A DNA stretch of 31,301 bases from a virus, in the IMG/VR virus record IMGVR_UViG_3300024518_000519, positions 1 to 31,301 of that record; one strand, given 5' to 3'. The notes under the pieces were generated by a model. That model saw nothing but the letters and a program-made list of their open reading frames with translations. It had not been told where the DNA came from and ran no database searches. Each line of letters begins with the position of its first letter. Position 1 is the stretch's first letter. Below, piece by piece: positions 1-31,301 of the stretch. The position numbers and the translations under genes were made by a program.

Positions 1-1737
1 GCTACCGTGCCGTTTGCCGACCAGTGGGGGAGTCAGACGAACAAGTTTACTGATGTTGTTGACACAAACTGGGGAATTGAGGTCATTGACGCAGCGGGCT
101 TTAATGCCGCTTACGATTGGACGAGTTACTTGACTTCGACGATTGCCGTGAATACCAGCAATGTGCTGACATTCACGACTAATGCCGACGGCAAAGGTAT
201 TTGGGGCGACTTTGGTTTAACCGCTGGGAAACGGTATCGCTTCACGATGGCAACCGGCGCGATTAGTGGTGCGACTTACCAAGTACAGACTCGCATTGGA
301 AGTGATTACACCTCGATTGGAACGCTCGTCGCTTCAACAACTAACACTTTTGAGTTTACTGCGGCAGCAGGTGCATACGCGAACTATTTGTATCTCTACC
401 AAGAGGGCGCGGGAACTGGCAGCATAGTGTTGACAGCGGCGATCGTTACAAACGAACTAGTCGCCGCCGGCTGCGTGGCTGACTACGACCTAGCTTTCGC
501 AAATCAAAAACAGTCGTTGGTCGTTGAGGACAGAAGTGGCTCAAAGACAGATGCCCCAGCGGGAGTAAACGCCACGGGGATGATGTCTGCTTCTGGCGTC
601 ACGCAAGTCACGCCGATTGAGCAGTTGAACAGCAAGTCGGCTCGTATTGGAACGAGTGCGGCGACACCGGCTGATGGGGAGTTGTTGGTGAGTGGGAACG
701 CTGGGGTTGGCGGCACAGCCGTAACTAAATCTGGCACTTTTGGTGATGCAACGACTCTCGGCATTGTCGGAACGGACGGCAGCGGCAATGGCCCGACAAT
801 CCAAATGGCGGTTGATACAAGTGCCGATGCACGTCCACAGTCGTTGGTGTTCTTCAACCGCAACAACGCTGACTCATCCGGTGCGACCGTTAAGTCTATT
901 GCTGGCATTCGCTCGTTTACCGCAAACGCCGGTGGCGGGACTGATGGCGGCGGCAATCTTAAATTTTACACGAAACCGGAGGCGGGTAATTTTACAGAAC
1001 GCCTCACCATCGACAGCGCGGGCCTCGTACAAGTCGGCGCAAACACGGCGACTGATGCTAATGATGCGAAGGTGAAAATTGCCACCGCCACATCTACAAA
1101 GAAAGCGGTTTTGGAATTACGCAATACGGGAGGTGGAAGCCAAATCCAGATGCCAGCGGGGGTGAATCAGATGGACTTCTTAACCGCAGATGCGGTTCGC
1201 CTCTCTATTAATGGAGTCTCGGGTAGTAGTGACTTGGGCCTCGCGACATTCTCGGCGGGGATTGCGGTAACAACCGGCGGCATCAAGTTTCCCCAGCCGC
1301 AATCTGCCAGCGCAGACGCAAACACTCTCGACGATTATGAGGAAGGCGTTTGGGCACCACTTCTGACAGATGGAACCAACAACGCAACAATGAACGCCAC
1401 TTACAACTTTGGAAAGTACACAAGAATTGGTGATGTTGTAACTTTGACAGCTTACGTTGTTACCTCTTCGCTCGGTTCAGTTAGTGGAAACGTTCGCATT
1501 ACGGGTATACCGTTTGCCGCTGCCTCTGGATTTGGATTTACCAATGGCGGTAGTGTCGGTTCTGGAGGAGGGTTAGCAATTACGGCAGGGCAAGCCCTCA
1601 CTGTCGGAGTAGGGCAAGGCAGTTCGCTTTTATATCTGCGAGTTTGGGATGCCACTACTGGTTCAACAGAAATGCAAGAAAGCGAATGGACAGCCGATGG
1701 TAACATCCAGCTCACAATCACATACAAAGCGGCATAA
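1..1737 (+). CDS. Tail fibre / receptor-binding structural protein, C-terminal part (5' truncated)
   Basis: The reading frame is open to the left edge of the window, so the first codons seen are internal and 578 residues are visible. The protein is rich in Gly, Ala, Thr, Ser and Asn, with almost no Cys, as in beta-structured phage fibres. About residues 435-450 carry the SADANTLDDYEEGVWAP stretch, a motif very common in fibre proteins of environmental phages just before a C-terminal domain of about 130 residues. An N-terminal carbohydrate-binding-like beta-sandwich (about residues 30-150) is also suggested. It would sit at the tail periphery and contact the host. Arginine codons differ from the tail genes downstream: none of 14 is AGG. 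Fibre is the best call; a head decoration protein is the alternative. Confidence 0.7.
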   Translation, partial: ATVPFADQWGSQTNKFTDVVDTNWGIEVIDAAGFNAAYDWTSYLTSTIAVNTSNVLTFTTNADGKGIWGDFGLTAGKRYRFTMATGAISGATYQVQTRIGSDYTSIGTLVASTTNTFEFTAAAGAYANYLYLYQEGAGTGSIVLTAAIVTNELVAAGCVADYDLAFANQKQSLVVEDRSGSKTDAPAGVNATGMMSASGVTQVTPIEQLNSKSARIGTSAATPADGELLVSGNAGVGGTAVTKSGTFGDATTLGIVGTDGSGNGPTIQMAVDTSADARPQSLVFFNRNNADSSGATVKSIAGIRSFTANAGGGTDGGGNLKFYTKPEAGNFTERLTIDSAGLVQVGANTATDANDAKVKIATATSTKKAVLELRNTGGGSQIQMPAGVNQMDFLTADAVRLSINGVSGSSDLGLATFSAGIAVTTGGIKFPQPQSASADANTLDDYEEGVWAPLLTDGTNNATMNATYNFGKYTRIGDVVTLTAYVVTSSLGSVSGNVRITGIPFAAASGFGFTNGGSVGSGGGLAITAGQALTVGVGQGSSLLYLRVWDATTGSTEMQESEWTADGNIQLTITYKAA

Positions 1738-1777
1738 TAATTTTCACAATGGAAATTTGTGATGGAGACAAAACAAT

Positions 1778-2053
1778 ATGGCATTAGAAAAGAAAACCTC
1801 GTTTGATTACGAGATACGAGGCGAGTTCAAGCACATCCAAGAGCGCACCAAGACGAGTGTGGTCGAGGACGGCAAAGAACTCTCATACGCATACAGTCGG
1901 CGCGCATTAGCACCCGATGCAGATGTGTCCGCTGAATCGGACGAGGTAAAAAAATTGGCGGCGGCAGTCTGGACTGATGAGGTTGTGGCAGCGTGGAGCG
2001 CGGCCCAAGCAGCGGCAGCACCGGCAGCGGAAGAAGCACCAGCAGCGGAATAA
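1778..2053 (+). CDS. Small conserved phage accessory protein, unknown function
   Basis: The protein has 91 residues. An N-terminal part of mixed charge is followed by a VWTDEVVAAW segment near residues 65-75, then an Ala/Pro/Glu-rich tail (AEEAPAAE). Short proteins of this type, with a 'VWT.EVV.AY'-like segment, are common next to fibre and lysis genes in environmental phages, but their role is unknown. A purine-rich GATGGAGAC stretch lies just upstream of the ATG. It sits between the fibre and the next small gene with short spacers, so it is probably in the late operon. No signal peptide or membrane segment is seen. Confidence 0.75.
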   Translation: MALEKKTSFDYEIRGEFKHIQERTKTSVVEDGKELSYAYSRRALAPDADVSAESDEVKKLAAAVWTDEVVAAWSAAQAAAAPAAEEAPAAE

Positions 2054-2057
2054 TTCT

Positions 2058-2378
2058 ATGATCGAAATACCGACAAAACCCACGGCGAAACTTAACGTCT
2101 CGAAAGTAGCAATCTCGCTCAACAGCGCGGCAGAGTTCAGTATGCAATTCAGCGTTGTCGGCTGGGGCAAATATACGGATGGCGAAGGCAACGAAGTTTT
2201 GGGGAACACCCCAATCGTTTCGACGTTGCTATCGGTTACCGGCGCAGCTTGGACGAACTGGGGCAAGACTCCGGGAGAAACCGATGCCGTTTATATCGGG
2301 AACCTCGCACTCGCCCAGCTTGGGCTTGAGCGTGACGATACGGTTGTGGCGGCGGAACCGGAAGCACCAGCGGAATAA
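2058..2378 (+). CDS. Small hypothetical phage protein, unknown function
   Basis: The protein has 106 residues. I chose the ATG four bases after the previous stop rather than an in-frame upstream start inside the previous gene, because the upstream residues would be a frame-shadow of that gene's Ala-rich tail. The body (residues 10-90) alternates hydrophobic and polar residues and has three Trp (VVGWGKY, AAWTNWG), suggesting a beta-rich fold. The end AAEPEAPAE closely resembles the tail of the preceding protein. It may be a small structural or fibre-associated protein. I do not recognise its family. Confidence 0.7.
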   Translation: MIEIPTKPTAKLNVSKVAISLNSAAEFSMQFSVVGWGKYTDGEGNEVLGNTPIVSTLLSVTGAAWTNWGKTPGETDAVYIGNLALAQLGLERDDTVVAAEPEAPAE

Positions 2379-2389
2379 CGAGGTAATGC

Positions 2390-2689
2390 TTGGGAACCGA
2401 CACCGCCAATCTAATCCAGACGTTGGGTTTTCCAGTTGTCGCAGCGGCAGCGGCGGGGATTTTCGGTTACAAAATAGTTTTCTATGTCCTACGGGATTTA
2501 TCAAGTGAGATCAAAGATTTATACGGGATAGTTGTCAAACTCATTGACAGATTGAATGGACATGACAAAGAGACAAACAAGCTCGCCAAAGAAGTCGCAA
2601 TGTTGCGAGTGGAAGTCTCGTCTCTTTATAAGTGCATGGGGATTCCCAAGAAGCGTGTTGGTAAAAGCTCTGATGATCGTGGGGATTAG
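2390..2689 (+). CDS. Holin candidate, single membrane segment plus coiled coil (BhlA/UviB-like layout)
   Basis: The protein has 99 residues and a TTG start preceded by GAGGT at good spacing. The nearby ATG at 2386 is in another frame and gives an unlikely protein. Residues about 10-33 (LIQTLGFPVVAAAAAGIFGYK onward) form one transmembrane segment. A charged heptad-like region (residues 36-80, SSEIKDLYGIVVKLIDRL...EVAMLRVEVSSL) predicts a coiled coil, and the end is basic. One N-terminal membrane helix followed by a coiled coil is the layout of BhlA/UviB-type holin-like proteins. It opens a run of five small membrane or exported proteins. Holin function is inferred from layout and position. Confidence 0.55.
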   Translation: MGTDTANLIQTLGFPVVAAAAAGIFGYKIVFYVLRDLSSEIKDLYGIVVKLIDRLNGHDKETNKLAKEVAMLRVEVSSLYKCMGIPKKRVGKSSDDRGD

Positions 2690-2780
2690 TATGTTGGTTG
2701 GGTGTAAGAGTTTGTCTGGAAATCTGGAAATCGACACACCGTTTTTTGACATCTCTTACGAAGGTAAAGCGGCTGAATGA
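2655..2780 (+). CDS. Small lipoprotein (possible spanin/lysis component)
   Basis: This is a 41-residue protein if GTG at 2655 is the start. TTG at 2658 and ATG at 2673 are alternatives, and no strong ribosome-binding site separates them. The hydrophobic run LVKALMIVGISMLVGC ends in a lipobox-like LVGC followed by KSLSG, predicting a signal-peptidase II site and a mature lipoprotein of about 25 residues. The start overlaps the end of the holin candidate in another frame, and the stop overlaps the next ATG (ATGA). A tiny lipoprotein beside holin candidates recalls an outer-membrane spanin (Rz1), though it is not proline-rich. If lipidated, it suggests a diderm host. Confidence 0.5.
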   Translation: MLVKALMIVGISMLVGCKSLSGNLEIDTPFFDISYEGKAAE

Positions 2781-2932
2781 ATTTTGATGACCTTAAGGTT
2801 ATATTCGCAAGTTCGACGGGCCTCGGTACATGGCTCATCGACATGGACATGGTTATTAAGCTCATGCTCAGCCTTGCCTCGTTGCTGTATGTAATACTCA
2901 AGATTATCCAAATACTGGAAAACAGGAAATGA
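2777..2932 (+). CDS. 51-residue single-pass membrane protein (holin/lysis candidate)
   Basis: It starts MNFDDLKVIF and its ATG overlaps the preceding stop (ATGA). Residues about 23-47 (DMDMVIKLMLSLASLLYVIL) form one strongly hydrophobic segment, followed by KIIQILENRK, giving a short basic tail. The next gene again overlaps by ATGA, so translation is probably coupled. The size and single membrane helix fit a small holin, antiholin or pinholin. No family is recognised. It was found by reading the gap between the flanking genes. Confidence 0.6.
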   Translation: MNFDDLKVIFASSTGLGTWLIDMDMVIKLMLSLASLLYVILKIIQILENRK

Positions 2933-3249
2933 AGAAAATACTAATAGTAATCGGACTGCTTTGTGCGGTGAACGCCAATGCAGATGGACTGTTTGGTGCG
3001 GCATTAAAGCCAGAGCCAAGCGTAACCTTGTTCGGCCAAAAGATTAGCTGGGCAATCCCAAGTCTCTGCATAGGCGCAAAGGCGGGAGTGATTCCAGATG
3101 CAGGGATTAGCCCGGAAGGGATCAACCTGAAAATCCCTTACCTATCGCTGGAGCTTCCTTTTCCAAGCCTGACGTTAAGGGCCGGGAAAGGCAGCGACCC
3201 TGTAGAGGTGAAGCTCGGTGCAGTTAAAAAACAAAAGGAGGACAAGTAA
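2929..3249 (+). CDS. Exported protein with signal peptide, unknown function
   Basis: The protein has 106 residues. It begins MKKILIVIGLLCAVNANADG, a classical Sec signal peptide with a signal-peptidase I site after NANA (residue 18). The mature part (about 88 residues) holds two Cys-free repeats of the type 'IPYLSLELPFPSLTLRAG' that read as beta strands, and it ends in a Lys-rich tail. It lies within the group of small membrane proteins and is coupled by overlaps on both sides. It may be a periplasmic lysis accessory or a surface-exclusion factor. No endolysin motif is seen. Family not recognised. Confidence 0.65.
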   Translation: MKKILIVIGLLCAVNANADGLFGAALKPEPSVTLFGQKISWAIPSLCIGAKAGVIPDAGISPEGINLKIPYLSLELPFPSLTLRAGKGSDPVEVKLGAVKKQKEDK

Positions 3250-3419
3250 TGTTACGCTCAAAAACGACTTGGACGGCAATTTTAGGGGCACTTGGCGGGG
3301 CCGCCGGATACTTCACCGGAGAGCTTGAGATGGGTGCTGCGATGAACGTGGTTATCACATCCTTGCTCGCTCTGTTCCTGCGTCACGGCATCAAGAAGGC
3401 AGAGAAGGCAAATAGTTAA
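3249..3419 (+). CDS. 56-residue membrane protein, holin-like
   Basis: The TAATG overlap gives a clear start (MLRSKTTWTAILGALG). Two hydrophobic segments, residues about 8-22 and 28-46, are separated by GYFTGELEMG, and the protein ends RHGIKKAEKANS. Short proteins with an N-terminal '(R/K)SKT.W...' followed by a Gly/Ala-rich helix and an 'FLRHG' end are common in tailed phages and are usually called holin-like or membrane proteins. It is the last of the membrane cluster; the connector gene starts immediately after its stop. It was found by reading the gap. Confidence 0.6.
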   Translation: MLRSKTTWTAILGALGGAAGYFTGELEMGAAMNVVITSLLALFLRHGIKKAEKANS

Positions 3420-3914
3420 ATGGCTTGGGCGACAATAGTAGAGGCAGATGTTCAGACCCGTATGACCGACACGGAGTTGGCTAAGTACAACTCAATCGGG
3501 CTTGCCTCTGGTCAGACTTCCGGGGGCGTTCTGACTGCTGTTGTCTCTGATGTTATTGACCTGATTCGTGGCTATATCAAGGGGTGCCCCCGTAACGGCA
3601 TTGATTCCGTGGCAGGGACGCTGCCTACCGTACTTCATTCCCCTGCGCTCGACATAATCATTGTTGAGTTGATGAAGAGGGTGGGGGGTGCAGTCACAGA
3701 TGTAAGCGATGTAAGGATTGCAGCCTATAACAGCGCAATCGCATTCATGGACAAGGTTTCTGATTGTCGCTTTGGGATTCCCAAGCCCACAACGGAGTCA
3801 GCAGAGACATTCTTTGATGACAAGGGCGGCTATGGATATGACCAGCAACTAGCAATTTCCACAGGCAAGGAGATTGTGGATGGAGTCGCGCAGGATCGTT
3901 ACACAGAACTCTGA
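3420..3914 (+). CDS. gp36-like head completion / connector protein (DUF1320-like)
   Basis: The protein has 164 residues and no spacer to the upstream gene. The layout VEADVQTRMTDTELAKY...VVSDVIDLIRGYIKGCPRNGI, then a helical region with LDIIIVELMKRVGG and a late ISTGKEIVDGV stretch, matches the Mu gp36 / DUF1320 type. These proteins form part of the head-tail connector below the portal. Its stop overlaps the next ATG by one base. Its place directly before tail genes fits, but it is unusual that lysis-like genes precede it. Confidence 0.65.
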   Translation: MAWATIVEADVQTRMTDTELAKYNSIGLASGQTSGGVLTAVVSDVIDLIRGYIKGCPRNGIDSVAGTLPTVLHSPALDIIIVELMKRVGGAVTDVSDVRIAAYNSAIAFMDKVSDCRFGIPKPTTESAETFFDDKGGYGYDQQLAISTGKEIVDGVAQDRYTEL

Positions 3915-4615
3915 TGGCGGTTTACCTGACAGACATTCAAGGTGCATTGCACACTAGGCTGTCAGGGCAGCTTCCTTTTACTGATTTTGTCACAATAAAC
4001 AATGTTGGCGGCTACACCTCCGGGGCAACCAGCATGACGGTATTGCCGTTACCGTCAACTCTGGAGGTGGGGGTGGTTTTGACGTTTCTTGATGCTGTTG
4101 GGACTGGAACTTTTGTGATTACCACAGAAGCAGCGGCAGGGGCCACCACTATTCTGGGCGCTATCGGTTTTGCTGGAACCTCGGTTGCTGATGGTGCCAC
4201 GGCACAGGTAAGTGTTGCCAGAGCACCGGGATTGGTTTTGGAGGACGATGATGTACAGTCCAAAATGGAGGAAATGCTTAATCGCGTTCGCGTCATGGCA
4301 ATTGTCCTTCGCCCTATCAGCATGATCAGGGTGCTTGAGAAAACAGTAGTAGATTTTAACTGGGAAGTGGATTGCATTGAAAACCCAGCAGTCAACCGTC
4401 CCATTTCTGGCACCTATTACACCGCCGAAGCTGTTGCTGAATCGGTGTTCGTCCTGCTAGATAACTATCAGATTCCAAACTCAACAGTCACAGGGACAAA
4501 CAGTTCCCGCTCATCCAGCATCGTCAGGATGGGGACAGAAGAACCGGCAGGCAGTTTGGTGAGATATAAGGTGAGCGGCTTCGTAAGGAGCAAACTAAAT
4601 GTAAATATAAACTAG
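3914..4615 (+). CDS. Tail completion / neck protein with an inserted beta domain
   Basis: The protein has 233 residues. An N-terminal helix (ALHTRLSGQLPF) is followed at about residues 27-105 by an Ala/Gly/Thr-rich beta segment (GYTSGATSMTVLPLPSTLEV..., AAAGATTILGAI...). Segments of this 'GATS.TV......GATT..V' type occur as small beta modules in several phage structural proteins. After it comes a mixed alpha/beta part (DDDVQSKMEEML, MIRVLEKTVVDFNWEVDCIENP...) that fits a tail terminator or minor tail protein. Position between the connector and the tail-tube candidate supports a neck role; the exact one is unproven. Confidence 0.5.
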   Translation: MAVYLTDIQGALHTRLSGQLPFTDFVTINNVGGYTSGATSMTVLPLPSTLEVGVVLTFLDAVGTGTFVITTEAAAGATTILGAIGFAGTSVADGATAQVSVARAPGLVLEDDDVQSKMEEMLNRVRVMAIVLRPISMIRVLEKTVVDFNWEVDCIENPAVNRPISGTYYTAEAVAESVFVLLDNYQIPNSTVTGTNSSRSSSIVRMGTEEPAGSLVRYKVSGFVRSKLNVNIN

Positions 4616-4627
4616 AATAATGAAATT

Positions 4628-5107
4628 ATGGCTAACAACACGATAGTAGGCAACGCCACCATTTATGGCGTAGACGGCACCGTAGCCTATCCCACACTAG
4701 CGGGGACAGTTGCAATCACGGAGAACTATATGCAGAGCCTCAACCTGACGGATGAGGTGGATACTGCCGAAGCAAGAGACCAGCGCGGGAATGTGTTTGG
4801 TTATAATCTTTACAACCATCGCCGCACTTGCACATGGGAAATTATCTTTTATGCAGGAAGCGAGGCGGCAGCGGCAGCGGAGTTGGATTTACCTTCCCCC
4901 GGTGCATTGGTTGCCATAGCACAGGACGCAGAGGATGGAGCGCAGTTGCCGGGGATTTTAGTTGGTAACTGGAATTACATCGGCGGTGGGTCAATCTCTG
5001 CAAGCAACACAGACCTGTTCAGGGTGTCACTTCCTTGCAGTCAGTACAATAACCCTGCTGCAACTACTGTTGGAGCGGTTGTCCTGCAAACCATACCGGG
5101 CACTTGA
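4628..5107 (+). CDS. Probable tail tube / major tail protein
   Basis: The protein has 159 residues (MANNTIVGNATIYGVDGTVAYP). Composition is beta-rich, with few Lys and a central RRTCTWEIIFYAG strand. Size, beta character and position, just before a tail-chaperone-like gene and a tape measure, are what is expected for a siphovirus or myovirus tube protein. The first 14 bases of this gene (atggctaacaacac) are identical to the start of the gene at 6807, so both proteins begin MANNT. The upstream ribosome-binding site is weak. No family signature is strong enough for certainty. Confidence 0.5.
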   Translation: MANNTIVGNATIYGVDGTVAYPTLAGTVAITENYMQSLNLTDEVDTAEARDQRGNVFGYNLYNHRRTCTWEIIFYAGSEAAAAAELDLPSPGALVAIAQDAEDGAQLPGILVGNWNYIGGGSISASNTDLFRVSLPCSQYNNPAATTVGAVVLQTIPGT

Positions 5108-5111
5108 TAGT

Positions 5112-5705
5112 GTGGGCCTTGAAAGCGATTACCTAAAAGCAGTCATACCACCCCAAGCGCGAGTCCTTGGGCAGCGGTTGAAACCCTTGTCCCTTGGTCA
5201 CATGATGGTGCTGTCCCGCTATGGCAGTCCATTTGTGACCGGGGAAAGGCAACCGATGTTCGGGGATTTATGCTTTGCGGTTTGGGTCTGCAAAAGGAAT
5301 TGGAGGCAACTTTCCCAAGGGCTGGCAGATTCGTCCTTTAAGAAGGAGGTGCGATTCCTTCGCTGGATTGGGAAAATACGCAACAAGGGCAATGCGGCTT
5401 TGGTGTTTGTGAGATACCTAACGCTTGCCATGCAGCAACCTTCCCTTTTTTTTAACAAGGTGGAGGGTTCAAGGCCGACAAGCATGAATAACTTGCAGTA
5501 CATGAAGATCGTGCTGATGAGCAAGCTACACAAAACGAGCGAGGAGGCGATGGATACAGTTTTTGGGGAGGTCGTTTTTGACCTTGCCGCCCTTGGGGAA
5601 GGGGAAGGCTCTTGTGGGTTTGTTTCAGACAATGACCGCTATGCAGGGGACATGGCTCGCAAGAATTACGAAAGGAGGCAACCAAAGAATGGCGAACGAA
5701 ATTAA
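5112..5705 (+). CDS. Tail assembly chaperone-like protein
   Basis: The protein has 197 residues if it starts at GTG 5112, four bases after the tube stop. The open frame reaches further upstream but only inside the tube gene. The N-terminal pattern RVLGQRLKPLSLGHMMVLSRYGSPFVTGE, then DLCFAVWVCKR, is typical of proteins between the tail tube and tape measure that chaperone tape-measure assembly. A run of eight T (5446-5453) lies at codons 112-114. A -1 slip there would reach TAA at once, giving a product of about 114 residues. The C-terminus overlaps the tape-measure start and ends RRQPKNGERN. Confidence 0.6.
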   Translation: MGLESDYLKAVIPPQARVLGQRLKPLSLGHMMVLSRYGSPFVTGERQPMFGDLCFAVWVCKRNWRQLSQGLADSSFKKEVRFLRWIGKIRNKGNAALVFVRYLTLAMQQPSLFFNKVEGSRPTSMNNLQYMKIVLMSKLHKTSEEAMDTVFGEVVFDLAALGEGEGSCGFVSDNDRYAGDMARKNYERRQPKNGERN

Positions 5706-6807
5706 ATTTGTTTTTGTGGGTGACACCGCAGACTTCGACAAGGCGATTGATTCAATCGTTAAGAAAACAAACAAAATAAAAGATGTAGACAAGGATGCGA
5801 ACAAGGTCAGGAAGCAGGCAGTTAACCTTGAGAAGGTGCTGGCAAGTGAATACGACAAGGCGAGAAAGAATGCTGGCTCACTTACGGACATAACCAAGAA
5901 GCTTGCAAGGGAGGAAGCCAAGCGCCTTGAGATAAACAAGAAACTCTCAAGCGAGACGTTAACCCAATCACAAAGGCAATCGCTTTTGGTGGAAAGGTCA
6001 AAATCACAGGCAAGAACATCAGGACTTAAAGGGGCTGGAGTTGCGGGAATAGGGAAACTCGCTGCCGCAACAATGGTAACCGCCATAGCAGCGGGGGCAG
6101 CGGCAGCAATCAAGGGAACATTTTCAGCAATGAATGAAGCCCAAGGCATAAGGGCGGGAGCATTAAACGCAGGGCAAACCGTTGAACAATTTCAGACTAA
6201 TCAGTTCGCCAAGAGCATAAACAGAAGCCCCAAGGAGGTAGGGGAAGCAATAAAATCCCTTGGGCTAATAATAGATGCAGACTTAAATAAAAGCTTGTCT
6301 GATTCGGGCCACAAATTGAGATTGTTGGGAACAATAGTCAAAAATAAACTTACCCCCGCTTTTACTTTTCTGGCTGAAAAGTTTGTTCAGTTTGGAATTT
6401 GGGCAGCTTCGTTTATTGAAACGATGTCACAACAAGGTGCCAAGAAGTCAGCCAGTTACGCCTATCGGACAGGGGCAGGGGCGGGCCTGTTCGGCATTCC
6501 ACAGGCGGCACTTCAATGGTTTATGCAATCAAGGGGGAAAGGGGGCACAGCGGGATTCAATGATGAATGGGAACAGAACCGCAAAAACATGGAAATGAAA
6601 CTTGAGCAGTTGTTTAATGCTCCAGAAATTCCCAACGCTCCCCGACAGGCTGCATCAATGAGGGCTTTTAGTGATAGCTTGGCAAGGATTGGATTGTTCA
6701 AATCTGGAAGGGACAGTCAACTTCAGACAATGAGGGCAAGCTTGGCTGTTCAAAGAGGAATAAAGACAAACACAGACGGGCTAAAAGATATAATTTACAA
6801 CGCATAA
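5689..6807 (+). CDS. Tape measure protein (short)
   Basis: The protein has 372 residues. The ATG at 5689 is preceded by AAAGGAGG and chosen over an upstream in-frame ATG inside the chaperone gene. Residues 10-135 are highly charged and heptad-rich (DKAIDSIVKKTNKIKDVDKDANKVRKQ...), predicting a long coiled coil. Residues about 140-170 (GAGVAGIGKLAAATMVTAIAAGAAAAI) are hydrophobic. A second hydrophobic stretch lies near residues 220-250 (FTFLAEKFVQFGIWAASFIE). This is the architecture of a tape measure, which sets tail length and is ejected with DNA. By the usual 0.15 nm per residue it implies a tail of only about 56 nm. More than half of its arginines use AGG. Confidence 0.7.
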   Translation: MANEIKFVFVGDTADFDKAIDSIVKKTNKIKDVDKDANKVRKQAVNLEKVLASEYDKARKNAGSLTDITKKLAREEAKRLEINKKLSSETLTQSQRQSLLVERSKSQARTSGLKGAGVAGIGKLAAATMVTAIAAGAAAAIKGTFSAMNEAQGIRAGALNAGQTVEQFQTNQFAKSINRSPKEVGEAIKSLGLIIDADLNKSLSDSGHKLRLLGTIVKNKLTPAFTFLAEKFVQFGIWAASFIETMSQQGAKKSASYAYRTGAGAGLFGIPQAALQWFMQSRGKGGTAGFNDEWEQNRKNMEMKLEQLFNAPEIPNAPRQAASMRAFSDSLARIGLFKSGRDSQLQTMRASLAVQRGIKTNTDGLKDIIYNA

Positions 6808-7868
6808 TGGCTAACAACACTTTTGTAGGATTTCCGCACGCAGGGCACAGCACTTCCCCCGGTGACCCTTTAGATTCTGATCAAGTCCAAGAGATTCAGC
6901 CTGTAACAACTTGGAGTCGGGATGGAGGTTACACCGTCACAAGGCGCTGGCGCGGGCCGATTGATTCACTTGTGGCATTTTCCGATGGTGGGACGGGAAA
7001 CAAAGACCATGCGGGGACTTATTTTACAGGCACTAGTGGCTTCCTGCTAGGTGGCGCAGGCAGGGACGGTGCAATATCCACCAACATAGAGAGGGAAGAA
7101 GGGGGGCAGCTTGGGGTTTTTAGTGCCACATGGGTAACCTCAAACATTGCGACCCGCCTTACCTCTGGAGGTCAAATGCCCTCAGATGGAAGCACCAGCG
7201 GCGACCTTTACCAAGAGTCAAGCATTTGGACGTTGGACGGGAATGACATAGAAAAGGATTTGTTTGATTGCCCTGTTTTGCAAGCTTGTGAGACAACTTT
7301 AGGTTCAAACGGGTTTCCAGCAAGAGCCAAAAAGGCGGTTGAGAACTATAAGGATGGGAAAGATAAAGATGGTGCCAATTTAGCAGACCCAACGGCGACA
7401 GTTTTCTTGTGGGACAGTTATTTAACGGCTTCGGAAGTTACAGCGTTGCAGGCAGCATCCTCGATTTTAGGTAACGGCAATCTGTTTATCGACCTGCGGG
7501 ATGTTTCTAACGATTCCTTCAAGGGTGTTGAAACTTTCTCTTTCAGTCAGTATGTTTTAAGGAATGTGAAGACTGTGCAATACACTTCGTCAATTATTCC
7601 AAGCTACACCAATGTCAACAACATTTGGACAACGGCAAACATCAAAACTTTAATGGCTGGGGAGACCAGAACAATTGAGCCGTCCACCACCTCCACATTG
7701 GACTACACGTTGCCCCTTCTTGGCGTGTTAGGAACTGTGCTTAATTTTTCAAAGTGGCTGTACCGCACCCCTGATGTTCAACAGTTAAACAATGGGAAGT
7801 GGCAGATTACAAAAGAATGGTGGGAGGCAGACGAAATAGCCACCAGTTGCTATAAGGCTTATGCATGA
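6807..7868 (+). CDS. Tail tip / baseplate protein, family unknown
   Basis: The protein has 353 residues and the ATG overlaps the tape-measure stop (TAATG). It begins MANNTFVGFPHAGHS. It is beta-rich with many Trp and Tyr (TTWSRDGGYTVTRRWRGP, SSIWTLDGNDIEKDLFDCP, WQITKEWWEADE). About residues 265-330 include a hydrophobic TLPLLGVLGTVLNF stretch. In this position, after the tape measure, distal-tail and hub proteins are expected. The motif set does not match a family I can name. The next gene overlaps by ATGA. Confidence 0.55.
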   Translation: MANNTFVGFPHAGHSTSPGDPLDSDQVQEIQPVTTWSRDGGYTVTRRWRGPIDSLVAFSDGGTGNKDHAGTYFTGTSGFLLGGAGRDGAISTNIEREEGGQLGVFSATWVTSNIATRLTSGGQMPSDGSTSGDLYQESSIWTLDGNDIEKDLFDCPVLQACETTLGSNGFPARAKKAVENYKDGKDKDGANLADPTATVFLWDSYLTASEVTALQAASSILGNGNLFIDLRDVSNDSFKGVETFSFSQYVLRNVKTVQYTSSIIPSYTNVNNIWTTANIKTLMAGETRTIEPSTTSTLDYTLPLLGVLGTVLNFSKWLYRTPDVQQLNNGKWQITKEWWEADEIATSCYKAYA

Positions 7869-8065
7869 TTCATAACTTCTCACCCATAACAGGCACGGGA
7901 AGAAAATCCCAAGCAATTAGGGAGTTGCAGAAGGCGGTGCGAAAGGTCACGTTGCAGCCCAGCAATGTGACAAAGGTAAATGTAACAACCAAAGGGACTC
8001 ATGTAACAGCAAGGGCGGGAGGCGCGGGTGGAGGAGGTCAAACCGTTGTCTGCCGATGGCTGTAA
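7865..8065 (+). CDS. Small basic Gly-rich protein in tail operon
   Basis: The protein has 66 residues, is basic in its first half (GTGRKSQAIRELQKAVRKVTL) and ends in a Gly-rich linker (ARAGGAGGGGQTVVCRWL). Its start overlaps the upstream stop (ATGA) and its end overlaps the following large gene by 10 bases, which supports a real coupled gene rather than a chance frame. A small adaptor in the tail tip is possible. No family is recognised. Confidence 0.55.
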   Translation: MIHNFSPITGTGRKSQAIRELQKAVRKVTLQPSNVTKVNVTTKGTHVTARAGGAGGGGQTVVCRWL

Positions 8066-11000
8066 ATTACACAGAAGCCACGCCGGTTGATGTAGATGAT
8101 GGGGTATTTTCACAAGACTACAACCGTTTAGCTTTAGCGTTTAATGATCGGCTAAAGAACGGGGTTGGCGACCCCACATGGCGGCTTCTTTGGTATGCTC
8201 ACTCGTTGGTGAGGGGCATGCGTAATCCTAACGGATTCTTGTATGCGGCAGAGGATGAGTGGTGGAAGGTTTATTCCCACATCAAGGTGGAATCGGGCAT
8301 CACTTGGCCCACGACATCGGCGGGAATGCCGGAGGGGGTTAATGTTGCTAATCCTCTCGGCGCTTTTATTTATGGCCTCGCGCCTACTGTAAACCATGAA
8401 GAAGGGAGAATAAACGGCTATGGGGAGTTTGACCCAACAGGAACCCCCTTGGCAACTGCACCAACTGGGGTGCCCTTGTTATTGTCTGATGGAGGGATTC
8501 ATGCCCCGGCAAACATTGCCGACTACTGGACACTCTCAAAATACCAAAGGGGAGCAGTCCCCAGCGACCTTTCAGATTATTCCGCAAGCAATGCAATCAA
8601 GGCATCGCAGGAGCACGGGCTAATCAACTACTCTAGCAGCGGGGTTTTCTTGCAAAATTATGGGGGATTCCTTCCCTCACCAAAGCTGGATGCGTCAGAC
8701 CCGATTTGTGATGATGGGTACACCCCAAATTACGACCTGAAGTTTACCAACTTGGTTGGGGGGAGTGATAAGGATTACAGCACTTGCCAGCCTGATGGCG
8801 TGATGTTTTATTTTGAAGGGTTCACCTCTTACAAAATTGTCAAATGGGATGGGACAACTGAAAGCCTCCCCCTGACGGATTACATAGAGGGGCCATACAC
8901 CGACAACGCCTACCTTCGCCGCTACAAGGGGCAACAGTTGAACGAGGTAATGAACTGGTTTGCGATGGAGTATCGGGCCAACGAAACAGAGAGGGAGGAG
9001 TCTGACATGAACCGCTATTCGTTGGGGTTCCAGTTCCAAGACTTTCTTACTCGCCAGTATTGCCTAGCCCCAGCTTACGGAGAGGTATCGTCTGGCGACA
9101 TAACTGCCGTCTACCCGACTTTTGAGCTTAGTGGGGGTGAAAGCGCCGGGACTTATCTTGACGTCACTACAGCGGGAAGCTACAGCGGCACGACTACCTA
9201 TACGGTTCCCGCTAAATTCACCTATGCGGCATTCTATGCCAAGACAAGCGGGGTGGGCGCAGGGGTTGTGACGGTTGAGGCTTTTAGTGGCTCAACTTCC
9301 TTAACGACTTTTACAATCACAGCAGTAGGAGGGACAACCGTTGACCACCTCAAGTGGTTCACCTCGGCGCATAACGAGGCAGATATTCGTTTCAAGCTCA
9401 AGACGGTGCTTCCTGCCAGCGTCACCATCAACATCGAGTGTGCCATGTTGCTGGAGTATAAGCCGACGATTTACGATGCTTATGTCTGCCTCCGCTTGGG
9501 CAGCACGGATGGGCCAACCTCAACATCGTTCGATAAAAGCGGGTACACCTTCAGCGACCCCAAGCAAATCAGCGACAACATTCTGGGCTATGGTTGCTTG
9601 ATTAGGGGGGTGGCGGGAATCCCCACCGCTGATGCCATTAACGAGAACCCCGTTTATGAGTCTGCTAGGCGATTGATTCACAACAATCTTCGCATGGCTG
9701 AGAGGCAGAGCCTTGTGGGCTACGAGGTTATTGGAGGAAAAAGCTATCTGCACTTTAAGAGGTTTGCGCGGGGGAAGTATTCTGAGGACTTGGATGTGTT
9801 TGAAGGAATTGCTCCACCGTCTGCCGAGGTGGCGAGTGGTGACTTGATAGAGGGGGAGGTCTACCAAGTTTGGAGCGCGGGAGGGTCTGGAACCATTACC
9901 TACAACAGCACGGTTTACAATCCCATCACAAGCGCGGGGCATTCCGGGGGGGAGATGGCTGGAACATTCTTCACAGCCGCAAGCGACAAGGCCTATGCGA
10001 TAAGCGGTGACGCCAAGGTAAGGGTGAGGAACGGCATTCGCTCTGTGCCCATTAAGGACAACAGGGCTGATCGGTTCCGGGGGCAAACCAATGAGTGGAC
10101 AACCCAACAAACCACCACAGTCTACAAGTTGTCAGATTCAAGCATCTACAAGGCTGATGCTTATGGAGACATCATGGGTTTTTTGACTGACCGTTGTGGG
10201 TTGCTTTCTTGTGATTGGTCAAGGATGAGTTGCCTTACTGGATTTGCCGACAGGAAAGAGGTAAACCTTCAAGTCAACTATGGGTCAAAGATGAGTCTGC
10301 GCCCGGAGAACCCAAGTGGCTACCGCTATGTTTTAGGGAGCCAATCTACAGGTGGATACAACACCAACTCGATGGTGTTAGCCGAGAACGCTGCATCTGC
10401 TGGGGAGGGGAACAAGAGGCACTACGAGAGTTGCCAGATTTACAAACCGGACAATGGGATTGAAGCGGTTTACATTGACCCAACCAGTTACTATGCGGGG
10501 TCTGACTACGATGTGATTGTGAAGCTCACCGGGAGGCTGGAAAACGAAACCTCCAAACCCACAGTCACAAATTCAAGCAGCGGGTGGTATGCCGCTTTTA
10601 CTGGCAGCTATGTTCCAAAGCGCAGAACAGATGAGAATGCCGTGCTTGAATACCTTTACCACATAGCAAGCTATGGGTCGGGGTCTATTACAGATTACAA
10701 TTGCATCCAGAAGATTGGGGACGTTGCTTATGACGCTTCGACTTCAAGCGGTTATTGGGGGAATGACTTTCATGGCAACTGTTACCCCCGGTTTTATTTC
10801 TCCAAGGCCGTGCGCCATGTCTGGAATGACACAAACGCAAGCTATGATGCAGCCGATTCCCTGACAACGGTGGACGAAATGCTGTACATGGAGTTTATCC
10901 TACAAGCCATTAGCTCCGGGTTCATTGATAAGGAAAGCACTTTGCGGTTTTCTTGCACGGATGAGAACAGGCTTTACGATTACACGTTCCCGAATCTCTG

Positions 11001-12567
11001 CTATCAAGCCCTCAAGATGACCAAATCGGAGGTGCCTTCTGAAGCGGTCACAAGGGCAACAGACACCTTTACTTGGGACGCAGACCCAAACGCCTTGTAT
11101 TCGCTGATGGGGGTGGATGGGTCAGGGAACGAAACCCTGTTCGCCAGTTCAGCCACTTCGCCCCATACCCAAACAGGGGTAGCAACATTCACCTCCTACA
11201 AAGCTTACGCCGGTTCAAGCAACAAGGAGAACCGCACAATAATTGATTTCACGCTGACTTACACAGGGGCAAACAATGATAACGTAATTACATTCTCAGA
11301 GGATAGTGCCGCCAATGTTCGCTATTATTTGATGGGGAGAACCCGCACAAGCGATAATTCTAACCCGTGGCTCTACTACACAGGGTCAGGTTGGTCTGCC
11401 TCTGAAAGCTCTGCCGAGGATGTAAGTTCCCCCACCACAATTGTCGCAGCTAATGTCAAAGACGAATACCGAGTTGAGGCTTTGGTTTTTGGTCGCAAGA
11501 GGTGGTTTGAATTTCTCCCTGCAACCTTGAGGCCAGACAATGCTCAAGGGTTCGGGCCACTCCCCAACACCAACCTCTATGCTAGGATTTTCAATAACCT
11601 CTGCAATGCGGTCAATTTGTTGGTGAGGGCAAGAATAGATTTGCCTTTCAATTACCAGAGTAGAGATAAAGAGGTTACATATCTAGGAACAGAGACAAGC
11701 GGAACAGGAACAACAACTCAAGCTGTTGGGGATCACAATTCCTATCCATACGATTATTCGTGCTCGGAGGGCACAACAAAGGTGGCGGCAGTTGATAACT
11801 TTCAACTAACCGTTGAGGCAGCAGGGGCAACCTTTGGGGGGGAGCCGGTTTCAGATCGCGCTTTTTACACGGGGGCAACGGCGTGGGGCGATGGGGGTGA
11901 TGCTGAGTCGCTCTACAGGTTCGGGTTTGGCCCATTCGTTGCATCTTGCACCCCCCCAAGCGGAGCTAATGTGGAGGGGCTTACCACCTCGGGTAATACT
12001 TTTGAAGCTGATGGATCAGGTTACTACAAGTTTTACATTATCTCCAGAAAGAACCAAGGGGAGCTTCGCATTAACGATGAAACCGACTCAGCGGAATCTG
12101 ACTATGCACTAAAATATGCGTTACCTAACTCGTGGAGATTGTCAAACGGCACCATAGAAGCCGAAGGGATTAGAGACTTGTTCGTGGGTAGCCCAAGCTT
12201 TTTGGGGGAGGAACATCATTCTTTAATTCGGTCAGTAATTGATAATGTGAACGGCACATTGCCGCTAAACCCCGGAACAGGAGGCTCCAACTACACGGGG
12301 GGGGTAAAGTACCGCGATATCACAGAGGATTTTTACAAGTGCGGTGTTTATGAGGGAGGAATTTTAATGGATGCGGTGAACTCCCCCTTGTATGGCAGCT
12401 TTACAACTGGCGACCTTTGTTACGATCAGCGTGATGTAAGCCCATACGGCAAGGTGTTCTCTTCGAGAGATAACCAATTAACAGCTACGTTTACGCCCTA
12501 TACCGACAAGCCGATGTTTGTTAAAATCCCCCTATTCTCCCGCAACTATCCAAACAACACTTACTGA
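8056..12567 (+). CDS. Very large tail-tip / host-contact protein (1503 aa)
   Basis: The largest gene in the window. The N-terminal 110 residues (FNDRLKNGVGDPTWRLLWYAHSLVRG...EDEWWKVYSHIK) are Trp-rich and look like a conserved anchoring domain of phage tail-hub proteins. Residues about 345-475 form a Thr/Ser/Gly-rich beta-sandwich insertion, and another such stretch (ATDTFTWDADPNALYSLMG...) lies near residues 1000-1060. Long aromatic-rich, low-Lys segments dominate the rest, as in receptor-binding or depolymerase-type proteins. No catalytic motif is identified. An eight-G run at 12297-12304 lies in frame. The one-base overlap with the next gene suggests coupling. It probably forms the central tip spike or fibre. 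Confidence 0.6.
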   Translation: MAVNYTEATPVDVDDGVFSQDYNRLALAFNDRLKNGVGDPTWRLLWYAHSLVRGMRNPNGFLYAAEDEWWKVYSHIKVESGITWPTTSAGMPEGVNVANPLGAFIYGLAPTVNHEEGRINGYGEFDPTGTPLATAPTGVPLLLSDGGIHAPANIADYWTLSKYQRGAVPSDLSDYSASNAIKASQEHGLINYSSSGVFLQNYGGFLPSPKLDASDPICDDGYTPNYDLKFTNLVGGSDKDYSTCQPDGVMFYFEGFTSYKIVKWDGTTESLPLTDYIEGPYTDNAYLRRYKGQQLNEVMNWFAMEYRANETEREESDMNRYSLGFQFQDFLTRQYCLAPAYGEVSSGDITAVYPTFELSGGESAGTYLDVTTAGSYSGTTTYTVPAKFTYAAFYAKTSGVGAGVVTVEAFSGSTSLTTFTITAVGGTTVDHLKWFTSAHNEADIRFKLKTVLPASVTINIECAMLLEYKPTIYDAYVCLRLGSTDGPTSTSFDKSGYTFSDPKQISDNILGYGCLIRGVAGIPTADAINENPVYESARRLIHNNLRMAERQSLVGYEVIGGKSYLHFKRFARGKYSEDLDVFEGIAPPSAEVASGDLIEGEVYQVWSAGGSGTITYNSTVYNPITSAGHSGGEMAGTFFTAASDKAYAISGDAKVRVRNGIRSVPIKDNRADRFRGQTNEWTTQQTTTVYKLSDSSIYKADAYGDIMGFLTDRCGLLSCDWSRMSCLTGFADRKEVNLQVNYGSKMSLRPENPSGYRYVLGSQSTGGYNTNSMVLAENAASAGEGNKRHYESCQIYKPDNGIEAVYIDPTSYYAGSDYDVIVKLTGRLENETSKPTVTNSSSGWYAAFTGSYVPKRRTDENAVLEYLYHIASYGSGSITDYNCIQKIGDVAYDASTSSGYWGNDFHGNCYPRFYFSKAVRHVWNDTNASYDAADSLTTVDEMLYMEFILQAISSGFIDKESTLRFSCTDENRLYDYTFPNLCYQALKMTKSEVPSEAVTRATDTFTWDADPNALYSLMGVDGSGNETLFASSATSPHTQTGVATFTSYKAYAGSSNKENRTIIDFTLTYTGANNDNVITFSEDSAANVRYYLMGRTRTSDNSNPWLYYTGSGWSASESSAEDVSSPTTIVAANVKDEYRVEALVFGRKRWFEFLPATLRPDNAQGFGPLPNTNLYARIFNNLCNAVNLLVRARIDLPFNYQSRDKEVTYLGTETSGTGTTTQAVGDHNSYPYDYSCSEGTTKVAAVDNFQLTVEAAGATFGGEPVSDRAFYTGATAWGDGGDAESLYRFGFGPFVASCTPPSGANVEGLTTSGNTFEADGSGYYKFYIISRKNQGELRINDETDSAESDYALKYALPNSWRLSNGTIEAEGIRDLFVGSPSFLGEEHHSLIRSVIDNVNGTLPLNPGTGGSNYTGGVKYRDITEDFYKCGVYEGGILMDAVNSPLYGSFTTGDLCYDQRDVSPYGKVFSSRDNQLTATFTPYTDKPMFVKIPLFSRNYPNNTY

Positions 12568-13070
12568 TGCCGGGATCACTTGCCATAACAACGAGCAACC
12601 TTCAGTCAGTTCAAATCACGATTGATGGAGGAACGAAGCCGGGAACGACTGGGCACTACAAGATAATGAGGAAGCCGAATGCGGCATCTACTTATCTGCA
12701 AGTTTTCAAAACCGAGCTTGCGGTGATCCATGACCACCCCCGCCCAAGGAGTACGGAGGGGGTGCTTGCCACCGACACGCAGTTGCTTTGGGATTACAAA
12801 GTTTATTCCTATATTACGGCAACGTCTTCTTATGACATAGGAATAGAAGACACCAACAGCACAGCGGGTTACGGGATTGCTGAAATTGATGAGACGTCAG
12901 GCGATGCCACAACCTACATTGACCCAAGTGGAGTTGCTGAACCAACCACAAGCGCCGGGACAATGGGCAACACCTACCTCGCTCAAGCTGAGTCCGTAAC
13001 CACCAATGCCTACGACAGAGATTCATGGACAACAACGAAGGTAATCCCGCTGGCGGCATCATCGGCATAG
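12567..13070 (+). CDS. Small tail-associated beta-rich protein
   Basis: The protein has 167 residues and overlaps the large tail gene stop by one base. Residues 10-90 (TSNLQSVQITIDGGTKPGTTGHYKIMRKPNA...LLWDYKVYSYITAT) read like a single Ig/fibronectin-III-like domain. Thr/Ser/Ala-rich repeats follow. Such domains often decorate tail tips and bind surface sugars weakly. Family not recognised. The last 46 bases overlap the next gene in another frame. Confidence 0.55.
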   Translation: MPGSLAITTSNLQSVQITIDGGTKPGTTGHYKIMRKPNAASTYLQVFKTELAVIHDHPRPRSTEGVLATDTQLLWDYKVYSYITATSSYDIGIEDTNSTAGYGIAEIDETSGDATTYIDPSGVAEPTTSAGTMGNTYLAQAESVTTNAYDRDSWTTTKVIPLAASSA

Positions 13071-13351
13071 ACCCAACCATTACCCCTCTGCGCTGGAAGC
13101 TCGATGCGAAGCCTACAATGCCCCCTAAAGGGCAGATGGCGAAGAATGCAGCGGGTTCCTTTGCTCGCAACCTAAAGTCCGTCATGGAGGGAAACTCAGT
13201 CAATGCCGACCCTGACGTAATTAAGAAACGAAAAGCCATTTGCAAAGAATGTGAACACATGAGCAATAACCGTTGTGCCAAGTGCGGGTGCTGGCTCCAG
13301 TACAAATCTATTCTCAGGGCTGAAAAGTGCCCTATTAACAAATGGGAATAA
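13025..13351 (+). CDS. Zinc-ribbon-type small phage protein
   Basis: The protein has 108 residues. The C-terminal part (residues 72-108) reads CKECEHMSNNRCAKCGCWL, then a basic stretch and CPINKW, giving at least five Cys in a CxxC...CxxC layout with a trailing CP. This is the pattern of a small treble-clef or zinc-ribbon domain found in many tailed-phage proteins of unknown role located near tail genes. The N-terminus is low complexity. It overlaps both neighbours (46 bases upstream, 10 bases downstream). Confidence 0.65.
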   Translation: MDNNEGNPAGGIIGIDPTITPLRWKLDAKPTMPPKGQMAKNAAGSFARNLKSVMEGNSVNADPDVIKKRKAICKECEHMSNNRCAKCGCWLQYKSILRAEKCPINKWE

Positions 13352-13620
13352 TTCCCTTAATAAGCACAATAAACTCTGTAGCCAGAGCGGTGCCAGAAAT
13401 TGCCGACCTGTGCGAAACCCTCATTAAGGTTGCCAAGGATTATGAAAGCGAAAGCAATAACCGAGATGCTCGCCAACGGTGGACTGATAAAAATGCCGCT
13501 ATTGATGCTGCTATTGGCAATGTGCAGCGGATGCCTGACCACGAAGCTGAACAACACGGACAGGTTGATAGCCCACCCGCAGTTCAAAGCTGCCGCCATT
13601 GCGGCTCCAGATTGGACTGA
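13342..13620 (+). CDS. Small helical protein overlapping a lipoprotein gene (possible inner spanin or accessory)
   Basis: The protein has 92 residues and its start overlaps the zinc-ribbon stop. The first 28 residues (MGIIPLISTINSVARAVPEIADLCETLI) are moderately hydrophobic. Residues 30-65 are a charged helix (KDYESESNNRDARQRWTDKN). The last 30 residues lie where the lipoprotein frame overlaps and look less constrained. The pair recalls overlapping Rz/Rz1 spanins, in which one protein has an N-terminal membrane helix and coiled coil and the other is a lipoprotein in another frame. Here the N-terminal segment is not a convincing transmembrane helix, so the call is tentative. Confidence 0.45.
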   Translation: MGIIPLISTINSVARAVPEIADLCETLIKVAKDYESESNNRDARQRWTDKNAAIDAAIGNVQRMPDHEAEQHGQVDSPPAVQSCRHCGSRLD

Positions 13621-13672
13621 GGATGCCCTCAAAACGATTGCCGACTTAGAGAGGGAGATTGAAGCCCAATGA
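13442..13672 (+). CDS. Lipoprotein, Rz1-like outer spanin candidate
   Basis: The protein has 76 residues from ATG 13442; ATG 13493 (MPLLMLLLAMCSGC) is an equally good start and would give a classical lipoprotein signal. The LLLAMCSGC run ends in a lipobox-type AMCSGC with Cys as the probable lipidation site, followed by LTTKLNN. The mature part of about 50 residues ends in a charged helix (EDALKTIADLEREIEAQ). It lies largely inside the 13342 gene in a different frame, an arrangement seen for Rz/Rz1. It implies an outer membrane if functional. Confidence 0.55.
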   Translation: MKAKAITEMLANGGLIKMPLLMLLLAMCSGCLTTKLNNTDRLIAHPQFKAAAIAAPDWTEDALKTIADLEREIEAQ

Positions 13673-13794
13673 AAAAGCCGAAACCCTCCAAAGCTAAAAA
13701 GCCTTCCCCCCTCAAAGGCGAGGAACTTTACCTTTCCCTGCAAAAGCAATGGAAGAACCACCGAGCTTTGCGCCGTAAGCCCCCCTCTAAATAA
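13669..13794 (+). CDS. 41-residue basic peptide, unknown
   Basis: Starts MKKPKPSKAKKPSPLKG, with the ATG overlapping the lipoprotein stop (ATGA), and ends RRKPPSK. It is very basic, with a Lys/Pro-rich first half and a short central helix (EELYLSLQKQWKNHRAL). Coupling to the upstream gene suggests it is translated. It is the last gene before the 520-bp non-coding region. Function unknown. Confidence 0.5.
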   Translation: MKKPKPSKAKKPSPLKGEELYLSLQKQWKNHRALRRKPPSK

Positions 13795-13859
13795 CTAACT
13801 TCCTTCAGGTTTCATTAAAACAAAGGGAATCAGTCTCTAAAATAACTACGCATAAAGGC

Positions 13860-13887
13860 TTGCATTGCGCTGTGCATATGTTATGCT
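13860..13887 (+). promoter_or_regulatory. Promoter candidate with palindromic operator over the -10
   Basis: TTGCAT (13860-13865) and TATGCT (13882-13887) are separated by 16 bases. The inverted repeat GCATA-TGT-TATGC (13874-13886) overlaps the -10 box, a usual place for a repressor site. It lies upstream of the early gene series and points rightward. Seen: the boxes and the repeat. Inferred: promoter activity and regulation. Confidence 0.4.
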
Positions 13888-14025
13888 GTTGTTTGTCAGG
13901 GGTAACCCAGACCAAGCTCAGGGACTTGTAAAAATCCCGCCCCAAAGGGGGGTGCGGTGGATGACTGACCGCACGGTCTACAAACGAGAGCCGATTCCCT
14001 AGCACCCTTGAGTGGAGGCTTTGGC

Positions 14026-14094
14026 ATGTTCCAAAGAAAATCCTCCCCATATCTCCGAAACGAGAGAGGGCAGCGAACGGGAAGGGTAAAATAA
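14026..14094 (+). CDS. Possible 22-residue leader peptide
   Basis: ATG at 14026 follows GTGGAGG (14011-14017) at 8-base spacing and opens a 22-codon frame (MFQRKSSPYLRNERGQRTGR...). The peptide is basic. Apart from the good ribosome-binding site there is no further support, so it may be a leader peptide or chance. Confidence 0.2.
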   Translation: MFQRKSSPYLRNERGQRTGRVK

Positions 14095-14163
14095 AACAAA
14101 CCCCAGCGGACTGCTAAATCCAAACGAATGTTAAAGGAGCAGAAAATCATCCCGTAAACAAAT

Positions 14164-14195
14164 AAGAGGCACAAGGGGTTCGCCCTTTGTCTCTT
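14164..14195 (+). other. Strong RNA hairpin with UUCG tetraloop
   Basis: Positions 14171-14178 pair with 14183-14190 (ACAAGGGG/CCCTTTGT, one G-U) around a TTCG loop. AAGAG (14164-14168) pairs with CTCTT (14191-14195) across a two-base bulge. The stem totals 13 bp with a very stable loop. Only a short pyrimidine run follows (CTCTTTC), so it may be a weak terminator, an attenuator or a leader structure for the early mRNA. Confidence 0.5.
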
Positions 14196-14318
14196 TCAGC
14201 ATTCACGGATTATTCCTAGCGGACGGGATTAACATTGTTCACCGCGCCTTGAATTGGAGCGCCAAGGCCGTTGAATGTTGAAAGAGGCAATTCCGCTTCA
14301 CTAAAAGAAAGGAACGAA

Positions 14319-14555
14319 ATGAAAACCATAGAAAAGAATAGCCCAGCGTATTTTATGGGGATAGCCCATTTGGAAGAGAAGATTGCGGCAGCTAAAGCGG
14401 CTGCAGCTAAAGCGATTGGGAACCCCCTAGAGGAAGACCTAACTTCTGTAAAAGGGAAGTCCGTCAAGGATTGCGCCCATGCCGCTTACATTCACATTCA
14501 GACCGTAGAAATAATACTGCGGGAACTGGAGGTCTTAAAGAGCTTAGAGGCTTAA
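14319..14555 (+). CDS. Small helical early protein, unknown
   Basis: The protein has 78 residues. The ATG at 14319 follows AGAAAGGAACGAA, the initiation cassette shared by several genes here, and is preferred to an upstream in-frame ATG. Composition is Ala/Lys/Glu-rich and helical (LEEKIAAAKAAAAKAIG, then TVEIILRELEVLKSLEA), predicting a helical hairpin. It is the first gene of the early series and is separated from the next by a GC-rich GAAA hairpin. Unknown family. Confidence 0.7.
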   Translation: MKTIEKNSPAYFMGIAHLEEKIAAAKAAAAKAIGNPLEEDLTSVKGKSVKDCAHAAYIHIQTVEIILRELEVLKSLEA

Positions 14556-14564
14556 GGCGAAAAC

Positions 14565-14584
14565 GGGGGAGGGAAACCTCCCCC
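14565..14584 (+). terminator. GC-rich hairpin with GAAA tetraloop (weak terminator or stability element)
   Basis: GGGGGAGG (14565-14572) pairs perfectly with CCTCCCCC (14577-14584) around a GAAA tetraloop. Only TT follows before CACCCC, so it lacks the T tract of a strong intrinsic terminator. It may reduce readthrough or protect the mRNA end between two early genes. Confidence 0.45.
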
Positions 14585-14609
14585 TTCACCCCAACAGAAA
14601 GGAACACAA

Positions 14610-15644
14610 ATGAGTCATGGAATAGAATTAACTAATGGACGCGCCAACATGGCATACACAGGTCGCACCCCTTGGCATAACCTTGGGCAAAACATCGAGG
14701 GAGCTTTTGATGCGGAGACTGCTCTGCGTGAAGCCAACCTTGATTGGGAGGTGGAGGTTGCTCCGCTTTTCTACGAAACACTTGAGAACCTCGACGAAAG
14801 TGGTTCCAAGCAATACATCAAGCACGTTAAGTCCGACAAGGGCCAGATCGTTCGCAGGGTTGATACCGGCGATGAGCTTGGTGTGGTTGGGCCTAAATAC
14901 TCGCCCCTCCAAAACAAGGATGCTTTCGCGTTCTTTGATGGAGTTTTTGGTGAGGGCAAGGCTCGCTATGAAACGGCTGGCTACCTTGGCAAGGGCGAGC
15001 GGATGTGGCTGTTGGCCAACATGACGGCCAACGACCCCATTGAGATCATTCCGGGGGATGAGGTGAACAAGTACCTCCTGCTCACAAACGACTTCACAGG
15101 GAGCTACTCGGTGCTTGGTTCATTCACTCCGGTGCGGGTGGTCTGCAATAATACGCTGACTGCCGCAGTTTCCTCCATCATTAAGGGGGGCAACACCGTC
15201 AGGGTGAAGCACGTTGGCGATGTGAAAAACAGGTTGCAGTTCGCCGGTGAGGTGCTTTCAGCCTCCGGGGTGTTTTACGATGAGGTCAAAAACCTCTTTC
15301 AAAGCTTCGCCAAGAAGCAACTGAACGGGGAGCAGACCCGGAACTACATTCACCTTTCGCTCTTTGATGACAACAAGGAGTCCAAGAGCCGAACCAAGAA
15401 GGTGGACATGGTTGAGGGACTGATGCACACGGGCCGAGGCAGCGACATCGCTGGGGTTCGGGGCACGGTTTGGGGTGCTTACAATGCGGTCACGGAGTAC
15501 GTTGACCACATCAAGGAGTACCGAGGCGGTGATGCCAAGAAGCTTGAGGCTTCACAGTTTGGCACAGGCCGACACCTCAAGACGAAGGCGCTCAAGCTGG
15601 GCGCAGAGATGGTGAGCTACGGCAAAGAGATCGAGCTTAACTAA
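14610..15644 (+). CDS. DUF932 family phage/plasmid protein
   Basis: The protein has 344 residues, with the ATG 4 bases after AGAAAGGAAC plus ACAA. The N-terminus (MSHGIELTNGRANMAYTGRTPWHNLGQNIE) and later blocks (VVGPKYSPLQNKDAFAFFD, DPIEIIPGDEVNKYLLLTNDFTGSYSV, FTPVRVVCNNTL, GRGSDIAGVRGTVWGAYNAVTEYVDH) match the widespread DUF932 / phage-plasmid-like protein family (also described as TIGR03299). These proteins are common in early regions of phages and on plasmids; their biochemical role is unknown, though association with recombination genes is usual, as here. It is full length and followed by a structured RNA element. Confidence 0.88.
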   Translation: MSHGIELTNGRANMAYTGRTPWHNLGQNIEGAFDAETALREANLDWEVEVAPLFYETLENLDESGSKQYIKHVKSDKGQIVRRVDTGDELGVVGPKYSPLQNKDAFAFFDGVFGEGKARYETAGYLGKGERMWLLANMTANDPIEIIPGDEVNKYLLLTNDFTGSYSVLGSFTPVRVVCNNTLTAAVSSIIKGGNTVRVKHVGDVKNRLQFAGEVLSASGVFYDEVKNLFQSFAKKQLNGEQTRNYIHLSLFDDNKESKSRTKKVDMVEGLMHTGRGSDIAGVRGTVWGAYNAVTEYVDHIKEYRGGDAKKLEASQFGTGRHLKTKALKLGAEMVSYGKEIELN

Positions 15645-15652
15645 GTAGATTC

Positions 15653-15735
15653 AAGGGTACAGGTTGGTTCGCTATTAAGATGCGAATGCGAGGCTCTCAT
15701 CCTCGCTCAAATCCCCGCCTGTGCCCTTCTTTTTT
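15653..15735 (+). ncRNA. tRNA-like three-stem structured RNA ending in a T tract
   Basis: A closing stem AAGGGTACAGG / CCTGTGCCCTT (15653-15663 with 15718-15728, 11 bp, one G-U) encloses two hairpins: TTCGC/GCGAA (15668-15672 with 15682-15686, 9-base loop) and GCGAGG/CCTCGC (15688-15693 with 15701-15706, loop CTCTCAT). The second resembles an anticodon arm (T before CTC, A after), and TCAAATCC that follows resembles the 3' half of a T arm, but the 5' half of a T stem is missing. GGGTACA to TGTGCCC spans 72 bases, a tRNA size. T6 at 15730-15735 makes the closing stem look like an intrinsic terminator. It lies in the gap between two early genes. It may be a decayed tRNA, a small RNA or an elaborate terminator. 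Confidence 0.5.
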
Positions 15736-15758
15736 AACCATTAACAGAAAGGAACAAA

Positions 15759-16205
15759 ATGAAGGAACACGAACTCAAAGAGTTGGATGATGAGATTACC
15801 AAAGAGACTGCCAAATACATGGCAACGACAACCGCCGCAGAGAGGGCCGAGGATGATTACCATCTGCAACGAGGATATGATGAGGCTACCTGCAGCGTGT
15901 GCAACACGCCGGTAAAGAGGTGGGACTCAGCCATTGAGTTGGGGATTGAAACAGGAGAACTTGAGGCTGGCCCAAACAGGTTTGTAATCAGGGATAAGCA
16001 TATTCGCTGCTCTCCAAGCAGGGCGCAACGAATCAAGCATCCTGACTTCCCGCCGGTAATAGATGAGAGGCCAGCCTTCGACATTAGGCTGTGGGAAGAT
16101 GCTGAGAAGCGTGAGCATTTTATTAAGTGCTACACGGAGGCTTGGATGAGAGTGCAAAACAACCACAACCCGCAAGAGTTTATGTACAAGAAAGGAATAA
16201 AATGA
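15759..16205 (+). CDS. Hypothetical early protein, unknown
   Basis: The protein has 148 residues and starts after AGAAAGGAACAAA. The first 55 residues are acidic and helical (MKEHELKELDDEITKETAKYM). A single CSVC (residues 46-49) with later Cys could bind a metal, but no complete zinc motif is seen. Near the end, DIRLWEDAEKREHFIKCYTEAW is helical. Its stop overlaps the next gene (ATGA). Family not recognised. Confidence 0.7.
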   Translation: MKEHELKELDDEITKETAKYMATTTAAERAEDDYHLQRGYDEATCSVCNTPVKRWDSAIELGIETGELEAGPNRFVIRDKHIRCSPSRAQRIKHPDFPPVIDERPAFDIRLWEDAEKREHFIKCYTEAWMRVQNNHNPQEFMYKKGIK

Positions 16206-16561
16206 ACGACGAATATGTTGATAACATCACAATGCCAGATGGCAGCGTTTGGCTTCAGTTGGGAGAGATTAGGAAATACAAGCCACACCCAAACAGCGAC
16301 CCCGAAAAGGAAGTACGAAAAGACCGGCGCATCTTCATTAAGTTGGACGAGATTGTAAGCGTAGGCTCAGGGGAAGAAAGGATCAAGGGGCCACAAGCGG
16401 AAGATGACACAAGGGCAGCGGTGGTGTTAAGCGGAGGGGAAACCATCAACGTGGAGACATACATCACCGAAACAATGGAAATCATCCAAGCGGCTACAAA
16501 GAAGCCGAGGGTGGAATATGAAAACAGCAAACACATAGTAATGAGAAAGGAACAAAAATGA
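16202..16561 (+). CDS. Hypothetical early protein, beta-rich
   Basis: The protein has 119 residues. ATG 16202 overlaps the upstream stop and follows AAGAAAGGAATAA, so it is preferred to an in-frame ATG inside the previous gene. Blocks such as RRIFIKLDEIVSVGSGEE and TRAAVVLSGGETINVETYITETMEIIQ read as a small beta barrel followed by a helix, similar in shape to small 'flagellar-FlbD-like' phage proteins in which a surface strand reads VVLSGGETINV. Function unknown. Its stop overlaps the next ATG. Confidence 0.7.
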   Translation: MNDEYVDNITMPDGSVWLQLGEIRKYKPHPNSDPEKEVRKDRRIFIKLDEIVSVGSGEERIKGPQAEDDTRAAVVLSGGETINVETYITETMEIIQAATKKPRVEYENSKHIVMRKEQK

Positions 16562-16848
16562 ACGAGATTAAATACAGTTATGCAGAGACGATGGAGAAAT
16601 TGATAACTCCCCGACTGAAATGGTTGGGGCAAGACATCACCCCTGAGAGTGGGGGGCTAGGTGTAAAGTCTTATGGGCCTCTCCCTGATGAGATTAGGGA
16701 CTACCTCATGGAAGCCGCCACCAAGGCAGACGAGAGGCTGAAACAGCAAGTGCCAGAGGTTGACCGGGTTGTGGCTAAAAAGTCAGACTGGTTGCCCGTC
16801 ATTAAGCCCATCACCACAAAGCTCCGGAAGATAGGAGGTGCAGAATGA
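16558..16848 (+). CDS. Hypothetical early protein, unknown
   Basis: The protein has 96 residues and the ATG follows AGAAAGGAACAAAA. It is charged and largely helical (PDEIRDYLMEAATKADERLKQQVPEVDRVVAKK), with a Lys/Arg-rich end. No motif is recognised. It is coupled by ATGA to both neighbours, so it is probably made with the surrounding early genes. Confidence 0.65.
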   Translation: MNEIKYSYAETMEKLITPRLKWLGQDITPESGGLGVKSYGPLPDEIRDYLMEAATKADERLKQQVPEVDRVVAKKSDWLPVIKPITTKLRKIGGAE

Positions 16849-17099
16849 GTAAACTTGACGGGTTCAGGATTTACAGCACCGCTGAAGGCAAGACTCGCTT
16901 GGTTTCAAAGTCGGAACCATTCAGGGAGTGGAGGGCCACGATGTGGCGATGTTCAATTGTTGACCTCTCCAAAGAGGTTTACAACGACCTTTGCTCTACC
17001 ACCCAAGAGGATTGCAGGGCGAAGGTGGAGAAAGCCAAGCGCAGGGGGTGGGCTGTCAGCAGTTCACCAAGACTGATCACCGGAAAGGATTCACAATAA
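16845..17099 (+). CDS. Hypothetical early protein, unknown
   Basis: The protein has 84 residues and the ATG overlaps the previous stop, with GGAGG at 16834-16838 just upstream. The protein is basic (FRIYSTAEGKTRLVSKSEPFREWRATMWRCS), with a second half of charged helix (CRAKVEKAKRRGWAVS). It has two Cys and no recognised motif. The next gene starts directly after its stop. Confidence 0.65.
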   Translation: MSKLDGFRIYSTAEGKTRLVSKSEPFREWRATMWRCSIVDLSKEVYNDLCSTTQEDCRAKVEKAKRRGWAVSSSPRLITGKDSQ

Positions 17100-17453
17100 A
17101 TGAAAAAGAATATTAACAAAAAGCTTGTATGCAATGCAAAAGCAATGCACCCTCTCCGGGTGTTAACCGACAATCGTTGCTTTTCAATATGGGGGGCTTA
17201 TGCCCTGTTTTCAGCAGGGCTGTGTGGTTGGCTGTTAATTTCCACGGCGGGGTGGGCGCTAACCATAGGCATCCTTGCCGTCCACATTGTCCCCTTATTG
17301 TGCCGCTTCAAGGCACCCCCACCCCGCCTGTCCTTTAACCCGTTTGGTGGAGGAGGAGATTTACTGAAGCCAGCGAGTGCTGGTGGAAGAATGGTGACGG
17401 AGGCCAAAGCCCCCGCCACCTCGCAGAAAGGAACAAACTTGCTGCGTAACTAA
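17100..17453 (+). CDS. Two-pass membrane protein, unknown
   Basis: The protein has 117 residues and starts immediately after the upstream stop. Residues about 29-47 (FSIWGAYALFSAGLCGWLL) and 50-67 (STAGWALTIGILAVHIVPLL) form two close hydrophobic segments, with a basic N-terminus and a Pro/Gly-rich C-terminal half. The last codons (KGTNLLRN) are encoded by a copy of the AGAAAGGAAC initiation cassette followed by an in-frame TTG, so the 3' end looks like a former intergenic leader. Early membrane proteins of phages often mediate superinfection exclusion or target cell division, but that is only a possibility. Confidence 0.55.
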   Translation: MKKNINKKLVCNAKAMHPLRVLTDNRCFSIWGAYALFSAGLCGWLLISTAGWALTIGILAVHIVPLLCRFKAPPPRLSFNPFGGGGDLLKPASAGGRMVTEAKAPATSQKGTNLLRN

Positions 17454-17476
17454 GCTGCAAAACAGAAAGTGAAAAA

Positions 17477-18265
17477 ATGAGTACAGAAACAAAAGAAGTA
17501 AGCAAGGAGAAAAGAGAACCGACAACCGTCAAGGAGCACATAAACAGCGAACTCTTTAGGGAAAAGCTAAGGGCAGCGTTGCCCAAGCATCTTACCCCGG
17601 AGCGTTTTGCTGGTGTGGCGTTGACTCAAATAAACACAAACCCCGGACTGCTCAACTGCACGCAGGAAAGCTTGTTCAAATGCCTGCTCCAGTTGGGGCA
17701 GATAGGATTGGAGCCAGATGGTAGGCGAGCGCACTTGGTGCCTTACGGCAAGGAATGCACCCTGCTTATTGACTACAAGGGCTTGGTTGAGTTGGCACTC
17801 CGTAATGGAGACGTTGCCCGAATACACGCTGATGTGGTTTACGAGTCAGAGATTGATGCTGGCGACTTCATCTACAATCGGGGCAAGGTTGAGAAGCACA
17901 ACAAATCGCTTATGCCCAACAGGGGCGCGGTGGTTGCGGCTTATGCCGAAGTTGAGTTTCTCAACGGATCAGCCAAAGCAGAGGTAATGACCCGCGAGGA
18001 AGTTGAGGCAATCCGCTCACAGTCCAAGGCTGGGAAAAATGGGCCTTGGGTCAACCATTGGAATGAGATGGCCAAGAAAACTGTATTCAGGCGGTTGGCC
18101 AAGTGGTTGCCCTTGTCTCCCGAAATCAGGGAGAACATGGAAGGCGATGACGATTCGCAGTTCTCTAAAATGAAACGGGTTGCCCCCGCTAGGCCAATGT
18201 TCAAGCAGATTGAAACTGAGGCCGACGAGGTGGTGGCTGAAATCAAGGAGGTGGCAAGTGAGTGA
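17477..18265 (+). CDS. recT: RecT-family single-strand annealing protein
   Basis: The protein has 262 residues. Family blocks are clear: LNCTQESLFKCLLQLGQIGLEPDGRRAHLVPYG, TLLIDYKGLVELALRNGDV, VVYESEIDAGDFIYNRG, VVAAYAEVEFLNG, VMTREEVEAIRSQSKAGK and PWVNHWNEMAKKTVFRRLAKWLPLS. RecT proteins coat single-stranded DNA and anneal complementary strands, usually together with an exonuclease. Here a RecB-like nuclease lies about 0.5 kb downstream. The upstream sequence is AGAAAGTGAAAAA. The end overlaps the following small coiled-coil gene by 8 bases. Confidence 0.93.
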   Translation: MSTETKEVSKEKREPTTVKEHINSELFREKLRAALPKHLTPERFAGVALTQINTNPGLLNCTQESLFKCLLQLGQIGLEPDGRRAHLVPYGKECTLLIDYKGLVELALRNGDVARIHADVVYESEIDAGDFIYNRGKVEKHNKSLMPNRGAVVAAYAEVEFLNGSAKAEVMTREEVEAIRSQSKAGKNGPWVNHWNEMAKKTVFRRLAKWLPLSPEIRENMEGDDDSQFSKMKRVAPARPMFKQIETEADEVVAEIKEVASE

Positions 18266-18455
18266 AATAAAACTTTTAAGGGAAGAGGTTGAATTGCGCG
18301 TTGCCCTTAAAGCTCTCAGGTCATCAGACATCCAGCAGTCTGAAGTTGATGAGTTGAGGAAAGAGGTTGTGCTGCTCCGGTGCCGAGTGGACGATAATGC
18401 TGACGATCTCAAAAAGATTCAGGAAACTCAAAATGAGCAAGGGGGTGACCGATGA
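18258..18455 (+). CDS. 65-residue coiled-coil protein, unknown
   Basis: GTG at 18258, preceded by AAGGAGGT at 5-base spacing, is the best start; an upstream ATG is buried in recT in another frame. The protein is almost all charged heptads (LLREEVELRVALKALR, VDELRKEVVLLRCRVDDNADDLKKIQETQ), predicting a dimeric coiled coil. It overlaps both neighbours. It could act as a RecT or nuclease partner; no family is known to me. Confidence 0.6.
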   Translation: MSEIKLLREEVELRVALKALRSSDIQQSEVDELRKEVVLLRCRVDDNADDLKKIQETQNEQGGDR

Positions 18456-18733
18456 GAAGAGACAACATCACACCTGTAAACCCCCGGCCTGAATTTATCC
18501 GGCTACAAAGGAAGGGACGGTGCTTTTACACAGGACTTGGACGCTCCAAATTAAGTGAGTTAATTATGCCCACAAAGGAAAATAATTACACACCTTTGGT
18601 TAAGTCGGTAAACCTCTGCACCAATGGAAAAAAGAGGGGGCTGCGCTTGATTGAGCTACAAAGCCTCTTTGATTATCTGCACGGAGAGGTTGAAAAGTTT
18701 CAATCGGAGATCAGGAAAGGGGGTGCCCAATGA
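18452..18733 (+). CDS. Small DNA-binding-like (excisionase/HTH type) protein
   Basis: The protein has 93 residues. The central pattern FIRLQRKGRCFYTGLGRSKLSELIMP..., then a KSVNLCTNGKKRGLRLIELQSLFDYL, matches small phage proteins in which 'YTG(L)xRSxLxxLI' is a recognition helix followed by a beta wing that ends in a 'GxRLI...SL..YL' helix, the MerR/excisionase-like layout. It may be a transcription factor or recombination accessory protein. It lies between recT and the nuclease gene with ATGA overlaps on both sides. Confidence 0.6.
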   Translation: MRRDNITPVNPRPEFIRLQRKGRCFYTGLGRSKLSELIMPTKENNYTPLVKSVNLCTNGKKRGLRLIELQSLFDYLHGEVEKFQSEIRKGGAQ

Positions 18734-19842
18734 GTGACGAAAGAAAAGGGTGCCCAAGTGCTTCAGGGTTTGAGCGATTGCTTGATTGCCCCGGAAGCTT
18801 CACGCTGAACAAGGAGGCCCCTGAGCAACCGTCATCACCGGCGGCAGCAAGGGGAACTCGCGTTCATGCTGGCTGTGCTGGGGAGGTGGACATTTCAACC
18901 CTCTCCCGTGATGAGCAACAAACGGTCACCGAGTTGCTGCAGCAGGAGGAAATCCTGCTTAATGAGTTCACGAACTCCACCTTCATCCCTTCAAGCCAGC
19001 AAATCGGAGGAGGCTACTCGGTTGAGGAGCAACTTACCGAAAAAAGGTTTTGGGCAAAGGCAACAGAGTCAGAGTGGAGCGGAAAGGCAGATCGCGTTTA
19101 TTTGCTACAAAAGGGCAAAGCAAAGATTGCCTTGGTGGTGGATTTCAAGTCCACACGATACACAACCGGTGCGGAGGAAAGCCTTCAGTTGGCGGCATTG
19201 GCGGCATTGGTTGATGCCCATTACAAGCGTGACCTAAGCGGTGTGCATGTTGCCTTGGTGTTTCCTGATGGATATGACAGGGCTTATTACGATGACGAAG
19301 CCCTTGAGTTGGCCGCTGATGAGTGCAAACAGTTGGTGGACAGGGCAACCATTACCTCCACGCAAAAGCGCACCCCCTCGGCTAGTGCCTGCAAATGGTG
19401 CGGGGCCAAGGCGATTTGCCCTGAAGCAAGGGGCCAGTTGAATGGGTTGGCCGTAAGGAAAACCACAGCAATAGCCCCGTCAGACTTGCCCGGACTGCTC
19501 AGGGTGAGTCAGGTGGCGAAGCTGATCATCAGGGACATTGAGGAACAAGCCAAAACCATTCTCAACAATGGAGGAACGGTGGAAGGCTGGGAACTCAAGC
19601 CGGGGCATACCCGGAGCAAGATAACAGACACCGAGGAGGTCTACCGCAGGGCGGCTATCCTTGGCATAGATGGTGAAGCCTTCTCAAAGCGAGTGTCCAT
19701 TTCTAAAAAGGAGTTGGATGCCTTGGTGCGGGAAGGGTTGGGTTACAAAGGAAAACAGGCAACAGAAACGGTGGCGAACCTCATCGAGGAATGCACCACC
19801 GACACGATAACTGCCGCATCATTAAAGGAGATTAAACAATGA
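18730..19842 (+). CDS. RecB-like PD-(D/E)XK exonuclease (DUF2800-like)
   Basis: The protein has 370 residues. Seen: the N-terminal CPSASGFERLLDCPGS block, RGTRVHAGC (His46), SGKADRV (Asp121), VVDFKSTR (Asp138, Lys140) and EESLQLAALA (Gln153), which are motifs of the RecB/Cas4 nuclease fold. Cys20 together with Cys221, Cys224 and Cys230 (CKWCGAKAIC) can ligate an iron-sulphur cluster as in Cas4/AddB-like nucleases. Proteins of this type are paired with RecT-like annealing proteins, resecting ends to give 3' single strands. The later half is helical. Coupled by ATGA to both neighbours. Confidence 0.85.
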   Translation: MSDERKGCPSASGFERLLDCPGSFTLNKEAPEQPSSPAAARGTRVHAGCAGEVDISTLSRDEQQTVTELLQQEEILLNEFTNSTFIPSSQQIGGGYSVEEQLTEKRFWAKATESEWSGKADRVYLLQKGKAKIALVVDFKSTRYTTGAEESLQLAALAALVDAHYKRDLSGVHVALVFPDGYDRAYYDDEALELAADECKQLVDRATITSTQKRTPSASACKWCGAKAICPEARGQLNGLAVRKTTAIAPSDLPGLLRVSQVAKLIIRDIEEQAKTILNNGGTVEGWELKPGHTRSKITDTEEVYRRAAILGIDGEAFSKRVSISKKELDALVREGLGYKGKQATETVANLIEECTTDTITAASLKEIKQ

Positions 19843-20144
19843 GCGAATACGACAACACAAACAAAGGGGTGCTTTTCCCCAACAGCTACAAAAACAAGTC
19901 AAACCAACCTGATGTAAAAGGAAACATAAACTTCAAGGGGGAGGACTTTAAGTTGGCAGGATGGATCAGGACTAAAAAGGACTCAGACGAAAAGTATTTT
20001 TCGCTTGTGGTCGAGGTGGAGGATGAGGTGCCAGAGGTGGCACAAGATCAAGACCCCATTGGGGAGGTGATGACTGCCCCCGCCCCCACCCCAATTGAGG
20101 GACTGCCCCCAAGTGAACCCGGAGGGGAGGATGTGCCGTTTTGA
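19839..20144 (+). CDS. SSB-like protein with DVPF tail
   Basis: The protein has 101 residues. The first 65 (GVLFPNSYKNKSNQPDVKGNINFKGEDFKLAGWIRTKKDSDEKYFSLVVE) resemble a short family with an OB-like beta core seen in phages and plasmids. A Pro/Ala linker then leads to the acidic end SEPGGEDVPF, like the DDDIPF peptide of bacterial SSB that recruits repair enzymes. It lies between the RecB-like nuclease and the RuvC-like resolvase. Single-strand DNA binding is inferred from the tail and context. Overlaps the next start. Confidence 0.6.
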   Translation: MSEYDNTNKGVLFPNSYKNKSNQPDVKGNINFKGEDFKLAGWIRTKKDSDEKYFSLVVEVEDEVPEVAQDQDPIGEVMTAPAPTPIEGLPPSEPGGEDVPF

Positions 20145-20602
20145 GCACCATTGCAATTGACCCCGGTAAGCGGGGAGGAATAGCTTATGACTTGAGCGGT
20201 GGGGAAATCCATTCGACCTCAATGCCTGAAACCCCCGGCGACATCCTTGATGTGCTGCGAACCATTCGTGCTTTGAATGGGCCAGACATTGAGTGTTACA
20301 TGGAGGCAATTGTTCGCTATGCAGGGAAGGAGCAAGCTGGAAGCCATGCCATAGTTTATGGGAGAAATTATGGATTCATTGAGGGATGCGTGCAGGCGCT
20401 TGGCATCAGGCTTCACTTTGTCCGACCCCAAGTTTGGATAAAGGCGTTGGGGCTGGGAACCAAGGGAGGGTCAACAAATACGGAGTGGAAGAATAAGCTA
20501 AAGGCCCACGCGCAAAGGTTGTTCCCGGCAGAAAAGGTTACATTGATGACCGCTGATGCCCTTCTCATTCTGGAATACAGCAAGGGGGTGCGCCATGAGT
20601 AA
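20141..20602 (+). CDS. RuvC-like Holliday junction resolvase
   Basis: The protein has 153 residues from TTG 20141, which follows GGAGGGGAGG and overlaps the upstream stop. The RNase H-fold acidic residues are visible: Asp7 (AIDPGKRGGIA), Glu55 (CYMEAIVRY) and Asp139 (LMTADALLILEY). These match the metal-binding residues of RuvC-type crossover junction endonucleases. It would resolve branched DNA during phage replication or before packaging. Unusual start codon, otherwise complete. Confidence 0.8.
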   Translation: MSTIAIDPGKRGGIAYDLSGGEIHSTSMPETPGDILDVLRTIRALNGPDIECYMEAIVRYAGKEQAGSHAIVYGRNYGFIEGCVQALGIRLHFVRPQVWIKALGLGTKGGSTNTEWKNKLKAHAQRLFPAEKVTLMTADALLILEYSKGVRHE

Positions 20603-20927
20603 ATACATAGCCGAGCAGTTTCCTTTGCCTTTTGGTGAGGTTTACCCAAGCTCTCCCGGTTACAAGAACAAGGACAAAGATGGGCCAAGCCGAAAAGCTG
20701 CCATTTCAATTAAACCCCATGCTCTCAACTTGCGAGAGAAGTGCTTTCGCGTCATCAGCCAGATACCAATGACGGCAGATGAAACGGCTGAAACAATTGG
20801 CAAATCTATTTTGTCAGTTCGTCCAAGGATTGCCGAGCTTGCAAAGCTTGGAAAAATTGAGGACTCAGGTGGGCGCAGGGCAAATGAGAGCGGAAAGGTT
20901 GCAACAGTATGGAGGAAAAAAATATGA
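20595..20927 (+). CDS. Winged-helix DNA-binding protein
   Basis: The protein has 110 residues. ATG 20595 lies 8 bases inside the resolvase end and is preferred over an upstream in-frame ATG. Residues about 46-108 (LREKCFRVISQIPMTADETAETIGKSILSVRPRIAELAKLGKIEDSG...ATVWRKK) have the helix-turn-helix plus wing pattern, with SVRPRIAELAKLG as the recognition helix. The first 45 residues are loosely structured. Such proteins accompany phage replication genes, but whether it acts as regulator or helper is unknown. Confidence 0.65.
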   Translation: MSKYIAEQFPLPFGEVYPSSPGYKNKDKDGPSRKAAISIKPHALNLREKCFRVISQIPMTADETAETIGKSILSVRPRIAELAKLGKIEDSGGRRANESGKVATVWRKKI

Positions 20928-21262
20928 CAAAACTAAAATTAGACGCACAAGGATTGCTCTCTGATGCCAGCATGGTGCTTTTAACCCTGTCCGAATTAGG
21001 GTGCTTCATTCGATTGAAGTGCCACTACTGGAGGGAGGGAGTGCTTCCTGCTGACACGTTAAGCCTTGCCAAGCTGGCGGGTTGTTCGGTTGGACAGTTT
21101 CAAGATGTTTGGCCAAAGGTCGGCCAGCACTTTGAGAAAACAGAGGTGGGGACTCTCTCCTGCCGTGAACTGGATGAGGCCCGACAGAAGGCAGAGGCAA
21201 AAAGCGACAGGATGCGAAAGGTCGCCAATGCAAGGTGGAAAAAGAAGGAGGTTGTGGGATGA
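20924..21262 (+). CDS. DUF1376-like short paralogue
   Basis: The protein has 112 residues. ATG 20924 overlaps the winged-helix stop, with GGAGGA 7 bases upstream, so it is chosen over the ATG at 20909. The core DASMVLLTLSELGCFIRLKCHYWREGVLPADTLSLAKLAG aligns with the N-terminal domain of the next gene (RVALLTLEEEGAYIRLLCYCWKNGELPNDMEQLAKLIG), so the two are tandem paralogues. A basic end follows (DRMRKVANARWKKKE). DUF1376 proteins occur in phage replication modules. It may be a regulator or initiation factor. Confidence 0.7.
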   Translation: MTKLKLDAQGLLSDASMVLLTLSELGCFIRLKCHYWREGVLPADTLSLAKLAGCSVGQFQDVWPKVGQHFEKTEVGTLSCRELDEARQKAEAKSDRMRKVANARWKKKEVVG

Positions 21263-22107
21263 AAAAGATACCGGCATTTCAGTTCTACCCCGCTGATTGG
21301 CTGTCCAGCCAGAGGGTTGCCCTTTTGACCTTGGAGGAGGAGGGGGCTTACATCCGGCTTCTTTGCTACTGCTGGAAGAACGGAGAATTGCCCAATGACA
21401 TGGAGCAACTTGCCAAACTGATAGGCAAGGGTGGTTCGGTTTTGCTTGCAACCAAAGTGGCAACCATGTTCCAAGCGGACGGTACACGGTTGTTGCACGA
21501 TAGGTTGGATGCCTTGAGGGGGGAGCGAGAGCAATGGCTGGAGAAGTCAAGGAGGGGAGGACTCGCCTCTGCGGCAAAAAGGGCAAAACAAAGGGAAACA
21601 GGCAAAACTGATTCCAAGGGTGGTTGCGATTTGGTTGAGGATTGCTTGCAACCAAAAGGCAACACTTCATCTTCATCTTCATCTTCTAAGTTCACTCACA
21701 CTACGGAAGTCCCTTCCAAGGATGAAGTGGTGGCTTATGCTGACATGATCGGATTGATTGCATGGCGAGCAGAGGATTGGTGGTTGGGCATGGAGACCAA
21801 GGGGTGGATGATTGGAACAACAGAGGTTCGGAACTGGCAAGCTGGGGTTGCTCAGGCTAAAAAGTATTGGGAAGCTGATGGCAGACCAATGCAAAGGCCG
21901 GGAAGAAACGGAAACCCAGCAGCAGGAGGATCGCCAATGCCCATATGGAAAAAGATACAAGTGATTACTGAGGAACTGGCAACCCACCCCGGCAACAAGG
22001 AGTCAACTTACTATCGTCAGGAGAAACCAGAGGCACGGGCAGCGTTCCGGGCTTTGAAGGTAAAGCTTCGGGAGTTGAAAGAAGAAGAAAGAAGCGCAGC
22101 ATTATGA
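21259..22107 (+). CDS. DUF1376 protein, replication-initiator-like
   Basis: The protein has 282 residues. The ATG overlaps the previous stop. Residues 5-95 (FQFYPADWLSSQRVALLTLEEEGAYIRLLCYCW...) match DUF1376. Then a basic helix (SRRGGLASAAKRAKQR) and a serine run (SSSSSSS, about residues 136-143, encoded by a tcttca tandem repeat near 21667-21687) act as a hinge. The C-terminal half, with AWRAEDWWLGMETKGWMI and NWQAGVAQAKKYWE, resembles replication-protein tails that follow DUF1376. It probably helps start phage replication. Arginine codons are mixed, with 8 of about 20 AGG. Confidence 0.78.
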   Translation: MKKIPAFQFYPADWLSSQRVALLTLEEEGAYIRLLCYCWKNGELPNDMEQLAKLIGKGGSVLLATKVATMFQADGTRLLHDRLDALRGEREQWLEKSRRGGLASAAKRAKQRETGKTDSKGGCDLVEDCLQPKGNTSSSSSSSKFTHTTEVPSKDEVVAYADMIGLIAWRAEDWWLGMETKGWMIGTTEVRNWQAGVAQAKKYWEADGRPMQRPGRNGNPAAGGSPMPIWKKIQVITEELATHPGNKESTYYRQEKPEARAAFRALKVKLRELKEEERSAAL

Positions 22108-22766
22108 CAAAAGCTTATTATCAAGATGATGCAGTTACAATCTATCATGGCGATTGCCGTGAGGTTTTGCCAACGATCAGCGAAGTTGACCTAGTGCTAA
22201 CTGACCCGCCGTATGGAATTGATGGTGGCACAGGGGGAACATCGAAAGGCCGAGGGAAGGGGAATTATGGCGCATCTTTCAATGATACCCGTGAGTTCGT
22301 TGAGGATTGCGTTATTTCTTCCTTATTCAATGTGGCAAAGTGGCGCACATTAGTCGTAACGCCGGGGTTCACAAACATAAACCTCTACCCTCAAGCCGAT
22401 TCCTTTGGAGTGTTCTACTCGCCAGCGGCGTGTGGAATGCAACGGTTTGGGTTTGCTGATTCCAGCCCAATACTTTACTATGGGTGGCATTATCTGCAAG
22501 GAAAGAAACCAGAGGCGTGTTCTAAACAGCTCACGGAGTCGCCAGAGAAGAATGGTCACCCGTGCGCAAAGCCAATCAAGGCATGGACTTGGCTTCTAGG
22601 GAAGACAAGCCAACCCCACAACACCATACTTGACCCATTTATGGGGTCGAGCACAACGCTACGAGCTGCCAAAGACCTACAACGGAAAGCTATTGGTATT
22701 GAATTAAATGAAGAATATTGCGAAATAGCGGCATTACGCATGGCACAAGAGGTGTTGCCTCTATGA
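22104..22766 (+). CDS. DNA methyltransferase (N6-adenine or N4-cytosine type)
   Basis: The protein has 220 residues. DPPYG (residues 34-38) is the catalytic motif of amino-methyltransferases, and DPFMGSSTTLRAA (177-190) is the SAM-binding motif, with CAKPIKAWTWLL before it and GIELNEEYC after it. Motif order with DPPY first fits the beta group. The target domain between them (about residues 60-150) is short. It may modify phage DNA against host restriction, or feed the ParB/glycosyltransferase genes. No AGG arginine codon is present (0 of 8), unlike the upstream gene, suggesting separate acquisition. A terminator follows. Confidence 0.85.
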   Translation: MTKAYYQDDAVTIYHGDCREVLPTISEVDLVLTDPPYGIDGGTGGTSKGRGKGNYGASFNDTREFVEDCVISSLFNVAKWRTLVVTPGFTNINLYPQADSFGVFYSPAACGMQRFGFADSSPILYYGWHYLQGKKPEACSKQLTESPEKNGHPCAKPIKAWTWLLGKTSQPHNTILDPFMGSSTTLRAAKDLQRKAIGIELNEEYCEIAALRMAQEVLPL

Positions 22767-22794
22767 TGACGAAGGTAAACAGCATAGAAACGGT

Positions 22795-22830
22795 CGCATT
22801 GCCCCGCGAAGGGGTGTGCGGCTCGTTTTT
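22795..22830 (+). terminator. Intrinsic terminator after methyltransferase gene
   Basis: CCCC (22802-22805) pairs with GGGG (22811-22814) across a GCGAA loop, extended outward by CGCA/TGCG. GCTCG follows and then TTTTT (22826-22830), a U-tract-like end. It closes the early operon before the dnaA-like gene. Confidence 0.55.
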
Positions 22831-22839
22831 ATTCTTGTC

Positions 22840-22856
22840 TGGTATGATGTGATACC
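22840..22856 (+). promoter_or_regulatory. Extended -10 promoter with palindrome
   Basis: TGGTATGAT (22840-22848) is an extended -10 (TATGAT, five of six matches to TATAAT). GGTAT/ATACC (22841-22845 and 22852-22856) forms an inverted repeat over it, a likely operator. It sits just after the terminator and about 45 bases before the DnaA-C-like gene. No clear -35 box is seen. Confidence 0.45.
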
Positions 22857-22891
22857 GAAGGGGATTAAACCGCTTAGACAAAGAAAATGAC

Positions 22892-23173
22892 ATGAACCTA
22901 AAACAATTAGCACTAGCTGCTGCAGATTATTATGACGTTAGCTATGATAAGTTGAACTCGCCTTGTAGGCAGGCCGAATACACAAGGCCGCGACATATTT
23001 GCCATTGGGTCGCCGCAGAGAGATACACAAAGGCTGAAATTGCAAGATTCTGGAACATCGACAGGACTGCTGTTTATTATGGATGCAAGGTGGTTCAAGG
23101 ACGAATTAACACCAGTAAACAGGAGAGAAAAGACATAAAGGCTTTTATTAGGCACGCGAGAAAATGGGCCTAA
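22892..23173 (+). CDS. DnaA C-terminal-like DNA-binding protein
   Basis: The protein has 93 residues. The pattern LNSPCRQAEYTRPRHICHWVAAERYTKAEIARFWNIDRTAVYYGCKVV is that of the DnaA domain IV helix-turn-helix, where 'R....R....AR' and 'DHSTV.YA.K' are typical; here DRTAVYYGCK replaces the latter. The ATPase domain is absent, so it is a lone DNA-binding domain, as in several phages. It may bind DnaA-box-like sites in the host or phage origin, or act as a regulator. Promoter 22840 probably drives it. Confidence 0.75.
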   Translation: MNLKQLALAAADYYDVSYDKLNSPCRQAEYTRPRHICHWVAAERYTKAEIARFWNIDRTAVYYGCKVVQGRINTSKQERKDIKAFIRHARKWA

Positions 23174-23242
23174 AAAGGGGTTAACACGTTTAACAGTTTG
23201 AAGTTGATAATTAACTTTTGAAAAACAGAAAGGAGGAGCAGC
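23174..23242 (+). promoter_or_regulatory. Intergenic region with two inverted repeats (operator candidates)
   Basis: GTTAA-CACGT-TTAAC (23180-23194) and AAGTT-GATAATT-AACTT (23201-23217) are near-palindromes in an AT-rich spacer. The second includes GATAAT, a -10-like box. They may be operators, possibly bound by the DnaA-like protein upstream. AGGAGG at 23231-23236 is the ribosome-binding site of the next gene. Confidence 0.35.
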
Positions 23243-23455
23243 ATGAACGAACTAATGGACTTAAGCTTTTATTGGATGAGCAGGGGCGACAGGTCGGTCA
23301 TTTACCATTCACTCATGGAGGCCGCTAACCAAGGAAAAGGGGGGACGCCCTACGAGTACACCCTCCATATGCCGCCATTGAAAAAGGCCCACCAGTTTCT
23401 TTCTAGGGATGCGAAGCACCGCAAATGGAACGGATATGATTGGGAAAACGTATGA
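23243..23455 (+). CDS. Small hypothetical protein
   Basis: The protein has 70 residues with a strong AGGAGG site. It is rich in aromatic and basic residues (LSFYWMSRGDRSVIYHSLMEAANQ, HQFLSRDAKHRKWNGYDWENV). It has no recognised motif. The stop overlaps the next ATG (ATGA), so it is coupled to the nuclease gene that follows. Confidence 0.65.
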   Translation: MNELMDLSFYWMSRGDRSVIYHSLMEAANQGKGGTPYEYTLHMPPLKKAHQFLSRDAKHRKWNGYDWENV

Positions 23456-23874
23456 GGCCAACCTACGAAACAAAAGCTGACATTGAGGTGGAGAAGGTAG
23501 TTGCAAGCCAACTCAAAGGAGAGTTTGGGCTAGATTGCCGCAAGTTGCCCATAAGCTATCGCATAGATTGGGCGGTTTTTAAGGGCAAGAAGCTAGTGGG
23601 GTTTATGGAGTTAAAGGCGAGGAAGGTTGCAAAAAACAAGTACCCCACTTTGATTTTGTCTTTAAGTAAACTAATGGCAGGGTGCGAATTGGCAAGCAAA
23701 ACTAACACAATCTTCTGGCTTGGGGTTAAGTGGTCGGACACTTTTGGTGTTTGCCGGATAACCTCGCCCTTTGGAAACATAGAGATGGGGGGGAGGACTG
23801 ACCGGAATGACTCAGCAGACATTGAACCGGTGGCGCATTTGCCTATTGAGGATTTTAAGGAGTTGGTGAGATAA
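23452..23874 (+). CDS. PD-(D/E)XK-type nuclease-like protein
   Basis: The protein has 140 residues. ATG 23452 overlaps the upstream stop and is preferred to the ATG at 23440. The core YRIDWAVFKGKKLVGFMELKARK shows an Asp, then E-x-K (ELK), the D...ExK pattern of restriction-endonuclease-like folds. YPTLILSLSKLMAGCELA, WLGVKWSDTFGVCRI and GGRTDRNDSADIEPVAHLP are blocks seen in a short phage family with this fold. It may process phage DNA ends or degrade host DNA. The catalytic call is inference. Confidence 0.65.
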   Translation: MRPTYETKADIEVEKVVASQLKGEFGLDCRKLPISYRIDWAVFKGKKLVGFMELKARKVAKNKYPTLILSLSKLMAGCELASKTNTIFWLGVKWSDTFGVCRITSPFGNIEMGGRTDRNDSADIEPVAHLPIEDFKELVR

Positions 23875-23892
23875 CAAACAAAACAAAACAAA

Positions 23893-24234
23893 ATGTACGA
23901 ATATAAAGCAAAAGTGCACAGAATAATTGACGGAGACACGGTGGACGTTACCATCGACCTCGGATTCGAGATGACAACAAAACAGCGGATAAGGCTGTAC
24001 GGCATCGACACACCCGAAACCCGGACACGGGACTTGAAGGAAAAGGCAAGGGGCAAGGCTGCCAAGGCTCGGCTTCTTGAATTATTGAATGAGTGCGACA
24101 GGCAGATAGTCGTAAGAACAACTAAAAGAGGCAAATATGGGCGAATCTTGGGGAAGCTACTTCACCCTGATACCCATGAAAACTTTAACCAAACCCTGCT
24201 AAAAGAGGGACACGCGAAAAGGATGGTATTTTAA
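23893..24234 (+). CDS. Staphylococcal-type nuclease (thermonuclease family)
   Basis: The protein has 113 residues. Motifs are clear: IIDGDTVDVTIDLGF (Asp13, Asp15), RIRLYGIDTPET (Arg34, Asp39, Glu42) and RTTKRGKYGRILG (Arg84), matching the metal-binding and catalytic residues of the SNase family. No signal peptide is seen, so it may act in the cytoplasm. There is no Shine-Dalgarno sequence. Its leader is an A/C-only stretch (about 23875-23892) with CAAAA repeats. It follows another nuclease gene, suggesting a DNA-processing or host-DNA-degrading set. Confidence 0.85.
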   Translation: MYEYKAKVHRIIDGDTVDVTIDLGFEMTTKQRIRLYGIDTPETRTRDLKEKARGKAAKARLLELLNECDRQIVVRTTKRGKYGRILGKLLHPDTHENFNQTLLKEGHAKRMVF

Positions 24235-24238
24235 TGTA

Positions 24239-25948
24239 ATGACACTTGAGATATTAGTCAAGCCAGCAAAGTTCCGGGACGCAATTAAGCGACTTGGTAA
24301 AAAGAAACCCGTTGCTAGGAAACTGAGCAGCAAACAATGGGCAGCTATGCCCACACAGATCAGGGAGAGGGCTTACTTCACGGCCAACGTGGAGAGCATG
24401 AAGTTTCTAAACCGCTCCAAAAAGATGATAAAAGACTATCTTGCAGGGGCAAGGGAGATGGTCACCACCCCTGATGGGCGCAGGGTTTCTGCCCTAAAAA
24501 AGACAGGCAGGGCTGACTTCGTTTATGAGATGCAGAAGCTGGCGAAGCAGACAGGCATGGGGAACATACTCCCGCCGGGGGAGGATATGAGCAGGGACAT
24601 GATTGCCCGCACCAAGGATATTGCCAGCGAGACGAGGCTTAACCTGATATTCGATACCCAAACCCAGCAAGCTCAGTCATACGGCTATTACAAGCAAGGG
24701 CAAGACCCCGTCCTCCTTGACGCTTACCCCGCCCAAAGGTTCATCAGGGCAGAACAAAGGAAGGTTCCGCGCCCACTTCATAAGCAAAACCGAAACGAGG
24801 TAAGGCGTAAGGATGACATGGAGTTTTGGCTGAAGATGAATGACCAGAGCATCGGAGGCTTTGGGGTTCCTTTTGGCCCTTGGGGGTTTAACAGCGGCAT
24901 GGATGTTGAGGATGTCAGGAGGGACAAGGCCATACAAATGGGGCTGATTGAGAAGAATGAGCAAGTGCTGCCACCAGAGGATACTTTCAACAAAGGGCTG
25001 AAAGCCTCGGCAGACGTGGAGCCTGAGTTCCTCAAGAAGTTTTTGGATAAGATGGGCATGGATGCCTACACAAACGGGGAGTTTGTTGAGATCATTGAGA
25101 AGATCAGCAATGCACCTGCCCCTGCTCCAGCTAAAAAGGTGGTTGTTCCGCAGGTTGAGCAGATGGTTATTAAGGGATTGCCTGAGCCGGAGAAGTTTCA
25201 GCTGCCAAAGCCACAGCAATCGCTTAAAGACCAGCAAATAATAAACCAAAACTATGCGATAAGAAAATACCTTACAGAAAAAAGGCTAGATGACACGGGA
25301 AGAAAGGAAATTAACCTCCAAAAGGTAAAAGCTAAAATAGACCTAGCCACCAAGAAGTGGGCAAAAAACTCAAACTCTTTTATTAGGGTGAAAAAGGGCG
25401 TGCTCAGGAAAATATTGGAAGACGGCAGGTTCAAGTCGCAACACGAAACCCAAACTAGCGGTGGGGCGTTAAAGCCAATCTATCGCCGGAAGGTGGAGGG
25501 CGAAATGTTTTCATACCCTGAAAACCTTAAACCAGAAAAAAGGCCAATCTATGGTTATGCAACTCAAAACAAGTTTGGGTTTTCTCAAGACAATGCGGGG
25601 AACATTAACAAGCACCCCGCCGTTGATATGTATGGGAAAATAAGAGTAAAACTGAAGGACAGAACAAGAAAAAGAACCACCGTAACTTTTGGGGATTCAT
25701 TGGGGGCGTCATCTTATATACCGACTCCGCTAGAGGACCCAACCCACGAATCGCAGCCCATGTACTCAGTATATTCAGTAGCCAAGGCGATGACTGACCA
25801 CCCCGGTGTGGGGTATGTAGAGCTACAGGTGCATGATGGGGTGAAATTGGATGACATAAGCAGGGTTTATTTTCCCGGTGGAATGGAGCCCTCAGAAGAA
25901 ACAATAAAACTACTCAAAGAGAAAGGAATAAGATGGACAGTAGACTAG
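24239..25948 (+). CDS. Minor head protein-like N-terminus fused to ADP-ribosyltransferase-like C-terminus (MuF-toxin-like)
   Basis: The protein has 569 residues. Residues about 115-240 (RTKDIASETRLNLIFDTQTQQAQSY..., DPVLLDAYPAQRFIRAE..., FGVPFGPWGFNSGMDVEDV) resemble minor capsid / head-morphogenesis proteins of phages. A Pro/Lys-rich hinge follows (292-330). The C-terminal domain (about 385-550) has GVLRKILEDGRFKS, RPIYGYA, YGKIRVKLKDRTRKRTTVTFGDSLG, PTPLEDP and YVELQVHDGVKLDDISRVYFP. These are blocks of a phage/toxin family related to ADP-ribosyltransferases, whose 'E.QIHG' block is near the catalytic site. MuF polymorphic toxins have this design, a capsid domain carrying a toxin. It is far from the portal gene, which is unusual. 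Toxin activity is not proven. Confidence 0.6.
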   Translation: MTLEILVKPAKFRDAIKRLGKKKPVARKLSSKQWAAMPTQIRERAYFTANVESMKFLNRSKKMIKDYLAGAREMVTTPDGRRVSALKKTGRADFVYEMQKLAKQTGMGNILPPGEDMSRDMIARTKDIASETRLNLIFDTQTQQAQSYGYYKQGQDPVLLDAYPAQRFIRAEQRKVPRPLHKQNRNEVRRKDDMEFWLKMNDQSIGGFGVPFGPWGFNSGMDVEDVRRDKAIQMGLIEKNEQVLPPEDTFNKGLKASADVEPEFLKKFLDKMGMDAYTNGEFVEIIEKISNAPAPAPAKKVVVPQVEQMVIKGLPEPEKFQLPKPQQSLKDQQIINQNYAIRKYLTEKRLDDTGRKEINLQKVKAKIDLATKKWAKNSNSFIRVKKGVLRKILEDGRFKSQHETQTSGGALKPIYRRKVEGEMFSYPENLKPEKRPIYGYATQNKFGFSQDNAGNINKHPAVDMYGKIRVKLKDRTRKRTTVTFGDSLGASSYIPTPLEDPTHESQPMYSVYSVAKAMTDHPGVGYVELQVHDGVKLDDISRVYFPGGMEPSEETIKLLKEKGIRWTVD

Positions 25949-26160
25949 GAAGCGAATACCCGAAAATCATAGCCCAACAGGAGGGCGAGGCTTATTTAAT
26001 TCAGACAGGAGAGGAAACAGCACAGGTGGTGGACTGGGATGACAAGGAGAGATACCCAGAAAGCAATCTGCAATCCATTTTGGCCCGTGGATATTGGGAG
26101 GACTTGACCCCGCCACACCCCACACTTGAGGAACTTTTGGCTATTAAAGAAGTGAAATAA
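25933..26160 (+). CDS. Small acidic protein overlapping toxin-like gene (immunity candidate)
   Basis: The protein has 75 residues. ATG 25933 follows GAGAAAGGAATAAG and overlaps the preceding gene by 16 bases. The protein is acidic (EGEAYLIQTGEETAQVVDWDDKERYPESN..., HPTLEELLAIKE) and has no known domain. In MuF and other polymorphic-toxin loci a small immunity gene follows the toxin; its size, acidity and coupling fit that. It could equally be an unrelated structural protein. Confidence 0.55.
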   Translation: MDSRLGSEYPKIIAQQEGEAYLIQTGEETAQVVDWDDKERYPESNLQSILARGYWEDLTPPHPTLEELLAIKEVK

Positions 26161-26161
26161 C

Positions 26162-26806
26162 ATGAGTGAAATTGAAATACATTGTAAGCATTCCAAGCTT
26201 GAGGACATTGCGAGCTTGGTTCCGCACCCTCAAAACCCAAACAAACATCCAGATAAGCAGATTGCTTTGCTGGCCAAGATCATTCGCCATTCAGGTTGGC
26301 GCAGCCCAATAGTGGTGAGCAAACGCTCCGGGTTCATTGTGTCAGGGCATGGCAGATTAGAGGCTGCAAAGCTTCTCAACGTCCAAACCGTCCCGATTGA
26401 TGTGCAGGATTTCAAAACTGAGGCAGAGGAGTTTGCCCACTTGGTAGCCGATAACCGCATAGCTGAGTTGTCAGGGCTTAGTGACGATAAGCTTACCGAG
26501 CTATTGTCAGGGTTGAGTGAGACTGACTTGGACATGGAACTAACCGGCTTTGATGGGGATGAACTTGCCAAGCTTTTAGAGATGAACCACGAAGAGGTGG
26601 AAGGGAGCGAGAAGTTCAGCGAAGCCATTGCGGAGTCAAACAATTACGTGGTGCTTGTGTTCAAGAACGACCTAGATTGGCTTTCCGCGCAATCACACTT
26701 CGACCTTGAGACGGTTACTGCCAAGCGCCAGAACGGCAAGCCGTGGTCAAAAGGCATCGGCAGGGTGGTCGATGGAGCCAGTTACCTCACAAAAATAACG
26801 AAATGA
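26162..26806 (+). CDS. ParB/Srx-fold phage protein
   Basis: The protein has 214 residues. Residues about 10-90 (LEDIASLVPHPQNPNKHPDKQIALLAKIIRHSGWRSPIVVSKRSGFIVSGHGRLEAAKLLNVQTVPI) match the ParB N-terminal domain, with GHGRLEAAK (62-70) as the nucleotide/phosphate-binding box. The domain HLVADNRIAELSGLSDDKLTELL is typical of phage ParB proteins linked to DNA methylases. The C-terminus (about 160-214, NNYVVLVFKNDLDWLSAQSHFDLETVTAK...GIGRVVDGASYL) is a separate conserved module. Its stop overlaps the glycosyltransferase ATG. It probably acts with that enzyme on DNA rather than in partitioning. Confidence 0.82.
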   Translation: MSEIEIHCKHSKLEDIASLVPHPQNPNKHPDKQIALLAKIIRHSGWRSPIVVSKRSGFIVSGHGRLEAAKLLNVQTVPIDVQDFKTEAEEFAHLVADNRIAELSGLSDDKLTELLSGLSETDLDMELTGFDGDELAKLLEMNHEEVEGSEKFSEAIAESNNYVVLVFKNDLDWLSAQSHFDLETVTAKRQNGKPWSKGIGRVVDGASYLTKITK

Positions 26807-27567
26807 GCAAGCCCGTTATTATCTCACCATCCTACAAGAGGGCAAATGGGCTGAAGACCCACAAGCTCATTCCTAGCGTGATTTATTGCGTTGGTGAATC
26901 AGAAAAGGAGGAGTATGAGGGGCAAGGGGTAAACGTGGTGGCTTGTCCTGACAAGGTTAATGGGAATATTGCCAGAGCAAGGAACTGGATTCTTGATAAC
27001 TATGCGAACCAGAAGCTTCTCATTGTTGACGATGACATTGCTAAGATTGGAAGGCACGAACCAGATGGAGACACTTACAAAGTTAATTGGCTCACACCTG
27101 ATGATGTGGGCGACTTAATCCAACAGGGCTTTGACCTATGCAAAGGATTTGGGGCTAGGCTTTGGGGGTTGAACCCTGCAAGTGACAAAGGTGGATACAG
27201 GGAATACACGCCTTTTGGCTGCAATTCTTACGTTAGTGGCTCTTTCTCCGGGTTTATCGACCCCGTGCTGCGTTATGATGAAAACCTACCACTAAAGGAG
27301 GATTATGACATGACAATCCAGCAATGTAACGTCTATAGGCGAGTGCTGCGCCTCAATATGTTTCATATGGTGAAGAACGACCACGGGAACAAAGGAGGTT
27401 GTGCCAACTACCGAACCCTTGAGCGCGAAATGGAGCAGTATGAACTTCTGCTAGCCAAGTGGGGCAGCAAGATTGTCAGGAGAGATAACGGAAGCAAGTC
27501 TGATGGGAAGAAAAAGGCAAGCTATGACATCAACCCGATCATAAATGTGCCTATTGGGGGAGTGTAA
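26803..27567 (+). CDS. TET-associated-type glycosyltransferase (DNA base modification candidate)
   Basis: The protein has 254 residues. ATG 26803 overlaps the ParB stop, and the in-frame upstream ATG lies within that gene. MSKPVIISPSYKRANGLKTHKLIP starts a GT-A-like fold. LLIVDDDIAKIG (Asp76-78) is the metal-binding triad, and EDYDMTIQQCN (166-176) a probable catalytic block; His188 (NMFHMV) and His194 (DHGNKGG) follow. The ISPS, NGNIARARNWI, DDDI, GFGARLWGLNP, SGSFSGFID and EDYDM pattern matches the TET-associated glycosyltransferases known in phages, which sugar-modify hydroxymethylated bases. No TET dioxygenase is in view. Protein glycosylation is the alternative. Confidence 0.7.
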   Translation: MSKPVIISPSYKRANGLKTHKLIPSVIYCVGESEKEEYEGQGVNVVACPDKVNGNIARARNWILDNYANQKLLIVDDDIAKIGRHEPDGDTYKVNWLTPDDVGDLIQQGFDLCKGFGARLWGLNPASDKGGYREYTPFGCNSYVSGSFSGFIDPVLRYDENLPLKEDYDMTIQQCNVYRRVLRLNMFHMVKNDHGNKGGCANYRTLEREMEQYELLLAKWGSKIVRRDNGSKSDGKKKASYDINPIINVPIGGV

Positions 27568-27599
27568 ACGAATAAACAAGAATCATTAACACCGCAAAA

Positions 27600-27788
27600 A
27601 TGGAGAAGTTGCACCAAGGTTGCGAAAAAGTTTCTTACTCCGTGCCAGAGGTGGCTGAAATCTTTGGCATAACTAACTACAGGGTCAGGATGATGGTTAA
27701 ACTTGGGCAGATAAAGGCCATCTTAGCAGGGAAGCAATTGCTCATTATGCACACAGAACTCGAAAGGATACTAAACAGAAATGGATAA
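27600..27788 (+). CDS. Small HTH (excisionase/MerR-like) protein
   Basis: The protein has 62 residues. YSVPEVAEIFGITNYRVRMMVKLGQIKAILAGKQLLIMHTELERIL is a compact helix-turn-helix with a wing, of the excisionase/AlpA type. No Shine-Dalgarno sequence precedes the ATG (ACCGCAAAA). It ends in an overlap with the next gene. It could regulate the packaging operon or act as a directionality factor, but no integrase is seen. Confidence 0.7.
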   Translation: MEKLHQGCEKVSYSVPEVAEIFGITNYRVRMMVKLGQIKAILAGKQLLIMHTELERILNRNG

Positions 27789-28011
27789 CATCCTTACAAT
27801 GAAAAGCGGCAACAGGCATACCATTGGCCCCAATGAGCAATGGATTCCAAAGCCACAAAAAGAAGGAGGGAAACAAAAGGGGGTTTCTGCTGTAGGAATG
27901 GGGATTCATAAAAGGGATGGAGTCTATTGGTTCAATAACCGTAAAATCAAAGACCTAATTGCCTTCTGTCGCCGCGAAGGGTTGATTGTTGCACCTGATG
28001 TAAACGATTAA
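27781..28011 (+). CDS. Small hypothetical protein
   Basis: The protein has 76 residues and overlaps the HTH gene by 8 bases. It is basic and polar (GNRHTIGPNEQWIPKPQKEGGKQKGVSAVGMGIHKRDGVYWFNNRKIKDLIAFCRREGLIV). The second half (YWFNNRKIKDLIAFCRREGL) reads as a short strand-helix that might bind DNA. No family recognised. It is the last gene before the gap preceding the terminase. Confidence 0.6.
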   Translation: MDNILTMKSGNRHTIGPNEQWIPKPQKEGGKQKGVSAVGMGIHKRDGVYWFNNRKIKDLIAFCRREGLIVAPDVND

Positions 28012-28060
28012 ACTCGCACAAACCCCACTACTTTAATCTGTATTGCCCCAAATTAACTGT

Positions 28061-28079
28061 TGAACAGCCCCCCTGTTCA
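28061..28079 (+). promoter_or_regulatory. Perfect hairpin upstream of the terminase genes
   Basis: TGAACAG (28061-28067) pairs with CTGTTCA (28073-28079) around a CCCCC loop, a 7-bp perfect inverted repeat 21 bases before the small-subunit start. No T tract follows, so it is more likely an operator or mRNA leader structure than a terminator. Confidence 0.4.
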
Positions 28080-28099
28080 CGCTGCATCCTTATTCCCCG

Positions 28100-28546
28100 A
28101 TGGCTGGAGCAACGACAGGAACCCGCTTAACTTCACCAACACCCACCAGTAATGGCAAGCATCCCGGTGGGAGGCCCAAGATCGTTTTTGACCTAGACTT
28201 GGTTGAACGGCTTGGCGGTCTCAATGCTACCCTTGCAGAAATGGGGACTCTCCTTGGTTGTTCACATGATGTGATTCAACGCCAAATGAAGGGCGAGGAC
28301 AGTCAGTTTCGCGTTGCCTTTGAAAAGGGAAAGGCCAAGTTGCAAACTTCTCTCAAGCGTAAGCTGGTTCAGCAAGCCCTTGATAACAACAACGTGGTCA
28401 GTCTTATCTTCGCTTTGAAGAACGTCTGCGGGTTTACAGACAGGGCCGAGGTTAACGTGGAGCATTCGGGACAGGTGACTACCGAGAAGCAACTCGTTGT
28501 CCAATGGAGAGAGATGCTTGGTGCTCCTAATCCCGAAAACAACTGA
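28100..28546 (+). CDS. Terminase small subunit candidate
   Basis: The protein has 148 residues. After a Thr/Pro-rich start, GGRPKIVFDLDLVERLGGLNATLAEMGTLLGCSHDVIQRQM is a helix-turn-helix (residues about 22-65), followed by a helical core (FRVAFEKGKAKLQTSLKRKLVQQALDNNNVVSLIFALKNVCGFTDRAE). This layout is that of phage small terminase subunits, which bind pac/cos DNA. It is directly followed by the large subunit. No ribosome-binding site is visible before ATG 28100, so the start could be slightly downstream or unusual. Confidence 0.65.
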   Translation: MAGATTGTRLTSPTPTSNGKHPGGRPKIVFDLDLVERLGGLNATLAEMGTLLGCSHDVIQRQMKGEDSQFRVAFEKGKAKLQTSLKRKLVQQALDNNNVVSLIFALKNVCGFTDRAEVNVEHSGQVTTEKQLVVQWREMLGAPNPENN

Positions 28547-29866
28547 ATGACTAAAGCGGAACGCGCAAAAGCATTGTTCAAGTTGATGCTGCCCTACCAG
28601 CAAAGGTGGGTGGCGGACTCTTCGCGTTTCAAGATATGGCTCAAGTCCCGGCAAATAGGGGGTTCACTTGGTTCAGCCTTTGAGGCTGTTGCCAGTTGCG
28701 TGGATAAGCCCAACACCGATTGGGTGGTGCTGTCAGCAGGCCAAAGGCAGTCCGAGGAATGGATGCTAAAGGGCAACAGGGTTGCAAGGGTTGTGTCTGA
28801 TGCTCTGGATTTACCCAAGCCTGACTGTAGGACGAGTGAGGTGAGGTTCCCAAACGGATCAAGAATCCTTGCCCTCCCCGCCAACCCGGACACCGTGCGT
28901 GGTTATTCAGCCAACTTGGTGCTGGATGAGTTTGCATTCCACGAAAGGCCCGACCGTATCTACGAGGCAATTTACCCAGCAATCTCCAACCCCTTGAGGG
29001 GTGAGCTAAAGCTCCGCATCATCAGCACCCCAGCAGGACGTAACAGCAAGTTCTTTGAGATTTGGAACAAGTCGGAGGAGCTTAACTTCGTAAGGCATAA
29101 GACAACCATCCATTCAGCAATCGAAGAAGGGTTGCCAATGGATGTTGAGGCTTTGAAGATAGGGCTGGATGACCCCGAAGCTTGGGAGCAGGAATACGAA
29201 TGCGAGTTTGTGGATGCCACCAATGTCCTGCTGCCTTACACCCTAATTGATGAATGCGTAAGTGATGAGGCAACCCTTGATTGTGAGGAGTCAAATGGGG
29301 GGGCTACTCGCTTTGTGGGCATAGACATTGGGCGTAAGCATGACCTAACTGTTTGCTGGACGCTTGAGAAGGTTGGCGATGTGATGTGGACAAGGGAGGT
29401 TTTGGTTCTCCGAAACACCCCATACCATTTGCAGGAGGAACTCCTTTCTGACCGTATCAACAAGGCGACCCATGCTGCCATTGATGCAACAGGCATTGGC
29501 AATGCGATAAGCGAGTCCTTGGCCAAGCGGTTTGCCTTTAAGCTGGAGGAATGCACGTTCACGCAAGGGCTGAAGGCAAAGATATTCCCCGGTTTACGCA
29601 GGGCATTCCAAGAGCGAGGCTTGAGGGTGCCAAGGGACAAAGCTATTCGGGAGGATTTGCATTCGGTCAATGAGTTGACCACGCCGGGAGGAAACAAACA
29701 ATACAGAGCGGTAAGGCGTTCAGATGGTCACGCCGACAGATGCACAGCGTTGGCTTTGGCCAACTATGCCGCTTTGCTAAACCAAGGGTCTGGGACAATT
29801 GGTGACACCGACAACATCATGCTTGGCAGAGCTAGGCTCGCAGGATTAAGGCCCACATTGGTATGA
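28547..29866 (+). CDS. terL: Terminase large subunit
   Basis: The protein has 439 residues. The ATPase part shows KSRQIGGSLG (about 33-42, Walker A-like), ANLVLDEFAF (Walker B, Asp127/Glu128) and RIISTPAG (coupling motif, 158-164). The RNase H-like nuclease part shows GIDIGRKHD (Asp260, Asp266), AAIDATGIGN (Asp313) and RSDGHADRCTALALA (Asp397). Both halves of the DNA-packaging motor and headful/cos cleavage enzyme are therefore intact. Start is adjacent to the small-subunit stop. The stop overlaps the portal ATG. Confidence 0.93.
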   Translation: MTKAERAKALFKLMLPYQQRWVADSSRFKIWLKSRQIGGSLGSAFEAVASCVDKPNTDWVVLSAGQRQSEEWMLKGNRVARVVSDALDLPKPDCRTSEVRFPNGSRILALPANPDTVRGYSANLVLDEFAFHERPDRIYEAIYPAISNPLRGELKLRIISTPAGRNSKFFEIWNKSEELNFVRHKTTIHSAIEEGLPMDVEALKIGLDDPEAWEQEYECEFVDATNVLLPYTLIDECVSDEATLDCEESNGGATRFVGIDIGRKHDLTVCWTLEKVGDVMWTREVLVLRNTPYHLQEELLSDRINKATHAAIDATGIGNAISESLAKRFAFKLEECTFTQGLKAKIFPGLRRAFQERGLRVPRDKAIREDLHSVNELTTPGGNKQYRAVRRSDGHADRCTALALANYAALLNQGSGTIGDTDNIMLGRARLAGLRPTLV

Positions 29867-31301
29867 TTGCAGAATTAAGTAACCGCTTCGGGAAACTGTT
29901 TAGTGCCAAAAAAGGGCCGAACGGGTCATCTATCGGTAAACGGGTTATTGCGCCCAATAACCGTGACCGGATGGACAGCAATTCGCTGGGGAGCAAACAG
30001 TCCCCGGCTAATGTAATTGCGATACTTCGTGCTGCCCTTGGCGGGGATATTCGGCAGCAATACCAAGTGTATGAGTTGATGGAGGACTCATGGGCTAGGC
30101 TTGCAAAGAACCTTCACGAACTGAAAAGCGCAGCGGCAGGGGCAACCTACACCGTAATGCCTTTTACCGTGAGGGGTGAGCGCCCAACTGATTCAGCGCA
30201 GGAAAAGGCTGACTTCGTTCAATATGCAATTGACGAGTGGGTGGGCGATCCAGTTGCAGGGACAAATGGTTTCCGCAATGCCATTTATGATTTGTGCGAC
30301 GGGGTGGGCAAAGGGTTCAGCGTGCAAGAAATACTTTGGGAGGTTAAGAAGGGTGGCATCTGCCCTAAATCAACTTACTTCTGCCATCCCCGCTATTATT
30401 CTTTCCCCTATGACAAGACCGACTTGATGCTCTCACCCCAAGGTGATGGCGTTTATGAGGAGTTCCCTGACAACAAGTTTATTGTTGGAATCTACAAGAA
30501 CCGTTCGGGCAACTCGATGGGCTATGGCTTGTTAAGGCAGTTGGCTTACTGGTGGAGCGGTCAGAACTTCTGCCGTGATTGGTTGCTTAACTTTGCCCAA
30601 GTGTTCGGTCAGCCATTGAGGTGGGCGACCTATGACCCCGGTGCTGCTGCCAACATTAAGAACGACATTGCTGATATGCTGGAGAACATGGGTTCTGCTG
30701 CATGGGGAGCGTTCCCGGCAGGGACACAGGTGGAGTTCAAAGAGGCAGGGAAGTCAGGGCAGGATAACCCTCAAAGCTATTTCATCCAAGTTGCTGATAA
30801 GTTGTGCGACATCACGATCCTTGGCCAAACCCTTACAACTGATGTGGGGGATTCAGGAAGCAGGGCTTTAGGCGAGGTGCATGAGGATGTGCTTCGCTCT
30901 AGGTTGCAGGACGTATGCGATTGGGCTGCGGATGTGATGAATGAACAACTCGTTACTGCTTTATGCGAGTTGAATTACGGGGACAAGGATGAAATGCCAA
31001 AGCTTGTCCCTGACCTTGCTGGGCCGGGAGACCCCGTGCTTGAGGCTCAAAGGGATCAGATACTTTTAACAAGCGGAGTGGAGATGCCCCGCGAATGGTT
31101 CTACGACCGTCACGATGTGCCAATGCCCCAATCCGGGGAGGACATCATTTCGCCACCAGAGCCAGCAGCGATGCAACCCCCTATGTTCGCCAAGGAGGGA
31201 GTGGTGGAAGCCGCACAGAGGGCAGAGCCGGGGCCAAGGGACAAGCTGCTCAACAGCGTAATGGAAGACGTTACGGGAGTGAGTGAGGCATGGCTTGCTC
31301 C
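29863..31301 (+). CDS. Portal protein, Mu gp29 / DUF935 type (3' truncated)
   Basis: 479 codons are open to the right edge, with ATG 29863 overlapping the terminase stop (ATGA). Recognisable blocks include QQYQVYELMEDSWARLAK, FRNAIYDLCDGVGKGFSVQEILW, QLAYWWSGQNFCRDWLLNFAQVFGQPLRWA and ITILGQTLTTDVGDSGSRALGEVHEDVL, the last being diagnostic of Mu gp29-like portals. It would form the 12-mer ring at the capsid vertex, contacting the terminase and the gp36-like connector. The Pro-rich stretch SPPEPAAMQPPMF near the edge lies in the C-terminal region. The protein is usually about 500 aa, so little is missing. Confidence 0.9.
   Translation, partial: MIAELSNRFGKLFSAKKGPNGSSIGKRVIAPNNRDRMDSNSLGSKQSPANVIAILRAALGGDIRQQYQVYELMEDSWARLAKNLHELKSAAAGATYTVMPFTVRGERPTDSAQEKADFVQYAIDEWVGDPVAGTNGFRNAIYDLCDGVGKGFSVQEILWEVKKGGICPKSTYFCHPRYYSFPYDKTDLMLSPQGDGVYEEFPDNKFIVGIYKNRSGNSMGYGLLRQLAYWWSGQNFCRDWLLNFAQVFGQPLRWATYDPGAAANIKNDIADMLENMGSAAWGAFPAGTQVEFKEAGKSGQDNPQSYFIQVADKLCDITILGQTLTTDVGDSGSRALGEVHEDVLRSRLQDVCDWAADVMNEQLVTALCELNYGDKDEMPKLVPDLAGPGDPVLEAQRDQILLTSGVEMPREWFYDRHDVPMPQSGEDIISPPEPAAMQPPMFAKEGVVEAAQRAEPGPRDKLLNSVMEDVTGVSEAWLA

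Follow-up and report, generated by a model that had tools for sequence, protein, structure and literature searches.

Sugars on phage DNA stop many restriction and CRISPR systems. To our knowledge, every described route to such DNA starts with the hydroxylation of a pyrimidine, in most cases at the level of the nucleotide pool; thymidylate-synthase-family enzymes are the usual hydroxymethylases, and C5-cytosine methyltransferases would feed a TET route. The TET-associated glycosyltransferases (TAGTs) are said to have been named by Iyer et al. in 2013.

Ggt of phage T6 (PF20691) acts on DNA (PMC13216743, PMC13390438). It resembles the TAGT of the window, i.e., the whole stretch of 31,301 bases analysed here, in family, fold, a DDD motif, an equivalent of residue D167 and a GG pair, but the two enzymes are 26% identical, and in T6 a dCMP hydroxymethylase is located beside ggt, an alpha-glucosyltransferase acts first and there is no ParB partner. 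Brevibacterium phage LuckyBarnes possesses tandem TAGTs, as do 45 of the 157 loci with a ParB-TAGT pair described below. Unlike in the window, its two TAGTs are situated next to a thymidylate synthase-type enzyme and a 5-hmdU DNA kinase, and ParB is absent. ParB-N6/N4 methyltransferase fusions of temperate phages (PHROG 498, Bce ParB-methylase) share with the window the ParB domain, the linker and the position before the terminase genes, but carry a SAM methyltransferase in one chain, whereas the window encodes a ParB tail and a separate glycosyltransferase. ParB domains also recur next to CmoX, a cytosine hypermodification enzyme (PMC12783734). As proposed for the window, a base hypermodification enzyme recurrently has a ParBc-domain neighbour, but CmoX adds a carboxymethyl group that is later amidated, and no glycosyltransferase occurs in its cassette (PMC12783734).

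Solitary phage TAGTs, lacking an accompanying alpha- or beta-glucosyltransferase, were reported for 288 of 753 genomes (PMC13216743). The phages with a ParB-TAGT pair belong to this class, which is noted but left unexplained in that study; its full text mentions neither ParB nor the tail nor the pre-terminase position. In the literature searched, which did not cover the original TAGT description, no paper joining ParB with TAGT was found. Already known are TAGTs, solitary TAGTs, fusions of ParB with methyltransferases, and the proximity of ParB to a cytosine carboxymethyltransferase.

The ParB and TAGT genes of the window

The window corresponds to a single whole IMG/VR virus record (IMGVR_UViG_3300024518_000519). 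The four-base overlap between a ParB-like gene and a TAGT gene, reported in the first-pass annotation, is confirmed as an ATGA stop/start motif (Table 1), which likely results in translational coupling of both genes. A gap of -4 occurs in 29 out of 81 non-redundant loci, and some overlap in most of them. The terminase genes are located directly downstream of the pair, and this order is kept in most relatives. Comparison of the window with close relatives gave dN/dS values of 0.03-0.05 for TAGT and 0.04-0.15 for ParB, and both genes are therefore under strong purifying selection.

Table 1. Features of the ParB-TAGT locus, with positions in the window.
Feature	Position	Strand	Basis or remark
ParB-like ORF, 214 aa	26162-26806	+	
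ParB/Srx-type N-terminal domain and helical linker, residues 1-150	26162-26611	+	Pfam ParB_N, PHROG 498/620
ParB C-terminal tail KFSEAIAESNNYVVLVFKNDLDWLSAQSHFDLETVTAKRQNGKPWSKGIGRVVDGASYLTKITK, 62 residues	26612-26803 (stop codon excluded)	+	candidate TAGT-partner domain
ATGA stop/start overlap of ParB and TAGT, exactly four bases	26803-26806	+	sequence
TAGT glycosyltransferase (TAGT1), GT-A fold, 254 aa counted from ATG	26803-27567	+	PF20691, PHROG 842, AF2
D76-D77-D78, DxD-type nucleotide-sugar/metal motif	27028-27036	+	invariant in 77 TAGT1 proteins
KEDYD, residues 165-169	27295-27309	+	D167 invariant, candidate catalytic base
G198-G199	27394-27399	+	invariant over all TAGT family members aligned
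Terminase genes, small and large (both within 28100-29866)	28100-28546; 28547-29866	+	PHROG 309, Pfam Terminase_6N/6C

The ParB chain was matched by PHROG 620 (E 1e-36), by PHROG 498 at positions 30-183 (E 1.2e-40), and by Pfam ParB_N at residues 16-89 (E 2.5e-5) with 24.7 bits, slightly below the cut-off of 26.3. It ends in the tail, and a C-terminal N6/N4 methyltransferase domain of the PHROG 498 type had no match in the chain. With regard to partition-type ParB traits, ParB_N is present without a KorB-type helix-turn-helix domain and without an adjacent ParA ATPase gene. The superfamily arginine is absent in 9 of the 79 ParBs scored, which makes it doubtful that the ParB domains have a catalytic role in common.

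The TAGT assignment made in the first-pass annotation is borne out by profiles of PF20691 (E 9e-9, 36.0 bits, above the cut-off of 27.5) and of PHROG 842, "beta-glucosyl-HMC-alpha-glucosyltransferase" (E 1.8e-16), as well as by the fold. The AlphaFold2 model is a GT-A fold with a pLDDT of 89.8 and a pTM of 0.88, and its best Foldseek matches among viral models are TAGTs (TM 0.76-0.81), including a Klebsiella phage beta-glucosyl-HMC-alpha-glucosyltransferase (TM 0.76). The DDD motif, D167, and G198-G199 are common to the TAGTs of T6, LuckyBarnes, S-CBWM1, and Paschalis. Judged by motifs and model, the enzyme appears to have an intact glycosyltransferase core and looks competent. Assignment to a protein- or cell-wall-glycosylating family, which according to the first-pass annotation would have refuted its reading of DNA hypermodification, did not result from the family search, but the PDB neighbours AvpGT, TarP, and GalNAc-T2 are less specific. 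Foldseek against the PDB returned AvpGT first (9jn3, E 2.8e-6), followed by the teichoic-acid enzyme TarP, whereas VIA-align placed GalNAc-T2 first (Z 13.9, 9% identity) with many GT-A enzymes tied. Since these nearest folds are general GT-A enzymes, the fold indicates sugar transfer and does not name the acceptor.

The window record lacks approximately 4 kb between the portal and the capsid genes, and the genome is incomplete: the portal gene runs off the end of the window, whose start picks up again past the capsid genes (29863-31301 and 1-1737). In the relative L003, the absent stretch contains a head protease, a major head protein, and three small ORFs. Elsewhere in the window, the primosomal/DUF1376-like genes at 20909-21262 and 21235-22107 are neighbours with a slight overlap and may have arisen by duplication. 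A 569-aa protein with weak matches to PHROG 220 (minor head protein/DNA pilot) and DUF3626 is encoded at 24239-25948, before ParB and not in the head module. Genes of the DUF2589 type are situated directly upstream of ParB in close relatives (L002:8255-9302, with two in tandem, and L009:3756-4391) and are absent there in the window.

Conservation of the pair and of the ParB tail

With the TAGT profile, 405 relatives were obtained from IMG/VR, of which the best 80 were analysed, and 10 from bacterial genome assemblies, among them Roseibacillus, Bacteroides, Treponema, Phascolarctobacterium, Chitinophagaceae, Victivallaceae, and Phycisphaerae. A further relative occurs in Streptococcus phage Javan291. 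In nearly all of them a ParB gene is located directly upstream of TAGT, and tail and TAGT occur together in 157 out of 165 loci. Regarding the remaining eight, L013 and L038 start inside the tail, L014, L044, and L045 are truncated by a contig edge, and L100 (Microbacterium phage Paschalis) possesses ParB with a divergent tail. In case of L047 and L052, a short unrelated ORF precedes TAGT at the contig edge, and these two could be real exceptions. No plasmid record with a relative was found, and TAGT2 as query matched no phage record.

The reciprocal search of IMG/VR by the tail alone yielded 280 relatives; all of the 80 loci kept carry TAGT downstream, directly adjacent (within 60 bases) in 75 cases. 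Javan291, which also has the closest TAGT, was the only one of 50,697 phage records to match the tail consensus. Furthermore, seven long records were compared (the window, five IMG/VR records, and Javan291). A close relationship over the full length exists only between the window and G002, and ParB and TAGT are the only proteins common to all seven (phmmer, E 1e-4). Among phage genes, the pair is self-sufficient. The proposal of the first-pass annotation that both genes form a functional unit is strongly supported by these observations, and, due to the approximately 157 loci that keep the pair and the low dN/dS, the pairing is not a matter of chance.

Within the pair, the degree of conservation is uneven. 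Mean pairwise identity over 81 non-redundant loci is 32% for the ParB N-domain, 65% for the tail, and 49% for TAGT; judged by these alignments, the N-terminal half of ParB is the variable, swappable part. The distance rank correlation (Spearman) with TAGT is 0.44 for the tail versus 0.17 for the N-domain, with a difference of 0.27 and a 95% range of subsamples of 0.14-0.38. Compared to L018, the window shows 26% identity in the N-domain, 75% in the tail, and 67% in TAGT, whereas L007 gives the opposite pattern with 95%, 83%, and 53%, respectively. Considering these identities and the correlations, the ParB domain has been exchanged and the tail tends to follow TAGT. From the sequences we infer that the tail may recruit or activate TAGT, presumably by physical contact; a fused model of a natural in-frame ParB-TAG-TAGT pair, based on a shallow alignment, reached a pTM of 0.56 with no confident relative orientation.

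The slot immediately before the terminase genes, where the pair is situated, is also used by other ParB proteins. The ParB-N6/N4 methyltransferase fusions of pOW20-A and ctGfd272 are located at or near it. Together with the neighbours of CmoX (PMC12783734), these fusions support the earlier statement that phage ParB domains are often found beside DNA-modifying enzymes. In other phages, the slot is occupied by a ParB-DUF4417 fusion (Javan386) or by ParB overlapping an ABC-type ATPase gene (Javan420), and ParB may therefore have further partner enzymes besides TAGT. The coordinates of the latter two variants are L185:3492-4592 and L184:3501-4675.

The operon itself also varies. In the loci with tandem TAGTs, the second TAGT lies between ParB and TAGT1. 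A SAM methyltransferase occurs in the operon of L012, L125, L129, and L160, and a radical SAM-SPASM enzyme is inserted between ParB tail and TAGT at L083:5130-6002 and L013:79-1104. The proximity of radical SAM-SPASM enzymes to DNA-modification genes is unusual. In Paschalis, where TAGT was found by tblastn and has no Pfam match, ParB and TAGT show the same 4-base overlap (49562-49565). A further annotated glycosyltransferase lies before them, and after them comes a gene of the UDP-glucose dehydrogenase family.

The acceptor and alternative explanations

We consider it probable, with some reservation, that ParB and TAGT constitute a DNA glycosylation system of two proteins that is complete in itself, with the tail delivering TAGT to DNA. 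DNA would be the acceptor due to the membership of TAGT in the family of T6 Ggt, the presence of ParB, the slot shared with DNA methyltransferases, and the lack of any other phage protein target common to the records. Against this reading, enzymes of the GT-A fold also act on proteins and wall polymers, and several of that kind come out near the top of the PDB comparison.

A thymidylate-synthase-family hydroxymethylase (PF00303) was found in none of approximately 40 ParB-TAGT records (30 records with Javan291 among them, nine more, and Paschalis; the genomes of Javan291 and Paschalis are complete). The same search matched in T6 and LuckyBarnes, where the TAGTs lack a neighbouring ParB. The window record, for which the first-pass annotation noted no pyrimidine hydroxymethylase, is among the records without a match. 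The suggestion of that annotation that the modification may depend on genes outside the window became unlikely, given the PF00303 result in about 40 records, two of them complete, and the capsid genes found in the corresponding stretch of L003. Likewise, no C5-cytosine methyltransferase was detected in 14 ParB-TAGT records. Tet_JBP (PF12851) had no match in 30 records, but no positive control was matched either, and this result is not a proof of absence. An N6_N4-type methyltransferase encoded at 22104-22766 was considered as acceptor maker and rejected: L002 lacks it, yet keeps ParB-TAGT with a 95% identical TAGT. With neither a hydroxymethylase nor a C5-methyltransferase nor a TET match, the chemistry of the favoured two-protein DNA system has no precedent in hand, which counts against it.

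The acceptor may be an unmodified base. Tentatively, ParB-TAGT could glycosylate an ordinary base directly, e.g., at the exocyclic amine that is the presumed target of the ParB-N6/N4 methyltransferases in the same slot, and would then require no hydroxymethyl handle. If true, this would be a new route of two genes, possibly with a new linkage. Rather unlikely in our view is that the system needs a hydroxymethyl handle (or a different hydroxyl group) supplied by an unrecognised or a host enzyme, and that TAGT1 works just as T6 Ggt or the classical DNA glucosyltransferases do. As far as is known, characterised phage DNA glycosyltransferases all use hydroxymethyl or hydroxy pyrimidines or an attached sugar (PMC13216743, PMC13390438); in addition, no function is assigned to many of the small phage genes here, and the Tet_JBP search is uncontrolled. 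Such a handle is at odds with the absence of a further gene common to the seven long records and with the PF00303 and C5-methyltransferase results.

It is improbable that TAGT glycosylates protein, either the tail of ParB itself or a protein of the host (e.g., RNA polymerase), with ParB as substrate or adaptor. The tail is indeed conserved beyond the need of a disordered linker and is accompanied by TAGT in each tail-found locus kept, radical SAM-SPASM enzymes, which are typical peptide modifiers, occur in the operon at few loci, and the polypeptide-modifying GalNAc-T2 is the top match by Z. This likeness is, however, that of the general GT-A fold only, TAGT relatives cluster with DNA hypermodification genes, and DNA methyltransferases occupy the same slot. 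Moreover, since no third protein is common to the seven records, phage-encoded protein acceptors besides ParB are excluded at phmmer sensitivity. That ParB nicks DNA and TAGT caps the nucleoside 3'-OH ends or modifies nucleotides is very unlikely: AvpGT, the best PDB match by Foldseek, is a nucleoside 3'-O-glucosyltransferase using UDP-glucose (PMC11959488), nicking has been reported for the ParB-methylase, and a review covers ParB domains that show nicking/NTPase activity (PMC5512222), but AvpGT shares 16-17% identity with TAGT, is nearly equalled by TarP and is poor on 2'-deoxyadenosine (PMC11959488), and nine ParBs lack the superfamily arginine.

Proposed mechanism and implications

According to the favoured DNA glycosylation system, the ParB/Srx domain would bind or load onto DNA, the conserved tail would bring in or switch on TAGT, and TAGT would move a sugar from a host nucleotide sugar onto phage DNA. 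This would take place late in infection, shortly before or during packaging, and the sugar would mask the phage genome from restriction; we infer both the late timing and the anti-restriction role. Optional operon enzymes, i.e., the second TAGT, the SAM methyltransferase, and the radical SAM-SPASM enzyme, might decorate the product further. In this system, ParB-TAGT would be the glycosyl counterpart of the ParB-methyltransferase modules found in the same pre-terminase position.

The pair moves as one unit among many unrelated phages, unaccompanied by the gene that usually readies DNA for sugars, which suggests an undescribed, simpler way of coating DNA with sugar. Because approximately 50 cultured Microbacterium phages have the ParB-TAGT pair, the system is directly testable. 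A cassette of two genes that spreads across many bacterial phyla in phages unrelated to each other, and that operates without a hydroxylating enzyme, would be a simpler route to glycosylated DNA, and it would give a function to many solitary TAGTs and to ParB domains located beside DNA-modifying enzymes.
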